This document shows positions 1-64,000 of a stretch of 64,000 nt of DNA, piece by piece. The notes below the pieces were generated by a model. It was not told the origin of the DNA. It made no database searches and saw only the letters and a program-made list of their open reading frames with translations. A program made the translations under genes and the position numbers. Position 1 is the stretch's first letter; every line of letters begins with the position of its first letter. Origin of the DNA: Halostella pelagica (GTDB taxonomy: Archaea; Halobacteriota; Halobacteria; Halobacteriales; Natronoarchaeaceae). Where the stretch lies: contig CP040678.1 of NCBI GenBank assembly GCA_005954745.1, positions 1,054,001-1,118,000 of the forward strand. The letters run 5' to 3'.

Positions 1-514
1 CAGCCTCTTTGCTGTCCGCGAACGGGTCAATCTCACCGTGCGAGCCGTCGCACAGCACGTCGTACGCCGTCACGAGATCACTGTTCTCGTCACCATCTAC
101 TGTCGTGTTGAACCGGTCCGTGACGAGCGGCATCACATCAGCGTACGGCACGTCCACGAACGGCCACGCCAACTCACGCTTCGCGTGCCGCGTCCGAAGG
201 AACGGCAAGTCGAATCCACCGTTCCATCGCTCGCCATTGTACGCCACGAGCAGCACGTCACCATCACGAAACCGCTCCGCAACGAACTCCGACACCGCGA
301 CCAGCAACTCCTGTTCAGACCCGTGTGTAGACACTCGGACGAGCGTCTCCGACACTGCTGACTCAACAGCCGACTCAATACCTGACACGTCCCGTCCGCC
401 AGTCTGCACCAACACGCGGACACCCATCGGCACCGCAAACCCGACCGCCGTCACCTCGTCATCAACGTCGAATCCGGTTGACTCGATATCGAACGCCACT
501 TGCTCCAACACCAT
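1..514 (-). CDS. DEDD-type 3'-5' exonuclease, partial (3' end off window)
   Basis: This reading frame starts at an ATG at 514 and runs off the left edge without a stop, so only the first 171 residues are visible. An early FDIE motif (Asp and Glu of Exo I) and a later AYNGERWNGGFDLPFL segment (Exo II Asn and Asp) place it in the RNase H-like DEDD exonuclease superfamily, the group related to the proofreading domain of family B polymerases. The Exo III motif would lie beyond the edge. Its ATG overlaps the stop of the upstream gene (TGATG), which suggests translational coupling in a leftward operon. Genes like this are common in haloviruses and haloarchaeal plasmids, so a role in element replication or repair is an inference. 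A second protein of the same superfamily is encoded at 26350-27087. Confidence 0.7.
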   Translation of the reverse strand, partial: MVLEQVAFDIESTGFDVDDEVTAVGFAVPMGVRVLVQTGGRDVSGIESAVESAVSETLVRVSTHGSEQELLVAVSEFVAERFRDGDVLLVAYNGERWNGGFDLPFLRTRHAKRELAWPFVDVPYADVMPLVTDRFNTTVDGDENSDLVTAYDVLCDGSHGEIDPFADSKEA

Positions 515-783
515 CACACACCACCTCCGTCCGACGCCGCGGCCGCACGCTCCGGAACCCGGTCCGCGCCACTCGGCCGCAGACGAAACTCTCCGAACCC
601 GAACTTCGAGTGTGTTCCGACCCGCGTCAGACCGTTCTTCGCTGTCCGAACCCCATCATGACGGTACGCCGATACCAACGGGTCCACCGCATCGGCGTCA
701 ACTTCCACCTCTGCATCGATGACCGCATCACGCATCCCGACCACCCGCCCGACCAGCGTCATCATCATCGCCAGTCGATGCAT
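514..783 (-). CDS. Small hypothetical protein of the left-edge operon
   Basis: An 89-residue frame of unrecognised family, with an acidic stretch in the first half and a short basic, Gly/Phe-rich stretch near residue 60. The start is uncertain. The ATG at 783 overlaps the preceding gene by 56 bases, whereas internal ATGs at 768, 765, 762 or 735 shorten the overlap; the last leaves only about 8 bases. It is kept because its stop overlaps the ATG of the exonuclease gene and because it continues a chain of overlapping genes on one strand. No function can be assigned. Confidence 0.5.
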   Translation of the reverse strand: MHRLAMMMTLVGRVVGMRDAVIDAEVEVDADAVDPLVSAYRHDGVRTAKNGLTRVGTHSKFGFGEFRLRPSGADRVPERAAAASDGGGV

Positions 784-1060
784 CCGCCTCTTGTTCCTGG
801 GCTGTGCGGAGCCCCGTCGACGGCTCCATCAACTCATCGAGACAGTCAGTATCAGAATCAGCAGTCGCTGAGGACCCGTCACTCGCGGCACTCGCCTCTC
901 CACCGCCAGCCGCAACAATCGACTCCTTCGATGCCTCTCGTTCTTGAGCGGTCCGCAGACCAGTCGCAGGCTCCGCTAGTTTGTCCAGTTCCGCACCGTC
1001 CTGATCCACATTCTCCGGTTCATCGTCGCCCGAATCCCAATCGTCACGTCCACCAGTCAT
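728..1060 (-). CDS. Small acidic protein with a duplicated motif
   Basis: A 110-residue, highly acidic protein without a recognised fold. It contains two near-identical 19-residue segments, one at residues 25-43 (core EPATGLRTAQEREA) and one at 74-92 (core EPSTGLRTAQEQEA), separated by a low-complexity Ala/Ser/Gly/Asp linker. The conserved repeat inside otherwise disordered sequence looks like a tandem short linear motif or a two-site binding peptide. The ATG at 1060 overlaps the stop of the upstream gene by 4 bases (ATGA), which supports operon membership. Virus- or plasmid-encoded adaptor or inhibitor roles are possible but unsupported. Confidence 0.55.
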   Translation of the reverse strand: MTGGRDDWDSGDDEPENVDQDGAELDKLAEPATGLRTAQEREASKESIVAAGGGEASAASDGSSATADSDTDCLDELMEPSTGLRTAQEQEADASTGDDDDAGRAGGRDA

Positions 1061-1641
1061 ACCGAACCACCCGCTACCCCGTCATCATCACCAGGGACGG
1101 GCACATCACCATCACGCTGCGCAGCCCGCGCCTGCAACGCCCTGACGAACTCCGGCCGGCACTCCGACCGCCACAACTCGTCCTTCTCCTCCATCGATGA
1201 CTCCGCGGACTCTCGCTCCACACCACCGGAAGCAACGTTCGACCCCTTGCTCCCTCCATCCGGGATCAGGCGTAGTGACTTCGTCGCCGCCACGCTCACC
1301 CCGACCACTTCAGGCGCAAGCAACACCGGCCACGACGACTGCGTCGCCCCATCAGAGCACAATCCGATGCGACCCTCAACGAGCAACTCGCGCACACCAA
1401 GCGTGAACACCTCGGGACGCTTGTGCCGCCGGCCACCACACACGACATATCCGACCTGGAACATCACCTCCCCAGCCGATCGGAACGCATACACAACAAC
1501 TGCATCACCCTCCTGAAGAGGAGAGCCGCACACTTGACACGTCGCGGCCCCTTCCCCGAGCGAAATATAATTTATTTGATATATGTCTTCAATTAGCGAA
1601 CTGTCGTCGCCTTCTTGTGTTTCTGGATTTGATTTGTTCAT
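1057..1641 (-). CDS. Zinc-ribbon-like hypothetical protein
   Basis: A 195-residue protein starting at the ATG at 1641; the frame is open further upstream but the added residues look untranslated. Residues about 30-70 carry a Cys-x2-Cys pair (CQVCGSPL) and a later Cys-Gly pair, as in small zinc ribbons of haloviruses and haloarchaeal plasmids. The C-terminal third is acidic and low in complexity. It is the first gene of the leftward cluster and faces the winged-helix gene at 1826 across a region with a 22-base palindrome. The function is unknown; nucleic-acid or protein binding through the zinc site is an inference. Confidence 0.55.
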   Translation of the reverse strand: MNKSNPETQEGDDSSLIEDIYQINYISLGEGAATCQVCGSPLQEGDAVVVYAFRSAGEVMFQVGYVVCGGRRHKRPEVFTLGVRELLVEGRIGLCSDGATQSSWPVLLAPEVVGVSVAATKSLRLIPDGGSKGSNVASGGVERESAESSMEEKDELWRSECRPEFVRALQARAAQRDGDVPVPGDDDGVAGGSV

Positions 1642-1729
1642 GGGTTCTCGGACGGTATTCGGAACCCAGCCTGGGTGCTGCAACACCCGGGCACTTCTGT
1701 CGATCAGTGCCCAACGGCTGAGTTCACAC

Positions 1730-1751
1730 CCATTAGTCGCGCGTCTAATGG
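1730..1751. promoter_or_regulatory. Palindromic operator candidate between divergent genes
   Basis: The 22-base element has arms CCATTAG and CTAATGG around TCGCGCGT and is symmetric except for one central T/T pair. A third CTAATGG copy lies at 1773-1779. The element sits between the first gene of the leftward operon (start 1641) and the winged-helix gene (start 1826), where a repressor controlling both directions would bind. A CATATG box at about 1797 lies roughly 30 bases before the 1826 start. Binding by the neighbouring winged-helix protein is an inference. Confidence 0.5.
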
Positions 1752-1825
1752 CATAAACCTTTGGACACTCGACTAATGGAGAATCATCCAGCAGTCATAT
1801 GTGAAATGGCACTCACACCAGTACC

Positions 1826-2056
1826 ATGGGCGACCGGGATCGGGACGAAAAAAGTGGGAAGTTTACTGAGGAATATCCTCGCCAGGATTTTCTGGAAGCC
1901 TTAGCAGAACTCGGACCAAGTGGCACTACAGATATTTCGGATTATGTTGGCTGTGATCGCCGAACCGCTTATCTGAAATTAAAATCGATCGAAGAGGATG
2001 GGGAGATTAGAAGCAAAAAAGTCGGAAATTCCCTTCTTTGGGAACTAGACGAATAA
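1826..2056 (+). CDS. Small winged-helix DNA-binding protein
   Basis: A 76-residue protein that is essentially one winged-helix domain. It has a predicted helix-turn-helix (TTDISDYVGCDRRTAYLKL) followed by a basic wing (IRSKKVGNSLLWEL). The size and arrangement match small haloarchaeal MarR/ArsR-like transcription regulators. It is transcribed away from the left-edge operon, with the inverted repeat at 1730-1751 between them, so autoregulation and repression of that operon are the simplest guess. It ends 21 bases before the convergent stop of brxL. Confidence 0.7.
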   Translation: MGDRDRDEKSGKFTEEYPRQDFLEALAELGPSGTTDISDYVGCDRRTAYLKLKSIEEDGEIRSKKVGNSLLWELDE

Positions 2057-2077
2057 CTACGCGCCCGTCCTGCAAGA

Positions 2078-4105
2078 TCACTCCAACTCTATCGCTTTAC
2101 TAGCTGCATCAAGCGGATCGGTGTAAAATACGAGTTGAAGTTGATCCAAGAGTTCATCGGGTATCTTCGCTAGGTCCTCTTTATTTTTCGCGGGGAGTAA
2201 CACCGTCTTCGCTCCCGAATCAGCGGCTAACTGGAGTGTATCTACTAATGAACTCACAGCAACCAGTTCTCCCATCAAACTCATAGCACCTAGAACTACA
2301 GTTTGTGGGCGGACCGGCCGGTCGAGAATGCCGGAGACGATCCCAACAAGTAATCCGACACTTGTCTCACCACCTTCGCTCGCGTCTGCTGGATTGAGTA
2401 CCTGTACATTGATATTGTACTCATCCAGCGTCTCATCGCGGCGGAGTTCTCGCATATTCGCCTGAAGGTAGTCGCACGCAGTCTCGAACGACTCTTTCAT
2501 CTTTGTCCCCGGCGTTCCAGAGATGTTCGTCTTCCCGGAACCAGGAAGCGTTTGAGTTTCGATACGGAACGGAGCGTGACGACCTTCGCTTTCGCCGATG
2601 GTGTAGACAGTGCCTGCTTGCTGTGTACCGGGCGGAATAAGCGCCTCATCGGCCTCCTCGGGAACCGGAACGTAGAGTTCTTCTTTCGTTTCTAAGTCCA
2701 GATAGGAGAATTCGACTGCCCGATACTCCATTCCACCCATCCGCTTCAACTGCTCTTTGACACGGCGTCGCCCCTCCATAGCGAATTCGAGATACTCCCG
2801 GAGCTCCTCTTTCGTGTATTCCCCGTGCGGGTGGAGCAGTTTGATCAGGCCAGATACCGTCTTCCGGACGGCCCTTTCGTCTCGTTGGTTCAGGTGGTCC
2901 CCGAACGCGAACTCCTCATTGATCGCATCCCCATAGGATTCCTTGCGGAGTTCGCGGACGAACTCGGCGAAGTAATCGACGATGAATCCGAACTGGTCAC
3001 CGAAAAACTCGGAGCGCATCTTCGGGACTTCCCAGCCGGGGAGGTAGTAGTGGAAGCGATCGATGAGGGCGAGGTCCTGCATATCTTCTGGGAACGGCTC
3101 GAAGAGGTGGGAGCTCTTGAGAACGCCTTCGACATCCAGATCGATGTTTCCGACGTAGACCATCGATGCCTGCGCTGTGAGTTCTTCAGTGCCGCGAGAG
3201 AAGCTTCCCGACTCCATGTAGTCTTTGAGCATCTGGACTGCTTCAGAGTCGCTGAACTGGAGGCCACCGACTTCGTCGAATGCAACGACATCCCAACGGC
3301 CAACAAGTCCAATCCGCCCCGTGTTGAGGTTCAGAAAGAGCTTCGCAACGGTGGTTTTTCCACCCGAGATGAGAATCGAGTGCGGGCTGATTTCCCGATA
3401 TAGGTAACTCTTCCCAGTTCCGCGAGGGCCCAGCTCGACGTAATTGTAGTTGGATTCGACGAGGGGAAGACACCGAGTCAAAAAGAGCAGTTTCTCGCGG
3501 TCGCTGAACGCGGTAGGGTCGTACCCGACGCTCTGGAGGAGAAGGTCCATCCACTCGTCGCGCGTGAATTCTCGTCGACGGTCTTTCAACTGATCCAGGT
3601 CAAGGTTCGACACCTGTATCGGTTTGAACGAGTCGATGCCGAACAGGCTCTTGGGGCTGTTCGCGTTATCCGGAAGGTATTCCAGATCGATGATGGCCCA
3701 GACACCGCCTCCCAGAAGCTTCGGGTGCTTGCTGACGAGGTGTTCGTTAATTTCGACGTCGTTGAGTCCGAGGTTGACGAACGAGCCGATGTAGGCGTCC
3801 TGCTGCTCGTCGAGTCTGACGGTTACTTTGTCGATGACTCGGTATCGCCCTCGCTCACGCACTTCGCTTTTGACGTACTCGGCCTCATCAGGGCGAACGT
3901 AATGCTTCGACAGAATTTGTTTGACTTTTTCGAGCCCCTCCTCAAGCGATTCCTCATCGTCTGTGGCGCAGTATTGTCCGATGAGGTATTCGAGAACATA
4001 GGTGGGGACGTTTACTCCCGACTTGATATCTTGAACGAGATCCTTCCGGACGACGCGTCCGGGAAAGACGTCGAGAGCTTTCTGATCGACGTCCTCAGTA
4101 CTCAT
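2078..4105 (-). CDS. brxL: BREX protein BrxL (Lon-like AAA+ protein)
   Basis: A 675-residue protein with the BrxL plan: an N-terminal domain, an AAA+ ATPase and a C-terminal Lon-like domain. Walker A is GPRGTGKS at about residue 226 and Walker B is VVAFDEVGG. The Lon-like region (about 550-675) aligns by eye with S16 proteases through to KNKEDLAKIPDELL. The nucleophile-like Ser582 is kept, but Lon's GGLKEK segment reads SSLVDT at 618-623, so the dyad lysine is missing and proteolysis is unlikely. Known BrxL proteins form DNA-binding ring assemblies that act in phage exclusion rather than methylation. It is the last gene of the leftward BREX operon, 125 bases after pglZ, and ends tail-to-tail with the winged-helix gene. 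brxL is typical of type 1 and type 4 BREX. Confidence 0.93.
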   Translation of the reverse strand: MSTEDVDQKALDVFPGRVVRKDLVQDIKSGVNVPTYVLEYLIGQYCATDDEESLEEGLEKVKQILSKHYVRPDEAEYVKSEVRERGRYRVIDKVTVRLDEQQDAYIGSFVNLGLNDVEINEHLVSKHPKLLGGGVWAIIDLEYLPDNANSPKSLFGIDSFKPIQVSNLDLDQLKDRRREFTRDEWMDLLLQSVGYDPTAFSDREKLLFLTRCLPLVESNYNYVELGPRGTGKSYLYREISPHSILISGGKTTVAKLFLNLNTGRIGLVGRWDVVAFDEVGGLQFSDSEAVQMLKDYMESGSFSRGTEELTAQASMVYVGNIDLDVEGVLKSSHLFEPFPEDMQDLALIDRFHYYLPGWEVPKMRSEFFGDQFGFIVDYFAEFVRELRKESYGDAINEEFAFGDHLNQRDERAVRKTVSGLIKLLHPHGEYTKEELREYLEFAMEGRRRVKEQLKRMGGMEYRAVEFSYLDLETKEELYVPVPEEADEALIPPGTQQAGTVYTIGESEGRHAPFRIETQTLPGSGKTNISGTPGTKMKESFETACDYLQANMRELRRDETLDEYNINVQVLNPADASEGGETSVGLLVGIVSGILDRPVRPQTVVLGAMSLMGELVAVSSLVDTLQLAADSGAKTVLLPAKNKEDLAKIPDELLDQLQLVFYTDPLDAASKAIELE

Positions 4106-4230
4106 TATATACCGGAAGTGTAGCCGGGGGCATATTGGTGTCGGTCACGCTAAGTGGAACACCGATACGAATAACCGATCTCCAATTCTGGGCCGTTCCC
4201 TTACACACAATTGCTGGGATCCGTCGCTTC

Positions 4231-6657
4231 TTAGACGTCAAACCCCATATCGTCGTCTCCGAAGAGCAGATCGAGTTCTACCGTTTTCCGCGTGATCGTT
4301 TCTCGGGTGTCGGTGTCGATGACTTCGAACTGGACCGAACTCTCACCAGAGATTGCTCCCTGTTTGAGCCGGACACGTTCACTATTGGTTCCCGGTGATA
4401 TTTCCATTGTTACAGGGTCCGCAACCGGTTCGTCGTCGATGTTCGCTCGAATTTCCAGAATCGGCGCTGGGTTGAACGCGACTTGTCCGCTCTTGGCTTC
4501 GATCTCAATAGGGACTATCGAGTTCGTGATCGGGTCTGGGATCGAGACGCCGTAACTGATGGACGCGCTTTCTTCGATCTCGCCAGTGGTCACAGTGAGA
4601 CACGGAACGAGGAGTTCTTGGAGTGAAATCCCGCCGTGGAAGTACTGCATGTTCCCACCCTGAGCCTTGAAACAGGCGACACTTCGGGGGAAGAGTAACT
4701 TGAGTTCTGGAGCGTTGATACCGAGGTCAGACAGCGCACCGGAATCGACCTCGATGAATTCATCTGTATCAACCAGTGGAGCATCACTGTCGGCGGCTGC
4801 GAATCGTCGTTTGACCACGGGAGCGAGGTCCGGAGATTCGACTTTGAGGTCGTCGGACAACCGGTCCGTGTAGAGGAACCCGTGGTCGCTCGTGATGACG
4901 AACCGAGTGTACCCGGCCTGCTTCAGTCTCTGGACTGTCCGTTCGACGTCGTCGACGTGGGAAGCAACCTGGCTGAACGCCGCGTCGTCGTCGAGGCTCT
5001 CGCCGAGTTTGTCTATCGTCCCGGAGTAGACAACACGGGGGACCGGGTCAGACTCGGTTAACTCCTCCAACGAGATGTTGCTCACCTCGTCCATATCTAC
5101 CACTTCGAAGCCCGCGGCGCTGAGTCGTTCGACCCGGTCTGATTTCCCGGTCATCTCCTCACCGCCACTGGTCACGACGAGGTCATCATCTTCGAGAGAG
5201 AGACCGAGTTCTCCAGGTAGGTGTGCGGCCATCCCAACCTCGGTGATCGAGGGCAGTGCCGCGCTGACTGCACTCAAATCTTGTTTGAAGTCAGTTCGCC
5301 GCCCGAGATTCTGTTTGATTGCTTCGGCGAGTTCGTATCGAAGTCCGTCACAGATGATGATCGCCGTCCCGTTGTCAAGATCCGCGAACTCATCGTAGAA
5401 GGAGGTTTGCGGTGTCCCGAGTGTCGGATCATCGCTCAAGATATCCGCAAGCGGGCGGTTCACTCCCTGAAGGAAAGACATGTAGTGTTGCGTGACCCGC
5501 TCCTTCACCGTGGTTTCGTTCGGATACGGGAAGGTAGCTTCCTGGGTTGCATTGATGTAGCGGCGATACGCAGCGTCGACTTGCCACCACCCGTCGTCAC
5601 TCGTGTACTCCTGGGCGAGTTCCGCCGAAGAGAGCGTCTTGGCTTCGTCGGCATCGATGGTTCCGATACGCTGGAGAGTTTCGACTGCCAGGGCTGGAAC
5701 GGACCAATCGACAAGGTCCTCGTTGCTCCAGAAGCTGTCCTGGCGCTCAGTGACTGTCTGCTGGAGGTCTGACGCAATATCGGGGAGGTCGGCGTAGGTC
5801 TCGTCGGCGAGTCGCTTCATCACCAGTCGGATGAGACCCATGTCGATCCCCTTGAACGCCGTCGCGTCCCAGTGAATCCGGTCTGAGTCGATGACAGCCT
5901 TCGCAAGGTCGTAGTCCTCCGCGATTCGCTGTGCGTAGCGCGTGAACTCGGCAGGAGCGTACTGCTGCCACTCGTCGCAGAACGCCGCAGCAGCGCGAGT
6001 GTCGTCAGCCGCGAGTTCGTCGTACCGGGACGTCGGTGCCCGACTGGCAACTTCTCCGAAGAGGAGCTGGGTCGCTAGCTCTTTCGGGTCGAGTCGCGCA
6101 GAGACACCGTACTCCTCACGGAGCTGGGCGTCCCAAGCGTCGGCCATCGCGTTGTCCTCGATTGTCTCACGGTACTCTTCCGGGTTCGAGAGGTAGGTTC
6201 GAACCCAGTCGTCTGTCGCCGGGCCAGCGGTGTCGAAGAGAACGCAAAAGAACGCCAGACGCTGCACCTCGCGGTTCTGTCCCCAATCCTCGTACGCGTC
6301 GGGGATCTCTTCGTCGTGTTCTACGAGGAACTGCGTCACGGGCGTGTCGTCGATGTCCTGACCGACACGGTACTGTCGTCCGAGTGCGTGGACATCGCGG
6401 AACCACTCGGCGTCGTTACGGGACTCGGGGATGTAGAACAGCCAGTTCTTCTCGTAGTTCGGATCCTCCTCGTGGAGGCGGCGCTTCAGTTCGAAGTAGC
6501 TGCCGTCGTAGCGTGCGAGCGTGACGTCGTCGAGTGCAGCTTCGACCTCGTGGAGGACGCCTTTGTACTTCTCCTGGGCGTCGTACCACACCCAGACCGG
6601 GTGTCGGTCGAACTTCTGCCTGAGTTCTGTGATAATGCTATCCGCGAGATCTCCCAT
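4231..6657 (-). CDS. pglZ: BREX protein PglZ (alkaline-phosphatase superfamily)
   Basis: An 808-residue PglZ, the defining protein of BREX. The N-terminal third is an adaptor region. The alkaline-phosphatase-like core shows metal-site motifs IIICDGLRYELAEA at about residue 434 and VITSDHGFLYTD at about 589, followed by a beta-rich C-terminal region. PglZ is essential in characterised BREX systems, and its biochemical substrate is still debated. The ATG at 6657 is the first methionine. Upstream, 87 bases separate it from the HEPN-like gene, an unusual insertion because pglX normally precedes pglZ directly in type 1 systems. No truncation is visible. Confidence 0.93.
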   Translation of the reverse strand: MGDLADSIITELRQKFDRHPVWVWYDAQEKYKGVLHEVEAALDDVTLARYDGSYFELKRRLHEEDPNYEKNWLFYIPESRNDAEWFRDVHALGRQYRVGQDIDDTPVTQFLVEHDEEIPDAYEDWGQNREVQRLAFFCVLFDTAGPATDDWVRTYLSNPEEYRETIEDNAMADAWDAQLREEYGVSARLDPKELATQLLFGEVASRAPTSRYDELAADDTRAAAAFCDEWQQYAPAEFTRYAQRIAEDYDLAKAVIDSDRIHWDATAFKGIDMGLIRLVMKRLADETYADLPDIASDLQQTVTERQDSFWSNEDLVDWSVPALAVETLQRIGTIDADEAKTLSSAELAQEYTSDDGWWQVDAAYRRYINATQEATFPYPNETTVKERVTQHYMSFLQGVNRPLADILSDDPTLGTPQTSFYDEFADLDNGTAIIICDGLRYELAEAIKQNLGRRTDFKQDLSAVSAALPSITEVGMAAHLPGELGLSLEDDDLVVTSGGEEMTGKSDRVERLSAAGFEVVDMDEVSNISLEELTESDPVPRVVYSGTIDKLGESLDDDAAFSQVASHVDDVERTVQRLKQAGYTRFVITSDHGFLYTDRLSDDLKVESPDLAPVVKRRFAAADSDAPLVDTDEFIEVDSGALSDLGINAPELKLLFPRSVACFKAQGGNMQYFHGGISLQELLVPCLTVTTGEIEESASISYGVSIPDPITNSIVPIEIEAKSGQVAFNPAPILEIRANIDDEPVADPVTMEISPGTNSERVRLKQGAISGESSVQFEVIDTDTRETITRKTVELDLLFGDDDMGFDV

Positions 6658-6744
6658 TGTGTTTCTCTTTTTATCGGGGATTGATTGTTGTTTCGGGAAC
6701 TGAAGGTGCTTGTGGACGGGCTAGGGAAGTCGCCAAGTGGGATC

Positions 6745-7806
6745 TCAATCGCTGAGCGCTTGCTCGTAGACGGCGAATCGTCTGGCTGGGAAGTACGAAC
6801 TGTCTTGGACCCCTTCCTTTGAACTCTGTTCAAATGCCTGGAATTCCTCCTCCACGGTATCGTAGCCAAGAGCCTGAATCAATCCGACCTCGGCAATTGT
6901 AAGTCCAGTAAATGTGATTAGCCGCAGCCCTTCGTCGATAGCGAATCTCAGACCACTACCGTACAGTCGGCTGAATACCCCACCCCTATGGTAGTTCGCC
7001 CAATGTCTCAAGTTCAGGAGTAGATCGAAGAACGTAGGACAGGGAGCCCCTGGCTTCTCGTGGAACGTCTGTCTATATCTGTAAATCTCCGTGAGTGACT
7101 TCCGCGCATTCTCGTTCAGTGCTGAGTCGATATCGGAGGGGCGTCCGTCCCAGTCTGGGTAGGGCGCAGACCAATCGAACCACTGGTTAGAGAAATCTCC
7201 CTCTGGGAAGTACACAAATGGGAACACGTACAGTGAGTCCCTGAGTTCGTCAAGCATCTCCGACCTGTGCTTCTTCCACATACGGACGTGGGTCCCACCG
7301 CGGCCATTCGCGGTGATGTCGTCGAACCTGGACCGCATGAGCGCACTGAACGCTTTGTAGATCGCGTAGTAAGCCATCGAGATCCGCCACTCGGCTGTCC
7401 GCATACGGTCAGCTGATTCACCGTCTATCGGATCGTTCACAGCGAACTCGTCGCGCCAGGCGTTCGAGAGGTTCCTGAGCGCCTGCTCTTCGTCGCCGCC
7501 GTCAGAGTCGTCAAAGTAGGACTGCAGTTTGTCTTCGTTTGACTTAGCGTTTGAAACGACATGGTAGAGCACGTGTCCCTGGACAGTTTGAAGACACTCA
7601 TCACCCCACACCGGGGTGTTGTGCATTACTCGACGAAACTCCAGGCCCCAGCGTGATTCAGGAAAGTCCGGGTGACACTCCGACTCAACTCCCTCTCCAA
7701 ACGGTCGGCCATACTCGTAGGTGTCGAAGAAACTGGTCGAGAGCGTCTGGAATAACTTCCCGACGGGTTTGCCGTACTTGTAGAACTCTTTCTCGTCTAG
7801 AGCCAT
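6745..7806 (-). CDS. BREX-embedded protein of unknown function with a HEPN-like motif
   Basis: A 353-residue protein in no family I recognise, placed between pglX (24 bases) and pglZ (87 bases) in the same orientation, so probably co-expressed. Two features recall HEPN ribonucleases. One is a helix with YYAIYKAFSAL at residues 146-156, like the AYYAxF helix of many HEPN proteins. The other is an R-x5-H motif, RHWANYH (R267 to H273), with a polar residue right after the Arg, near the end of a predicted helical region. The protein is rich in aromatic residues (WFDWSAPYPDWDG near 210). HEPN toxins act as abortive-infection RNases, so a backup suicide module inside BREX is an attractive inference. 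The motif is short and could be chance. Confidence 0.6.
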   Translation of the reverse strand: MALDEKEFYKYGKPVGKLFQTLSTSFFDTYEYGRPFGEGVESECHPDFPESRWGLEFRRVMHNTPVWGDECLQTVQGHVLYHVVSNAKSNEDKLQSYFDDSDGGDEEQALRNLSNAWRDEFAVNDPIDGESADRMRTAEWRISMAYYAIYKAFSALMRSRFDDITANGRGGTHVRMWKKHRSEMLDELRDSLYVFPFVYFPEGDFSNQWFDWSAPYPDWDGRPSDIDSALNENARKSLTEIYRYRQTFHEKPGAPCPTFFDLLLNLRHWANYHRGGVFSRLYGSGLRFAIDEGLRLITFTGLTIAEVGLIQALGYDTVEEEFQAFEQSSKEGVQDSSYFPARRFAVYEQALSD

Positions 7807-7830
7807 GTTAGAGGATTATATGAGAAGTGC

Positions 7831-10800
7831 TTACCGAGAATAGCTGGATTTCAGCTTCGGGAGCCCGGTTTCGAGTACCTCATACTGGTCCCACTCCTTG
7901 ATGTTCTCCCAAATACCCTTCTCAACATCAACGGTAACACCATCGTCGATCATTTCGTCAATGGTATCTCGGAACTCTCTGATATCGTCCAGGTCATTCT
8001 GAACTTCCTCTTTCCTCTTTAGAAGATCCTTGTCTGGATCGTCACCGCTAGTCTGTGCGTTTAGGGTTTCCAGTTCGTTTTCGAGTTCCCCAATACGAGG
8101 ATCGAGATACTGACCACGAAGCTTCGGAAGCGTGTTCGAGTCTATGCCGTGGTAGTAAACGTAGCAACTGAATCCACCGTTTGGACTTTCAAGTTGCCAA
8201 TAGATAGGGCTCCGCTCACCTCGCGGTTTGTACTCGTCGACGTGATGATACCGGAAGAAGTTCTCCCTGAGCCAATTAACAGGCTGATCGCCTAGGGCGG
8301 ATTCAAGCTCACGTTCCGCCTGCACAGAATCCTGAAAAAGTGCGTCGAGAGATTCTGAAAACAGGTTTTTCACTGAGATAGTCGAGTGGTCGAACGCAAG
8401 TATCTCGTCATCGGGAGTGGGAATTTCGCTACCGGAATCCCAACGGCCAAACAGCGAACCCACAATCAGGGACACCACCCGACCCGCTGCCGTCGTCTGT
8501 TCGTCATCAGTGTAGAGCTTGTTCTCGTACCTAAGTTGAGCCACAGTTAACGGGGAGAGCTCAGTTTCTTCTGCTGCTTCTCGGAGTGTTACCCCGTCTA
8601 ATGACTGGAGGGTCTCGACCGCTGAATCAATCCGTTCGTCATTTAGGTCAGCTACTTCCAGATACTGGTCCAAGAACTCTGGATACTCAACGTGTACATC
8701 ACGGTCTACTGGATATTCAGAGGTGTTCTTTGGGAGGTTGGCGTACATCTGCTCTTGCGTCTCAGGGGAGATCTCATATTCCTCAAAGAGGAGGGTGTCG
8801 GAAATGCCGTGAACAGTGAGGATGCAAGCTTGGGCAGCCTCCTCAGCATATTTGAGGTCTATTGCACTTGATTCAAGTAATTCCGCTAGAGCTGAACCCT
8901 CGAAGTCAGCACTAATCTCTGTTAATTGAGAGAGTGCTTTCCGCTCCCGTACCCCTGTGTTAACCAACTCGGTAAGTTCATCCCGATATTTATATTCGGT
9001 TTTTATTGGGAAACGTTTCGCATCACCCACTTCAAAATTCAATCCAGGGTTCAATCCGTTAGCAATGAACCTGTGCAAAGTCGAATTGAGGTTTGCGAGT
9101 AGTATCTCGTTGGAAATTTCTTCCGAAAAGATGGCGTGAGCTTTGTGCGAAAAGATCGTATTTTCTGGCTTTAATCGAGATACGAAGTAGTTACCGAACG
9201 ACCTGAAAGTCGTTCCCTCTTTGAAATAGTAATCCATATTCTGAGGCCTACTGCCATCGTATTCTGCGATTGGGTCACCGCCCTGTTTCCAGTCAACGCA
9301 ATCTTCAGGAATATCATAGTACTCAGAATCTGTACCACTCTTTTGGAATCGTTTGAAGCGATTCTCTAACTCAGACTGTGAGAGCTCCCAAGATTTCCGG
9401 ACGAATCGGTCATCGTCACCGGTCGCTAACCCTTGTTTGACCTCTGCGGTATCGTCGATACTTGGATATTCCGAGAATAGACTGAGAGTCTCTTCACCGA
9501 ACCAATACAGGAATGGGCGTCTGCCAATATCATCGATTCTGCTTTGAGAGAAGACATACACATCATTGTGCTCCTCTCCAGAGCGAAGGGCTTCAGCAAT
9601 CTGTTCAAGGCCAGATATCTTTTTTTCGTGATTATCATACTGGTCCTGCTCGTGTGTCATACGATAAAACCGGGAATACTGACCATCATTTGGAGGACTG
9701 CCACGAAGTACAAATGGAATAGTGAATGGCCGGTCTTTCATGGAGAAAGAATGACCAGACAGGTGGGCTGCTTCAATGAAGTAACTATCCTTCAGGAGCC
9801 TCTTGCGCAGTCCTCGGAAGTAGTAGAGAAACATAAAATTCTCCGGTGTGACCATACTAACGTGACCCATCTCCGACGAGAATGAGAGGCAACGCTCAAT
9901 AAAGGCCCCATAGACGTCGTATTTACCTACGTAGTGATCACCGAGATAGTCCTTCAGTGTCTCCCCCATCTTCTTACTCTGAAGATACGGTGGATTGCTG
10001 ACGACCGTATCGTATTCCCCCATCAGAACGTCGAGTAGTTCGACTGTTTTCCCAACCTCCGCTGCAAACATCTCCTCGATTGGGTCATTGTGTTCGAGCG
10101 CTTCACTAGCGAGGTCCTGTACGCTCTGCATTAGCCGGGATTTGATTTCGTCCCAGGACTCTTCCTCACCTCCTGCAACGAAGGTCGATTGAGAGGTTAG
10201 TCCCCCACCGCTAGTGAACTGAGCTTGACCAGTTGCCTCGAACTCTTCCCGGTATTCGTCGAGAACCTCGTCGATGCGGTCTTCGACCTGGACCAGACTG
10301 CCTAATTCTCGGATATCACCGAAGCTATTCCAGATTTGCTCTAGTATTTCTCTCTCCAGTCCTGATTCCGCACGTTCAAGTATCTCTTCTTTCCTTTCGC
10401 CGTTAATCAGCACGGCGTCTGCTGAAACGATGTTTAATTGCGGAATCTCGACATCCGGCGATTGGTCTTTCGCCTTTAGGTAGAGAGACAGTGCAGCGAT
10501 TTGCGCGGCTCCCGAATCAATATCGACTCCATAGAGGTTGTTCCGAAGGATTTCACGGGGGATGTACTTCTCAGGAACCTCACTCTCTTCCAGATACATC
10601 TGGTAGAGAACGTCGAACGCATAGAACAGCATATGACCGCTCCCGCAAGCGGGGTCAAGCACCGTGATATCCTTGACCGGTTTCGTCTCACGATTAGTCA
10701 AGGAGTCTTCTAACGGTGCGAGATAGAAGCAGTTGTCCTCATCGTCAATGTTGGTTCGCCCGTCCTGCATTTCGAGCCACAGCCGTCCCAGAGAATTATC

Positions 10801-11553
10801 TACCATCCACTCGACGATGTACCGCGGAGTGAACAGCTGAGTCTTCGTAGCGATATCAGTCCCAGCAATCTTGTAGTTCTCCTCGTCGACACGCTCGTCT
10901 ATTTCTTCGCGTTCCTCCTCACCGAAGTACTGGTACACCCAGCCCAGTGCCTCGTCGCTCTTCCAGGCATCATCGTCGATTGCATCCAAGTCATCGAGAA
11001 CTTCCTCTCGAACCTGCGCGTCAAGGTCGATGACGGTGTGTTCAGAGTCCTCGAAAATCATCCGAATCTCTGCACCGATCTCTTGGTACGCGAGGTCAAG
11101 TGCGGCACCGAAGCCGTCGTCAGGAGCGTTGGTTAATTCCCCTGCGATTTCGGCTACGGTGTGGTGCATATACGACCGGTTGCCGTACTCCGCACGTTCG
11201 GTGATGGTTTCCTCGACGAGGCCGCGAACCTCGATAGTCTTCAGCGCGACAAAGCGGTTGAGGTAGGTCTTTGTGGCTTCACGGACGTAATTCGTGATCG
11301 ACCGCTCCAGATCACCCTCCGTGGATTCAAGTTCTCGTTCGATAGCTGCGTCTATCCTATCGCGGGTATGGAGTTCCTCCGCAGAGAGATGTGTCAACTT
11401 ATCCAGTGGAAGTTTCTTGTCCTCGTAGATGCCGTACTTTTCGAGCTGTCGTCGGAGCTCGTCTTCGAGCGTGTGCCGCGTGCTGAGGATAGTGCTTCGA
11501 ATATTCGAGCGCTGATCCGACGAGAGACCGGGTTGAGCGTGTGTCGTGGACAT
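7831..11553 (-). CDS. pglX: BREX adenine-specific DNA methyltransferase PglX
   Basis: A 1,240-residue N6-adenine methyltransferase. Motif I is VLDPACGSGHMLFYAF at about residue 298 (AdoMet site) and motif IV is NPPY at about 521. The long C-terminal half should hold the target-recognition domain, and coiled-coil stretches occur near the end (a Glu/Leu-rich run ahead of KRKEEVQNDL). PglX marks host DNA at an asymmetric motif, the self signal that BREX reads. I chose the ATG at 11553 because the only upstream extension begins with TTG. That extension encodes a curious CCPACF segment, and a TATA-like TTATAAT at 11659-11665 would fit either start. A 193-base gap separates it from brxC. Confidence 0.93.
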   Translation of the reverse strand: MSTTHAQPGLSSDQRSNIRSTILSTRHTLEDELRRQLEKYGIYEDKKLPLDKLTHLSAEELHTRDRIDAAIERELESTEGDLERSITNYVREATKTYLNRFVALKTIEVRGLVEETITERAEYGNRSYMHHTVAEIAGELTNAPDDGFGAALDLAYQEIGAEIRMIFEDSEHTVIDLDAQVREEVLDDLDAIDDDAWKSDEALGWVYQYFGEEEREEIDERVDEENYKIAGTDIATKTQLFTPRYIVEWMVDNSLGRLWLEMQDGRTNIDDEDNCFYLAPLEDSLTNRETKPVKDITVLDPACGSGHMLFYAFDVLYQMYLEESEVPEKYIPREILRNNLYGVDIDSGAAQIAALSLYLKAKDQSPDVEIPQLNIVSADAVLINGERKEEILERAESGLEREILEQIWNSFGDIRELGSLVQVEDRIDEVLDEYREEFEATGQAQFTSGGGLTSQSTFVAGGEEESWDEIKSRLMQSVQDLASEALEHNDPIEEMFAAEVGKTVELLDVLMGEYDTVVSNPPYLQSKKMGETLKDYLGDHYVGKYDVYGAFIERCLSFSSEMGHVSMVTPENFMFLYYFRGLRKRLLKDSYFIEAAHLSGHSFSMKDRPFTIPFVLRGSPPNDGQYSRFYRMTHEQDQYDNHEKKISGLEQIAEALRSGEEHNDVYVFSQSRIDDIGRRPFLYWFGEETLSLFSEYPSIDDTAEVKQGLATGDDDRFVRKSWELSQSELENRFKRFQKSGTDSEYYDIPEDCVDWKQGGDPIAEYDGSRPQNMDYYFKEGTTFRSFGNYFVSRLKPENTIFSHKAHAIFSEEISNEILLANLNSTLHRFIANGLNPGLNFEVGDAKRFPIKTEYKYRDELTELVNTGVRERKALSQLTEISADFEGSALAELLESSAIDLKYAEEAAQACILTVHGISDTLLFEEYEISPETQEQMYANLPKNTSEYPVDRDVHVEYPEFLDQYLEVADLNDERIDSAVETLQSLDGVTLREAAEETELSPLTVAQLRYENKLYTDDEQTTAAGRVVSLIVGSLFGRWDSGSEIPTPDDEILAFDHSTISVKNLFSESLDALFQDSVQAERELESALGDQPVNWLRENFFRYHHVDEYKPRGERSPIYWQLESPNGGFSCYVYYHGIDSNTLPKLRGQYLDPRIGELENELETLNAQTSGDDPDKDLLKRKEEVQNDLDDIREFRDTIDEMIDDGVTVDVEKGIWENIKEWDQYEVLETGLPKLKSSYSR

Positions 11554-11746
11554 GTATATCAGAGGGTCGCGTACTTCCGCGAAACAGGCGGGACAGCAGT
11601 ACGCTGTGTCGGAATTCCCGCCCGCGATGACATACAACGAGCAAGTATTCGGCGTGTCTTATAATTGTGGGAGAGCGTTCTGTCCCCGACTAACAAGCCC
11701 GGGATAGCTTGTCAAGGAGAAGAATATTCCCGGGACGGTGTGTGAG

Positions 11747-14700
11747 CTACCGGAATCTGATTTCGACGTCGCCGTCCTGATCGAGGAGGGTCTCGATCTT
11801 GTCTCGAAGATCGGCGACTGGCTCATCGACGTCATTAGGCTCAGTAACGACGGTGTTCCCGAAGATAGCTGAAGTGTCTACTTTCTCGTGGATCTTCCCA
11901 TCATCGTCGTCTTCTTCGAGATCGTCGATTTGCTCTTTCGCTAACGTCTCGAAGTGGTCAACAGTCTGGATGTTCTCAATAACCCAGTTGAGCGACGGAC
12001 TTGGGTTGATATGGTCCTTACCCGAGATATTCAGATCGACCGTCCTCTCACCTTGACGCTCTGTAAGCTCCGAAAGGGCCGATTCCAGATCAGCGTCGTC
12101 GATGTCGTCACCTGCGTACGCCCGGACGTTGTCGATTGATGTGGTATAGGTCTCGTAGCGCTGCTCGTACAGTTCCTCGTACGTAGAGGCGAATGCCTCG
12201 GCGGCCGTCCGGTAATCGGTCTTGACGTCGTTCCACTGTTCGATGACGCCCTCGGTGTCCAGCGTGTTCTTGACGCGGTTAGCGGAGTCACGAGCTTCGT
12301 CGCTGACATCAACGAGCCCCGGGTGGTCAGCTGCTTCGTCGACGAGCGTCTCCCACTCTCCAGCGATGAAGTCCTGAATCGTTTCGTACTCTTCTAAGTG
12401 GTTCTCGCCGTTCGGTTCGCCACAGAAGTCGGCGACCGCTTTCGCTGATTTGGTGAGATCCTCCAGTTCGTCCTCGAACTCGACGAACTTCTTGATGCGC
12501 TTAGCGGAAGTGGGTTGCTGGAGCAGATTGTTGAGTCGGTTCTGGAAGTCCTCAACGTCGTCGGCCAGGGGGAAATTCACCCTCCGTAGCTGGGAGAGTA
12601 GCGTACTCGTCGTTGACACCCAGTCGTTTGCTTCTTCTCGGATTCCCTCGTCGACTGCCTGGTCAGTGGATTTGACCTTCCGGTCGAACAGCCGGTCGAG
12701 TAGCTGCTTGGCGTCGGTTCGAGTTTCGACATCGACGGTCTCTCGCTCGTCGAAGGACGTGGACTTGAACTTCGTGACCTGGGTGAACAGTTCCTGTGCG
12801 CCGTCCTCTGTGTACGTGCCGTACGTTCGTTCCTTGTAGGTCGGAATGATAGAGCCGTTCCGGAAGAGGACCGCTGTGGCGAGTCGGACGACCTCTCGGC
12901 TCCACCCGTAGGGGGGTTCGCCGAAATGGTTAATAAGGTCGCCACCGGTGCGGTTTTCACCGGCCTTTTCGCGCCGTTGGATTTCGTCCTCGACTTCGGA
13001 GGAGATTCGGGCTTCGGCGATGAGCTCACCGTCCTGAACGACACCTAACTCTGAGAACACCGATGGGTTCGACGATCCTTGTAGGTCGCCGAAAATCTCT
13101 GAGATGTGTCGGTCTTTGACTGTCGCGGAGCCGTGCTTGAAGCTAGTGAAGACTTTCGGGATGGCGTTATCGGCTTTCCGTGCAACGAGTGAGCCGAGCG
13201 AGGTGTTTGTTGCGTCGAATTCGTCGGTTTCCCCGTTGTAAATGAGCTTGCCTCGCTGGAAGCTGCGCTCGAACTCCCGTTTGACTTCGTTCCGGAGGCG
13301 CTGGAGATCTTCCTGTTTCTGGCCGAGCGCTTCCTGTTCTTCCTGGCTCAGTTCCTCACCGCGCTTCTCTTTGACGATCGTGTTGATCTGATAGATCGAC
13401 TTGAGCTTCTCGTAGATATCGTTCTGTTTCGCGTCGTCTGCGACCCAGTAGAGGGTGTCGTCCTCGCTGAAGCTCTGGGTCTTCAGACCATCAGGGTCGA
13501 TATCTTCGTACCGCTGGTAGATCGGAGAGTACGTTTTGAGGTCGATGTAGCCCTTGGATGTGATTTGCTCGTCGTCGATGGTTAGGTTCAACTGGAACGT
13601 CTGACCCTCGTAGTTGACGCGCGAGGTGTCGTCGAGGATATCGTTCAGGAAACGCTTGGACGACCGACGGATGTCGCCCGGCCCGACATCGATTCCTTTG
13701 ATTTCGTTTTCGAGCTCTTGCTCGGTTTCTTTCAGGATCCGATATCCTTCCTCATCATGGCGGACGTAGCCCGCATCGACGAGGGCGTCGAGGGTGTCTT
13801 CCACTTCGCTTTCCAGCTCTTGGGTGGGGCCAAGTTCCCTCTGGAGTGACGTCGCAATGTTGTCGGCAGTGTTCGGGATCCACGGCAGCTGTTGGAGCAA
13901 ATAAAGTGCTTTCAGAACACGGCGGGAGATTTCATCCGCAGCATTCTGTGGGCTTGCCTCGCGGATGGATTTGACGTCGCTACTGGGGATGTCGTTGCTA
14001 ATCTCGTCGAAGATCATGTCCATCGTGACGAGGGAACCCAGTTCGTCGTTGTAGAGGTGATCTTCGTCTTTGAGAACGCTTTGTGTGACGTCAATTAGGG
14101 TTCGTTCTCCTCCTGTTAACTGGTCGCTCGAACCCTTTCCGAGTGCCTGAAAGATTTCCGGCAGGATATCCAGTTGATATGGGAGGAAGGGGTAGCAGTC
14201 GATGAAGTTGTCTCTGGTGATCGACTTTAAACTCTGACCGGAGTCCAGCTTGTAGCGAGCCGAGAGGATTCCCTCGTGTTGGTCATAGAGGTCGCCGAGA
14301 ACCCCTCTAAACTCGCCTTTTTTGCTGAGAACGCGGTCACGGACGACCTTGTCGAGGTTTTCGGAGGTGAGGTCGAACCGATGGGGGAAGCGGTCGATGA
14401 CCTTCGACTCCTCGGCTTCCTTCTCAAGGACACCGGGAATTAGTTGCTGGAGTTGCTCTTGGGATGTGACACCAAGGAAGATCTTGCCCTTTCCTTTCTG
14501 TCCGAACTCCTCAACGATGCTCTGCAGTTCCAAGAGGAGTTGTCCGTCGTCACCAATAAACTGAGAGATCTCGTCGATGAAGACGAAGTACCGACAATTG
14601 TCACCCGTTTCCGCTTCGCGTTTTTCGACATGCCCGACGATATCTTCTGCCAGCGTCGAGGCGTTGATTAGGACGTTGTCCTGAACGTCATCAATTGCCC

Positions 14701-15388
14701 GGCCAGCTTCGTCCTCACTACTGTACTCGCCGGTTTCAACGAGGGCTTCCTTCATATCCGGCCGGACGAACATAGCCTCGTTGCGCACCTCGGCCCAATC
14801 CTTCCCGGTGTTTTTCTCGATAGCATCCACGAAATCGTCGTAGACGTCTCGGGATTCGAGCTCTTGTTCCATCTGCGCAACCCAGGGCATCGACGCGTAG
14901 CCACGTGAGATGTTGAATTCCCGGTGAATGATCTCCGTAATCGACTCGCTACCGGATGCATCGGCTTTTGCGCCGATCTGGAACATCAACACCTCGGAGT
15001 CGAATTTTTGGGTTACGGAGCCGACCGCGCCGTCGAGCATCTCGTTATTCTCGATTCGATCCCGGAACATGTCGGCTGCCTGGGTGTCGTCGAATTCGCG
15101 GTTTTCCAGGACGTGTCCGAGAATCTTCATGAAGTGGCTCTTCCCGGAGCCGAAGAAGCCGGAAACCCACATACCGACGTCTTCCGTCTGCGCGTGTTCG
15201 GTATCGATGACGGCCTCTAAGGCCTCCGAGAAGTGCCGTTCAAGCTGTGGTGTGAGGATGTACTCTTCGAGTTCTTTTTTGACGACGGTCGGGTCGTCGT
15301 TGTCAACTTTGACGACACGGTCGATCTTTCGATTGATCGGCCGGTAGAATATTTCGTGTATCTGGTGTGATGTGGTAGTGTCACTCAT
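11747..15388 (-). CDS. brxC: BREX ATPase BrxC (PglY-like)
   Basis: A 1,213-residue P-loop ATPase. Walker A is GFFGSGKS at residues 77-84 and Walker B is YFVFIDEISQF near residue 270. The rest is largely helical with charged coiled-coil segments, as expected for the BrxC/PglY family, and the length is typical. In studied systems BrxC is needed for both methylation and phage defence, probably as a large oligomeric scaffold. The start ATG at 15388 overlaps the end of brxB by 8 bases. Only one brxC/pglY gene is present, whereas type 5 systems, frequent in haloarchaea, usually carry two. Confidence 0.92.
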   Translation of the reverse strand: MSDTTTSHQIHEIFYRPINRKIDRVVKVDNDDPTVVKKELEEYILTPQLERHFSEALEAVIDTEHAQTEDVGMWVSGFFGSGKSHFMKILGHVLENREFDDTQAADMFRDRIENNEMLDGAVGSVTQKFDSEVLMFQIGAKADASGSESITEIIHREFNISRGYASMPWVAQMEQELESRDVYDDFVDAIEKNTGKDWAEVRNEAMFVRPDMKEALVETGEYSSEDEAGRAIDDVQDNVLINASTLAEDIVGHVEKREAETGDNCRYFVFIDEISQFIGDDGQLLLELQSIVEEFGQKGKGKIFLGVTSQEQLQQLIPGVLEKEAEESKVIDRFPHRFDLTSENLDKVVRDRVLSKKGEFRGVLGDLYDQHEGILSARYKLDSGQSLKSITRDNFIDCYPFLPYQLDILPEIFQALGKGSSDQLTGGERTLIDVTQSVLKDEDHLYNDELGSLVTMDMIFDEISNDIPSSDVKSIREASPQNAADEISRRVLKALYLLQQLPWIPNTADNIATSLQRELGPTQELESEVEDTLDALVDAGYVRHDEEGYRILKETEQELENEIKGIDVGPGDIRRSSKRFLNDILDDTSRVNYEGQTFQLNLTIDDEQITSKGYIDLKTYSPIYQRYEDIDPDGLKTQSFSEDDTLYWVADDAKQNDIYEKLKSIYQINTIVKEKRGEELSQEEQEALGQKQEDLQRLRNEVKREFERSFQRGKLIYNGETDEFDATNTSLGSLVARKADNAIPKVFTSFKHGSATVKDRHISEIFGDLQGSSNPSVFSELGVVQDGELIAEARISSEVEDEIQRREKAGENRTGGDLINHFGEPPYGWSREVVRLATAVLFRNGSIIPTYKERTYGTYTEDGAQELFTQVTKFKSTSFDERETVDVETRTDAKQLLDRLFDRKVKSTDQAVDEGIREEANDWVSTTSTLLSQLRRVNFPLADDVEDFQNRLNNLLQQPTSAKRIKKFVEFEDELEDLTKSAKAVADFCGEPNGENHLEEYETIQDFIAGEWETLVDEAADHPGLVDVSDEARDSANRVKNTLDTEGVIEQWNDVKTDYRTAAEAFASTYEELYEQRYETYTTSIDNVRAYAGDDIDDADLESALSELTERQGERTVDLNISGKDHINPSPSLNWVIENIQTVDHFETLAKEQIDDLEEDDDDGKIHEKVDTSAIFGNTVVTEPNDVDEPVADLRDKIETLLDQDGDVEIRFR

Positions 15389-15950
15389 GTCCGATCACCC
15401 TTGCGCGGTAATATGTTCCTTCAGATTCATCGAGGAATCTTAAGCTCTTGTCATCGACTTTCGCCGGATAACAGAATACGATTGGCGTATCGTCCGGTGT
15501 GTTCGTTTCTAATTGTCCCATCAGAGTGGAGGCGCTAGCGAACGGGTAGAGAATACCCATTCGGTAGACAATAACGGTGTCAGCTTTCTCAGCCTGTTTT
15601 GCAATCGCAGACGCCAGTTTTCCCATCTCTCCGCCGTCCAATAGGGATGATTTCAACCCATCAAGTAGCTGGTCTCTATCTCTTCGTTCGAGATCGGCAA
15701 CTCTGTCCAGAATTTCACGGTCTTTGAGGATTGAAAAGACTAGTTCACGCATATCGATTCCAGCGACATTCTGATTATGGTACTCTAATTTATCGATGAG
15801 ATTCCGGACTTCCTCATCGACCCCAATCTCGTCAGCTGGGTCGTATGTGAATACAATAAAGGGTACTCCTGCCCGCTTCCCGACTTCGTCTCGGTCATCC
15901 CGAACGAGCCGTTCGACCTCTTCGAGCCGTTCCTGAAAGTCAGAAGGCAT
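15381..15950 (-). CDS. brxB: BREX protein BrxB (DUF1788)
   Basis: A 189-residue protein with the DUF1788 pattern: an N-terminal helix pair (FQERLEEVERLVRDD), a central strand FIVFTYDPADE, the region TVIVYRMGILYPFASASTLM and a C-terminal strand IVFCYPAKVD. BrxB is a small core component of BREX, needed for activity, and probably helps recruit PglZ/BrxC complexes. It overlaps brxA by 11 bases upstream and brxC by 8 bases downstream, a tight arrangement implying coupled translation and fixed stoichiometry. Length and motifs are normal. Confidence 0.92.
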   Translation of the reverse strand: MPSDFQERLEEVERLVRDDRDEVGKRAGVPFIVFTYDPADEIGVDEEVRNLIDKLEYHNQNVAGIDMRELVFSILKDREILDRVADLERRDRDQLLDGLKSSLLDGGEMGKLASAIAKQAEKADTVIVYRMGILYPFASASTLMGQLETNTPDDTPIVFCYPAKVDDKSLRFLDESEGTYYRARVIGHE

Positions 15951-16752
15951 TGATGAGATTCTCCATACTATCGTACTTTCTCACGAGTCGTTCTGTAGAG
16001 CCACGTTTCTCGTAGGTTACGTATTGCGGGGAGATATCCCGAATCCGTCGCTGTACCTCTGACTCATTCATGAGGAACAACTTCCAGTCTTCGTGCTCGA
16101 TGATTTCCGCCGCGGAGTTTGCGCCTTTCTGGAAGAGCCGATACACTACATAGGCGATGGTTTCATCCGGGATGTATGTGACTGCGAATTCCTTCCGTTG
16201 GGTTCCCTCTAGGAGACCAAAGTTACGGAGGGACGTGAGATATTTGGTAGCGGCCTCGTTGATCGTTGATTCTGAACGCTCTCGCAGATCCGCGTAGTTC
16301 TCTTGAATCGATTCGATGAATTCGACGATGTCGACAGCTTGGACTGCGAGCGTTCCACGCTCAAATTCTGGATAGAGGAAATCAGTTGTAACGAGTCGAA
16401 TGAACGGGTCTTGGGCGAATTCGTAGTAAAGACACCAGTCCACCACGTCACTACGAACGCCCGCAGTCACCACCTGCATCAGTGGGGTTTCCGTGTACTC
16501 CTCCTTGTCGGGGATATGGCGACGCGTTACTTCCCGGAGAATATTTGTCCGATATTCGTCCGTGTTCTTGTTCAGGATGTTCCCCTCTACGACTTGGCGC
16601 TCCAGCCCCTCGTGGGATTCGTATTCGGCGTAGGTACTGAGAATTGTCTTGGTTTCGTCGATATACGTACTGTGGTGGGCGATTTTCGGGTCGAGACTCG
16701 GCGTTGCATCTGTATCGTTGCTATCTTCCGGATCGATATGCTCGTTACTCAT
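15940..16752 (-). CDS. brxA: BREX protein BrxA (DUF1819)
   Basis: A 270-residue DUF1819 protein, slightly longer than usual because of an acidic N-terminal tail of about 30 residues, a common haloarchaeal addition. Visible family features are the LREVTRRHIP region, VDWCLYYEFAQDPFIRLVTTDFL, a helical TKYLTSLRNFGLL segment and a C-terminal winged-helix-like part ending DSMENLINAF. BrxA homologues are small DNA-binding proteins with helical folds. The gene follows brxE after 9 bases and overlaps brxB by 11. Confidence 0.92.
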   Translation of the reverse strand: MSNEHIDPEDSNDTDATPSLDPKIAHHSTYIDETKTILSTYAEYESHEGLERQVVEGNILNKNTDEYRTNILREVTRRHIPDKEEYTETPLMQVVTAGVRSDVVDWCLYYEFAQDPFIRLVTTDFLYPEFERGTLAVQAVDIVEFIESIQENYADLRERSESTINEAATKYLTSLRNFGLLEGTQRKEFAVTYIPDETIAYVVYRLFQKGANSAAEIIEHEDWKLFLMNESEVQRRIRDISPQYVTYEKRGSTERLVRKYDSMENLINAF

Positions 16753-16761
16753 ATGGATATC

Positions 16762-17412
16762 TCACGCGCTTTCGGATTTAAGTTCTGACTTGAGGGGGTA
16801 GTACGGTACACAGAGACGCTCGGTGCTATGTCCGTACGCTTGTAGAAGGGTGACCAGCAGCCGCCACTTCTCTGGTTCAACCTCGGACTGTGTGTACCCA
16901 TCTTCCTCGATTTGGAATGAACCACCGGTTCCTGGTTCGGTGAGCGTGGTAGACTCCGCTGTGATGTTTGATCCGGTTTGATCGATGATTCGGTCCGTCC
17001 ACCCTCTATCCAGTGATTGCACAGAGACATTCTCAAGTGCCTCCAGAGGATTGTCGTCGGTAGCTTCGATGTCTTCAAGGGCGGCAGAGATACGCGATTC
17101 CACTTGTGGGCCGAACGAAAAAAGAGAGATGGAATCTGCTGGAAGGTGGTCTGATTCTGCTTTCCGCCCGACTTTCGATGCGAGGGTAATTCGAGATTGG
17201 AGTTGTGTTTTTGGCGTTACTTCTTCGAGTCGTGCCCGCCCAGTCTCGGACAGAACTCGTGAGTCCCACCAGCCTTGATTATTCGACTCGCCCACGCGCT
17301 CTATCAACAGACGTGCGGCGATCAGGTCAAGAAAGAACTCATTATCAATACCCGCGTTACTGAGTGTATCTTTAGTCGAGACGAACGCATCGACGAGATC
17401 AGTTGAAGTCAT
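16762..17412 (-). CDS. brxE: BREX protein BrxE family
   Basis: A 216-residue protein. The segment LLIERVGESNNQGWWDSRVL near residue 45, followed by a TPKTQLQSRITLAS region and a SISLFSFGPQVESRI region, matches the BrxE pattern (VARLGE, WWDS, FPRT, LFRL). BrxE is described mainly from type 6 BREX, where it also precedes brxA; its role is not established. I chose the ATG at 17412; a GTG at 17424 adds four residues. It is the first gene of the leftward BREX operon, and a TATA-like element (TTAAGAAAA on the minus strand, about 17457-17465) lies upstream. The divergent neighbour is the frameshifted phosphoesterase gene. Confidence 0.8.
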   Translation of the reverse strand: MTSTDLVDAFVSTKDTLSNAGIDNEFFLDLIAARLLIERVGESNNQGWWDSRVLSETGRARLEEVTPKTQLQSRITLASKVGRKAESDHLPADSISLFSFGPQVESRISAALEDIEATDDNPLEALENVSVQSLDRGWTDRIIDQTGSNITAESTTLTEPGTGGSFQIEEDGYTQSEVEPEKWRLLVTLLQAYGHSTERLCVPYYPLKSELKSESA

Positions 17413-17532
17413 ATCTACATCCACAGGAGGTGGTGGCTTAGAACCAACGCCTCCCGTTTTCTTAAGAGCAAACGGTACGTGCCGTCCATCACGGGTTTAA
17501 TATCGCCAGACAGGATTGGGATAGTGTATACG

Positions 17533-18848
17533 ATGGGTTCTGGGAATGAGTTGACTGAGCTGTATGATTGTCTTTCTGTTCTGTATGGGTCGTTGCCTTC
17601 TGGTGTGGATTCGGAGTGGAAGGTTGCGTTACGGTCGGTGTTGTATGGGGCGACTTGCTTGCTGCTAAGGCGTCGTGTTACGGGGCTCAGCAGAAGGAGC
17701 GGAATCTGGGAAAGCGGAAGGGGTACGCGCGGCGACACGGGAATGGGGAGCGGGTGACGGAGTTCGCGGCGATCACGGTGGCGGAGCCCCGTGAATCAGA
17801 CCGCGGGTATGTGCCGACGGGGGCGAGGTTACCGGTTGCGCCGATGTCGGGAGAAGTGCTTCCGGTAAACGTTTCGTCGGAGGAGGTTGATTGGGCGATA
17901 TCGCTGCTGGCTGAATTTCCTGCTGAACCCGCGGCTGATCGGCCGGGTGACGGGAGCGAGAGATTGCTTGATCGAGAGCGAGTTCGTCAAGCGCGCAACA
18001 GAACGAATTCAGGAGTAGGTGCCAATGAGACGACGGTTCTGTTTGTGAGTGATACGCATCTCGGGTACGAGAACCGTGCGGAAACAGGGAGCGGGAAGAA
18101 AGTGTCGTGGATTGAAGAGATTAATAGTCGGGACACGATTCGGCGGATTCGAACGATTGCGCTGGAGCGGGACGTTGATGCGGTGATTCACACCGGTGAT
18201 TTGCTGGATCACGAGGTGGATGCAGTGACGCTTGATGCTGCAGAGTCGAGTTTGCGTGATTTGGCGCTCTGTGATATCCCGGTGTACTGTATTCTCGGGA
18301 CGCACGACCACAACGCGGCGGTTCCATACTATTCGAACTCTGTGGATGGGATTGCGTGGATGAAAGACCAAGTGCGGAACGAGTATCTTACCGAGTTATC
18401 GGCCAGTCCGACGTCGGTTGCTGGCGGGCCGCTTGACGCGTACGGGATCTCGGCAGAGAACGTTGGAATCGATGATGTCGGGACGTACGAGTCACTTGGG
18501 TGGCGTCCGGCGGAGATCGCGTTCGGCGCGGCGTCGCCGGGGCCGAATGTGCTGTGTCTCCACGATGGGGTGACGCCGTACCGGGACAGCTCGACTGCAG
18601 ATGTCGATCTCGATGAGTTGCTCGCGCAGTCACGCGTCTCGTTCGACTGTGTGCTAGTGGGTGATGAGCATCGGCCACGCGACGATGACTTCGAGACCGG
18701 GTACTCGTTCGAGACGACGGACGGAACACCAGTGTTGTACACGGGACCGGCCGCACGCGTTGGACCGGCGTACCGTGATCACGACGCGTTTGTGACGGAG
18801 GTCACGGTTTCAGCGGAGGGGGTGGCGTGGACGCGGCTGTCAGTGTGA
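17533..18848 (+). pseudogene. Mre11-like metallophosphoesterase gene with apparent frameshift
   Basis: The C-terminal two thirds encode a calcineurin-like phosphoesterase: VLFVSDTHLGYENR (Asp-x-His), VIHTGDLLDHE, ILGTHDHN in place of GNHD, LCLHDG and LVGDEHRP. The N-terminal part is in another frame. From the ATG at 17533, frame 1 reads an acidic, protein-like MGSGNELTELYDCLSVLYGS and on to GATCLL near 17660. Coding sense then continues only in frame 3 from LAAKASCYGAQQKERNLGKR. Frame 3 upstream of the junction is hydrophobic, Trp/Val-rich nonsense. One indel at about 17650-17665 explains this. Whether it is a true mutation, a sequencing error or recoding cannot be told here. The downstream part could still be translated from an internal start and would keep the catalytic domain. 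Confidence 0.7.
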
Positions 18849-19023
18849 CGTGAGAGGAATTGTCTCGTGGAGGAGGCGTGCGGCTCAGTTACAGGGTGTC
18901 GTAGAACAATTCAACAGGCGGTCTATTTTGGGTGGAACCGATCGCTGATACATATATCTATAAAGAATCGTTGAAGATGGCACAGCTACAGTCGTGGGCT
19001 GAACATTCCGAATGCGCTCTATG

Positions 19024-22000
19024 CTATAGGTCAATTGGTAGTGCGGTTTCTGGTTCGGCGACGGATCGGTTCGTCCCTTGTTGTTGGCTGACGTGGATGC
19101 GGTGGTCGGCACTGTCTATCAGGCCTTCGTCGTGGCTGACGACGATAGTTTGTTTTACGCCGGCTGTGCGCATCGCTTCGACGACGTCGTTAAGACGGTC
19201 AACGTGCCCATCGTCGAGGTGCGCCGTTGGTTCGTCGAGGATGAGGGGCGGCATTGGGACGTCGTCTTCGAAGCCTTCAGTCAGGAGCCGGTAAATTGCG
19301 CCGCGGAGCGCGAGATTGAAAACGGCGGACTCGCCGCCGGAGAGCTTGGTTGGTGGGAGTTCGCCGCCGCCCTTCTCGATGAGTGTAGCGTCGTAGTCTC
19401 CATCCAGTTTGATGTCAGCGTATGCGTCATTGCGGTACAGCGTGTCGAACATTTCTTGAAGTAAGTCTTCGAGGCGGTGAACGTTTTGTTCTCGCAGATC
19501 CGCTCGAAGGTTGACGAACATTTCTTCCAACTCACTGACTTGGTTGTTGAGCGCTTTGACGGCGGTCGCTTCGCGTTGCCGTGTGTCGCGTGTATCCCGG
19601 AGTTCGTTCAGTTTCTTGAGTTGTTGACCGAGGTCACCGAGGTGTTCACTGACAGCACGCTCTGTGGCTCGTAAGTCCTCAAGCTCTGCATCAAGCGTGT
19701 CGAGCTCATCCGTGATTTCCGTGACAGTGTCTTCAGCTTCTTGGAGCTTCTCCGGGTTGAACGAATTCGTTGCGTCGGAGTACGCTCTAATTTCCTCTTG
19801 TAGGTCAGTATGCGTGTCGGTGACAGCGGTCGCTTGCGTTTCGAGTTGGGTTTTGGCGAGTTCGAGATCGCGTTCGGCGTTGGTTCGTTTGTCGACTGCC
19901 GCTTCAATCTGACTCAGGACGTCTTTTCGTGCAAGAGCGCGGGTAAGGTGTGCAAGAGTGCGTTCCGCTGCCCGGGTGAGAATCGTTGCTGTGAGATGTT
20001 GCACGACGGCTTTGAATCTCGTTTCGTGGGCTGCGTGACGCGCCTCTCTGGCATCGAGGTGATGTTCAGCTGCGTCTTCGTGCAGCGGAGCGAGATCGGT
20101 ACTTGGGTCTACTTGGATTGCGCTGGTGGTCGTGTCCGTGGCTGCAACGGTGACGGTGAGCTCATCCCCGTACAGGTCTTGGGCTGTCGCAAGGAGGTCA
20201 GTTGCTTGCTCTTTTTGTTGTTCTAATTCTGTGATGCTGTCGTCAAGTGACTCGACCAGTTGTTCGGCGGAGTCACGTTCGTCTTCCCATTGGTCGCGGT
20301 GTTCGACGTTTGGCGCACCGTCGACTGGACGGCCGCACTCGGGACAGTTGCCCTCGTCGAGTAACTGGTCCGCTTGTGCGATTCGTTCGCTTAGTCGCGT
20401 TGCCTCATCGCGGTAGTGGTCTTGTTCTGCTTGAAGCCGCTCAATTCTGTGTTCTATGCGTTCAGTTAGGGCTTCGAGGGCAGTGTCTGGAGTTTCATCT
20501 GCGGTGGCAATGGTGAACGGTGAGTCGTCGATGTCAGCCTGCAGTTGGTCTCGCTTATCTGCTAATTCACTGCGGCCTTGACGGATATTTGCAATGTCGG
20601 ATAGGGTTGTAGCGGCGTCATCAAGGGCTTTGTCAACTGCCCGGTTGTGTTGTTGGGTATCTTGTTCGAGACGGTCTGCTTCGCTGCGGGCTTCCTCCGC
20701 TGCGGTTTCAAGCGCTTGCAGTCGTTCTCGAATGTTTTTCACGAGGTCTCTGGTCTGGTCTTGGGCGTCCTCAGCGACACTCAGTTCGAGTGATTCCGGG
20801 TCCATGTCAAGACCTGGTGTCGGTACTCGAACTAACGAGACCTCGATGTCTACAGTCGGGTTAGTCAGTGGGTCAACGGCCGTTTCATCGACGGCATCCG
20901 TTGTGCCAATCGTATCGGCATCGGCGTCTTCTGTCTCGCCCGTCACTGCAGGAGTTAGCGGCGTGGTTGCTGACGAGATATTTGTTAAGAGATCATCAGC
21001 TGTCGCTGCTATTTCGTTCGCCGGCTTGTCGTTTGATTCCGGCACAAGAGAGGTTGCTATCTCACGAGGGTCAGTGTCTGGTTGTTGTAAGCGGCCATCC
21101 ACTGTCGCGTCCGCCACTTCATTTTTGACGGCAGCATCAGCTTTCTCTGTCACCTCTGTAACGATGTCGTCGACAGCACCGAAGTCCGTGGTGAGATCAC
21201 CGGTTCCGACTGTAAAGAGCGAGGTCAATTCGTCCTGGTGCTGGGTGACGTTGGACTCGGCGTTGTTGTAATCGTTTTGTAGCGATTGGTACTCGGTGAC
21301 AGCACTCGCCAAGTCTTCCATGTACGTCGCTGCAGTGTCTCTAGTTTCTTCGACGGTCTCTCGTGCGTCTTCTTGTGCGTTAACAATCTCCTCAGCATCT
21401 GCTTTCTCACCTTCTAGTTCCTCTATATCTGCTGTGATGGCGTCTCGCCTGTCTTCGAGTGCAGATTCAAACCCGTGCAGTTGCTGTTTTCTGGACTGGA
21501 TTCGGGGTTCGTTATATTCCTCGATCTGCGTCGTGAGTTCCTGGACTTGATCTTCTTTCGTACCAGCAACGCGGCCGACACCAGTTCCGATGCTATCCAT
21601 GCGAGCTCGATACCGCTCCAATTTACTCATCTGGAGCAGGTTGTCGATGATTCGCTGGCGTTGTTTCGGCGTGGCGTCGATAAGCCGAGAGACGTCACCT
21701 TGTTGGACGTACGCGCTGTTGAGGAAATCCTCAGCGTTTAACCGGAGTTCTTCTTCAATCAGATCATCGATAGCACCGATTTGATCAAGGTCTGGTTGGC
21801 CCGGTGGCGTGGTAAGATCCGCCTCTTGATACGTGTCTCCTCGAACACGGATTTCTCGGGTGACCTCGTAGGACTCACCGCGATGGGCAAAGGATAGCGT
21901 TACCTCAGCAGTATCCTCATCGGTTGTCACCACATCGTCCATGGTGGTACCACTATCTAATGCGTCACTGCCGTACAGGGCAAAGAACGCGGCTTCCAAT

Positions 22001-22116
22001 AATGAAGATTTCCCGGAGCCATTGTTCCCATACAGGACAGTGACGCCGTCCTCGAAACGCACTGATTCATCTGTGAAACACCGCCAGTTTTGAACGTGGA
22101 TTCGTTGAAATTGCAT
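19024..22116 (-). CDS. rad50: Rad50-like SMC ATPase (Mre11 partner)
   Basis: A 1,030-residue SMC-family ATPase, longer than typical haloarchaeal Rad50. Walker A is GNNGSGKSS at 30-38. Long coiled coils flank a zinc hook GNCPECGRPV near residue 590. The ABC signature is KLSGGESAVFNLAL near 930 and Walker B is LILDEPTAHLD near 958. A segment around residues 370-470 is not coiled coil: it is Thr/Ala/Asp-rich, interrupts the first coil and looks like a lineage-specific insert. The protein should tether and process DNA ends with Mre11, encoded immediately upstream (34 bases between them). Whether this is the only Rad50 of the genome or a diverged defence paralogue cannot be judged; its place inside a defence island favours the latter. 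Confidence 0.9.
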   Translation of the reverse strand: MQFQRIHVQNWRCFTDESVRFEDGVTVLYGNNGSGKSSLLEAAFFALYGSDALDSGTTMDDVVTTDEDTAEVTLSFAHRGESYEVTREIRVRGDTYQEADLTTPPGQPDLDQIGAIDDLIEEELRLNAEDFLNSAYVQQGDVSRLIDATPKQRQRIIDNLLQMSKLERYRARMDSIGTGVGRVAGTKEDQVQELTTQIEEYNEPRIQSRKQQLHGFESALEDRRDAITADIEELEGEKADAEEIVNAQEDARETVEETRDTAATYMEDLASAVTEYQSLQNDYNNAESNVTQHQDELTSLFTVGTGDLTTDFGAVDDIVTEVTEKADAAVKNEVADATVDGRLQQPDTDPREIATSLVPESNDKPANEIAATADDLLTNISSATTPLTPAVTGETEDADADTIGTTDAVDETAVDPLTNPTVDIEVSLVRVPTPGLDMDPESLELSVAEDAQDQTRDLVKNIRERLQALETAAEEARSEADRLEQDTQQHNRAVDKALDDAATTLSDIANIRQGRSELADKRDQLQADIDDSPFTIATADETPDTALEALTERIEHRIERLQAEQDHYRDEATRLSERIAQADQLLDEGNCPECGRPVDGAPNVEHRDQWEDERDSAEQLVESLDDSITELEQQKEQATDLLATAQDLYGDELTVTVAATDTTTSAIQVDPSTDLAPLHEDAAEHHLDAREARHAAHETRFKAVVQHLTATILTRAAERTLAHLTRALARKDVLSQIEAAVDKRTNAERDLELAKTQLETQATAVTDTHTDLQEEIRAYSDATNSFNPEKLQEAEDTVTEITDELDTLDAELEDLRATERAVSEHLGDLGQQLKKLNELRDTRDTRQREATAVKALNNQVSELEEMFVNLRADLREQNVHRLEDLLQEMFDTLYRNDAYADIKLDGDYDATLIEKGGGELPPTKLSGGESAVFNLALRGAIYRLLTEGFEDDVPMPPLILDEPTAHLDDGHVDRLNDVVEAMRTAGVKQTIVVSHDEGLIDSADHRIHVSQQQGTNRSVAEPETALPIDL

Positions 22117-22150
22117 GACTTAGTGAAGTAGTAGCGTTAGCTAGTGCTGT

Positions 22151-23602
22151 TCAGTCGTTGATTTCCTCAAGTGCGTTCTCTAGGAGTTCCTCGCTATCGA
22201 CTTCGTCACCACCGCCAACAGCAGTCGAGACTGATTCATGGGCTGTGTCTGCCGTCCCACCCTCGCTACTGGTATCGGGAGCATCAGCCCCGTCAACGTG
22301 GAGTGCGTCGGGTGATTCGCGCTCAAGGACTGTTGTAACAGTTTCTTGGGCTTTGTCAGTGATGTTACTGTCTGCAGTTTGGTCAGTATTCATCGCCATT
22401 TCGAGGAACAGGTCTGCTGTTTCTGTGACGATGATGTCTTCACGGCGTTCTTCGACGGCGGCATCAACATCTGCGAATTCGACCGCTTGGTATTCTCGTT
22501 CGTCCTCAAGCAGATCTCGACGATCGCTGACTCGTGTAACCAAGGCTCCGAGTTCGGCACCTAAATTCTCGATTGGGCCGACTGGTACCCGTTCGTGGAC
22601 AACACGGTCAGGCCCGTCCCCGTTATCATCATCTTCTGGCGGTGAGTCAGAAACCGGCGGTTCATCCTCAACAGCCATTAGCGTCACTTTCAGCACAGAG
22701 TCATCCACCGAATCGACTTCCTCTCTAATGGTTTGTTCGACGGTTTCGATACCCTCGCCGCGGTGTAGTGGGACATCAATATAGACGAATTCGCGGGCGT
22801 TTTCGATAACTCGACGGTCGATGTGCTCTTCAGGATCGACAGCACCGTTGGGCGGGACAGTTATGAGCGAATATGTCCGGGGGTCGCGCTGGTCTGCCAT
22901 TGTCCGCTCAGTGGAACCAGCGTAACTGAGTGGGATACGCTTCGACCTTGGTGAGATCGTTGTTGCTTGGTCACTTTCAGGTGTGCTATCTGAATCCGCT
23001 GAGTCGGAGTTGTTTTCGGGACGACCACTGCTGACGAGTCGATAATCAGCTCCGTGGTCATCGCCGACGAGCATGAGGTCGAAATCGACCGGGCTTTTTG
23101 CTAAGATTCGCTGTGTACTCCAGTCGCCGTGCCCGAATGGTTTGAATAGACCGTGGCCAACGAGGATGGCGCTGTCAGTTTCAGCAGCTTCGAAGTGATA
23201 GTCAAGTCGATCGCGCTGCCCGGGTGGGATGTGGTCTAAACCGTAAATCGTCGTATCGGCTACTCGGGTTCCGGTCGCATCTAATCGAGTGGCTAGCCCA
23301 ATCTCTTGGAGTAACTCAACCCAATTCCGGTCATGAGTTCGTTCGTGATTCCCAACGATCAGTAGAAACGGAATATCCGCGTCCTGTAGACGTTGGAGTT
23401 CAGTTAGGACCGTTTGGAGTGGTGTGATGCCGGGTCGACTAGTATGGAATAAATCGCCGGCGTGAACAACGGCGTCAACGTCTTGCTGAATTCCAGCTGA
23501 TACGACCTCTGCAAATGCGTCAGCGAAATCTTGGCGACGCTCATCCAAATGATATTGTCGATATCCCAGATGCGTATCACTAGTATGTAAGAGCCGTACC
23601 AT
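22151..23602 (-). CDS. mre11: Mre11-like DNA double-strand-break nuclease
   Basis: A 483-residue Mre11 with motifs LLHTSDTHLGYRQ (residues 4-16), VVHAGDLFH, LIVGNHERTHD, ILVGHGLF and LMLVGDDHGADYR. The last replaces the usual Gly-His-x-His with Gly-Asp-Asp-His; the Mre11-like gene at 17.5 kb has GDEH at the same place, so this may be a haloarchaeal trait. The C-terminal 150 residues are acidic and low in complexity, with a short helical end (DSEELLENALEEIND) that could dock onto Rad50. It is the first gene of a two-gene leftward operon with rad50. The expected role is Mn-dependent endo/exonuclease action at DNA ends. Confidence 0.9.
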   Translation of the reverse strand: MVRLLHTSDTHLGYRQYHLDERRQDFADAFAEVVSAGIQQDVDAVVHAGDLFHTSRPGITPLQTVLTELQRLQDADIPFLLIVGNHERTHDRNWVELLQEIGLATRLDATGTRVADTTIYGLDHIPPGQRDRLDYHFEAAETDSAILVGHGLFKPFGHGDWSTQRILAKSPVDFDLMLVGDDHGADYRLVSSGRPENNSDSADSDSTPESDQATTISPRSKRIPLSYAGSTERTMADQRDPRTYSLITVPPNGAVDPEEHIDRRVIENAREFVYIDVPLHRGEGIETVEQTIREEVDSVDDSVLKVTLMAVEDEPPVSDSPPEDDDNGDGPDRVVHERVPVGPIENLGAELGALVTRVSDRRDLLEDEREYQAVEFADVDAAVEERREDIIVTETADLFLEMAMNTDQTADSNITDKAQETVTTVLERESPDALHVDGADAPDTSSEGGTADTAHESVSTAVGGGDEVDSEELLENALEEIND

Positions 23603-23789
23603 TTCGATGCAAGGCTATTTTCCCGCACGCTGAATAAATCTGCTGGTCAACATGTCGGTATAATGGAGTGACTCTATTGGATCGATTAATTATATACCCA
23701 TATGAAAAGAAAAAATACAATACTCGGGTTGGACCGACATCTCATCGATACCCCAGTGCTGATAACTGTCACTATCGTCTCATCCGATA

Positions 23790-24032
23790 ATGCAGCGCTT
23801 TTCGAAAGGAGATCGAGTCCGTGTCGATATTCCTGATGAGACTGATCCCGATCATCAGGAGTATCACGGGGAGCAGGGGCGAGTCGTTACAGTGTTGAGT
23901 GATGATGCGGATTCGGTCACCGCAGACGAGCGGGACGCTCAGCTCTACCGGATTACGTTTGATTCAGGTGAGACAGCCGACTTCCGGTGGCGTGATTTGC
24001 GGCCACCAATTGACGAGTCCTCACAAGCATAG
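23790..24032 (+). CDS. Small SH3/KOW-like protein
   Basis: An 80-residue acidic protein with a beta-barrel-like pattern: FSKGDRVRVDIPD at the N terminus, GEQGRVVTVL, YRITFDSGETADF and RWRDLRPP at the end. It reads like a single small SH3-like (KOW/Tudor-type) domain often found in haloarchaeal accessory regions. It precedes the HNH endonuclease gene on the same strand by 78 bases and may be co-transcribed. The upstream region (23650-23789) is AT-rich with a TTAATTATATA stretch near 23690. No specific function can be given. Confidence 0.6.
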   Translation: MQRFSKGDRVRVDIPDETDPDHQEYHGEQGRVVTVLSDDADSVTADERDAQLYRITFDSGETADFRWRDLRPPIDESSQA

Positions 24033-24110
24033 TCTCCGGCAACTCTCGATTGGTTTCAGGAGAGGTCTGCCGGGGAAAGGATCATCATCCGCCTCTAACA
24101 CTGTTTGTTC

Positions 24111-25097
24111 ATGCCTCCGGATCGTCTCCGTAGTATCGTCCCAATGTTTGGGGGTGGGACACAGTACGTTGATACGCTGGCTGCGATTCTTGCGTTCGTT
24201 GAAGCGCATCAGCCGACGACGGATGAACTCGTGGGTTGGCACCGTGGTTCATTCCAGAACGTGTCGAGTCGGGATTCGATTATGCGGCGGGTGAGTTATC
24301 TACAGCAGGTCGGATTCCTCCACCAAACGAACGACCATTGGGAACTCGGTGATACAGGTCGAGAGTACGTTGAGCAGGGTGATGTGGCGGCGCTGCTACG
24401 AATTATGTGTGATCGAAACGTCGGGTTACGGAGTCTCATGTATGCGTTGGCTGCTGGGTCGATGACGCTCGCAGAGGTGAGTGAACAGCAACTCGACACG
24501 CATCCGGAGTTAGGGTGGAGCCGTGGAGAGACAGACATGGCGAAGCAGCGGGTGAATTGGCTGCGAAGTATGGACCTGGTTGAGAAGCGCGGCGACGAGT
24601 ACGCGTTGACGGATGACGGTTTACAGTTCGTTGAGAGTGCGGTGGAGGAGTGGGCTGATTCGGACTGGACACCGTCGGTGAGCGATGCCGGGATGCATGC
24701 TGGGACGTACGAAACAACGGTCCACGCTCGGTCGGTCGATCCAGAGTTCCGTGCGACGGTGCTGTCCCGTCATGACCGAACGTGCCCGATTTCTGGGGTG
24801 GATCATCCCGGCCTGTTGGACGTGGCGCATATCCTGTCGTGGAGTGACTATCCGGAACACAGGGCTGATCTCTCGAACGTGTTGGCGCTCAGTAAGACGC
24901 ATCATGCGGCGTTCGATCGGGGGCTATTCACTATCGACCAGGACTACCGGCTGTGCGTGAATCCGAGGTTCGAGACTGAGAGTGATGTGCTCCAACGGAC
25001 GATTATCGACCGGGAAGGGGAACGGATCTCGATTCCGGATGATAGCTTGAAGCCGAAGTATGTCGCCCAGCACAATACGGCGCTTGAGTGGGTGTGA
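24111..25097 (+). CDS. HNH endonuclease with two winged-helix domains
   Basis: A 328-residue protein with two helix-turn-helix/winged-helix repeats (about residues 15-90 and 95-180; each ends in a strand-turn such as HWELGDTGREY or EYALTDDGLQF). A C-terminal HNH nuclease domain follows at about 215-275 (RTCPISGVDHPGLLDVAHI, then NVLALSKTHHAAFDRGLF). The central His of DVAHI, the Asn and the terminal HH pair give the ββα-metal pattern. The ATG at 24111 is preferred over an upstream TTG. Proteins of this plan are sequence- or modification-directed restriction-type nucleases. No cognate methylase is adjacent, so it could target modified DNA or depend on a distant methylase; both are inferences. 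Confidence 0.75.
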   Translation: MPPDRLRSIVPMFGGGTQYVDTLAAILAFVEAHQPTTDELVGWHRGSFQNVSSRDSIMRRVSYLQQVGFLHQTNDHWELGDTGREYVEQGDVAALLRIMCDRNVGLRSLMYALAAGSMTLAEVSEQQLDTHPELGWSRGETDMAKQRVNWLRSMDLVEKRGDEYALTDDGLQFVESAVEEWADSDWTPSVSDAGMHAGTYETTVHARSVDPEFRATVLSRHDRTCPISGVDHPGLLDVAHILSWSDYPEHRADLSNVLALSKTHHAAFDRGLFTIDQDYRLCVNPRFETESDVLQRTIIDREGERISIPDDSLKPKYVAQHNTALEWV

Positions 25098-25425
25098 GTG
25101 GGAGGTCCAAGTCGGATAGTGGTTGAGGTGTTTCAATCAGGTGTGAGGTTTCCTTCATCATAAGGGTCATTTTCGGCAGGATACACGGCTACGGAGGAGA
25201 GGGCCCTCTGATAAAACCAGGAGACGACCGGGCCCGCGTTACTGGTTTAGAGACTCCGGCTTTGACAGTCGGTGAGTATCTCCAGTAGTTGGACGACAAC
25301 AGAGACGGGGGGAGGCCTTCGTCCGGGCGTTTCGTGGTGGTGTGACGACGATTGGTCTCGCGGAAACCTCTCAACAGAGGGTTAGACTGATGAAATGCAG
25401 GGATCCCCATATCGAATCAGGTGGA
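25098..25425. other. Intergenic region with inverted repeats, no gene recognised
   Basis: This gap between convergent genes contains a perfect 12-base palindrome AGAGGGCCCTCT at 25198-25209. Next comes an inverted pair AAACCAG/CTGGTTT (about 25214 and 25240) around a GC-rich loop, and an imperfect hairpin AACCTCT/AGAGGGTT near 25370. Short frames here have no protein-like character. The structures could be transcription terminators for the two convergent genes, a small RNA, or a recombination scar. Confidence 0.35.
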
Positions 25426-26199
25426 TTATTCCCACTCATCTATTAGCGTCTGACCAGGTGCAAAATGGGTTTTCTCGTACTCTTCCATCCGGACCCATTC
25501 TAATCCATGTTCTCGCAGTAAGTTTTGGATTTTCTCGCCAATGGAAGGGGCGACGAGGATCCCTCGAACTGTAGACTCTTTTGTTTTCTGGAAATGCGAG
25601 ACATATCGGTGGAGTTGATCGACATCTTCGTACTTTGCAGCTGCTGTCTTAATTTCGAGAACTACGTTATTCCCGTCGGAATCGGCAGCAAAGAAGTCAA
25701 TACGACCATACGGCGTCCCTCGCTCGTGGCTTATGATTCGGAGGTTGTCTTCGATTGTCTCTGGATTCGATTCGATGTACGCATGCATTTGCTCTTCAGT
25801 CCGGTTCTCAACGAGTGCGGCATCATCGTTGGCAACGTACTGAATTACAAGCACTGGCTCATGGATATCAACTCGAATACTCTCGCCCCTTCCTTTTGCA
25901 GCGTAGATAACGGGAATATCGCTTTCAAGAAAGACTTCAAACGAACTTCGGATACCCTGACGAGCGACAGCGCGGGCACCACTGGGCCGGTGGACGGCGA
26001 CCGCACCATCTCGTTTGCACAGAATGACGCGGTCCCCCGGACCAATCTCGCCTTCTCGGTTCCCTGTGAATTCAACACTGCAATTCGCGTGGATTGTGAC
26101 GAGATATCCCCGCTCGTGCCCGTTGGAAATGAATTCAACAAGTTCGGCTGGATCAGGCGCTCGCAAAATATTCTCGGTCACTATGAAGTAACCTGACAT
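25426..26199 (-). CDS. nucS: NucS/EndoMS-type endonuclease (DUF91)
   Basis: A 257-residue protein of normal NucS length. The N-terminal half is a beta-rich DNA-binding domain (VTIHANCSVEFTGNREGEIG, then GDRVILCKRDGAVAVHRP). The C-terminal half is a RecB-like nuclease with GRIDFFAADSDGNNVVLEIK, giving catalytic Asp168, Glu182 and Lys184. The family cuts mismatched or branched DNA and serves as an alternative mismatch-repair system in archaea and actinobacteria. The C-terminal residues (TLIDEWE) do not show the usual PCNA-binding box clearly. Its place within a defence island suggests either an accessory paralogue or the genomic copy captured here; the sequence alone cannot decide. Confidence 0.85.
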   Translation of the reverse strand: MSGYFIVTENILRAPDPAELVEFISNGHERGYLVTIHANCSVEFTGNREGEIGPGDRVILCKRDGAVAVHRPSGARAVARQGIRSSFEVFLESDIPVIYAAKGRGESIRVDIHEPVLVIQYVANDDAALVENRTEEQMHAYIESNPETIEDNLRIISHERGTPYGRIDFFAADSDGNNVVLEIKTAAAKYEDVDQLHRYVSHFQKTKESTVRGILVAPSIGEKIQNLLREHGLEWVRMEEYEKTHFAPGQTLIDEWE

Positions 26200-26349
26200 C
26201 TAATGGTAATATAATCATCGGGTGAACGGTGGATTCGGTTATCGTTACGTCGGTGATCAGTCGCTGAAACGGTGAGAATGTATGTTTAGACTGAATCGTA
26301 TGAGAACATCTTTCAGAATCGGGTTTAGATCACAGATTGCTATAGAGCG

Positions 26350-27087
26350 TTAGTTGATATTTGCGACGGTCCGCCGGTAGGTGTCGTCGAGATCAGAACC
26401 GCCGAGTGCTGTGTAGAGGTTGATGAGGTCCGCGACGTCACTGAGACAGTAGTCTTTGAGGAGTTGCTTGAGTTCGCGGTGGACGCTGGTATGTTCAATG
26501 TCGGCTTCGATGTTTTGTACGTATTTGTTGCCGAGGACTTGCCCGATGTGCTTGCCGTGGACAGCTTTCCCGTCTATTCCAGAGAGGTAGTTGTCGGGGA
26601 AGTCGTAGTCGTCGTACCAGACGCTGTCGTTGTCGATCCCAACAAGGTCGTAGACTTTCCAGTCAGGCAGGATGTGCTGGTCGTCCCAGAGCTCGGCTTC
26701 GTACTCGTCGGCGGCCGCGAGCGCGACATCAACGTGGTTCTCGAACAAGGCTTCTGTGCGTGGTAAGAAGTCTTGGTCAGCACTATCGTCGATGTCGCGG
26801 GCCCAGTTCAGCAAATGCGTGCCGTCGAACCAGGTACCGTTGTACGTGAGGAGACGATCTACGCTGCGGTCATCACACCACTCGAAGAGGCGCTCGTAGA
26901 GATCAATCGTATACTGGTCGTCCCAATCGCCGCTCCGAAACAACACCTCGGTTTCTGGTGTATCGTTCAGGTCGCCAGCGTACGCGAGGCTGACAGCGAA
27001 GAATTCGAAGTACTGGGTGTCGTTCGAGTTGTCGGGCGGCTCTTCGAACGGGCTCGCAGTTTCAATGTCGATGACAAGTGTTCCCAT
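26350..27087 (-). CDS. DEDD 3'-5' exonuclease (RNase H-like)
   Basis: A 245-residue acidic protein with all three exonuclease motifs of the group related to the family B polymerase proofreading domain: LVIDIETASPF (Asp7, Glu9), LLTYNGTWFDGTHLL (Asn and Asp) and DYCLSDVADLINLY (Tyr and Asp). The region between the first two motifs holds the EFFAVSLAYAGD strand expected of the fold. It should degrade DNA or RNA from the 3' end with two metal ions. It is monocistronic, with 150-base gaps on both sides. It resembles, but is not close to, the partial exonuclease at the left edge. Confidence 0.75.
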   Translation of the reverse strand: MGTLVIDIETASPFEEPPDNSNDTQYFEFFAVSLAYAGDLNDTPETEVLFRSGDWDDQYTIDLYERLFEWCDDRSVDRLLTYNGTWFDGTHLLNWARDIDDSADQDFLPRTEALFENHVDVALAAADEYEAELWDDQHILPDWKVYDLVGIDNDSVWYDDYDFPDNYLSGIDGKAVHGKHIGQVLGNKYVQNIEADIEHTSVHRELKQLLKDYCLSDVADLINLYTALGGSDLDDTYRRTVANIN

Positions 27088-27237
27088 CTAAACAGACCTT
27101 CTGACGTAGTGCGCGTCGGACAGTGGCATGTTTGTTGTGGACGCCGCTCCGGAATTCAAACCGCAGAGTAACCGATAGAATCCCTGTCTACCCCTATGAT
27201 TTTTCTCCTGACCGAGTAATTATTGATTTACTTACGA

Positions 27238-28584
27238 ATGACGGGGATTGCCATTATTACAGCTGGACGTGAGGACGCCTATCAGGATTATCTGCAGTCT
27301 GTGAAGGGAGGGCATGACCCTGCTGAGTTTGAGGGACATCTTCCTGACACTGAAGTTGAGGCCGTTACTGATTCAGAGACGGAGAAGGTGCATCTTTGGG
27401 GAACCTCAGTTGATTCGAAGTGGCAGTTCGTGGAGGGTGGGGACATCGCGTTAATCTACCGGGATGGGAGGTACATTGCGCAGGCCACTGTTGTTCGGAC
27501 ACGTGATGATCTTGACCTAGCTGAGCATCTCTGGCGTACTGAGGGGAATCCGTGGGATCCTGAAAGTCCGTGGCGGTATTTGGTGTTCTTGACTGGTGTG
27601 GCGGAGATTGATGTGGATGTCGAGTCGTTCAACGAGCTTGTTGGGTACCAATATAATTATATCCCGCAGGGGTTCAGTCGGGTGTCGGATTCGCGTATCC
27701 GCGGCATAGAGGATGCGTATGAGTCCGTTGAAACCGCGGTTAATGAGTTGACAGGGAGCGGTGTCCGAGTTCATGAGTTTGATGAGGAGCCGTCGCAGGA
27801 GGAATCTGAAGAGGAACAGGAACTCGATCTGGGAGAGCGTATCGTTGCGGCGAGTCGGGATGGTGACCAGTATGAGGAGTTGGAAGAGCTTGTCGCTAAG
27901 GCGTTCTCTCGGTTGGGGTTTGAGGCACGGTGGATTGAAGGTGGGGACGATACGGATGTCGAGGTTACGGCACCGATTCATGCGGTCGTTGAAGTGAAGG
28001 CGCGAAGCAGTGGGACGCTGGCATCGCCAGATGCAACGCGAATCCAAGGGCATAAAGAGCGACATTCGGCCGACAAAGCGATTGTGGTTGCACCTGGCTT
28101 CACCCCGGCGGCAATTGAAGATGCGGACCGGCAAGGAATCGTCCTCCTTGCGACCAATCACCTCCAGGCGCTCCTAGAACGGCGTGATGCCTATGGAATC
28201 CCGCCAGAAGCACTCGCAACATATCTCACTGAACCGGGTGCATTCCAAGATGACCGCTTAGATCAGATCGATGATGAACTACGGACTCGTCTCGGTGGTA
28301 CGGAGGACTTGCTCGCCGTGATGGAAGCGCTTCAACGAGCAAATCCAGAGGAAGGGACCGCTGACCGGCTCCGCTTGATTTTGAAAGGCATGTACAATGA
28401 GGAGCGGGTTCCGGACCAGCACGTCATTGAACAGTCGCTCAACCTATTGGCTCACCCAAGCATCCAACTGGCAGAGTACGAAGAAGGACAGTACCAGCCG
28501 ACAACAACCAAAGAGAATGCAGAAGTCCTGCTCCGACGGTTCGGGAATCTCATCACCGAAGTTAGTAAGTCAGGTGAAGAGTGA
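27238..28584 (+). CDS. Mrr-like restriction endonuclease with EVE/PUA-like N domain
   Basis: A 448-residue protein. The N-terminal 130 residues (VHLWGTSVDSKWQFVEGGD, then IALIYRDGRYIAQATVV) look like an EVE/PUA-type fold, which in restriction enzymes often reads modified bases; this assignment is an inference. After an acidic linker comes a PD-(D/E)XK domain of the Mrr type: YEELEELVAKAFSRLGFEAR, then DTDVEVTAPIHAVVEVKARS (Asp, Glu-x-Lys) and HKERHSADKAIVVAPGFTPAA. The C-terminal 130 residues are helical. The ATG at 27238 is preferred over an upstream alternative start. It ends 5 bases from the convergent 28590-29822 gene. A modification-dependent type IV restriction role is the best guess. 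Confidence 0.7.
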   Translation: MTGIAIITAGREDAYQDYLQSVKGGHDPAEFEGHLPDTEVEAVTDSETEKVHLWGTSVDSKWQFVEGGDIALIYRDGRYIAQATVVRTRDDLDLAEHLWRTEGNPWDPESPWRYLVFLTGVAEIDVDVESFNELVGYQYNYIPQGFSRVSDSRIRGIEDAYESVETAVNELTGSGVRVHEFDEEPSQEESEEEQELDLGERIVAASRDGDQYEELEELVAKAFSRLGFEARWIEGGDDTDVEVTAPIHAVVEVKARSSGTLASPDATRIQGHKERHSADKAIVVAPGFTPAAIEDADRQGIVLLATNHLQALLERRDAYGIPPEALATYLTEPGAFQDDRLDQIDDELRTRLGGTEDLLAVMEALQRANPEEGTADRLRLILKGMYNEERVPDQHVIEQSLNLLAHPSIQLAEYEEGQYQPTTTKENAEVLLRRFGNLITEVSKSGEE

Positions 28585-28589
28585 GCCAG

Positions 28590-29822
28590 TCAGAGTCCGA
28601 CCGCTTGATTTAGCGTCCACTCGTTCGATAGGACTTCGTCCTTGTCATCGGTCCCACCTTCCGTGAGCAGTCCGATGTGCCGAAGGTGGTATTTGAACTG
28701 GAAGTGAATGCCCGATTTGTACACGGTCGGATCGATAAGCACTGATTCGTCGATGTCACCGTCGGCGGTGAGGACGTCTTCGCGCCTGGATTGGGCGAAG
28801 AATACTTCCACGGTGAGTGGTTGGTTGATGCGGCAGGCTTCTCGCGCGACGTCGTCGATGGTTGCGGGTTTGATACCGCGTTGGTGGAGGCGTTCGAGTG
28901 CTCCGATGATGAGTTGCGTTGGGTCGTACTGGATGGCGACTGAGCGGGCGAATTGCGCCCAGCGGGGTGCGAGGTCGGTGAACGGTGTGGATCGGCCTTT
29001 CCAGGAGGCGAATTCGTCGAGTGCAGCATCGACGGTTCCGTGTTGAGTGCGAGCGAAGCGGACGACTTCTGCGCCGAGGTGCGTGAGTGTCTCTCCAGTG
29101 GGCCGGTTGTCGACGAGACCGAGGAGGATTGCGCCGCGGCGACCACCTGACACGCTGTTGATGACGTGTTCGGAGTAGATGTCGTGGGTATCACCTTCTA
29201 CGGCAAGGGCGAGTCCGTAGCCAAGGTAGTTCTTCGGATGGTTTACCGGGAAGCTGCCTTCGGTGAGTCGTTGCGTTGTGGCTTGGAATCGGATGGCGTC
29301 GATAGTGGTGGAGAAGTCACCGACCCCGGTGACGCGGGCAGGTTCGACGAGCGTTGCGTCGTGCGGGCTTTCGACACCAATGACGCCGATGTTAAGATCG
29401 CGGGCTAGCGCACGTGCCTGGTCCGAGATGCTTTGTACAGGGGCAGCAACGTACCCGATGTTGACTTCGGACAGGTGGCCGTGAGCCTGATTGATGCCGC
29501 GACGGATGTCCGCAGCACTCGGATCGCTATTGTGGCCTTTCGCTTCGATAACAGCAACAGGGGTTGTCGTGGCGTCTGCGTTCAGGACTTCGAGCGCGGG
29601 CATCCCGACGCCGAGGAGATCAGGTTCACCGTCGGCAAGGCGAATCGTATTGTATGGCGCAAGACGACTGCGCAGATCTTCAGTGATTTCCCACCCACCC
29701 CACGTCGGTTTCGTGAACTGGGTTTCCGTAACAGCGTAGTGGTCTGGACTGGTATCGAGATTCGGGTAGAGTGTCTCTTTTGCGGCAGCGAGAACGGCGG
29801 GTTCGGTGAGTGTTGCTGCCAT
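28590..29822 (-). CDS. PD-(D/E)XK nuclease-like protein
   Basis: A 410-residue protein. The region EPDLLGVGMPALEVLNADAT followed by TPVAVIEAKGHNSD gives an Asp, then Glu-x-Lys arrangement. The next helix, AADIRRGINQAHGHLSEV, carries the Gln often seen after the core in this nuclease superfamily. The C-terminal half (from about residue 200) is a separate domain with a helical pattern that ends in LRHIGLLTEGG, reminiscent of a winged helix. It closely resembles no named restriction enzyme that I recognise. It runs tail-to-tail with the Mrr-like gene, with only 5 bases between stops, and sits 52 bases downstream of the end of the Hsp90-like ATPase gene on the same strand, so those two may share a transcript. 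Confidence 0.6.
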   Translation of the reverse strand: MAATLTEPAVLAAAKETLYPNLDTSPDHYAVTETQFTKPTWGGWEITEDLRSRLAPYNTIRLADGEPDLLGVGMPALEVLNADATTTPVAVIEAKGHNSDPSAADIRRGINQAHGHLSEVNIGYVAAPVQSISDQARALARDLNIGVIGVESPHDATLVEPARVTGVGDFSTTIDAIRFQATTQRLTEGSFPVNHPKNYLGYGLALAVEGDTHDIYSEHVINSVSGGRRGAILLGLVDNRPTGETLTHLGAEVVRFARTQHGTVDAALDEFASWKGRSTPFTDLAPRWAQFARSVAIQYDPTQLIIGALERLHQRGIKPATIDDVAREACRINQPLTVEVFFAQSRREDVLTADGDIDESVLIDPTVYKSGIHFQFKYHLRHIGLLTEGGTDDKDEVLSNEWTLNQAVGL

Positions 29823-29881
29823 TACGACCGTTAATCTTGCTCAAATATCATTAAACTGAGGTTCGGATATCCCCTTGCGAG

Positions 29882-32800
29882 CTACTTGGTCTGATTCAGG
29901 GGTATTTCTTTGACTGTTCCTCCCTTTGAGAAGCGCTTCGTATTCACGGTGAGGGATATCGAGGTTTGTTCCTCTGGCTTAGCTCTAAGGATTCCCGATG
30001 GATTTTGAATGGTTCGAATGAACGGGTAACCAGAGGAGTCTAGTCCGAGATCTGCAACGACATACAGATAATAATTGTCTTGCAGTTCATCGTACGTCGC
30101 AGTGTTCCATTCATTTAAAGAAATGGAAACGTCGCCGTCTCCTTTTTGTGATTTAACCTCAATGAGCCGGTCAACTTTGGGGTTGGTGTCGTCGCTATCT
30201 GGATGGACAGTAAGAATGTCGAAGCCTGGATATGTGAAGTCGAGACCGATATCATGGGTGAGCCAATCGAGGACGGGTTTCGATTTGATACTTCTCCGTG
30301 CTCGCACCATGTGGGAGCGGTCGTCCACATGGAACACGTACTCCTCTGGGTCGTCCACGCCTGTTTCGGCTTGTAGCCGTGAACACTCGAAGCTATACGC
30401 GATCTCCCGGCCAACTTGATTAATCGCCTCTCGAATTCCACCTAATCCTGGAGACGACGACGCAGTCTTTTGAGAGTCACTGTTTGACCCGCTACTCCCT
30501 GATCCCCCTCCATTTGTGATTATTCCGCCGTCAACACCTGCGCCTTCGATTTCGGTCCCGTCTTCGAGAGTGATCGTCAAATCGTCCGGGTTCCACAGCT
30601 GTTCGGCAGGATCAGTATCTGCACCTTGGTTACGAGTCGAACCATCATCACTCTCCCCCGGAGTGTCCCCCGACGAGACCGCCTCTCCGGGGGTAGGAGT
30701 CTTTGGTTGCCCTGGTGCGTCACCAGCGCCATCATCACTGACGCTGCCTAGACCAATCGAACTACCGCGCTGCCCAGTTACTGGACCATCAAGCAAATCA
30801 CGGGGCGCGTCTAGCAGGTCGAGTCGTTGCTCCCGTTCTAGCTTCGAATCTGTCTGGAGAATGAGAACGACATCGCCGATATTCGGATATTCGAGAAACT
30901 CGCAAAGAGCCTTAGCGACGGTGTCCATCATACCACGAACACCGTCACTGGAAGCGTGGATATAGGGAGTTCGTCGTACACCGCCGCGTTCGGGTGATTG
31001 TATGAACCAAGGCGGTTCTGCGCGCTCACTGTAATCTTCCAGTCGGTACACAACATCCAATGAACCCACGACGGTGACTTCGTCGATGAACCGCTCAAGA
31101 GCGTCGGCGTCCTCCGCCTGTTGTGACGGTCGGTCACGCGAAAGTAGGCAACGAATTGCGTCCGTGCGTTCTGTAAGGAAGGTCTGAGCGCTCGTAGTTA
31201 ATTCGCTGCGTCGACTGGACTCGGGGTCTAGAAGTTCCGTCTCGACAGCGTTCAGTAATGGCTGCATGCCGAAATATCGACCGTACGCTCCCGCCTCATT
31301 TTCCTGAAGAATGAATACTGGGGGATCAGACAGCGGTATCTGCTGGCGTTCGCCACGAGAGGTGACGTAGAATGCATGGTTAGCGTCACGAAGCTCGTAC
31401 TCACCTTCGGACCCTTCACAGACAACAGGCGTTGATTCGAGGTCCCTCTCACTCTCCTGCCAGATTTCCGGTGGATCACGCTTCTGCCGTGACGGCATCA
31501 CCATCGCCAATTCTCGATACGCGGTTCGGAGCGTTGGCAAAGCTTCGTCAATCTCCGAATTAGTCATCATATCTGCTCGATTCGCCAGCAACTGACAGAC
31601 GAGTTCTGCGTCTGCAGGTTGGAAATCACTGCTGGCAATCGTGGCTCGGATGCCGAGTGACTGGCATAGCGCATCCGGGGGATCTCCAATTCGTGTTTCG
31701 ATACCGTCGTGGAGTACTGGAAGTAGAACCGTTCCCTGTTGGTCAATCGTGAATTGTTCGATCAGTGAATCGGTTCGTTGCCAGACCCGTGTTGGCTTAT
31801 ACTGACCGTGGATTGATGGGCACCAGTCGGTTTCTCGAAGTTCCCATAACCATAGGTTTCTCCCAAGAGGGTAGCGTTCAGTCGAATTTGGGACGCCTTT
31901 GTTTCGACTGGCAACCTGGTTGGCACTAACAGAGTGACCACCGACACCGACAGCTGTTGCCTCACTGTATCGCATCTCCCACCAGTATGCGAGATGGCAG
32001 AAGAGTCGAATGGCCACACTCTCATCGGCTTCGGCGGCATCGCGGATTGCAGGCCAGAATTCCAAGCGGTTGGCACGGTAAATCGACGTGTTGTTGCGCT
32101 CACTAGCGGTGCTGTCGTCAACGGCCTTTTGCAGTTGCTCTCGGAAGCGATCCCAGGTTGACTGATGTAGTGCACCTAACGTTGGGTGTTTTTCTGAGGG
32201 GCGGCCAAGATCGGCTGTCGCTCCGTATTCGCGTTCTTTTTCGGGATTGAACAGCGGTGTGAGCCGTAGGTGTGGTGTAACTCCGAGCCATTGGAAGAAG
32301 GCGAACCACGCGTCACGAACGGTCGTTTCCTTATCCGTCTCTTTCGCGTCCGCCTCCGCCTCAAGTTCCGCATCCGTGAGTAGTGTCTCTGGTGTGGCGA
32401 GAACTGGCGGGTCTACGTCGTGTGCTGCATCGAGAACGGGGAGTGGTGATGCCCAATCTGGGAATGACTCATCAAACCAGTCCTCGCCGAAGTAGACTTC
32501 GTAGGCAGGCTCCCATCCGTGGTTCTTAGTTGGGACAGGGAGCATACAGAGTCGGTAGAGTTCCTCTTCCTTTCGCGGCTCATGGACGAGTGGGTTCGAG
32601 GGTTTTACCGTCTCTCCAGCAAGTTCCCGCAGAACACGGAGTTGTGATATTGATTTTAGGTCAGAAGTGTCACCGATTGGTGTTCTGCTTCGAGGAAGTC
32701 GTGGAAGAATAACTGCCTGGGCGAACGACTGGAAATCGAACGTTTCGATATTCCAGATCGAGGCCAATTCCGATTGGAAATCATCTGCGTCTCCGTGTTC

Positions 32801-34675
32801 TCCGCGAGGACGAGTCCATCCTTCTGGACGATAGATTTGTGGGGCGAGGAACTGAACCCCAGTCAGTTCTACCCGAAGGTCGAAATCTTCGGGCGGGAAA
32901 AGTAAGTTCACGGACTCAGTTGAGACGCGATTGATGCGACCATCATCGGTTACCGAGACTGGGAAAACGGGTTCCTCTGAACAGGCGTTGAAAAACCGGT
33001 CCCTGATATCTGTATCGCTGGCGACGGACTCAACGCCGATAAGCACATGTAGGACTGGGTCAACTTTGCGGCGAAGCCCGACATCGTCAAATGATCGAAT
33101 CGGGACCCGTGTAGGAGGGGCAGCAGCAAGTACTGATGGTACTTCGTCGGCGTTTAGGCTCTCAACCCCTAGCGAATGAAGCGTGTGAATACTGGCGTCT
33201 TGGAGGAGAGGTACTGCCGGGAAGCGTCGTGATTGCGGATCAATTTTGTCTGGAACTTCGCCATCTCCATAGAGAGAAGCGATCTCAGATCCGATCCAGC
33301 GAGCATTCTCGTGTGAGTACGGTAGAATCAATTCCGAGGGCGAATGTCGGTTCTCTGAAACTCGACACGCTAAATCGTCATCGACAGCTGGGAGAAAGTT
33401 AGCCTCCCACAATTCCTCAGCAAGTGCCGAGGCGAGGTATGCCGGTGCATCACGAGAAAGCGCATCTTCGTAATACCGGATACATGAAAGAAACTCATCG
33501 ACTGTCGTCCCAGTGCCAGTTGCGTACTCAAGCACATCAGACGCGATTAATTCTGCAAGTTCATCAAGCAGAAACGCATTATACCCATTCTGCTCGTCTA
33601 CGACGGGAATTCCGGTTCGTGAACTGTCAGGCTTGAATGCTCCGTTGATCAACAGCGGGAACGGGCTTGGTTCTTCGGTGGGCAGAAACAAATGGATATT
33701 AGGTGCTGTATTGAACGGTTTGAGGTGTACTTTGTCCTCTCGTTCTTCATACCGGAGGGCCGCACCGATTTCTGTATATTCGACGGACTCCCAATGGGGT
33801 CCTTCGAGCCCTTCTCGGTTCGTAACTGGGATGTCGGCCTTGCGAAACTTGATGTAATGGTGCTGTTCTGCATCGGGGCCCCACTCTGCCTGGGTCCCAT
33901 CACAGGTTATATCGATTTTTGAACTTGTGACGTTCTCTTTCAATTCCCCAGCAATTCCGGACCTGCTCAGTTCCCACACTAACTCATCTCCATCGATTGC
34001 GATCTCCAGCTGCTCCAAATTCCGAAGGAAGAGCATGATTTGTGGGTCGAGATCAGCGAGACGCTGCTTGATTGTCTCGTAGCGACCCTCTCGTAGCTCA
34101 AATTCGAACACCGTTGTGAACGGTGAGTCATCAGCTAGGAGTTCCTGTACACGCGTGGGTCGGTCTTCGGGGACAAAAGGTATCGTTAGTACGGGTATGT
34201 CACTCGGATTTAATTCACGGTCTAATTCTAGTTCAGAGACGATTGTTTCGTACGCTCTTTGCCGGTCAAATTGGAAATCATAGGTTGTGGAGTACGCTAC
34301 TGGAGAGTTCGTGATTTCCAAGACGGACGTGAAGCCTCGGCCTTTCTGTCCAATAGTGGCATGCTCGTCGCTTTTTGAGCTCTTCCCGAGGATACACAGT
34401 GCTCTAACGTTCTCTTCAGTAAACGGCGCACCTGTGTGAGCCATGTACAATCGATCATCGTATAATTCAAATCTAGCTCGTTGATTTTTTTGCTCGTCTA
34501 AGACATCGTCGGCGTTCTGAACTAATTCGTATATAAATCGGCCATGGTAGTTACTTTGATTCTCAGATTCGTTCCCGATATCCCCGTCAATGCGACCTGG
34601 CTGACTTCGGTATGCTCCGAGACATTCTTTTCGTATCTCCGACAATAAGGAATCCGTTGAGGGTGCCTGTGACAT
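29882..34675 (-). CDS. Sacsin-type Hsp90-like ATPase with DUF3883 C terminus
   Basis: A 1,597-residue protein. The N terminus has a GHKL (Hsp90/sacsin) ATPase: FIYELVQNADDVLDE, the N box, at about residues 48-62, then LYMAHTGAPF and IGQKGRGFTSVLE. A long middle of about 1,100 residues is of unknown fold. A Ser/Gly/Thr/Asp-rich linker at about 1330-1430 leads to a C-terminal DUF3883/Mrr-like nuclease fold with YPGFDILTVHPDSDD then VDRLIEVKSQ, giving Asp and Glu-x-Lys. ATPases joined to DUF3883 are frequent in defence islands, and the nuclease part suggests nucleic-acid cleavage gated by the ATPase. The ATG at 34675 is used; a TTG lies one codon upstream. No methylase or other partner is adjacent except possibly the PD-(D/E)XK gene downstream. 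Confidence 0.75.
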   Translation of the reverse strand: MSQAPSTDSLLSEIRKECLGAYRSQPGRIDGDIGNESENQSNYHGRFIYELVQNADDVLDEQKNQRARFELYDDRLYMAHTGAPFTEENVRALCILGKSSKSDEHATIGQKGRGFTSVLEITNSPVAYSTTYDFQFDRQRAYETIVSELELDRELNPSDIPVLTIPFVPEDRPTRVQELLADDSPFTTVFEFELREGRYETIKQRLADLDPQIMLFLRNLEQLEIAIDGDELVWELSRSGIAGELKENVTSSKIDITCDGTQAEWGPDAEQHHYIKFRKADIPVTNREGLEGPHWESVEYTEIGAALRYEEREDKVHLKPFNTAPNIHLFLPTEEPSPFPLLINGAFKPDSSRTGIPVVDEQNGYNAFLLDELAELIASDVLEYATGTGTTVDEFLSCIRYYEDALSRDAPAYLASALAEELWEANFLPAVDDDLACRVSENRHSPSELILPYSHENARWIGSEIASLYGDGEVPDKIDPQSRRFPAVPLLQDASIHTLHSLGVESLNADEVPSVLAAAPPTRVPIRSFDDVGLRRKVDPVLHVLIGVESVASDTDIRDRFFNACSEEPVFPVSVTDDGRINRVSTESVNLLFPPEDFDLRVELTGVQFLAPQIYRPEGWTRPRGEHGDADDFQSELASIWNIETFDFQSFAQAVILPRLPRSRTPIGDTSDLKSISQLRVLRELAGETVKPSNPLVHEPRKEEELYRLCMLPVPTKNHGWEPAYEVYFGEDWFDESFPDWASPLPVLDAAHDVDPPVLATPETLLTDAELEAEADAKETDKETTVRDAWFAFFQWLGVTPHLRLTPLFNPEKEREYGATADLGRPSEKHPTLGALHQSTWDRFREQLQKAVDDSTASERNNTSIYRANRLEFWPAIRDAAEADESVAIRLFCHLAYWWEMRYSEATAVGVGGHSVSANQVASRNKGVPNSTERYPLGRNLWLWELRETDWCPSIHGQYKPTRVWQRTDSLIEQFTIDQQGTVLLPVLHDGIETRIGDPPDALCQSLGIRATIASSDFQPADAELVCQLLANRADMMTNSEIDEALPTLRTAYRELAMVMPSRQKRDPPEIWQESERDLESTPVVCEGSEGEYELRDANHAFYVTSRGERQQIPLSDPPVFILQENEAGAYGRYFGMQPLLNAVETELLDPESSRRSELTTSAQTFLTERTDAIRCLLSRDRPSQQAEDADALERFIDEVTVVGSLDVVYRLEDYSERAEPPWFIQSPERGGVRRTPYIHASSDGVRGMMDTVAKALCEFLEYPNIGDVVLILQTDSKLEREQRLDLLDAPRDLLDGPVTGQRGSSIGLGSVSDDGAGDAPGQPKTPTPGEAVSSGDTPGESDDGSTRNQGADTDPAEQLWNPDDLTITLEDGTEIEGAGVDGGIITNGGGSGSSGSNSDSQKTASSSPGLGGIREAINQVGREIAYSFECSRLQAETGVDDPEEYVFHVDDRSHMVRARRSIKSKPVLDWLTHDIGLDFTYPGFDILTVHPDSDDTNPKVDRLIEVKSQKGDGDVSISLNEWNTATYDELQDNYYLYVVADLGLDSSGYPFIRTIQNPSGILRAKPEEQTSISLTVNTKRFSKGGTVKEIPLNQTK

Positions 34676-34787
34676 CAATTACCGTAGCACTATGTCATCC
34701 ATTCGGAATAAGTACTTTGCCCTCCATCAGCTGCCGACATAATGCTCGATGTGCGTAATTCTGAGGGCATACTAAGTCCTATAAATA

Positions 34788-36467
34788 TCAACAGATAAGT
34801 AAAAACAGCCAGAATGGGAGATAGCAGATACTGGTCTCATCCTTCTCAATGACCAGAGATTCGTCTTTTCTGGCTTCCTTTGGCAAGCTGTCGGTAATGA
34901 TGAACCGGTACGGTGCCTGGTAGTCGAACTCTTGTAGCTCTTCACTGTCGGATTCGGTGTGCTGGCCGGATTCGGGGGTGAACTCTTCGGCGATTGTCTC
35001 GGCGTTACCAGTGTGTGGGTGGTAGGAGAGGATGAAAGGGTGGACGTGCCCGTTGCGGTGGAGGATGTAGTCAACGAGGCCGGATTCGGTTTCGGTGTAT
35101 TCGACGTCGTATGCTCCGACGTTGAAGGCGAGGCGTTTGGCGTGGTCGAAGGCGACTGTGCGGGCGAGTTTGTATTCGAATTCGTGGTTGAGGGTGTCTT
35201 GTCGTTCGTACGCTTCGAAGCCGTGGTGTTCCTGGCGTTGGGAGAGGAGGACGAGGTGGCGTGGGTTGCGGAGGTACAAGCGGGTGCGGCGGTAGCGTCG
35301 CAGGGAGTAGTCGTGGGATTCGGTGACGGCGATGCCTTCGTCGAGCACGTCGAGGTAATTGTCGACGGTTCGCCTGTCAACGCCGATTTGATCGCTGAGA
35401 TCGGTGTACTGGAGTTCTTCACCGGCGTTGGTGGCGGCGATGGAACTGAGTCGGTGGAGGTTTTCGGGTTGTTGGATGGATCGGTGCTTGGCGAGTTCTT
35501 TGTAGAGGAAGAGGAGGAAGTGGGATTTTGAGAGGTCGTTCCGGATTGACGGGTCGTCTGTTTGGTGGAGGGTGCCGCCTGTTCGGAGGTATGCGCGCGC
35601 GGCGTCGTGGAGGTTGTTTCGGTCGTCCTCGTCAAAAATGCCGAAGCAGAGTTCTGAGAGTGTCTCAACAGCTGTGTCGAGACTGGGTTCCGAATTTGTT
35701 CCGGAAAGCCCGGTTCGAATTGTTTTGATCGGTGATGGGCCGTCTAAGTCGGGTGATTGGAATTGTTCGAGTTGGGTTCGGAATTTCTCAGTGAATGTGA
35801 CGCCCAGGCCTTTGCCCGTTTGGACGGTGTCGATGAATTTCATCGGGAGGATGGGCCATGGGCCTTCGAATTCATCGACGGTATCGGCGGTTTCGACGGT
35901 GGAGAGGTTGACCTGTGCGCGGACGTTGCCGGTTAGAAATACGTACGTATTGTTGTCGATCAGGTCGAGTAGCTCTGCTTTGCGGTTCTCGTCGAGGTCA
36001 AGGGCTTGGACGTCGTCGAGGAGGATGAATTTCTGTCCTTGACGGGGTGCGACGTGGGTCTGGAAGTAGTCGATGACCTGGCTGAGGCGTTTGATGTCGT
36101 CGCCTGGGCGTTCCAGCTGATACAGAGAGTCTTCTAACGGGAGATAGAGGATTTGTCTGGGGGAGAGTGCGGAGGTGAGTTCGAGGTCTTGGTTTTGGTG
36201 CGGCAAGTCCGTTGTGTCGAGGAGGGCTGCGATGAGTTGGTGGAGAAGCGTGGTTTTCCCGATGCCGGTTTGGCCGTGAATTGCGTAGACGAGACTCTCA
36301 ACGTCGTCAGTGTAGTGGGCGCTTGTTTCCTTGAAGACGCGATGGAAATCAGAGCGAGGGGTGAGGTCTGTGGCCTGCGATAGTTCCGGGGAAGTGCCGT
36401 CATTCCACCACTGGTTGTGGTGTTCGGCGTCGTCGATGAATTCTTCTGCGGTTCCTGTCCCGAGCAT
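34788..36467 (-). CDS. COG1373-type AAA ATPase with helix-turn-helix (DUF4143-like)
   Basis: A 559-residue ATPase. Walker A is IHGQTGIGKTTLLHQL near residue 65, Walker B is FILLDDVQALD and the following strand is VFLTGNVRAQ. A RAYLRTGGTLHQ segment resembles the GG(F/M)P region of this family. A helix-turn-helix follows (TDLSDQIGVDRRTVDNYLDV), then a nuclease-like tail in which the usual Glu-x-Lys is not conserved (VDYILHRNGHVHPFILSY). COG1373 proteins are abundant in archaea and mostly uncharacterised; some are tied to mobile elements. It is divergent from the Argonaute operon across 257 bases, so the two may share a control region. Participation in that system is speculative. Confidence 0.75.
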   Translation of the reverse strand: MLGTGTAEEFIDDAEHHNQWWNDGTSPELSQATDLTPRSDFHRVFKETSAHYTDDVESLVYAIHGQTGIGKTTLLHQLIAALLDTTDLPHQNQDLELTSALSPRQILYLPLEDSLYQLERPGDDIKRLSQVIDYFQTHVAPRQGQKFILLDDVQALDLDENRKAELLDLIDNNTYVFLTGNVRAQVNLSTVETADTVDEFEGPWPILPMKFIDTVQTGKGLGVTFTEKFRTQLEQFQSPDLDGPSPIKTIRTGLSGTNSEPSLDTAVETLSELCFGIFDEDDRNNLHDAARAYLRTGGTLHQTDDPSIRNDLSKSHFLLFLYKELAKHRSIQQPENLHRLSSIAATNAGEELQYTDLSDQIGVDRRTVDNYLDVLDEGIAVTESHDYSLRRYRRTRLYLRNPRHLVLLSQRQEHHGFEAYERQDTLNHEFEYKLARTVAFDHAKRLAFNVGAYDVEYTETESGLVDYILHRNGHVHPFILSYHPHTGNAETIAEEFTPESGQHTESDSEELQEFDYQAPYRFIITDSLPKEARKDESLVIEKDETSICYLPFWLFLLIC

Positions 36468-36692
36468 AGGGATGATTATTCTGCGCTAGTACAAATATTC
36501 ACGCATCCTGATGTCCCTATTTTCAATTCTAGCATAAAACCGCTGTTCGCTACGGTTTGTGAGGAAGACTCCCGACCTCGTCGTTGTCTAGTGCTGTCTC
36601 CGCAGCGGCCCCTGAACCATACCTGGATGGTTATGATGTTGTGTTCACGCTAAAAATTATTTTTCGTGTTTTAGATTCGCCTAGTGAAAATC

Positions 36693-36700
36693 TATTTATT
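36693..36700 (+). promoter_or_regulatory. TATA box of the Argonaute operon
   Basis: TATTTATT lies 25-32 bases before the ATG at 36725, the spacing expected for a leaderless haloarchaeal transcript. The flanking sequence from 36640 is AT-rich (CTAAAAATTATTTTTCG), unlike the coding DNA on either side. Confidence 0.55.
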
Positions 36701-36724
36701 CTGGGAGTCCGTTGGTCGGTGTAG

Positions 36725-39394
36725 ATGGCAGTGAAGGACGACATCGAGGATGGGGAACAGATCGATATCTCACTGCGCGTCACAGGGACTGACGAGTGGG
36801 ATCACGACGCCATCGCTCGGAAAGTTCAGTTGGCGGACGTCGAAGGGACGCCAGTGGAGCTGACTGTGTTCCACAGTAACGAGATCGCGGATTTCGAGTG
36901 GGAGGTCGGACGCTGGTACGTGCTGGAGAACGTTGTCGGGAACGAATACCGCGGCGAGATGCAACTCAACCCGGGGTATGACCTGATCGTTACGCCACTC
37001 GACGAGCCACCTACTGCAGCCGAGAACAGCGGGGCAGAGAACACATCGGCTGCGCAGTCCTCCGGAAGTGACGCTTGCGAATCTTCATCGGAGGCAGATT
37101 CAAGCGATGAGTCGGAGTTCGTTCGGGGGAGTGACGTGACGAGTGAGCCACGGCCGACCGCAGATGGTGGCGGTGAACTGTTACACCAACACCCGTTGTC
37201 GGAAGGGAACTACTTGCTACAGTTCGAGCTCGGGGACTTGCCGGAACTCATTGTCCACGAATATGAACTCCGCGCAACCGGAAGCGGCGGGCTCGACCCG
37301 GATGACTTCACGAACGGGATTGAGGGATTCACGGCGAAAGCAGCGAACTACTACCAGTCACGGAGTAACAGCCCGGTCACGACAGCTGATGCGGCCCGGC
37401 GGCGTATCTACGCGACCGAAAAGCTCCACAGCACGATCTCGATCCACGGGTACACCATCGAACCCATCCACCAAGGCAAGACGACTCTAGAGGCACGCTC
37501 GTACACGGACGACGGGCCGCTCCAGGAGTTCGTCAAACAGGATGTGAAGCACGCTGTTGCTGGTCGCTTCGAGGTGTCGGGGATCGATTCGATCATCGAG
37601 CCCACCCCGCAGCGAACTGCGAACAGCGGGTTGTTCGAAGCCTATCGGAAGTACAAGTGCCGGATTCGTGTTGATGCTGACGGGACTGTGATTTGTGGCG
37701 TGAACGTCGCGTACCACCTCGAATCGACGTTCTCTGCCGCCGAGTGGGTAGAACGTGGACATGACATCGCCGAGGTGACCGTCGAGCACGACACTGACCT
37801 GTACGACAGTGCTCGCACGGCAACGGTTCAGGAGGTCATCGATATGGACTACGATGATGTGCTGGACGGGCCGGGCGTCCCGATGTCTGAGTACCACGAG
37901 AAGCACGTCGAGCAGGATGTTATCGACTCGATGCGGGCCGGTGACCCAATTATCGCTGATCTACAGTACGGGAGCGGTGATGATTCGATCTTCCCGCAGC
38001 TCTTGGAGTACTGTAAGGTCATCCCGACGTTCGATCAACTCGCCGAAGTCGACGACGAGTTCCTACAGGTCATCCACCGGGAGAGTCGGATGAAACCCGA
38101 CAAGCGGTTCAGTGTCGTCACGTCCTTCGTGGACGGAGTCGGCCCGACACCCTACTTCGGATTTGACCCTGTCCCGCAACCCACGAACACTTGCTATCGA
38201 GAACAAGAAATTCGCGGTGGCCCGAACCTCCGTTTTGGTGGCGGGAAAACCGGGTTCTACGGTGCGGATGGGTTGGAGCGGAAGGGCTACGGGGTGTACA
38301 AGGAACCTGAGTCGTTCGACATTCTGGCGATGTATCCTGAGGACGAGGAGAGCGCGGCACGCCCCTACGTCCTATCGCTACTCCAGAAGCTCGCGGAGTA
38401 CGAGGGGGAACCGACGAAGTTCGAACAAGAAACCTACACGCTTGGGTCGGAATTCCACTACTCGCAGGCCGCACAGGACGCGAGCGAGTATGATGCGGCG
38501 CTAGTCGTCGTTCCGGATAAGGACGACGCGGCGGAAGCGGAGTACGACGATCCCTATCCGGAATTTAAACGCCGACTCGGTCAGCTCGGCGTACCGAGTC
38601 AGATGATCTCCATCGACAACCTCGGTAACGACAACTACCGCGGGAACATCTGTTCGTCGCTTATCGGGAAAGCGGGCGGTGTGCCGTGGCGTATCGACGA
38701 CGTTCCCGGGGACGTTGACGCGTTCGTCGGGCTTGACGTGACGTACGACCACGCGACCAAACAACACCTCGGTGCGGCCGCGAACGTCATCATGGCCGAC
38801 GGAACGATCCTCGCATCTGAGGCGGTCACGAAGCAGGCTGGTGAGACGTTCGACGAGGACGACGTGGCGAACGTCATCAAGCACGTCCTGGAAATCTTCG
38901 CCGAAGAGGAAGGCCGGCCTCCGCGGCACGTCGTGATCCATCGGGACGGGAAGTTCTACCTTGACGTCGAGAACCTCATCAACCGTCTTGACAAAGCCCG
39001 TGATCTCATCAAACGGTTCGACCTTGTCGAGATCCGGAAATCCGGAAATCCCCGTATCGCCGCGTACGACGAATCGAAATCACGGTTCGATATCGCGGAC
39101 AAAGGCGTCGCCTTTCACGTCCACAACGGCGAGCACTCCTACCTGACCACGACTGGCGGGAAGGAGGGCAGCCCCGGCACGCCGCGGCCGTTGCAAATCG
39201 TGAAACGCCACGGGTCGACAGATCTCGACACGCTCGCGGAGCAAACCTACTGGTTGTCGGAAGCGCACGTCGGTTCGCTGAGCCGGTCCATCCGGCTCCC
39301 CATCACCACGTACTACGCCGACAAGTGCGCCGACTTCGCCATGAAGGGGTACCTCACCAAAGGCAGCGTCATCCGCGGCGTTCCATACATCTAA
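36725..39394 (+). CDS. Long prokaryotic Argonaute with N-terminal OB fold (NgAgo-like)
   Basis: An 889-residue Argonaute. Residues 1-100 form an OB-fold/RPA-like domain (ISLRVTGTDEWD, then GRWYVLENVVGNEYRGEMQL). An acidic Ser-rich linker runs to about 155, followed by N, PAZ, MID and PIWI regions. The PIWI tetrad appears complete: Asp671 (FVGLDVTYD), Glu707 (QAGETFDEDD), Asp741 (VVIHRDGKFY) and Asp866 (TTYYADKCADF), so it should be a catalytically competent DNA- or RNA-guided nuclease. From memory, Natronobacterium gregoryi Argonaute has the same plan and almost the same length (887 residues), and shares VEIRK and RLPITT-x-YAD. It is the first gene of a five-gene rightward operon with end-processing helicase-nucleases. 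Guide and target type cannot be read from sequence. Confidence 0.93.
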   Translation: MAVKDDIEDGEQIDISLRVTGTDEWDHDAIARKVQLADVEGTPVELTVFHSNEIADFEWEVGRWYVLENVVGNEYRGEMQLNPGYDLIVTPLDEPPTAAENSGAENTSAAQSSGSDACESSSEADSSDESEFVRGSDVTSEPRPTADGGGELLHQHPLSEGNYLLQFELGDLPELIVHEYELRATGSGGLDPDDFTNGIEGFTAKAANYYQSRSNSPVTTADAARRRIYATEKLHSTISIHGYTIEPIHQGKTTLEARSYTDDGPLQEFVKQDVKHAVAGRFEVSGIDSIIEPTPQRTANSGLFEAYRKYKCRIRVDADGTVICGVNVAYHLESTFSAAEWVERGHDIAEVTVEHDTDLYDSARTATVQEVIDMDYDDVLDGPGVPMSEYHEKHVEQDVIDSMRAGDPIIADLQYGSGDDSIFPQLLEYCKVIPTFDQLAEVDDEFLQVIHRESRMKPDKRFSVVTSFVDGVGPTPYFGFDPVPQPTNTCYREQEIRGGPNLRFGGGKTGFYGADGLERKGYGVYKEPESFDILAMYPEDEESAARPYVLSLLQKLAEYEGEPTKFEQETYTLGSEFHYSQAAQDASEYDAALVVVPDKDDAAEAEYDDPYPEFKRRLGQLGVPSQMISIDNLGNDNYRGNICSSLIGKAGGVPWRIDDVPGDVDAFVGLDVTYDHATKQHLGAAANVIMADGTILASEAVTKQAGETFDEDDVANVIKHVLEIFAEEEGRPPRHVVIHRDGKFYLDVENLINRLDKARDLIKRFDLVEIRKSGNPRIAAYDESKSRFDIADKGVAFHVHNGEHSYLTTTGGKEGSPGTPRPLQIVKRHGSTDLDTLAEQTYWLSEAHVGSLSRSIRLPITTYYADKCADFAMKGYLTKGSVIRGVPYI

Positions 39395-39457
39395 CCATGC
39401 ATCAGCACAGCCCCGCCCAACCACCCACGTACCCGTCAACACACCGGTGACCCTCGC

Positions 39458-41578
39458 ATGACCAAGACAGAATTCGAAGCAACGGTCGAGTTCGATGACG
39501 GCAGCACTGCTGACCTGGAGATGGCTGCCGACAAATCATGGGATAGTTTCCTGAACTACTTCGGTGACGCCCAGCACGTCTACTGCGTCACATACAGTCA
39601 GTCCCCCGCGTTCATCTACAAGATGTTTCAGAACCAGGACCTCGCAGTGGACTCACTGGAAGTCATCGTCGGGGACAACCAACACGACGACTACCGGCGC
39701 TCGCTGAAAAACACGAACAACGCGAAGAAAATCGCCGCGCAACTGGAATCGCTGCGCCAAGACGGTGATCTACTGATCCACACCGTCGATTCCGCACGCG
39801 TCCTGCTTCACACGAAACTCTACATCGTCGAGAATCAGGACGGGTCTCGTACACTGATCTGTGGGTCGGCGAACCTCTCCAAGCAGGCCTGGCAGGGGAG
39901 TAAGCAAACCAACGTCAACATCGCTTGGCGTACCGATGGGGACACGCCCGTCGACGAGTGGTTCGAACGGCTTTACGCGTTCCACAAGGACTACGCGACG
40001 CCGTTCATGGAGGACCTCACCGAGGAGATCGAGGACGCCGAAACGGCAGAAGAAGAGGCGAAGATCTACGATATCTGGCTGGGTGGCGACGAGTTCAGTG
40101 ACGACCCGATCGCCGAGCTGAACGCACGGCTCGACGAAGCAGTTGACGACGACCAGGTCAACACGTACAACGTCGTCACCGACGCCGAAGAAGCAGAGAA
40201 AGCGGTGTTTGCCGCTGAAGATACGGACACGGATCCAACCGAAATCAGTCCGGACAAGCGTGTCCGCCTCTCCCCGCAGGGCCTCGAAGACGCTATCTCG
40301 AACCTGGATGACACGCTGTCTGCCAATAACATCCGGATCAACGACGGCGAAATCGTAGCGACACCCGCCGGCATCGCGCGGTACAAAGAGACCTTCACTG
40401 GGTATCCTGACCTCAACGTCGATAGAAATGAGAAAAATGTCGGATTGCGGGTTGACGACTCCGTCCTTGAACTAACAGCACCATTGCCGGACGATCCGCA
40501 GGAAGTCGCTGACGCACTCGACCTAATCGAGCAGTACATCGAAACTGTCGGTGAGTTCGGCGAAACGCGAACGCCAAAGGAGACGCGAGCACATTTCTAC
40601 GAAGGAATCATCTACTTCTGCTGGGCTCCGTTCGCTAACTACTGCGCCCATCACTACGCCGAATACGAGTCCGCAGAACTGGACAAGGATCTACCGTTCC
40701 TGTTCCTCCACGGTGACAATGACAGCGGGAAAGGCATGTTCCTGCGGTTCGGGACGCGTCTCATCTCGAACGGGTACGTGCAGGAAGTCACGACCGGGGA
40801 CAACTTCGTCAAAAACAACATCGAGCGAGCTCGTGCGTCGGACACCGTTTTCCCGTACATCGTTGACGACGTGGCGAAGTCGAAAATCGACCGTGACATC
40901 ATCAAGTCGTACTGGGAGGGGAAGTGGGACGGGTCTATCCAGATGCCGACGTTCATTTTCTCCTCGAACGACTCCACGAAGCCGAAATCCGAACTCCGAA
41001 CTCGGATGAAGACGCTGGATTTCAACGTTAACTTCTCCGAACTGAAGAAGGACGAACGCGAAGCTGCCGCGCAGATCGCGGGGCAGGCAGACAGTTGTAA
41101 CCTGTTCCCGTGGTTCGCCCACCTGTTCTTGCAGCGGGATATCTCGCTACCAGATCAGTCGGATCGGCTCGCGGATGCTCGGGACGTGTTCGCGGAGCTG
41201 TACGCGTATGCCGAGAAGGAACCACCAGAGTACGTGCCGCTGGAGACACCCGCCGAGCAGGAGCACGATCCGGGGCGTCGGAAGTGGATCAGTGCGCTGT
41301 CCGACGGGCTGTGTGAACTCGATTTCAAGGACGACGGGCGGATTGTCGCTGATTTCTCGGCACATCTGGACCAGCAGCAATGCTGGGAGTTCCAGAAGGC
41401 CACGCCAGCCCATATCCGGGCGGGTATTTACGGGCCGGCGGTTCAGTTTGAAAGCGCGAACAGGTTCCAGAATTGGATTGATGAGCCCAGTGTCATTGAA
41501 GATGCACGACGCGATACCGAGGCAGCCGCTGGCGACACCGGTGTGCTGTCTCGGGTCACGCGGCTCGTCCGAGGGTAA
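39458..41578 (+). CDS. PLD-family nuclease fused to an SF3-like AAA+ ATPase
   Basis: A 706-residue two-part protein. The N-terminal 190 residues form a phospholipase D-type nuclease half-site: LLHTKLYIVENQDGSRTLIC (His-x-Lys) followed by GSANLSKQAW. With only one such motif, two subunits would have to pair. After an acidic linker, the C-terminal half has a P-loop LFLHGDNDSGKGMFLRFG near residue 420, a Walker-B-like YIVDDVAKSKID, and FIFSSNDSTKPKSELRTRMK with sensor Asn and arginine-finger candidates. This recalls superfamily 3/D5-type helicases of phages and plasmids. The gene starts 63 bases after the Argonaute gene and ends 5 bases before the next. It probably nucleolytically processes or motors along DNA recognised by the system; this is an inference. 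Confidence 0.75.
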   Translation: MTKTEFEATVEFDDGSTADLEMAADKSWDSFLNYFGDAQHVYCVTYSQSPAFIYKMFQNQDLAVDSLEVIVGDNQHDDYRRSLKNTNNAKKIAAQLESLRQDGDLLIHTVDSARVLLHTKLYIVENQDGSRTLICGSANLSKQAWQGSKQTNVNIAWRTDGDTPVDEWFERLYAFHKDYATPFMEDLTEEIEDAETAEEEAKIYDIWLGGDEFSDDPIAELNARLDEAVDDDQVNTYNVVTDAEEAEKAVFAAEDTDTDPTEISPDKRVRLSPQGLEDAISNLDDTLSANNIRINDGEIVATPAGIARYKETFTGYPDLNVDRNEKNVGLRVDDSVLELTAPLPDDPQEVADALDLIEQYIETVGEFGETRTPKETRAHFYEGIIYFCWAPFANYCAHHYAEYESAELDKDLPFLFLHGDNDSGKGMFLRFGTRLISNGYVQEVTTGDNFVKNNIERARASDTVFPYIVDDVAKSKIDRDIIKSYWEGKWDGSIQMPTFIFSSNDSTKPKSELRTRMKTLDFNVNFSELKKDEREAAAQIAGQADSCNLFPWFAHLFLQRDISLPDQSDRLADARDVFAELYAYAEKEPPEYVPLETPAEQEHDPGRRKWISALSDGLCELDFKDDGRIVADFSAHLDQQQCWEFQKATPAHIRAGIYGPAVQFESANRFQNWIDEPSVIEDARRDTEAAAGDTGVLSRVTRLVRG

Positions 41579-41583
41579 TAGAC

Positions 41584-43641
41584 ATGTCTGATCACTCATC
41601 TCCCCGGCAGTTCGACGGGACGTTAGTCACGGTACCGTTCGGGGGCGAAAACGTCGAACGGACAGCGCGAAACGAATACCGAATGCTTCTCGACGAGCAC
41701 GATTCTGAGGATGTGCTCGTCATCACGGGTGCGCCGACGAGTACGGATACGTTCCGGGAGACGTTAGGTGAGGAGGTCCCCGGTGCCGCGACGCCGTACG
41801 TGACTTCACTCGTGGTGCATGCGACTGACGTGCTTAATCAGACTGATGACCGCGTCATTCTCTCCGACGCCCTGCGACGGGAACTCCTGTACCGGTTCCT
41901 CGCAGACTACGAGTGGGAAACGGAGTACCTCCAACGGGCGTCTGCGCACCCGTCGTTCATTGAGGACGTGGATGCTGTGATGGGCACGATCTCCTGGCAA
42001 ACGGTCACGCCTGACGAGACCCCGGAACTCCGTGACATCACGGCTGCACTTGACGCGTTCCACGAGTGGCTCGCCGAGCACGGGCACATGGAGCGCGGGC
42101 AACTCATCTCGGACGCGCTCGATGTCCTCACCGGGGATGCCCGTGACGAGATCGTTGATTTCGACGCGGTGCTCGCAGTCGAGTTTGAGGAGTTCTTCCC
42201 GCTTGATCGCGCGTATCTCGACGCACTCGCGGGAGACTGCGAGCTTGTCTGTGTTGCCGAAGAGAACGCGAGTGTGCGCCGGACGTGGGTCGAGACAGGG
42301 CCAGTCACGGACTACGTCTCGTTCAGCGAGTCCCGACCCGGGACATCGGGGACGCCGTCGACGCGACCAGCTGCGACGGCAGCCTATTTCGCCGAAGAAA
42401 CGGTTCCGGAAGATCCGGGAGCCGGGTCGGTGTCCGTCCTCGCTACAGACTCCAGTGACGAACAACTCGCTGAGATTGCGAACGAGATTGAAGAGCTCGT
42501 CGCGCAGCCGGACTGGGGGTACGACGACATCGCTGTCGCCACGAAGCAAAGCGGCAGTGCTGTTACGGACATTATCGAAGCGTTCGAAGGCACCGGGATT
42601 CCAACGGAATCGACGACCGTCACTGGATTCGGTGACGACCCAGCGATCCGAGAACTCCTCGCGGCCGTTCGATACCTCGCCGACGACGAATATGATGTGC
42701 CCGACCACGGTCCGACACTCGATACAGAGCGCTTAGACCGCGTCAACGAGGCAGAAAGCATCGAAGACACGATTCGCTGGTGGGCGACAGACGCAGGATT
42801 AAAAGAACGGATCGCGGAGCGAGCAGCCCCGCTTGACGCTCGGGCTCAGTTCGGGAACGTCAAGCGAGCGTTCCGCATGGCCGAGTTCCTCGAAGAGACC
42901 GAGTTCGTGGAGGCGACGTGGAAATCCTTCAAGGAGATGCTCGAACGAGCCCACGAATACGCACCACAGCAGAATCAGACAAGCGCGACGGATCTCAACG
43001 GCGGCGTCCGCGTCGATCACCTGCAAGCGATTAAGAACGAGTCCTTTCGCGCGGTCTTTCTCGTAAATCTCGTCGACAGTGAGTACCCAGGCGACCCGTT
43101 CCTGACACGGCTGTTCCCGAACGAGCGGGTCGCGTCGATGCCGGACTACCCTGGTGTCACGGAACTCGATGGGGCGGATGTGGATGCGACGTTCCCGACG
43201 ACGTCGACAGCGTCAGGACGACCGTTCGCGCAGTACCACACGGAGTATGCGCGACGACGGTTGGCTATCGGTGCGGGCGCGGCGGCAGAGCGGCTCTACT
43301 GTTGTCTCTACGAATACGAAGACACGGCGCTCGAAGAGCAGACGCAGGCGTCGCGGTTCCTCACAGCGGCGTATGAGGATCTTCCGTGGGTGACCGAGGC
43401 CGACGAGCCACACATTACGAGTGAGCAAGCGGCGGAGCAGTACCTGCTGTCGCGGGTTGACGACGCGCTCGCGGAGGTGCGCCGCGCGAATAGTCAGGAC
43501 GTGACGGTGTCGCTTGACGAGATCGAAGCGGAACTCGGAGAGATTCAGGACCTGCTCGAACAAAGCGGCTCCCGAGGGGACGAGCTCCGAGAAGCGTTGC
43601 GTGCACGTGTCGAGTTCGCTAACGGGGAGGTGCGGCGATGA
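41584..43641 (+). CDS. AddB/RecC-like inactivated helicase subunit
   Basis: A 685-residue protein with the layout of a UvrD-like helicase that has lost its active site. The N-terminal strand LVTVPFGGENVERTARNEY stands where GxxxxGKT should be. A DAVLAVEFEEFFPLDRAYLD segment sits at the motif II position without the DExx pattern. GVRVDHLQAIKNESFRAVFL then VNLVDSEYP resembles motif V (IHxxKGLEF) but is degenerate. This is typical of AddB and RecC subunits, which scan or scaffold DNA. It overlaps the Fe-S nuclease gene by 4 bases (ATGA). In true AddB the nuclease is fused at the C terminus; here it is a separate overlapping gene. Partnership with the two downstream proteins is inferred from overlap and family. 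Confidence 0.7.
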   Translation: MSDHSSPRQFDGTLVTVPFGGENVERTARNEYRMLLDEHDSEDVLVITGAPTSTDTFRETLGEEVPGAATPYVTSLVVHATDVLNQTDDRVILSDALRRELLYRFLADYEWETEYLQRASAHPSFIEDVDAVMGTISWQTVTPDETPELRDITAALDAFHEWLAEHGHMERGQLISDALDVLTGDARDEIVDFDAVLAVEFEEFFPLDRAYLDALAGDCELVCVAEENASVRRTWVETGPVTDYVSFSESRPGTSGTPSTRPAATAAYFAEETVPEDPGAGSVSVLATDSSDEQLAEIANEIEELVAQPDWGYDDIAVATKQSGSAVTDIIEAFEGTGIPTESTTVTGFGDDPAIRELLAAVRYLADDEYDVPDHGPTLDTERLDRVNEAESIEDTIRWWATDAGLKERIAERAAPLDARAQFGNVKRAFRMAEFLEETEFVEATWKSFKEMLERAHEYAPQQNQTSATDLNGGVRVDHLQAIKNESFRAVFLVNLVDSEYPGDPFLTRLFPNERVASMPDYPGVTELDGADVDATFPTTSTASGRPFAQYHTEYARRRLAIGAGAAAERLYCCLYEYEDTALEEQTQASRFLTAAYEDLPWVTEADEPHITSEQAAEQYLLSRVDDALAEVRRANSQDVTVSLDEIEAELGEIQDLLEQSGSRGDELREALRARVEFANGEVRR

Positions 43642-44543
43642 GTCAGGAGTCGCTCTCACCGTCGCGGCTGGCGAACTACGCGACGTGTCCGCGGTTGTAC
43701 GATTACCGGTACGTACAGGACGTGAACGCGCCGGACAGGACTGAACTCTACCTCAATCAGGGGACGATTTACCACGAGACTATCGAAGACACGTGTGATG
43801 AGACCAACCGCGACGATGCCCCGGAGGTGGTTCACGACCGGGCGATGAAGATTTTCGATGCGAAATGGGACGAACACAGCAGCGCGGACGATTACGAATC
43901 ACGAGCACATCGGGAGTACCAGCGTGCTGAGAACCTGGCTGCCATCGAGTCGTTCTTCGATCCTGACGGCGGGGTCGGCATCGAACACGCCCGTCGCTCA
44001 ATCACAACCGAGTGCTGGGTGGAATGTGAAGTAGATGGGCGAGGGCTTCACGGGAAAGCAGACAACGTCATCCGGACCGACGAGGGCCTCCACATAGTCG
44101 ATTACAAGCGGAAAACACACGGGATGCTCTCTGACGGGACAGCCGAGTACCTTGGCGACCACCTTGACGGGGAGGCGCACGAGCCGAAGCGTGTGCGGAA
44201 CGCGTTCCAGACGGCGACGTACATCGAGGGCGTGAAGAACGAACCGTTCTACGAGGACGGGATGGAGGTCAGGTTCAGTTTCTACGGCCTCCTCAACAAA
44301 ACGTCGTTCGAGAGCACAGCGTCTGGATATGACGTGTCTGCGCGTGGGTGGCCGCGGGAAACGACGGAGATCTACGAAGACCACTACGAAACGATTTGGG
44401 GGCTCATTCGCGCAGCGCACGACGGAATCACGAACGGAGCCCACGAACCAGAACCGTTCAATCTCCTCAACGAGGAGGCGTGCCCGGACTGTGACTATCG
44501 AGAGATGTGTGCGGATCGCCTGTCGACGGAGGTGCGGCGATGA
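43638..44543 (+). CDS. Cas4/RecB-like Fe-S nuclease
   Basis: A 301-residue PD-(D/E)XK nuclease of the Cas4/AddB type. An N-terminal Cys (LANYATCPRLYDYRY) and a C-terminal Cys-x2-Cys-x5-Cys (CPDCDYREMC) give the four ligands of an iron-sulfur cluster. The active site is HGKADNVIRTDEGLHIVDYK (Asp, then Asp-x-Lys) with an upstream GTIYHETIED histidine and a downstream QTATYIEGV motif. It overlaps both neighbours by 4 bases, so it is translationally coupled to the AddB-like gene and the helicase gene. It probably supplies the nuclease module missing from the AddB-like protein. A Cas4-like adaptation role is unlikely because no CRISPR array or cas genes are seen. Confidence 0.85.
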   Translation: MSQESLSPSRLANYATCPRLYDYRYVQDVNAPDRTELYLNQGTIYHETIEDTCDETNRDDAPEVVHDRAMKIFDAKWDEHSSADDYESRAHREYQRAENLAAIESFFDPDGGVGIEHARRSITTECWVECEVDGRGLHGKADNVIRTDEGLHIVDYKRKTHGMLSDGTAEYLGDHLDGEAHEPKRVRNAFQTATYIEGVKNEPFYEDGMEVRFSFYGLLNKTSFESTASGYDVSARGWPRETTEIYEDHYETIWGLIRAAHDGITNGAHEPEPFNLLNEEACPDCDYREMCADRLSTEVRR

Positions 44544-47500
44544 GCGACGACGGTGATGACTACCCGTCGTGGTACCCGGTCCCGGAAGAAGATGTATCCC
44601 CGGAACCCCAGCAAGAGACGATCATCGATTCCGACGCGTACCCGATGCGTGTGCTCGCCGGTGCGGGGACGGGGAAGACGTTCACGATGGTGCGGAAGAT
44701 CGAGCACCTCATCGACGAGGAAGACGTCTCGCCGGACCGGATTCTCGCGTTGACGTTCACGAACAACGCGGCGGACTCGATGCGGGAGAAACTTAACGCG
44801 AAACTCGGGACCGCGGGGTACGACATCGACGCGTACACGTACCACTCGATCTGTAACGAGATCCTCACTGACTACGCGTACGAAGCCGGGATCGACCCGG
44901 ACTTCGAGGTCGCCATGGATGCCGAGAAGTACGCTATCGTGCTGGATGTTCTCGACGACATCGAGTACCGGTCGGTCAAACCCAACGTGTACGGCAGCGA
45001 CGGGTACGCGTCCGGAGCCGCGTCGAAGCTGCTCAGTTTCATCGGGTCGATGAAGCGCAGCGGCATCTCGCCAGATGACATCGACGCGTTCCTTGGGCCT
45101 GCTGATCGCGTCTACGATCTCGCCGATCTTCCGGAGCGCATCGAAACGATTGCCAGCGATCATCTCGGCGGCCGGTCTGTGTCGAGCGTGCTGGACTCAC
45201 TTCCCGATGTGCGCGATGAGCTCGCCGCGGAACGCGACGCATTGGGAACGGACGGGATCGAAGCCAGTACTCGGGATTTCCTCGACCGGCTCGTCGATCT
45301 GTGTGATGCGCTTGAAACCGCGTTCGAGGCCCACGAAGATGGCGCGCGTGACCTGCCAGACAACGCGTACAAACTCCCGAAGTACCTGTTCGGAGGGTAC
45401 GCAAGCGGTGCTCCGAAAGGGATCCCAGACGATCTGGATCTTGAACTCACGGACCACCTCGACTCGTTCGTTTCCGACTGTCTTGCTGCCCGAGATCTCA
45501 CCGCAGGGTACGCTGCGTACGAGCGAGAACTGGACGAGCGCAATCTCATTGACTTCGACGGCCTGGTGGTCGAGACGGCTGCGCTGATGGACTCTCCGGT
45601 TGGTGAGGAAATCGCCGAGCGGTGGGACTACGTATTCTGCGACGAGTTCCAAGACACGGATCGCCTTCAGTTCGACCTCGTCACGTCACTTGTTTCCGAC
45701 GAGAATCTGTTCGTCGTCGGGGACGACGATCAGGCGATCTACGAATGGCGCGGCGCGAACGTCGCTAATATCACCGACGAACTGGACCAGGCGTTCGCGG
45801 CGCTCACGGACGAACCGCTGGAGGAGAACTTCCGCTCCCGTCAGCCGATTCTCAACCTATCGAACGAGGCAATTCAGAAACTCGATCACCGTGAGCGGCA
45901 CAAGACGCTCACTCGCGTCGACGAACCCGCGTACGATGGAGACACTGTCGCTACCGTCGAATTACCAGACGAAGACGATGCGGACGGTGCACCCCAACTT
46001 CGTACCGTTGTCCAGAATTTACTGAGCGGTGCAGCAGAAAATCTCGATGAGGTGTACGATCCAGGCGATATTGCGTTACTCGTGCGAAAGCACGCTCACG
46101 CGACACCTGTCATCGAAGAATTCGAAGACGCTGGTATCCCGTACCAAGTTGCTGGCGATCTGGCAACGGAATCCGTCGGCGTCGGCACCGTCACTGCCTA
46201 CCTGAAAGCGCTCGCACGCCCCGAAGACGAGGTGAGCTGGAATCGCATCCTCCTGATGCGGTACCGGCTGTGCGACGCGGACCTCCGCACGCTCAACGCG
46301 GGCGACGACCCGCTCGTGGACACTCTCCGGGAGACACGACTCGACGAGTTCGAGGAGCCCGACCGTGTCGCAGAAGCCCGCGAACACGCCACGGAACTAC
46401 TTGATATCCGAGATTCGGCGTCGCTCAGCCACCTGTACCGAGAACTCACGGACCGCACGAACATCGAGTGGTATCTCAGCGAGCAGGAGCGTCGAGATCT
46501 CGCCCAACTGGAGGACGTCATCGAACAGTACGGGGACAGTGCCGTCCAACCACCACTCACCCCGGAGTTCATCGACTCGCTCGAACACTACGACTCCCTG
46601 TTCGACGAGAGTGGCACCACACCCACGAGTCAGCCGGACGTCGCCGACGACGCTGTCAACGTGATGACCATCCACAAAAGCAAGGGCCTAGACTTCCCCG
46701 TCGTCCTCATACCACAAGTCACCGCCGACGAGTGGGCACCGAGTTCACGCACGTACGACGCGTTCGAAACCAGTCTCTCGGATGGCCCGGAGGAAGCGTT
46801 CGCGCAGGATTTCGTCGAGCGGGATGCCCGTGAGACCCGCCGCGTATTCCACGTCGGGATCACGCGTGCCGAGGACATCCTCGTCCTGCAGGGTGGCAGC
46901 GAGGAAGGCGACGATGCTGGGGACGAGGATTCGGTTTCAGAGCTGGTTGACGAAATCCTCCCATCTCGAATCCCATGGCAGCCGGAGCGAGGACATCTCC
47001 CGCTCTGGACTGATGTCCAAGAGTGTCTCCCGGACGACGCAGTAGACTGGACTAACACGCTGGCCAGCGAGACGGTCGGGAACGTTGGTGGTACCGTCAA
47101 TCACAACGGAGAAGAACTCGCAGTCGAAACGGCGCGGGACCGCGTGATAGACCTCGCAACAGCCACCCTCAACGGGAATCTCTCTCCGAGAGCCCAGCGG
47201 GAGACACTCCAGGTTGCGTCGCTGACCGGTCCATCGACGCCAGCACCGTCGCTCTCGCACAGCTACACGTCGCTAGCAGCCTACGAGGAGTGCCCGCGGA
47301 GCCACTACTTGGACTACGTGGTCAACGCATTCCCCGATTATCAGGAGACAGCGGCTACGAACGGATCTGGTGATGGCGTGTCGCAACGTACAATCGGGTT
47401 GTTGTTCCACGATACCGCCGAGCAAGCTGCGAATCAAAATGTGGAACGCCGTGAAGAGTGGTACGAGATCTGCGAGCGGCTCGCCAGTCAGCGCCGCGCT

Positions 47501-48001
47501 GAGGACGCGCTCCCGGCAGCAAAACAATCCATCGACCGGTACTTCGAATTAGATCTCACGAGTTACGAACTCATCGACGCAGAACGAGAGTTCGAACTGG
47601 AGATCGATGGACACGAGCTCGTCGGGTTCATCGACGCCGTCTACCGAACGCCGAATGGTGAGCTTCTCGTCATCGACTACAAGGCGACTGAACGTCACCG
47701 CGACTTACACGACGACAAGCAACTCCCGATCTACCTCTTAGCGTGCCGTGATCTATATGACGAGCCAGTGACGCGCGCCGGGTACGCGTACGTCGGTGAG
47801 ATCGGGCCGAAAGTCGAAGCGCGAACGTTCCGCGAGGGTGACTTGGAAGCGGTTCGGAACGATGTGATGGAATCGATGAACCGTATTGCTGAATTCTCCT
47901 TCGGCGAGTACACAGCTGGCGAGCACTGTCAGTGGTGTCAACACAACCAACTGCCCTGCGCACCAGACTCGTTTACCGTTGGCCCAGGGTTCGAGGAGTA
48001 A
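44540..48001 (+). CDS. UvrD-type helicase-nuclease (AddA/RecB-like)
   Basis: A 1,153-residue superfamily 1A helicase with a C-terminal nuclease. Helicase motifs: VLAGAGTGKTFTMVRK (residues about 36-51), LALTFTNNAADSM, YVFCDEFQDTDRLQF, VVGDDDQAIYEWRGA, NVMTIHKSKGLDFPVVLI and VFHVGITRAED. The nuclease part has ECPRSHYLDYV, LLFHDTAE, LVGFIDAVYRTPNGELLVID and then YKAT, with QLPIYLLAC, and ends in CQWCQHNQLPC. That gives four cysteines for an Fe-S cluster, as in AddB rather than AddA. The ATG at 44540 overlaps the preceding stop by 4 bases. With the two genes upstream it makes an AddAB/RecBCD-like set able to unwind and cut DNA from broken ends. Confidence 0.9.
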   Translation: MSDDGDDYPSWYPVPEEDVSPEPQQETIIDSDAYPMRVLAGAGTGKTFTMVRKIEHLIDEEDVSPDRILALTFTNNAADSMREKLNAKLGTAGYDIDAYTYHSICNEILTDYAYEAGIDPDFEVAMDAEKYAIVLDVLDDIEYRSVKPNVYGSDGYASGAASKLLSFIGSMKRSGISPDDIDAFLGPADRVYDLADLPERIETIASDHLGGRSVSSVLDSLPDVRDELAAERDALGTDGIEASTRDFLDRLVDLCDALETAFEAHEDGARDLPDNAYKLPKYLFGGYASGAPKGIPDDLDLELTDHLDSFVSDCLAARDLTAGYAAYERELDERNLIDFDGLVVETAALMDSPVGEEIAERWDYVFCDEFQDTDRLQFDLVTSLVSDENLFVVGDDDQAIYEWRGANVANITDELDQAFAALTDEPLEENFRSRQPILNLSNEAIQKLDHRERHKTLTRVDEPAYDGDTVATVELPDEDDADGAPQLRTVVQNLLSGAAENLDEVYDPGDIALLVRKHAHATPVIEEFEDAGIPYQVAGDLATESVGVGTVTAYLKALARPEDEVSWNRILLMRYRLCDADLRTLNAGDDPLVDTLRETRLDEFEEPDRVAEAREHATELLDIRDSASLSHLYRELTDRTNIEWYLSEQERRDLAQLEDVIEQYGDSAVQPPLTPEFIDSLEHYDSLFDESGTTPTSQPDVADDAVNVMTIHKSKGLDFPVVLIPQVTADEWAPSSRTYDAFETSLSDGPEEAFAQDFVERDARETRRVFHVGITRAEDILVLQGGSEEGDDAGDEDSVSELVDEILPSRIPWQPERGHLPLWTDVQECLPDDAVDWTNTLASETVGNVGGTVNHNGEELAVETARDRVIDLATATLNGNLSPRAQRETLQVASLTGPSTPAPSLSHSYTSLAAYEECPRSHYLDYVVNAFPDYQETAATNGSGDGVSQRTIGLLFHDTAEQAANQNVERREEWYEICERLASQRRAEDALPAAKQSIDRYFELDLTSYELIDAEREFELEIDGHELVGFIDAVYRTPNGELLVIDYKATERHRDLHDDKQLPIYLLACRDLYDEPVTRAGYAYVGEIGPKVEARTFREGDLEAVRNDVMESMNRIAEFSFGEYTAGEHCQWCQHNQLPCAPDSFTVGPGFEE

Positions 48002-48056
48002 ATAGCGACACCACGCGAAGTCTCTCGACGCAGGTTGCAACCACGTTCGGGAATGT

Positions 48057-48475
48057 GTGACAAGAAGTCGCCTGCGAGGGATTCGATCTGGCACGATCGA
48101 TCCGTACTTGCAAGTCGGCCGCTGGTGGCACGGGGAAGAGGAAATCAATATCGTCGGGCTGGCATCGAATGACGACTGGGTACTCCGACACCAATCTATG
48201 GGAAATTCTTTGACTGGCCGGCTAACTAACTCAGCAGCGGTTCTCGGCTTTCCTCTGCCATGCCTTTGGAAAGCCTTCGTGCCGTACTGGGATTACAAAA
48301 ACTCCATTGATGAACTCCCCCCATATCGGCCTGCGCGCGCGGTGGTTCACCATTGATTCGCCGCTGACTCTTGGCAATCAGGGCACTCAATTGCCCTAAT
48401 TGGCGATAAGGTCGTGCTGTCAGTAGGGTGTCCACACTGTGAGTCCGAATTTGGCTTCTAAAGGCCTTTAGCGTT
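48057..48475 (+). pseudogene. Decayed fragment of an archaeal ATPase C terminus (DUF234-like)
   Basis: The 48002-48538 gap has no intact gene but holds coding remnants. At about 48090-48170 the + strand reads YLQVGRWWHGEEEINIVGLA, very like the GRWW-x-x-EEIDIVAL hallmark of DUF234, the C-terminal nuclease-like domain of archaeal DEXX-box ATPases. The expected following ECK segment is broken: a short deletion would turn GECKFFDW into the observed bases near 48205. Further on, 48370-48462 reads a zinc-ribbon-like VVLSVGCPHCESEFGF and stop, in a frame blocked upstream by a stop. The pieces do not join into one frame, so this is probably one or two dead genes. Confidence 0.4.
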
Positions 48476-48501
48476 AGAATCTCGGACTCAGAGGGCCAGG
48501 G

Positions 48502-48508
48502 TTTATAA
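48502..48508 (+). promoter_or_regulatory. TATA box of the DNA methyltransferase gene
   Basis: TTTATAA lies 31-37 bases upstream of the ATG at 48539 in otherwise GC-balanced sequence. The short distance predicts a nearly leaderless transcript, separate from the Argonaute operon. Confidence 0.6.
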
Positions 48509-48538
48509 CTGGCAGATTCATGATGGCAGGCTACCCCG

Positions 48539-50809
48539 ATGTTAAATGAGACGAACCTTCGACGCTGCCGTACAGACCTCCCAGTAGATCTGGAATTGGC
48601 CTTGAGTAAGGCGGAAATGGCAGATATATCACCGATAACTCCTGCTGCGCCTGATCATCAGTGGGTAGATACGGATCACGGGATACCCGAGTTCAGCCGG
48701 TCAGTTGACACCGACCGCCTCGCCGAGATCATCACGACGGTCGCTGATCGAGTCGCACCCGCTTTCGCTGATATCCCAGACTCACTCCACAGACGAGTCG
48801 ATACGTGGTGTCTGTCTCACGGATACAACGATGTGACTACCAGTGCTAGAAGACGCCTCGTCGCCCGCCAAGCCGTGCTCAACCGGTTGCTAAAGGTCAC
48901 GGTGTATGAGTGGCATCATCGACGTGGTGAGTTGCCGGGGTTCCCAGACGATACATGGGAGATAACTCAAAGCGTTGCAGAGGTTGGGGCGAATCCAGGT
49001 TTCGGAGAATACGTGTTGGATTATCTCCTTCTCCATGTCGATGAACAGGAGATGGAGGTCATCGACGAGAATCGAGATCGATTGCTGGCGTCCACGCAAC
49101 CCGCGGAAGACATCGGACGACTCTACGAGGCAGTAATTCCGAAAGAATACCGGCAGTCGCTCAGCCAGTTCAGGACACCACCTGACATCGGTCAGTTAAT
49201 GCGGTTATGGGCAGGAGAAAGCGACAACACCGTCGTTGATCCTGGAATGGGGGCTGGCGTCTTATCGAGCCCATTTCATCCGGATTGGCGATTGAGTACC
49301 GATTCAGCACGCGTAATCGGGATTGATCAGAGTCAGCTCGCCCTTCTTATGGGAAGCACTGCGCTGACCTTGTACGGGCAACCACACGAACTGCTTGAAA
49401 CAGATTTCCTCAATATCCCACCTTCGGATCTGCAGCAAAATCTGGATGGGGTCGTCTGTAACCCACCGTACACGAAGGGAGATGCACTCCCGGACTGGTA
49501 TAAAGAACGGATTAACACGCGACTGGAGATGACCACAGGGCTCGAAATCAGTGCTCGGTCACCGCTCTACACGTACTTTATATACCACTCACGCGCTTTC
49601 CTGTCGCCGAGCGATCGTGCGGCCTTCATCACCCCTCAAAGCTTCCTCAGCAACCGATACGGAGAGTCACTCAAACAGTTCCTCCTCGACAACTACGCAA
49701 TCAAAGCCTTCGTACAATTCAACCCGGAGAGCTACTGTGTCTTCGACAACGCCGACACGACCGCTCTGCTCACGTTCTTAGAAGCGAAGCCCGATAGTGA
49801 GACAGGTGGCGAGACCCGCTTCATTCGTGTTGACGAGAAGATCGAGTCGAAGACGATCCGTGACGCAGTCGAGAACGGCGAACCGGGGGAAACTGAGTGG
49901 GGAATCATCAACCGTGTCCCACAATCCGAACTTTGCCCTGAGAAGAACTGGCAGGCCCTGTTCGACCCTGTCGAGATCGATACGAGTCACCTCCCGTCTC
50001 TTGGGACACTCCTCACCATCCACCGCGGGCCAACAACAGGCGAAGTCAATCTCTTCTGCTTGTCACAGCAGGAAGTCGATGAGAACAATCTCGACGAACG
50101 CCACCTGTCGCGGATCGTCCGTAAGCCGAGTCAGATAGATGGATACGACTATCAGGAGGCCGACTGGAAGGCAGCACGCGAGAAGGGGGAAGAAGTCTGG
50201 CTCCTGGACCCAGACCAGATACCCGGAGTGTCGAATACGATTGCAGACTTCAAACAGGAGTTCTCGAAAGGGGCAAGAAGAGAAGCGCCTGAGGGATCCG
50301 TCATCGGAGATGGGTACTCGGCAGTGCGCGAGTTCCTTCGAGATGGTGTAATGGAATACGGGCTTAGTGACACGAGCACGTTCTCAAACCGTCCGTACTG
50401 GTATCGACCTCGACGAAAAGACCCAACTCGCGTCCTTGTTCAAAATGCGAGCCGAGATCAGTTCAAGTTCATCCTGAACGAAACAGAGCTTCGGCATACG
50501 AGCGCTTGCTACGGCTTCTACGACATCACGCTTTCAGAGACCGAACTGAAAGCGTTACTAGCGTACCTCAATAGCCACGTCTTCGAAGAGGTTGTTCGTG
50601 AGTACAAGCAAACGCGGGATGGGGGGTTCGACAAAATCGAGCCGGATCAATTGGAACAGGTTCCGGCGATTGATCCACCGAAGATGAGCGGTGAAACGGT
50701 GAATACGCTGGCTGGGCTGTTCGACGAACTGCGGCAGACAACACGAAAGAACGACGAGTGTAACCCAGTACTGGATCGTATCAATGTAGTTCTTCAGCAA
50801 GAACTCTGA
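48539..50809 (+). CDS. N6-adenine DNA methyltransferase (Eco57I/type IIG-like)
   Basis: A 756-residue methyltransferase. Motif I is TVVDPGMGAGVLSSP at about residue 230 and motif IV is VVCNPPYTKGDALPDWY at about 307, followed by AAFITPQSFLSN, as in Eco57I-type enzymes. The C-terminal 300 residues (RVLVQNASRDQFKFIL, then YGFYDITLSE and LLAYLNSHVFEEVVREYK) look like a target-recognition domain. The N-terminal 190 residues are helical; no PD-(D/E)XK core is evident, so it is probably a methylase only, unlike true type IIG enzymes. Its own promoter separates it from the upstream operon. It could be an orphan methylase, or protect host DNA from the HNH or Mrr-like nucleases of the island; neither can be shown here. 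Confidence 0.85.
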   Translation: MLNETNLRRCRTDLPVDLELALSKAEMADISPITPAAPDHQWVDTDHGIPEFSRSVDTDRLAEIITTVADRVAPAFADIPDSLHRRVDTWCLSHGYNDVTTSARRRLVARQAVLNRLLKVTVYEWHHRRGELPGFPDDTWEITQSVAEVGANPGFGEYVLDYLLLHVDEQEMEVIDENRDRLLASTQPAEDIGRLYEAVIPKEYRQSLSQFRTPPDIGQLMRLWAGESDNTVVDPGMGAGVLSSPFHPDWRLSTDSARVIGIDQSQLALLMGSTALTLYGQPHELLETDFLNIPPSDLQQNLDGVVCNPPYTKGDALPDWYKERINTRLEMTTGLEISARSPLYTYFIYHSRAFLSPSDRAAFITPQSFLSNRYGESLKQFLLDNYAIKAFVQFNPESYCVFDNADTTALLTFLEAKPDSETGGETRFIRVDEKIESKTIRDAVENGEPGETEWGIINRVPQSELCPEKNWQALFDPVEIDTSHLPSLGTLLTIHRGPTTGEVNLFCLSQQEVDENNLDERHLSRIVRKPSQIDGYDYQEADWKAAREKGEEVWLLDPDQIPGVSNTIADFKQEFSKGARREAPEGSVIGDGYSAVREFLRDGVMEYGLSDTSTFSNRPYWYRPRRKDPTRVLVQNASRDQFKFILNETELRHTSACYGFYDITLSETELKALLAYLNSHVFEEVVREYKQTRDGGFDKIEPDQLEQVPAIDPPKMSGETVNTLAGLFDELRQTTRKNDECNPVLDRINVVLQQEL

Positions 50810-50876
50810 CTTGACCAAGAACAGGGCTGGTACTTTCGAGTAACAATCTCTGAGATATCGCTAACTGAGAGGTCAG

Positions 50877-51064
50877 TCACCTACCAAGCAATCGCGCGAT
50901 GAAGCCAGTTGATTCACTATCGTTCCCGTTGTCTTCTGGACCTCTATTCTGCTGAGAAATTTCAGATCCTGTTTCAGCAGCACCATTCAGTAGCTCCTCA
51001 ACCGAGTACCCGATCTACTCAGCGAATTCCTCTGGCGCGCCGCAATATCCGCTATACACCCTAG
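50877..51064 (-). pseudogene. Gene remnant next to the tRNA
   Basis: The 410-base gap before the tRNA holds no intact gene. On the minus strand one frame reads GYCGAPEEFAE, a TAG stop at 51015-51017, then IGYSVEELLNGAAETG, and ends with ESTGFIARLLGR and TGA at 50877. The protein-like composition on both sides of the in-frame stop suggests a decayed C-terminal gene fragment. The family is not recognised. Such scraps are common beside tRNA genes used as integration sites. Confidence 0.35.
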
Positions 51065-51219
51065 TATTATGTCCCCACAGTGTCATTCAAATGTAAGCGA
51101 ATCGCATGACACCGGCGACCCCCATCACGCAGCGTGATGAAATCAAATCGACCGAAGAGGGGTTCCTTTATAAGCGCCGTACCGCCGTCTGCCAAATGTT
51201 GCCCGTCACGCAGAATGAT

Positions 51220-51293
51220 GGGCGCTGCAGGATTTGAACCCGCGGCAGCTTGGTCCGAAGCCAAGTACTCTGTCCAGACTGAGCTAAGCGCCC
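51220..51293 (-). tRNA. tRNA-Arg (anticodon TCG)
   Basis: A 74-base cloverleaf without intron. The acceptor stem GGGCGCT pairs with AGCGCCC, D stem GCTC with GAGT and anticodon stem CTTGG with CCAAG around CTTCGGA. The T arm is GCGGG-TTCAAAT-CCTGC. The anticodon TCG decodes CGA. CCA is not encoded. The 3' end faces the defence island, as expected when a tRNA gene is the attachment site of an integrated element. No duplicated tRNA tail was noticed in the window, so the far end is probably off the left edge. Confidence 0.95.
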
Positions 51294-51320
51294 TCGGCCG
51301 AAAATAGAGCGACGGGACTG

Positions 51321-51326
51321 TTTAAA
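51321..51326 (-). promoter_or_regulatory. TATA box of tRNA-Arg
   Basis: TTTAAA lies 28-33 bases upstream of the 5' end of the tRNA on the minus strand, the normal archaeal position. Confidence 0.55.
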
Positions 51327-51358
51327 CCCACTGATTTCCACGTCCGGAGTCCGCGTCA

Positions 51359-51364
51359 TTTATA
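51359..51364 (+). promoter_or_regulatory. TATA box of the UbiA-family gene
   Basis: TTTATA lies 25-30 bases before the ATG at 51389, predicting a leaderless transcript. Confidence 0.55.
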
Positions 51365-51388
51365 CGCCAGCCATCGGGACTGAGCGGT

Positions 51389-52225
51389 ATGAGTGTCGGA
51401 GAGCGCGTTCGCGGCCTGGTCGAACTGACGCGGCCGGGCAACGCCGTTGCAGCGGGCGCGCTGACGTTCATCGGAGCGTTCGTCGCCGTCGGGAGTGGAG
51501 CATCGTCAGTCCAGACGCTGGTCGCGGCGGGAGCGACGACTCTGGCTGTCGGTGCCGGCAACGCCCTCAACGACTACTTTGACCGGGAGATAGACGCGAT
51601 CAACCAACCGGCCCGGCCGATACCGCGCGATGCAGTCAGTCCGCGCGGAGCGCTCGTGTTTAGCCTGGCGCTGTTCGCTGGCGCGGTGGTACTGGCGGCG
51701 GCTCTCCCGCCGTTGGCTATCGGCATCGCCGCGGTGAATCTGCTGGCGCTGATCGCCTACACTGAACTGTTCAAGGGTTTGCCGGGGGTCGGAAACGTCG
51801 TCGTCGGCTTCCTTGGCGGGAGCACGTTCCTGTTCGGCGGTGCCGCGGTCGGCCGGCCACGGGCGACAGTCGTTCTATTTGTACTCGCCGCGCTGTCGAC
51901 GGTGACCCGAGAGATCATCAAGGACGTCGAAGACATCGACGGCGACCGCGAGGAGGGATTGAACACTCTTCCGATCGCTATCGGCGCGGAACGAGCGCTG
52001 TACGTCGCCGCCGGATTCCTCGCGTTGGCCGTGCTGGCGAGTCCTGTCCCGTATTTCCTGGGAACATTCGGCGCGGCGTATCTCACGGTAGTGGGGCCAG
52101 CCGACTTCATCATGGTGTACGCGATGGTCGAGAGCTTCGACGACCCCACTGCGGGCCAATCCCGGATCAAGTACGGCATGTTTCTGGCCGCCGTTGCGTT
52201 CGTCGTAGGGCGGCTGGCGATGTAA
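51389..52225 (+). CDS. Digeranylgeranylglyceryl phosphate synthase (UbiA family)
   Basis: A 278-residue membrane prenyltransferase. Both Asp-rich motifs of the UbiA superfamily are present: NALNDYFDREIDAINQPARP near residue 60 and KDVEDIDGDREEGLNTLP near 180. About eight hydrophobic helices fill the rest. In archaea this enzyme adds the second geranylgeranyl chain to geranylgeranylglyceryl phosphate, giving the diether core of membrane lipids, and is a housekeeping function. The GC-rich codon use and own promoter mark it as the first core gene beyond the tRNA. A quinone prenyltransferase role is less likely given the (R/K)PIP and GLNTLP context, but was not tested. Confidence 0.85.
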   Translation: MSVGERVRGLVELTRPGNAVAAGALTFIGAFVAVGSGASSVQTLVAAGATTLAVGAGNALNDYFDREIDAINQPARPIPRDAVSPRGALVFSLALFAGAVVLAAALPPLAIGIAAVNLLALIAYTELFKGLPGVGNVVVGFLGGSTFLFGGAAVGRPRATVVLFVLAALSTVTREIIKDVEDIDGDREEGLNTLPIAIGAERALYVAAGFLALAVLASPVPYFLGTFGAAYLTVVGPADFIMVYAMVESFDDPTAGQSRIKYGMFLAAVAFVVGRLAM

Positions 52226-52387
52226 CCGCTGAGTTCACTCCCCGCTTTCCCCGCCCGAACCCAGAGATCTGACCCGGTAGATCAATCCGAAACGGTATAA
52301 GGTCGCTTGGCCATCTTTATAACATACGAACGCGATAGGGCAGACAACAGAACGGAATCTCCCGTCTGTTCCCACAGAGGATCCGGC

Positions 52388-53023
52388 ATGTATGACTTGG
52401 CTGATGTCCTATCGGACGTCGAACTCTCCCCAGGAACGAATCTCCTGATATCGGGGCCGCCACTCACCGGTAAACGGCGGATCGCCCTAGAGATCCTCGC
52501 AAACGGAACGCGACAGGGCGAAGGAGCGATCGTCGTCACGACGAAGGACAGCGCGGATAAACTCGTCACGGAGTACGAACAGCTCGTTCCAGCTATCGAC
52601 GACGCGCCGTTCGGTATCGTTGACTGTGTGACGAAACAGCGCGGCGTCGGCAACGCCGAAGACTCGTCGAGAATCAAATACGCCTCCTCGCCCGTCGATA
52701 TGACGGGTATCGGGATCCAGCTTTCGGAGTTCCTGCAGGACTTCTACGAGGCCAGAAACATCAAACAGAACCGGGTCTTGCTCCACTCAGTATCGACGCT
52801 GTTGATGTATTCGAACGTCCAGACGGTGTTTCGGTTCCTGCACGTCTTTACGGGGCGCGTCCAGAGCGCCGACGGGCTTGGTCTGTACGTCATCGATTCA
52901 ACGGCACACGAACAGCAGACACTCAACACACTCAAACAGCTGTTCGACGGCGTTATCGAGGTCAAAGAGGAAGACGGGACTCAGTCTGTTCGGACCGTCG
53001 GCGTGTCGACGGTGTCGAACTAA
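52388..53023 (+). CDS. RecA-superfamily ATPase-like protein (KaiC/RadA-type fold)
   Basis: A 211-residue protein with a P-loop NLLISGPPLTGKRRIALEIL at residues 18-37 and a LYVIDSTAHEQQT strand-turn in the Walker B/sensor region, in the single-domain RecA-like pattern frequent in haloarchaea. No second KaiC domain is present. The ATG at 52388 is preferred because a GAGG ribosome-binding sequence ends about 8 bases upstream; the TTTATAA at about 52316 then gives a short leader. The function is unknown; relatives are often linked to signalling or regulation. Confidence 0.7.
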   Translation: MYDLADVLSDVELSPGTNLLISGPPLTGKRRIALEILANGTRQGEGAIVVTTKDSADKLVTEYEQLVPAIDDAPFGIVDCVTKQRGVGNAEDSSRIKYASSPVDMTGIGIQLSEFLQDFYEARNIKQNRVLLHSVSTLLMYSNVQTVFRFLHVFTGRVQSADGLGLYVIDSTAHEQQTLNTLKQLFDGVIEVKEEDGTQSVRTVGVSTVSN

Positions 53024-53171
53024 CGTCCCTGTCGTCTCGGTCTCGTGACTCGGAAGCACTGGATACCGGATCCGGTCCGGCGAGCCGTCGTCCGCACCCT
53101 CCGGAGCAGATCGATCCGTAACCGGGACTGACCAGTAGGCTTTAGCGGACGCGTCTCATCACCGATACTCA

Positions 53172-53579
53172 ATGCCCGTCGAGAGCGACGCGGAGCTACG
53201 TGAGTTGCTGGGCCTGCGACGGATCGCGGTGGTCGGCTGTTCGTCCACGCCCGAGAAAGACGCGCACGCGATACCGAGATACCTACAAGACAACGGATAC
53301 GAGGTGATCCCGGTCAACCCGTTCGAGGAAGAAATCCTCGGTGAGACGGCGTATAACTCCCTCTCCGATGTTGACGAAACGATAGATGTCGTCAACGTGT
53401 TCCGTCCGAGCGAAGAGGTCGCAGGGATCGTCGACGAGGCGCTGGAACGCGAGGACGTGAAAGTGATCTGGACCCAACTGGGCATCCGCGACGACGGGGC
53501 CGCGCGACGCGCGGAAGCGGACGGTCGCCACGTCGTTCAGGATCGGTGCATGAAAGTCGAACACCAGCGGCTCTGTTAG
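53172..53579 (+). CDS. CoA-binding domain protein (YccU-like)
   Basis: A 135-residue single-domain protein with the CoA-binding Rossmann pattern: RRIAVVGCSSTPEKDAHAIP, then YEVIPVNPFEEEILGE, VVNVFRPSEEV, VIWTQLGI and VVQDRCMKVEHQR at the end. It is typical of small stand-alone acyl-CoA-ligase alpha-like proteins of unknown role. Its stop overlaps that of the convergent cysteine synthase gene by 4 bases. Confidence 0.85.
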   Translation: MPVESDAELRELLGLRRIAVVGCSSTPEKDAHAIPRYLQDNGYEVIPVNPFEEEILGETAYNSLSDVDETIDVVNVFRPSEEVAGIVDEALEREDVKVIWTQLGIRDDGAARRAEADGRHVVQDRCMKVEHQRLC

Positions 53580-54556
53580 CCGTCCCACTCCTCAAACGAC
53601 CGGTAGATGCCCTTCGACAAGTAGCGTTCGCTGGAGTCGGGAAACACCGTGACGACGGAGTCGTACGGCGTCTCTATCTCGCCGTCGCGGATATCGGCGG
53701 CGACGCGCTGTGCCGCGACGCTCGCTGCGCCGGCGCTCGACGCGACGAGGTGTCCCTCGTCGCGCGCTAATCGCTTGAGTTCGTCCTGTGCGGAGCGGTC
53801 GGTAACGTCGATCACCTCGTCGACTAGCTCGGGGTCGAACAACTCGTTCGTCGTGGGGTCGTGCGTGCCGATCCCTTCCATTTTGTACTCGTCTTCCTCC
53901 CTGTCATCGCCGAACAACGTGCCGTACATGGAGCCGTCGGGTTCGACAGCGGCGACGTGCGTATCGGGGTTTTGCTCTCTGGCGTACCGCGCGATCCCCA
54001 TCAGGGTTCCCGCCGTGCCACAGCCGGCGACGATAGCGCCGACCTCGCCGTCTAGGGCCTCGTATATCTCCGGGCCGGTGGTTTCGTAGTGGGCCTCGGC
54101 GTTGAGGGGGTTCGCGAACTGCTGGGGGACTACTGCGTCGTCTAGCTCGTCCGCTAACTGGTGTGCGCGCTCGATAGCTCCGTCCATCCCCTTCTCGGTG
54201 GGAGTGTTGATAATCTCCGCCCCCAGTGCCTGCATGAGCTGCTGTTTCTCGACGCTGAACCGCTCCGGGACGACGAAGATAGCGTCGAGACCGAGTTGCT
54301 CGGCGGCGATGGCGAAACCGATGCCGGTGTTGCCGGCGGTCGGTTCGATAACCGTTCCGCCGGGCGGCACGTCACCCTCTTCGACCATGCGTTCGAGCAT
54401 GTACTTGCCGATGCGGTCTTTCACGCTCGCACCCGGATTGAACGTTTCCAGTTTCGCGTACACGGAGACCTCGTCGGGCGACGCCTGTACGCGTACTAGT
54501 GGCGTCTGTCCAACGGTGTCTAACACCGAATCGAACGGCTCCCGGTGGGAAGTCAT
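53576..54556 (-). CDS. PLP-dependent cysteine synthase family protein
   Basis: A 326-residue fold-type II PLP enzyme. The Schiff-base lysine is in NPGASVKDRIG (Lys46), the substrate loop is EPTAGNTGIGFA, the phosphate-binding loop is VAGCGTAGTLMG and the C-terminal Ser/Gly region is VASSAGAASVAA. The length and motifs suit O-acetylserine sulfhydrylase (CysK) or cystathionine beta-synthase core enzymes. Which sulfur donor and acceptor it uses cannot be told from sequence. Monocistronic, convergent with the CoA-binding gene. Confidence 0.85.
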   Translation of the reverse strand: MTSHREPFDSVLDTVGQTPLVRVQASPDEVSVYAKLETFNPGASVKDRIGKYMLERMVEEGDVPPGGTVIEPTAGNTGIGFAIAAEQLGLDAIFVVPERFSVEKQQLMQALGAEIINTPTEKGMDGAIERAHQLADELDDAVVPQQFANPLNAEAHYETTGPEIYEALDGEVGAIVAGCGTAGTLMGIARYAREQNPDTHVAAVEPDGSMYGTLFGDDREEDEYKMEGIGTHDPTTNELFDPELVDEVIDVTDRSAQDELKRLARDEGHLVASSAGAASVAAQRVAADIRDGEIETPYDSVVTVFPDSSERYLSKGIYRSFEEWDG

Positions 54557-54665
54557 CTGGTAGGCAATAGTTGCCGTGCCCGTTATATTTTATTGGTTCC
54601 CGTCACGCGGTCGGCAGTGATCCACGTCGCCGGCCGCTCGTCGGTCGGTATCACGACGGCACAAC

Positions 54666-55013
54666 TCAGGCACTCTCGTCGGATGCATCGTCGGTTTCCG
54701 CGGACGCGGCGGCCGTCCCGTCGTTCGTGTTCGGTGTGTCTCCGTCAGTAGCGGCGTCTGACGGCTCCACGTCTTCGATGGCTGCGTCGGCCAGAACCTG
54801 ATCGACGTCGATGTCACGTTCCTCGGCTAGCGCGTCGAGGACAGCGCGCTGTTTCTCCAGTTCCGTCTCGATATCTCGAACGCGGTCACTGGTGTCGGTG
54901 GTCGTCTCTTCGAGCTCCATCACCCGTTTTCGGACGTCTACGAGTTGCTTGTACAGCTGTTCGGCGCGGTCAGCTACCGTCTGGATCTTCTTTGCGGTGC
55001 TGCCTAGTCCCAT
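54666..55013 (-). CDS. Small coiled-coil haloarchaeal protein
   Basis: A 115-residue protein starting at the ATG at 55013 (MGLGSTAKKIQTVADRAEQL). Its first 80 residues form a coiled coil with heptad-like hydrophobics, followed by an acidic, disordered Ala/Asp/Thr-rich tail. The frame is open upstream but that part is Arg-rich and not protein-like. The pattern fits the conserved haloarchaeal family DUF5798. The function is unknown. Confidence 0.7.
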   Translation of the reverse strand: MGLGSTAKKIQTVADRAEQLYKQLVDVRKRVMELEETTTDTSDRVRDIETELEKQRAVLDALAEERDIDVDQVLADAAIEDVEPSDAATDGDTPNTNDGTAAASAETDDASDESA

Positions 55014-55096
55014 GGACCGAGATAAGGCGACCCGGGGTGTTGACTTTTCGGACTCGAACGCCGCGCTTATGCTCCGGGCGCGACCAGCACTCCCGT

Positions 55097-55516
55097 ATGG
55101 TTGACGAGAGAGTCCCTCCGACGGTCGGGCTGCTCGGGACGCTGGCCGTCGTTGTCCTCGCTGGTGCGCCGTTCGTTGCACTCCCGCCGACGGAGAGTTC
55201 CGGGCTGGGCGTCTACTACGGATTCGGCTTCGTCGGACCGTGGGGCGTTTCCCTGATAGCGGTAGTCGCTGCCGTCGTCTTCGCCGCCGGTCGACAGGAC
55301 CGAACTCCGGCGGAGACGGCCGCTGGGGTGACGCTGGGCCTCGGAGTGGTGATGGCTCTGCTCGCGTTCCAGTGGGCGCTTGCAGTCGACAGGTCGGTCG
55401 TCCTGCAACTCGGAACGGCGGAGTGGCTCGAACACCACCGCTGGCTCCTCCTCGCTGCGACGCTCGTCGTTCCGGCCAGCGCCGCCTGGTACGCCCGCAA
55501 ACTGCGTCTGATCTGA
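55097..55516 (+). CDS. Small integral membrane protein
   Basis: A 139-residue protein with four predicted membrane helices (VGLLGTLAVVVLAGAPFVAL, GVSLIAVVAAVVFAAG, LGLGVVMALLAFQWAL and WLLLAATLVVPASAAWY) and a short basic C-terminal tail YARKLRLI. The start ATG at 55097 follows a poorly coding upstream extension. The promoter regions of this gene and the divergent coiled-coil gene share the 83-base interval. The function is unknown. Confidence 0.65.
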   Translation: MVDERVPPTVGLLGTLAVVVLAGAPFVALPPTESSGLGVYYGFGFVGPWGVSLIAVVAAVVFAAGRQDRTPAETAAGVTLGLGVVMALLAFQWALAVDRSVVLQLGTAEWLEHHRWLLLAATLVVPASAAWYARKLRLI

Positions 55517-55599
55517 TCGCTTCTCCCGCTGCCGTCTCACTGCCGTCCCCGACTGATGCGAAAAGACCTTAAGACCGGGTCGGCTATCGTAGGATGGAC

Positions 55600-55908
55600 T
55601 AGGTCGGGCAGTTAGGCCCTGCTCTCCACCCGCACTATGGCCTTTAGCGGGGACCGAATTCCGGGTTCGTCCGGTCTGACCGGACGGGGCCCCGGGAGCC
55701 AACGTGGAAGCCTCGTCCATCGGGGATAGCAGTCCGCGGCGGTCATCCGCAGGGATGTCCCGCCGTGGTTAACCGGCGGCACTCCGCCAGGCGCGGAAGC
55801 GAGCAGCGGACCGTCGGATAGCTGTCGCTCGCTGGGTCGCGGGGTGGAGGAGGCAACCGGGATTCCCCCGTCCGGAACGCCGGGCAACTCCGGCCGTCCG
55901 TTCCTATT
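55600..55908 (+). ncRNA. ffs: Signal recognition particle RNA (archaeal 7S RNA)
   Basis: The transcript begins AGGTCGGGCAGTTAGG and ends CCGTCCGTTCCTATT, as in haloarchaeal 7S RNAs. The Srp54-binding helix 8 is visible as GCCAGGCGCGGAAGCGAGCAGC at about 55788-55810, with the GGAAG loop side and AGCAGC asymmetric bulge. The approximate ends were set by terminal pairing, so are good to a few bases. A CTTAAGA box about 28 bases upstream fits an archaeal promoter, and a T run follows near 55920-55927. The RNA scaffolds Srp19 and Srp54 for membrane targeting of proteins. Confidence 0.9.
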
Positions 55909-56095
55909 CATACGCGATGACCTTTTTCGACGAGCGGTGCGCTCTTAGAGCGGAGTCGAGTCTACAAAAGTTCGGAGGAAAATCTGGCGCAAACCTCCGA
56001 GCGACGCTGGGTCCGCGGTGAAACGCTCACTGTATTCGCGATACGCTTCTCCGAACCGCGACTGCCCCGCTCATAGTGACTTACAGCAGTCCCTC

Positions 56096-56974
56096 TCAGT
56101 CGTCCGCTGGCTCCACCACGTCCGCGACGTTCGTCAGTTCGAGTCCGCCCTCGATAGTTCGGTTCGGGTATGGGATGTCGATCCCTTCCTCATCGAACCG
56201 CTGTTTGACGTTCGTGACGTAATCGCCGCGGATCCCCACGTAGTCGGCGCGACTGGGGTCGGCGATCCAGATGCGGGACTGGAGGCCGACCGAGGAGTCG
56301 CCGAGTTCCGTCAGACGGACGGACGGCGCGGGGTCGTTGAGGATGTCAGGATGCTTCTCGGCTTCCTCGACGATGATGTCTGTGGCCGCCTGAATATCGT
56401 CGCCGTAGCCGATGCCGAACAGGAATTTGAGGCGGAGTTTGTCCTTGGCGACGGGGTTTTTGATCACGTCGTCGGTCAGGTTGGAGTTCGGCACGGTCAG
56501 GAGTTCGTTGTCGAACGTCCGCACGCGAGTGACTCGCAGACTGATGTCTTCGACGACCCCGGAGTTACCGTCCCACTCGATCCAGTCGCCGATTCGGAAC
56601 GGCTTGTCAGTGAAGATGAAGATCCCGGCGACGAAGTTCTTGATCACGTCCTGCAGCGCGAAGCCGATAGCGAGCGTCGCCGCGGCCGCGACAGTCGCGA
56701 GCGACTGGAGGAGACTACCGAATCCGGCGAAGGCAAACGCGGCCGACAGCGCGAGAAACAGGACGAGTATCTGCGTGACTTTCATCAGGGGCTTGCGCGC
56801 GTGGGCGTCCATCCCCCGCTGGTTTAGTACTCGTCTGACGAGCGGGTAGATGACGGTTTTTCCGACGACGTAGACGGCGGCGAACGCGACGACGAACTCG
56901 ATAACGGCCCCGAGTGGATCCGCGTACGCGTCCTGCAGGCCGGCGTTCCGGAGGAGGTCGTCGACGAACGCCAT
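56096..56974 (-). CDS. mscS: MscS-family small-conductance mechanosensitive channel
   Basis: A 292-residue membrane protein. Three N-terminal helices lead into the pore helix LATVAAAATLAIGFALQDVI then KNFVAGIFIF. The beta domain starts PFRIGDWIEWDGNSGVVEDI, with SLRVTRVRTFDNELLTVPNS after it, the hallmark of MscS channels. The C terminus ends in the alpha/beta vestibule. It releases osmolytes on hypo-osmotic shock, important for halophiles. Its ATG overlaps the stop of the YhbY-like gene by one base (TGATG), implying an rnp4-yhbY-mscS operon transcribed leftward. Confidence 0.9.
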   Translation of the reverse strand: MAFVDDLLRNAGLQDAYADPLGAVIEFVVAFAAVYVVGKTVIYPLVRRVLNQRGMDAHARKPLMKVTQILVLFLALSAAFAFAGFGSLLQSLATVAAAATLAIGFALQDVIKNFVAGIFIFTDKPFRIGDWIEWDGNSGVVEDISLRVTRVRTFDNELLTVPNSNLTDDVIKNPVAKDKLRLKFLFGIGYGDDIQAATDIIVEEAEKHPDILNDPAPSVRLTELGDSSVGLQSRIWIADPSRADYVGIRGDYVTNVKQRFDEEGIDIPYPNRTIEGGLELTNVADVVEPADD

Positions 56975-57219
56975 CAGTGAAGGACCGCCGTGTTACCGCG
57001 GGTTTCTATCAGGTCGGCGTCGACCGCGTCGGCCAGTTCGTCGGCGAGTTCTTCCGTGCTTGTTCCGCCGCGGGCCGCGCGAAGGAACTTCACCTTCACC
57101 AGGTCGCGGTTTTTCAGTTGGTCGTCGAGTTCGTCAGTTACCGCGCCGATACCGCTTTTCCCGACCCAGAGAGTAACGTCGAGGTCGTGTGCTCGCTTTC
57201 GGAGTTCCTCGTCGGTCAT
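56974..57219 (-). CDS. YhbY/CRM-domain RNA-binding protein
   Basis: An 81-residue single CRM domain. It starts at MTDEELRKRAHDL, and VTLWVGKSGIGAVTDELD matches the conserved WVGKxG turn of YhbY proteins that bind pre-ribosomal RNA or tRNA. The end, VDADLIETRGNTAVLH, matches the family's usual close. The ATG at 57219 is preferred over an upstream methionine. It lies 57 bases after the RNase P subunit gene and overlaps mscS by one base. Confidence 0.85.
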   Translation of the reverse strand: MTDEELRKRAHDLDVTLWVGKSGIGAVTDELDDQLKNRDLVKVKFLRAARGGTSTEELADELADAVDADLIETRGNTAVLH

Positions 57220-57276
57220 GTAAGCAGTTAGATGGGGAAGCCGTATCAACGTTGTTGAACGGTCGTCCCGTCGCGG

Positions 57277-57549
57277 TCAGTACGGATACCTCGCCTGTTC
57301 GCCGCAGTCGCACGTGACGACGACGTGACCGTCCTGCAGTCGAACGCGCCCGTTCGACCCGGGGCGGAGGTAGCTATCGCAGCGGTCGCATGTGAACCGC
57401 TTGAATCGTCGGGGGAGGTCGACGCGGTTCCGTTCCGCGATGCGTCTGGCCAGACGAACGTACTCCCGGGCTCGGTCCTGGTTCGACGCTGTCGCCGCCT
57501 CGTAGGCAAGTGAGTGGAGGCGCTCAATGCGCTCTTCGGGTATCGTCAT
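57277..57549 (-). CDS. rnp4: Ribonuclease P protein component 4 (Rpr2/Rpp21)
   Basis: A 90-residue protein. Two N-terminal helices (RIERLHSLAYEAATASNQDR and AREYVRLARRIAERNRVDLP) are followed by a zinc ribbon with Cys-x2-Cys (FTCDRCDSYLRPG) and CDCG near the C terminus. This is the typical archaeal Rpr2 plan. It is a subunit of RNase P, which trims the 5' ends of tRNAs. It heads the apparent rnp4-yhbY-mscS operon. Confidence 0.9.
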   Translation of the reverse strand: MTIPEERIERLHSLAYEAATASNQDRAREYVRLARRIAERNRVDLPRRFKRFTCDRCDSYLRPGSNGRVRLQDGHVVVTCDCGEQARYPY

Positions 57550-57903
57550 CGGAAATGGGGGGTGGGGGGATTCCGGGGCGAATCAGGACAAGAGAGAGTG
57601 TTATCCTGAAATGCCCCATTGAGATGTACTGGGGGTGGAATGGAAATATTTTTTGTTTCTACTCTGTAATGTTCCCCTGTCTCATTCATCGTTTATTATA
57701 TCTTATATAGGGCGCGGAACGAACGCCAAATTCTGTTCTGACGGTGTCACGGCTGAACTGACGATACGGGAGAAACGACCCGCTGGAGAGGGCGACGTGT
57801 TGCTATGTAATTCTGCAAAACGAAGATGGGATCGTGATCGGTAAACTGTCGCCTGTCGCTGAATGACGGGATTTTTAACCACTGCCCAACCAAATCTCAA
57901 GTA
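57550..57903. other. Intergenic region with TATA box, no gene recognised
   Basis: This AT-rich stretch between divergent genes contains runs such as AAATATTTTTTG near 57647 and TTATATCTTATATAGG near 57700. A TTTTTAA box at 57872-57878 lies about 30 bases before the glycosyltransferase start. Short frames in it have no protein-like character. The TATATAGG element may drive an unseen short RNA or serve the opposite strand. Confidence 0.45.
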
Positions 57904-59007
57904 ATGGATCATCAGGTCGCGGCCTTTACCGATACGTACCTCCCGACGGTAAACGGCGTGACCTACACGATAAAGACCTGGAGCGAGCGGTGGAACCGCA
58001 ACGGGGGACGAATGGATGTAGTGTACCCCCGGGCAGACGGCCACACCGCCGGCCCCAGGGAACATCCCGTCAGGAGTGTCGCGTTCCCCTGGTACGACGG
58101 GTATCGCCTCGGCACACCAAAGGTCCCCGCTGCGGTTTCGAACGTCGATGTCGTCCACGCACACACCCCGTATGCACTCGGGTTGGGTGCGATGCGTCTC
58201 TCCCGGCGGACGGACGCACCGCTCGTCGCCTCCTATCACACTCCCGGCGGAGAGTACACTGACTATCTCGCACCGACTGACGGCATCGCGAGCGGTCTCG
58301 AAGGGTTCGTCGAAGGGTACGAACGCTGGTTTTTCAACCGTGCGGACGCCGTGTTGGTTCCCACTGCACCGATCCGGGACCACCTGCTCGATACCGTCGG
58401 CATCGACTCGCACGTAGAAGTCGTCTCGAACGGGATAGACACTGAGCGGTTTCGACCGACCGATCCGGCGGCCTTCCGGGAGAAGTACGGGCTCGAAGGA
58501 GAGACTCTCGTCGGATACACCGGCCGGCACGGGTACGAGAAGCGACTCTCGGACCTGCTCGAAGCGGCCGAGGGACTCGATATCACGGTCGTGCTGGGCG
58601 GCGACGGCCCGGCGAGGGCAGACTTGGAAGCCCAAGCGGAACGGACCGACCTCGACGTGCGATTTCTCGGCTTCCTCGACCGCGATGAGATGCCCGCGTT
58701 CTACTCTGCGCTCGACGTGTTCGCCTTTCCCAGTCCCGTCGAGACGCAAGGACTGGTCGCGCTGGAGGCCAACGCTTGCGGGACGGCGGTCGTCGCCGTC
58801 GACAGCGGCGCACTGTCGGAGACTATCGACGACGGCGTCACCGGCTACCACTTCACGCCCGGAAACGTCGCGGCGTTCCGAGAGAAGATCGAGGACGCAC
58901 TCGCGGACCGTGAGCGCCTCGGGGAGAACTGTTTGGAACGGCGAGAAACGGTGAGCGTAGACCGGGCGGTTGAACGCCTCGCGGACGTTTACGACAGCGT
59001 GTTGTAG
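57904..59007 (+). CDS. GT4-family glycosyltransferase
   Basis: A 367-residue GT-B glycosyltransferase of family GT4. The N-terminal FTDTYLPTVNGVTYTI is the acceptor-side motif. VVHAHTPYALGLGAMRLSRR and VASYHTPGGEYTDYL follow, and the C-terminal nucleotide-sugar site includes VSNGIDTERFRP, VGYTGRHGYEKRL, LGGDGPARADLE and FPSPVETQGLVALEANACGT. The closest family features are with lipid or cell-surface hexosyltransferases (diacylglycerol glucosyl- or phosphatidylinositol mannosyl-type). The acceptor is unknown; glycolipid or S-layer glycan assembly is possible. It has its own promoter and overlaps the end of the small membrane protein gene on the other strand. Confidence 0.8.
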   Translation: MDHQVAAFTDTYLPTVNGVTYTIKTWSERWNRNGGRMDVVYPRADGHTAGPREHPVRSVAFPWYDGYRLGTPKVPAAVSNVDVVHAHTPYALGLGAMRLSRRTDAPLVASYHTPGGEYTDYLAPTDGIASGLEGFVEGYERWFFNRADAVLVPTAPIRDHLLDTVGIDSHVEVVSNGIDTERFRPTDPAAFREKYGLEGETLVGYTGRHGYEKRLSDLLEAAEGLDITVVLGGDGPARADLEAQAERTDLDVRFLGFLDRDEMPAFYSALDVFAFPSPVETQGLVALEANACGTAVVAVDSGALSETIDDGVTGYHFTPGNVAAFREKIEDALADRERLGENCLERRETVSVDRAVERLADVYDSVL

Positions 59008-59234
59008 GACCGCAACGACTCGCCGAGACCCGTCATGACGGCGACCACGACCCCGGTCGCGAGCAGCGTCGCCGCGACGAGCAACAGGACGCCCATCCAG
59101 GGAGACGTCTCGTAGACGGGCGAGACGCTCACGTAGCCGAGTAACGCGAACGGCGCGAGGCTGAGCGCCGTTCGCTGGTGCCGGCGGGGCAGGTCGTGGA
59201 GCAGTTTGGCAACTAACACCGCTGTCAGCGACAT
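58989..59234 (-). CDS. Small two-to-three-helix membrane protein
   Basis: An 81-residue hydrophobic protein (MSLTAVLVAKLLHDLPRRH, then LSLAPFALLGYVSVSPVYE and MGVLLLVAATLLATGVVVAV). The ATG at 59234 fits a TATA-like TTATAAACC centred about 30 bases upstream on the minus strand. It overlaps the glycosyltransferase gene tail-to-tail by 19 bases. The family is not recognised. Confidence 0.6.
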   Translation of the reverse strand: MSLTAVLVAKLLHDLPRRHQRTALSLAPFALLGYVSVSPVYETSPWMGVLLLVAATLLATGVVVAVMTGLGESLRSYNTLS

Positions 59235-59467
59235 CAAGTTGAGCCAAACGTGCAAAAGGTTTATAATTGACGGCCCGTTTCAGCGGTTTCCGTCCCAGAA
59301 AAAGGATACTGACGGCCCGAGTACACGTGCCGTTTCGCCGCACGCGAGGCCTTCGGAGCGCCGTTCTCAGGTCCGAACGACGTACAGCAGTTTCATCGAC
59401 CCGATAGAACCGACACGGCCGACGGAGCTATCCGGTAAAACGTGCGGGGAGCCAAAAACGGGGCGTC

Positions 59468-59920
59468 TCAGTCGTCTTCGAGGGCGTCGGCGATCCGCTG
59501 AAGCTGCCGCGTCGCGTCGCGAACTTCGTCGCGTAGCTGGCGGACCTCGCGGACGAGTTCCTCGTTTCCGGCCTCCTGACCGCCGGGGCCCTGACCGCCG
59601 GGGCCGCGACCGCCCGGACCGGCACCCGGGCCGCCGCCCATCATGCCGCTCATCATCTGTGCGAAGGGGTTCCCGCCGCCGCCGCCACCCATCCCGCCGG
59701 GACCGCCGCCGCCCATCATCTCCTGCATGCGCTCCTCGCGCGAGCCGCCCTCACCGCCTTCGCCGCCCTCACCTTCCTCGGCGCGTTTCTCGCGGATCTC
59801 CTCGACGCGTTCGCGGAAGGACTTCTCTTCTTCCTCGCCGCCGTTGTTTTCAGCCGCCGACTCCTCGCCGTTGCCTTCTGCACCCGGTTCCTCGCGGTCG
59901 GTGGATTCGTCGTCCGACAT
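59468..59920 (-). CDS. Gly/Met-rich low-complexity protein with terminal coiled coil
   Basis: A 150-residue protein of three parts: an acidic Glu-rich N-terminal third, a Gly/Met/Pro-rich middle (GGGPGGMGGGGGGNPFAQMM and similar) and a C-terminal coiled coil (VREVRQLRDEVRDATRQLQR). It is well formed as a gene and uses GC-rich core-type codons. The Gly-rich tract recalls phase-separating or scaffold proteins, and the coiled coil suggests oligomers. No family is recognised. Confidence 0.6.
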   Translation of the reverse strand: MSDDESTDREEPGAEGNGEESAAENNGGEEEEKSFRERVEEIREKRAEEGEGGEGGEGGSREERMQEMMGGGGPGGMGGGGGGNPFAQMMSGMMGGGPGAGPGGRGPGGQGPGGQEAGNEELVREVRQLRDEVRDATRQLQRIADALEDD

Positions 59921-59976
59921 ACCTCGGGTTTCCGTCGCCGGGCCGAAAAGAGTTCGGTAAGCGTCTCGAACTATCG

Positions 59977-60786
59977 TCAGGTAAACGCGCCGAGGTTAGA
60001 CTGGAGATCCCGGTCGGCCGTCTCCGCACGGACGTGGTAGCCCACGAGATCGCGCAGGTCGACTGCGTAGGTCGTCCCGGCGTTCGTCAACAACAGGACG
60101 CGCCCCTTGACGCCGACGACCTCCCCCGAGGCCAGCGTCTCGACGACCGGCCGCGCGTCCAGGTCGAGGCCGTAGTCTAAATCGAACCTGTCCAACGCGT
60201 CGAACTCGTCGAGGAGGCGCTCCCAGGCCGTATCGTCGACTGACCGGTGGAGGCCGTTTACCTTCCGGGGGACCCGCACCCGGTCGGTCAGGTCGACAGC
60301 CAGCCCCGAGACCTCTTCGCCGCTCGCTATCTCGGCCTCCAGTTCGCGTGCGATCCGCCCGTTCGAAACGGTGTGGACGTGCGCGGCGCGGTCCGCCCCC
60401 TGTTCTCGAAGGCGGGTGTCTAGCCGCCAGGAGCGAGTGACGCCGACCTTGAACGTCGCCGGGGCGAACGCAGCCAGATACACCGCGTGCTCCTCGTAAC
60501 AGTCCATCTCGTCTTTGAGACAGGTACCGGTACAGCGGGCGCACACCCAGGTACTCGCGTGCTGGTCACAGTACGGCGCTCCGTCGTTCTCGCAGGCGTA
60601 GTGGGTCGTACCGTCGACTGCGCCGGCGCACTGGCGGGTTCCGAGGGCGTACGCGAGCGTCGATCCGGGGGTCAGCGCAACGCGCTGGACCGTTCCGTCC
60701 GTCGCGACGAGCAACGCTGGGTGCCGTCCCTCGGCGTCTGCTGTCTCGTCCGACGGCGCGCCCGTATCGTACCCGACGATCTGCAC
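59977..60786 (-). CDS. DUF2797 protein with GIY-YIG-like core
   Basis: A 269-residue protein. The start is a GTG at 60786 (reads VQIVGYDTGA), chosen because a TATA-like CTTTATTC lies 22-29 bases upstream on the minus strand and the longer frame is Arg-rich nonsense. A Cys-rich zinc region (HYACENDGAPYCDQHASTWV, then CARCTGTCLKDEMDC) is followed by VYLAAFAPATFKVGVTRSWR, where Y-L near K-V-G-V-T recalls GIY-YIG nuclease folds assigned to DUF2797. Biochemical function is not established. Strand order and length match the family. Confidence 0.75.
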   Translation of the reverse strand: MQIVGYDTGAPSDETADAEGRHPALLVATDGTVQRVALTPGSTLAYALGTRQCAGAVDGTTHYACENDGAPYCDQHASTWVCARCTGTCLKDEMDCYEEHAVYLAAFAPATFKVGVTRSWRLDTRLREQGADRAAHVHTVSNGRIARELEAEIASGEEVSGLAVDLTDRVRVPRKVNGLHRSVDDTAWERLLDEFDALDRFDLDYGLDLDARPVVETLASGEVVGVKGRVLLLTNAGTTYAVDLRDLVGYHVRAETADRDLQSNLGAFT

Positions 60787-61019
60787 GGCTCGCCGTAGGC
60801 GACAGCCGAATAAAGGCGTACTGCTTGGCGTCCGACGATGCGACACGCGACCGCGGTTCCGGCATCCGAGTTCTCTCTGAGCCATCGAATACGGCGAGAA
60901 AACAAATGCAAACCTCGTCTCTTGTTATTATATTAACTAGATAGTCGGGTTCTTGTAATTACCTCAACTGGAACTACCACAATGATTAATAATGATCCAG
61001 ATAGTCGCCGAAAGTTGCC

Positions 61020-62171
61020 ATGTCAGATGGTAACTCACATTTCAGCCGTCGTAGCGTTCTCAAGAAAAGTACCGGTGCGCTCGCCGTCGTCGGGGTGAGC
61101 GGCCTCGCCAGCGCGGACCCCGACGACTTCGTCGAAGTAAACGTCGGGTTCGCCGGGGACAGCGGTCATCAAGCGGCGCACAACGCCGCTGATTCCGTGG
61201 AGCGCGAGTTCGCGTTCGACGCGATGACGATCCGCATCCCGGCACGGGCCGCGAAGGCCCTGGAGAACCGCCCCGACGTGCGATACGTCGAGGTGAACGG
61301 TGAGTGGGAGGCGTTCTCCCAGACGACGCCGTGGGGAATCGACCGCGTCGACGCCGATGTCGCGCACGCGAACGGCGAAACAGGCGCGGGTGCGGACATC
61401 GCGATCATCGACACGGGTATCGACTCCGACCACCCTGACCTGCAGGCGAATCTCGGGGAGGGAAAAGCCTTCGTCAAGTGTCGGGGGAACCCGAGGATGT
61501 GTCGCCAACCGTGGGACGACGACAATGACCACGGGACGCACTGTGCCGGCATCGCCGACGCGCTGAACAACGACGAAGGCGTAGTCGGCGTCAGCACGGA
61601 AGTGACACTACACGCGGCCAAGGTTCTCGACAAGAACGGGAGCGGGTCCTACTCCGACATCGCCGCTGCGATCGAGTGGACCGCCGACCAGGGGTACGAC
61701 GTGGGGAGCATGAGCCTCGGCGGGTCCGCCTCCAGTACTGTCCGTGACGCCTGCCAGTACGCCACCGACAGAGGCGTCCTGCTGGTCGCGGCGGCGGGCA
61801 ACGACGGCCCCTGTACGGATTGCGTGGGGTATCCCGCGGGGTACGACACCGTCGTCGCCGTCAGCGCCACGTCCGAGGACGACTCGCTGGCGAACTTCTC
61901 ATCGACGGGGGCCGAAGTGGAACTCGCCGCCCCCGGCGAGGACGTCTACTCGTCGATACCCGGGGGGTACGACACGTTCTCCGGCACGTCGATGGCCTGT
62001 CCCCACGTGGCCGGTGCCGGCGGACAGCTAATGGCCAACGGCTACACGAACGACGAGGCCCGACAGCGCCTGCGAGACACTGCGGAGGACATCGGCCTCG
62101 GCGACAACGAGCAGGGTGCCGGCCTGCTCGACGTTGCCGTCGCGCTGGGGCTCGACTCCAGCGACGACTGA
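61020..62171 (+). CDS. Tat-exported subtilisin-like serine protease (halolysin-like)
   Basis: A 383-residue extracellular protease. A twin-arginine signal (SRRSVLKK then a hydrophobic run to ASA, residues 9-32) is followed by an I9-type propeptide (to about residue 98). The S8 domain has catalytic Asp131 (IAIIDTGID), His171 (DNDHGTHCAG), oxyanion Asn261 and Ser324 (FSGTSMACPHVAG). It lacks the C-terminal extension of about 120 residues seen in classical halolysins. Six cysteines in the catalytic domain (154, 161, 175, 245, 265, 268) suggest disulfides. Tat export of a folded, high-salt-adapted enzyme is expected. A gene for a BsuPI-type inhibitor follows 79 bases later. AATAATGA-type AT-rich promoter elements lie about 30 bases upstream. 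Confidence 0.92.
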   Translation: MSDGNSHFSRRSVLKKSTGALAVVGVSGLASADPDDFVEVNVGFAGDSGHQAAHNAADSVEREFAFDAMTIRIPARAAKALENRPDVRYVEVNGEWEAFSQTTPWGIDRVDADVAHANGETGAGADIAIIDTGIDSDHPDLQANLGEGKAFVKCRGNPRMCRQPWDDDNDHGTHCAGIADALNNDEGVVGVSTEVTLHAAKVLDKNGSGSYSDIAAAIEWTADQGYDVGSMSLGGSASSTVRDACQYATDRGVLLVAAAGNDGPCTDCVGYPAGYDTVVAVSATSEDDSLANFSSTGAEVELAAPGEDVYSSIPGGYDTFSGTSMACPHVAGAGGQLMANGYTNDEARQRLRDTAEDIGLGDNEQGAGLLDVAVALGLDSSDD

Positions 62172-62250
62172 CGACCGCCGGCCGCCGCTGTCGGTTCCCC
62201 TGTTCTCTCGCTGCAGAAAGTCTATACTCTCCCACTCGGTACCATGCCGT

Positions 62251-62580
62251 ATGCCACTCGACAGTTCCCTCGACGTGACTACGGATCGGGACGTTCAGTT
62301 CACCTTCATCGTCACTAACTCCGGCGCTGACCCCGTCGACCTTTCCTTTTCCGACGCGCTCGAAGCGGACTTCGCCGTCCTCGACGACGGGTCGGAGCGT
62401 TGGCGCTTCAGCGAGGGCCGCATGTTCGCTCAGATGCTCGGGTCGGAGACGTTAGACCCCGGCGGTACCGCCACCTATGAGGCGACGTGGGACGATCCGG
62501 ACTCGGGGTCGTACACCGCAGTGGCGACGCTCGAAGCGAACGAGACGGAGTGCGAGGCCCGGGCGGAGTTTTCGGTGTAA
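62251..62580 (+). CDS. BsuPI-type intracellular proteinase inhibitor
   Basis: A 109-residue all-beta protein (VQFTFIVTNSGADPVDLSFS, then AVLDDGSERWRFSEGRMFAQ and TLDPGGTATYEATWDDPDSG) matching the BsuPI inhibitor fold. It has no signal sequence, so it is cytosolic. The ATG at 62251 (PLDSSLDV) is preferred over an out-of-frame ATG 7 bases upstream. It follows the subtilisin gene by 79 bases on the same strand, and the pairing suggests it protects the cytoplasm from premature protease activity. Confidence 0.8.
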   Translation: MPLDSSLDVTTDRDVQFTFIVTNSGADPVDLSFSDALEADFAVLDDGSERWRFSEGRMFAQMLGSETLDPGGTATYEATWDDPDSGSYTAVATLEANETECEARAEFSV

Positions 62581-62682
62581 CGGTCGGTGTTCGCCCTTCA
62601 TATGGAATAGCCGTCCGGGACCGGAACACGGTGTATCACTGGTCACACTACGGCTATATTTATGCAGCGCGTACCTGTTCGT

Positions 62683-62979
62683 ATGGATACCGCTTCTAGC
62701 ACCCAATCTGACCGGTCGTTCGGATACGTCTCCGTTACCGCCGTCCTTATCGGACTGTTCGTGGTCGGCTACGGACTCCTGCTCGTTCCGCAATCGCTAC
62801 TCGGCGGGGCCTGGATCGCCGCCATAGGAGTCGCATTCGCGCTTGCAGGCATCTTCAACACCGTTTGGGCCGGTCGGCGCTTCGGTCTCTCTGACGGTGA
62901 CCGTCGCACCCTGACGGTCACGTCAGTCGCCCTCGCCGCGGTGCTGACCGTCGCTTTCGTCGTTATCAACGTGTGGTGA
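62683..62979 (+). CDS. Small three-helix membrane protein
   Basis: A 98-residue protein from the ATG at 62683 (MDTASSTQSDRS) with three hydrophobic helices (VSVTAVLIGLFVVGYGLLLV, GAWIAAIGVAFALAGIF and TSVALAAVLTVAFVVINVW). A TATATTTAT element about 20-28 bases upstream supports a leaderless start. The function is unknown. Confidence 0.65.
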   Translation: MDTASSTQSDRSFGYVSVTAVLIGLFVVGYGLLLVPQSLLGGAWIAAIGVAFALAGIFNTVWAGRRFGLSDGDRRTLTVTSVALAAVLTVAFVVINVW

Positions 62980-63120
62980 AGCGTCGAATCAGGAGTGAAC
63001 GCCGAACCGGGCGCAGTGACGAGTCAAAGTAACGGCATCTCATACTGTCGGCTGTCACTTCGGAGCGATACTCGGGTCTCCGAGGGTCCGAAATTCTTCA
63101 TGGGAGTACAGCCGAGAGTA

Positions 63121-64000
63121 TCAGTCCAACTGGTCGACCAGTTGCCGCGCCGCCTTCCGGACCGAGTCGTCGCTGGAGAGCGGCGGCTCCCACCCGAGCG
63201 CGGAGAGTTTCTCGACGGAGAGGCGCATCTTCGGCACGTCGCCGGTCCATCCGCGGTCGCCGCCGGTGTACTCGTACTCCGGATCGACGCCCATCTCGTC
63301 GGCGACGATGTCAGCGATTCGGTTGACGGACGTCGTCGTTCGCGTGCCCAGGTTGTACACGTTGTGTGCGTCGTCGGCGTGTTCGACGGCGTGGCGAATA
63401 GCGTCGACGCACTCCTCGACGTGGAGGTACGACTTCTCCTGTCGTCCGTCGCCGAGAATTGTGAGTTTCTCGGGGTTCGCGTCGAGTTTCTCGACGAAGT
63501 CCGGGATGACGGACCCGTCGAACGCCGGGCCGGGGATGTTTGCGAAACGGAACGTCCAGACCGTCAGACCGTGGGCGGTAGCGTACGTGGAGAGGAGGCC
63601 CTCCTCGGCGAGTTTGCTCGCGCCGTAGATGCTTATCGGTTCGAGGGGGGCGTAGTCCTCCGGCGTCGGGCGGGGAGCCTCGCCGTACACCGTCGAGGAC
63701 GACGTGAACGCGATGCTGTCGACGCCGACCTGGTCCATCCGTTCGAGGAGGTTGTACGTCATCGCGTTGTTGGACTCGAACTGCGCGCGAGGGCGGTCGG
63801 TGTTGACGTTTTTCGACGCCGCGAAGTGAAAGACCACGTCGACGTCGGGCGTCAGGACTTCGGCGACCTGTTCGGGGTCGGTGAGGTCGACTTCCGCGAA
63901 CGATGCGGCGTCGGGGACCCACTCGACGTGACCGTTCGAGAGGTCGTCCGCGACGAGGACGTCGTTGTCGTCGACCAGTCGCGCAGCCATGTGTGAGCCG
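63121..64000 (-). CDS. NAD-dependent epimerase/dehydratase, 5' end off window
   Basis: An SDR-type sugar-nucleotide epimerase/dehydratase cut by the right edge. Reading back from the internal ATG at 63990, the frame continues as GSHMAARLV, the end of the usual GGAGFIGSH cofactor loop, so roughly 15 N-terminal residues lie beyond the window. Visible motifs include VFHFAASKNVNTDR, the TSSSTVYGEAPRP serine, the YGASKLAEE catalytic Tyr-x3-Lys and RFANIPGP. The protein is of the UDP-glucose 4-epimerase/dTDP-glucose dehydratase type; the substrate is not determined. Confidence 0.85.
   Translation of the reverse strand, partial: GSHMAARLVDDNDVLVADDLSNGHVEWVPDAASFAEVDLTDPEQVAEVLTPDVDVVFHFAASKNVNTDRPRAQFESNNAMTYNLLERMDQVGVDSIAFTSSSTVYGEAPRPTPEDYAPLEPISIYGASKLAEEGLLSTYATAHGLTVWTFRFANIPGPAFDGSVIPDFVEKLDANPEKLTILGDGRQEKSYLHVEECVDAIRHAVEHADDAHNVYNLGTRTTTSVNRIADIVADEMGVDPEYEYTGGDRGWTGDVPKMRLSVEKLSALGWEPPLSSDDSVRKAARQLVDQLD

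Follow-up and report, generated by a model that had tools for sequence, protein, structure and literature searches.

An OB domain at the N terminus of prokaryotic Argonautes (pAgos) is already published: in the part of Ryazansky 2018 drawn on here (PMC6299218) the OB-fold SSF50249 is given on 8 long pAgos, and the N-terminal RepA domain of NgAgo has been described, with binding of target DNA reported for it (PMC10908814). In the APAP system immunity to an ssDNA virus needs the active site of the Argonaute NpAgo; AgaP is toxic alone and its toxicity is suppressed by NpAgo, which the authors tie to the MID domain of the Argonaute (PMC11442185). The anatomy that an initial annotation proposed for the Argonaute described here is correct and mostly known in kind, the unexpected part being an OB-exonuclease that stands in for an Argonaute elsewhere. 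How pAgos acquire guides and choose invader DNA is a long-standing question, and as NpAgo is genetically tractable in Haloarcula hispanica the role of the OB domain in guide loading is directly approachable there.

The Argonaute locus

The window, a stretch of 64,000 nucleotides from Halostella pelagica, contains a single ORF (36725-39394 (+)) for a long pAgo of 889 aa (Table 1). The PADLOC pAgo model covers residues 78-889 (E=0) and Pfam Piwi residues 606-872 (E=1e-20), and with a full-length core that includes MID-PIWI and an intact DEDX catalytic tetrad the protein belongs to the long-A pAgos; D671, E707, D741 and D866 of its DEDD tetrad are invariant in 12 diverse haloarchaeal Agos. The AgaP homologue follows after 63 bp, within the 31-64 bp reported for APAP, and is homologous to NpAgaP at 32% identity. 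Its PLD motifs H118xK120 and G136SAN139 are present with a compact spacing of 18 residues, the published separation of ~50 residues being absent, and a P-loop-like motif, GDNDSGKG, was read by eye in its C-terminal half.

The stand-alone DEDD exonuclease lies 9.6 kb from the Argonaute and its membership of the system is uncertain. A copy of it that is 75% identical is found near an NgAgo-like Ago (L050 about 3147-3833), and a homologue lies directly upstream of an OB-Ago in Natrialba asiatica (L066 4322-5236).

Table 1. Features of the Argonaute locus, with positions in the window
Feature	Coordinates	Strand	Basis
Stand-alone DEDD-type exonuclease	26350..27087	-	Related to exonuclease half of OB-exonuclease family
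Divergent AAA_14 + DUF4143 ATPase	34788..36467	-	Domain search; adjoins every clade A/B OB-Ago examined
RPA-like OB domain (Ago residues 1-96)	36725..37012	+	AF2, Foldseek, VIA-align, hhalign to RPA, hmmsearch alignment to 1o7i
Disordered Ser/Thr-rich, acidic linker (Ago residues 97-152)	37013..37180	+	Low pLDDT; composition; pN/pS 0.52
Argonaute core	37181..39394	+	PADLOC pAgo, Pfam Piwi, DEDD tetrad
AgaP homologue, N-terminal PLD nuclease domain + C-terminal part with P-loop-like motif	39458..41578	+	PLDc_2 E=3e-7
UvrD_C/AddB-like protein	41584..43641	+	Weak UvrD_C match; conserved in cassette
PD-(D/E)XK nuclease (Cas4/RecB type)	43638..44543	+	PDDEXK_1 E=3e-23
UvrD/RecB-type helicase-nuclease	44540..48001	+	UvrD-helicase E=3e-60, PDDEXK_1 E=9e-26

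An RPA-like OB domain and its linker

The initial annotation had read residues 1-100 as an RPA/OB domain followed by an acidic linker and had asked for a fold prediction of residues 1-155, which bears the domain out and refines its limits to residues 1-96. AlphaFold, given these residues with 18 relatives, predicts strands at 12-24, 30-37 and 43-49, a helix at 53-56 and strands at 64-75, 78-82 and 88-92, with block pLDDT of 86-94 over residues 1-90. The order beta-beta-beta-alpha-beta-beta over residues 12-82 (pLDDT ~90) is the five-stranded topology of an OB fold with its helix between strands 3 and 4, on which AF2, Foldseek and VIA-align agree. Among PDB structures Foldseek puts first the Methanosarcina mazei MM0293 OB domain (2ken, E=4e-7), which VIA-align also ranked first (Z 13.9); POT1, Teb1, SsoSSB, hSSB1 and RPA come next, and many of these structures contain ssDNA. 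A mis-read PAZ domain or linker was ruled out as the domain precedes the Argonaute core and folds alone. Pfam has no model for this OB domain and gave no match to residues 1-100, so absence from a sequence library was not read as absence of the fold.

Separately from the fold, sequence comparison indicates that the domain is kin to archaeal RPA. Phmmer against PDB sequences found 2kbn/2ken (E=0.008), NCBIfam matched replication factor A (E=2e-4), hhalign against haloarchaeal RPA (PRK07217) gave a probability of 94 (E=1.3e-7), and in a profile search of the whole host genome the only match besides the Argonaute was the chromosomal replication factor A (E=2e-4).

Residues 97-152 form the linker that the initial annotation had read; it is flexible, with pLDDT <55 (<50 at 100-124 and 139-142), and its acidity proved ordinary for this protein (D+E 23% vs 24% in the OB domain), serine and threonine being its chief trait (S+T 30%). 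Among 12 close orthologues dN/dS is ~0.16 for the OB domain (dN 0.11, dS 0.68) and ~0.31 for the linker (dN 0.37, dS 1.17), with pN/pS of 0.24 vs 0.52, and the Argonaute core evolves more slowly than the OB domain; the OB domain is thus maintained by purifying selection, and the linker is loosely constrained.

In the hmmsearch alignment to 1o7i, two aromatics of the predicted binding face have counterparts in SsoSSB: F49 aligns with W56 and Y75 with F79, residues that contact ssDNA and matter for its binding (PMC8954794), which makes ssDNA binding by the Ago OB plausible. The F49 position is W in clade B and the NgAgo type (see below), and the Y75 position is F or Y in most members and H in one; the position of SsoSSB W75 is non-aromatic (V71 or R). 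HvRPA3, a single acidic haloarchaeal OB, binds ssDNA in 3 M KCl (PMC3438722).

Distribution among haloarchaea

In a survey of 391 Halobacteria genomes a full-length OB-Ago that is identical or 83-91% identical was found in 13 (window included), and about ten or more further genomes encode diverged OB-Agos (36-54% identical) in which the OB domain is kept, its own identity ranging from 30 to 96% across Halobacteria. In the MID-PIWI tree these fall into two groups, the window clade (clade A) and the NpAgo clade (clade B), and the same half of the tree holds a clade of 10 long-pAgo loci without an OB (clade C), the order of the three being left unsettled by the tree. The other half holds NgAgo, which is thus in a well-supported clade separate from that of the window Ago, and a clade of 4 loci with a different N-terminus; reading the latter as a HARP-like domain was dropped as it had no Pfam support. 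The Ago at L042 (genome G052) we take, from reading its sequence, to be NgAgo, and that of Natrinema ejinorense (L113) is 96% identical to it. NgAgo-type N-termini are predicted OB folds with the same strand order as the window OB and detectable profile-profile similarity to it (probability 76, E=2e-5), so the comparison with NgAgo made by the initial annotation holds. Its conserved haloarchaeal architecture has to be narrowed: it stands for the 13 close and at least ten diverged OB-Agos, not for the clade that lacks an OB or for that with another N-terminus, and an N-terminal OB on haloarchaeal pAgos is therefore common but not universal. The diverged homologue it spoke of does occur in other species, the host genome itself having only one Ago.

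Split OB ORFs upstream of some Agos (L039/L049, L065) were considered as a separate partner gene, a reading that was rejected as their overlapping frames look like frameshifts within the fusion. A scan of viral contigs found no relatives. The OB tree (102 columns) leaves it unclear whether the Ago OBs are one clade, monophyly not being rejected (p-AU 0.16 and 0.22), and we therefore claim no single origin for Ago and exonuclease OBs.

NpAgo carries the same domain

The plasmid locus of N. pellirubrum (L070) is the source of the NpAgo studied in PMC11442185. Its ORF of 847 aa begins with an OB 40% identical to that of the window, whilst the RefSeq start (NC_019963.1 119196-121280, WP_241432791.1) is 153 codons late, so that OB and linker are lost. 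The MID mutants Y570A/K574A of that study fit the numbering of the 847-aa ORF exactly, which shows that its authors numbered the long form, and the term OB-fold is absent from its text. It is new that the tested APAP Argonaute also carries an OB, unmentioned in the paper and cut off in RefSeq.

A cassette with an OB-exonuclease and no Argonaute

Searching the Halobacteria genomes with the AAA ATPase reached loci without an Argonaute (L169-L174), whose gene set consists of the ATPase, AddB-like, PD-(D/E)XK and UvrD proteins (61%, 60% and 68% identity, respectively), a 375-aa OB protein and AgaP. This AgaP shares 81% identity with NpAgaP and 86% with further clade B AgaPs, and the spacing of its H105/K107 and GSPN motifs is the same as in these. 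The 375-aa protein consists of an OB (Ago-OB HMM, E about 1e-11 to 1e-12) and then a DEDDy exonuclease with the motifs D132-x-E134, FD at 211-212 and Y348-xxx-D352, of which D132, E134, D212, Y348 and D352 are invariant in 11 relatives; its profile matches exonuclease domains of family-B polymerases in the PDB. RefSeq names it 'hypothetical', and the AgaP 'tyrosyl-DNA phosphodiesterase'. The OB-exonuclease is not covered by any PADLOC model, and no description of it was found in the literature searched, though other papers could contain one.

The gene is present on seven complete plasmids at 93-100% identity, a near-identity that points to one recent lineage and not many independent cases. Plasmids with the cassette are NZ_CP083669, NZ_CP119781, NZ_CP147876, NZ_CP024045 and NZ_CP101159, and AgaP is missing from one of five annotated plasmid regions (Halorarius). 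On pAArc1-01 the OB-exonuclease and its AgaP carry the locus tags AArc1_RS00065-00070.

Relics of the OB-exonuclease lie beside two OB-Agos. One adjoins NpAgo immediately upstream, on the other strand, where residues 7-76 are recognisable in a broken form (L070 5392-5601 (-), 41%), and a second, interrupted relic occupies the same place in L069 (14453-14659 (+), 52%). Where there is no Argonaute, the OB-exonuclease gene and agaP are divergently oriented; in N. pellirubrum it is ago from which the remnant diverges, and agaP comes after ago. This arrangement is most simply read as an insertion of ago between the OB-exonuclease gene and agaP, followed by decay of the OB-exonuclease, the reverse order being less likely because the exonuclease, and not ago, is the relic. 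There is perhaps an even chance that APAP has an Argonaute-independent counterpart, in which a plasmid-borne OB-DEDDy exonuclease replaces the OB-Argonaute beside AgaP, the ATPase and the AddB-like, PD-(D/E)XK and UvrD proteins, and that the N. pellirubrum Ago entered such a cassette at this point, leaving the decayed OB-exonuclease behind. The cassette raises the question of what part AgaP and its partners play when no Argonaute is present, and suggests a larger defence set on plasmids in which Argonaute is one of two nucleases that can replace each other.

Gene neighbours and the role of the OB domain

The RNase-H-fold nucleases include PIWI as well as the DEDDy exonucleases, and an RPA-like OB precedes both in the same gene neighbourhood. 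We think it probable that the RPA-derived OB, tethered to a catalytically intact long-A pAgo, captures ssDNA as a portable module. The disordered linker of ~55 residues would tether the OB to the Argonaute core, and the OB would bind ssDNA of invaders, be it from plasmids in replication, from ssDNA viruses or from resected ends, and hold it next to the core, which may raise the chance that the core takes a guide from this ssDNA or meets it as a target. The same module could serve interchangeable RNase-H-fold nucleases, be they Ago or DEDDy exonuclease; we infer that it helps guide loading or target capture and that the roles of the two nucleases correspond. This reading is favoured by the OB fold, the kinship to RPA, the kept aromatics, purifying selection, the ssDNA binding of HvRPA3, the target-DNA binding reported for NgAgo RepA, the OB on NpAgo, whose active site is needed for immunity to an ssDNA virus, the OB on the DEDDy exonuclease in a matching context, and the relics beside two OB-Agos. 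Against it, the ten related haloarchaeal Agos without an OB presumably work, OB domains also act as protein-docking modules, the counterpart of SsoSSB W75 is non-aromatic and Y75 is H in one member, and the OB tree is too weak to show a shared recent origin of Ago and exonuclease OBs.

The main rival, which we hold to be unlikely, is that the OB on Ago or exonuclease docks to AgaP or the AAA ATPase and so restrains the toxic AgaP. That AgaP is toxic and suppressed by NpAgo (PMC11442185) would fit, as would the neighbours of the OB-Agos: counted within six genes, with the window added and with relatives included, so that loci are not independent events, clade A and B OB-Agos adjoin the AAA_14/DUF4143 ATPase in 24/24 loci and AgaP in 21/24. 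In the no-OB clade C the figures are 0/10 and 1/10, and in NgAgo-type OB loci 0/8 and 1/8. The OB tracks AgaP and the divergent ATPase, not helicases, and the Ago-less cassette keeps an AgaP 81% identical to NpAgaP with the OB-exonuclease as its only OB protein. However, an AgaP homologue occurs with an Ago that lacks an OB (L031), OB-exonucleases occur without AgaP (the Halorarius plasmid; L085-L087), the kept aromatics suit a surface that binds nucleic acid, and suppression of AgaP has been tied to MID. Between clades A and B the ATPase keeps 59-67% identity at most loci, against only ~36% for the Ago, as if the ATPase had been exchanged or strongly constrained.

For the initial annotation the OB perhaps served to load the Argonaute with ssDNA that the helicase of the operon, a UvrD/AddAB-like helicase-nuclease, had produced, which now seems improbable. 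Helicase-nuclease genes do follow Ago in every complete window-clade locus, and pAgos are more active in vitro when helicases are present (PMC6114923). But a UvrD/RecB-type helicase accompanies only 13 of the 24 clade A and B loci, 12 of them in the window clade, so that 9/10 clade B loci have an OB with no such helicase nearby (1/10 with one), as do 8/8 NgAgo-type loci (0/8 with one), and 5/10 clade C loci have the helicase without an OB. These counts argue against an OB that exists for the sake of helicase-coupled loading, although a helicase acting in trans could take part, and co-occurrence with helicases was dropped as an explanation once neighbours had been counted. A relict OB, or one that is a mere solubility tag with no role of its own, is very improbable, for although one clade has lost the OB, it is kept at 30-96% identity across Halobacteria under purifying selection (pN/pS 0.24 vs 0.52 in the linker).

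Other helicases also occur near these Agos. The NgAgo-like Agos of L047, L048, L050 and L080 come after a DEAD/MrfA-type helicase and an RNase_H_2/HHH (MrfB-like) gene, the helicase being followed by an OB-exonuclease in L047 and by an exonuclease without OB in L050. Two OB-Ago loci that are 50% identical have a ~1500-aa AAA_11/AAA_12 helicase in place of AgaP (L063 854-5401 (-), L065 8532-13016 (+)), one of the two with a weak PD-(D/E)XK match. A DUF2797 gene immediately adjoins NgAgo-group Agos in L041 and L047 (Pfam-confirmed) and is a neighbour in L043-L045.

Comparison with known systems

The haloarchaeal replication factor A (PRK07217) belongs to the same OB sequence family as the Ago OB, and differs in that it stands alone, is chromosomal and has further domains, whereas the Ago OB is a fused single domain. 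The pAgos listed by Ryazansky 2018 (PMC6299218) have the same architecture, and in the part of that source used here neither clade nor kinship to RPA, neither system context nor an exonuclease counterpart is given. NgAgo of Natronobacterium gregoryi is likewise a haloarchaeal long pAgo with an N-terminal OB ('RepA'), the same predicted strand order and detectable profile similarity; however its Ago is 25% identical to that of the window and belongs to a separate clade, no AgaP or AAA ATPase adjoins it, and related loci have a DUF2797 neighbour. Also close is the APAP system of N. pellirubrum, in which, as in the window, an OB-Ago is closely followed by AgaP with a divergent AAA ATPase nearby. 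The window cassette adds the AddB-like, PD-(D/E)XK and UvrD genes, and its compact AgaP, 32% identical, differs from that of N. pellirubrum, in which an acidic insert separates the HxK and GSxN motifs and their ~50-residue split has been called distinctive.
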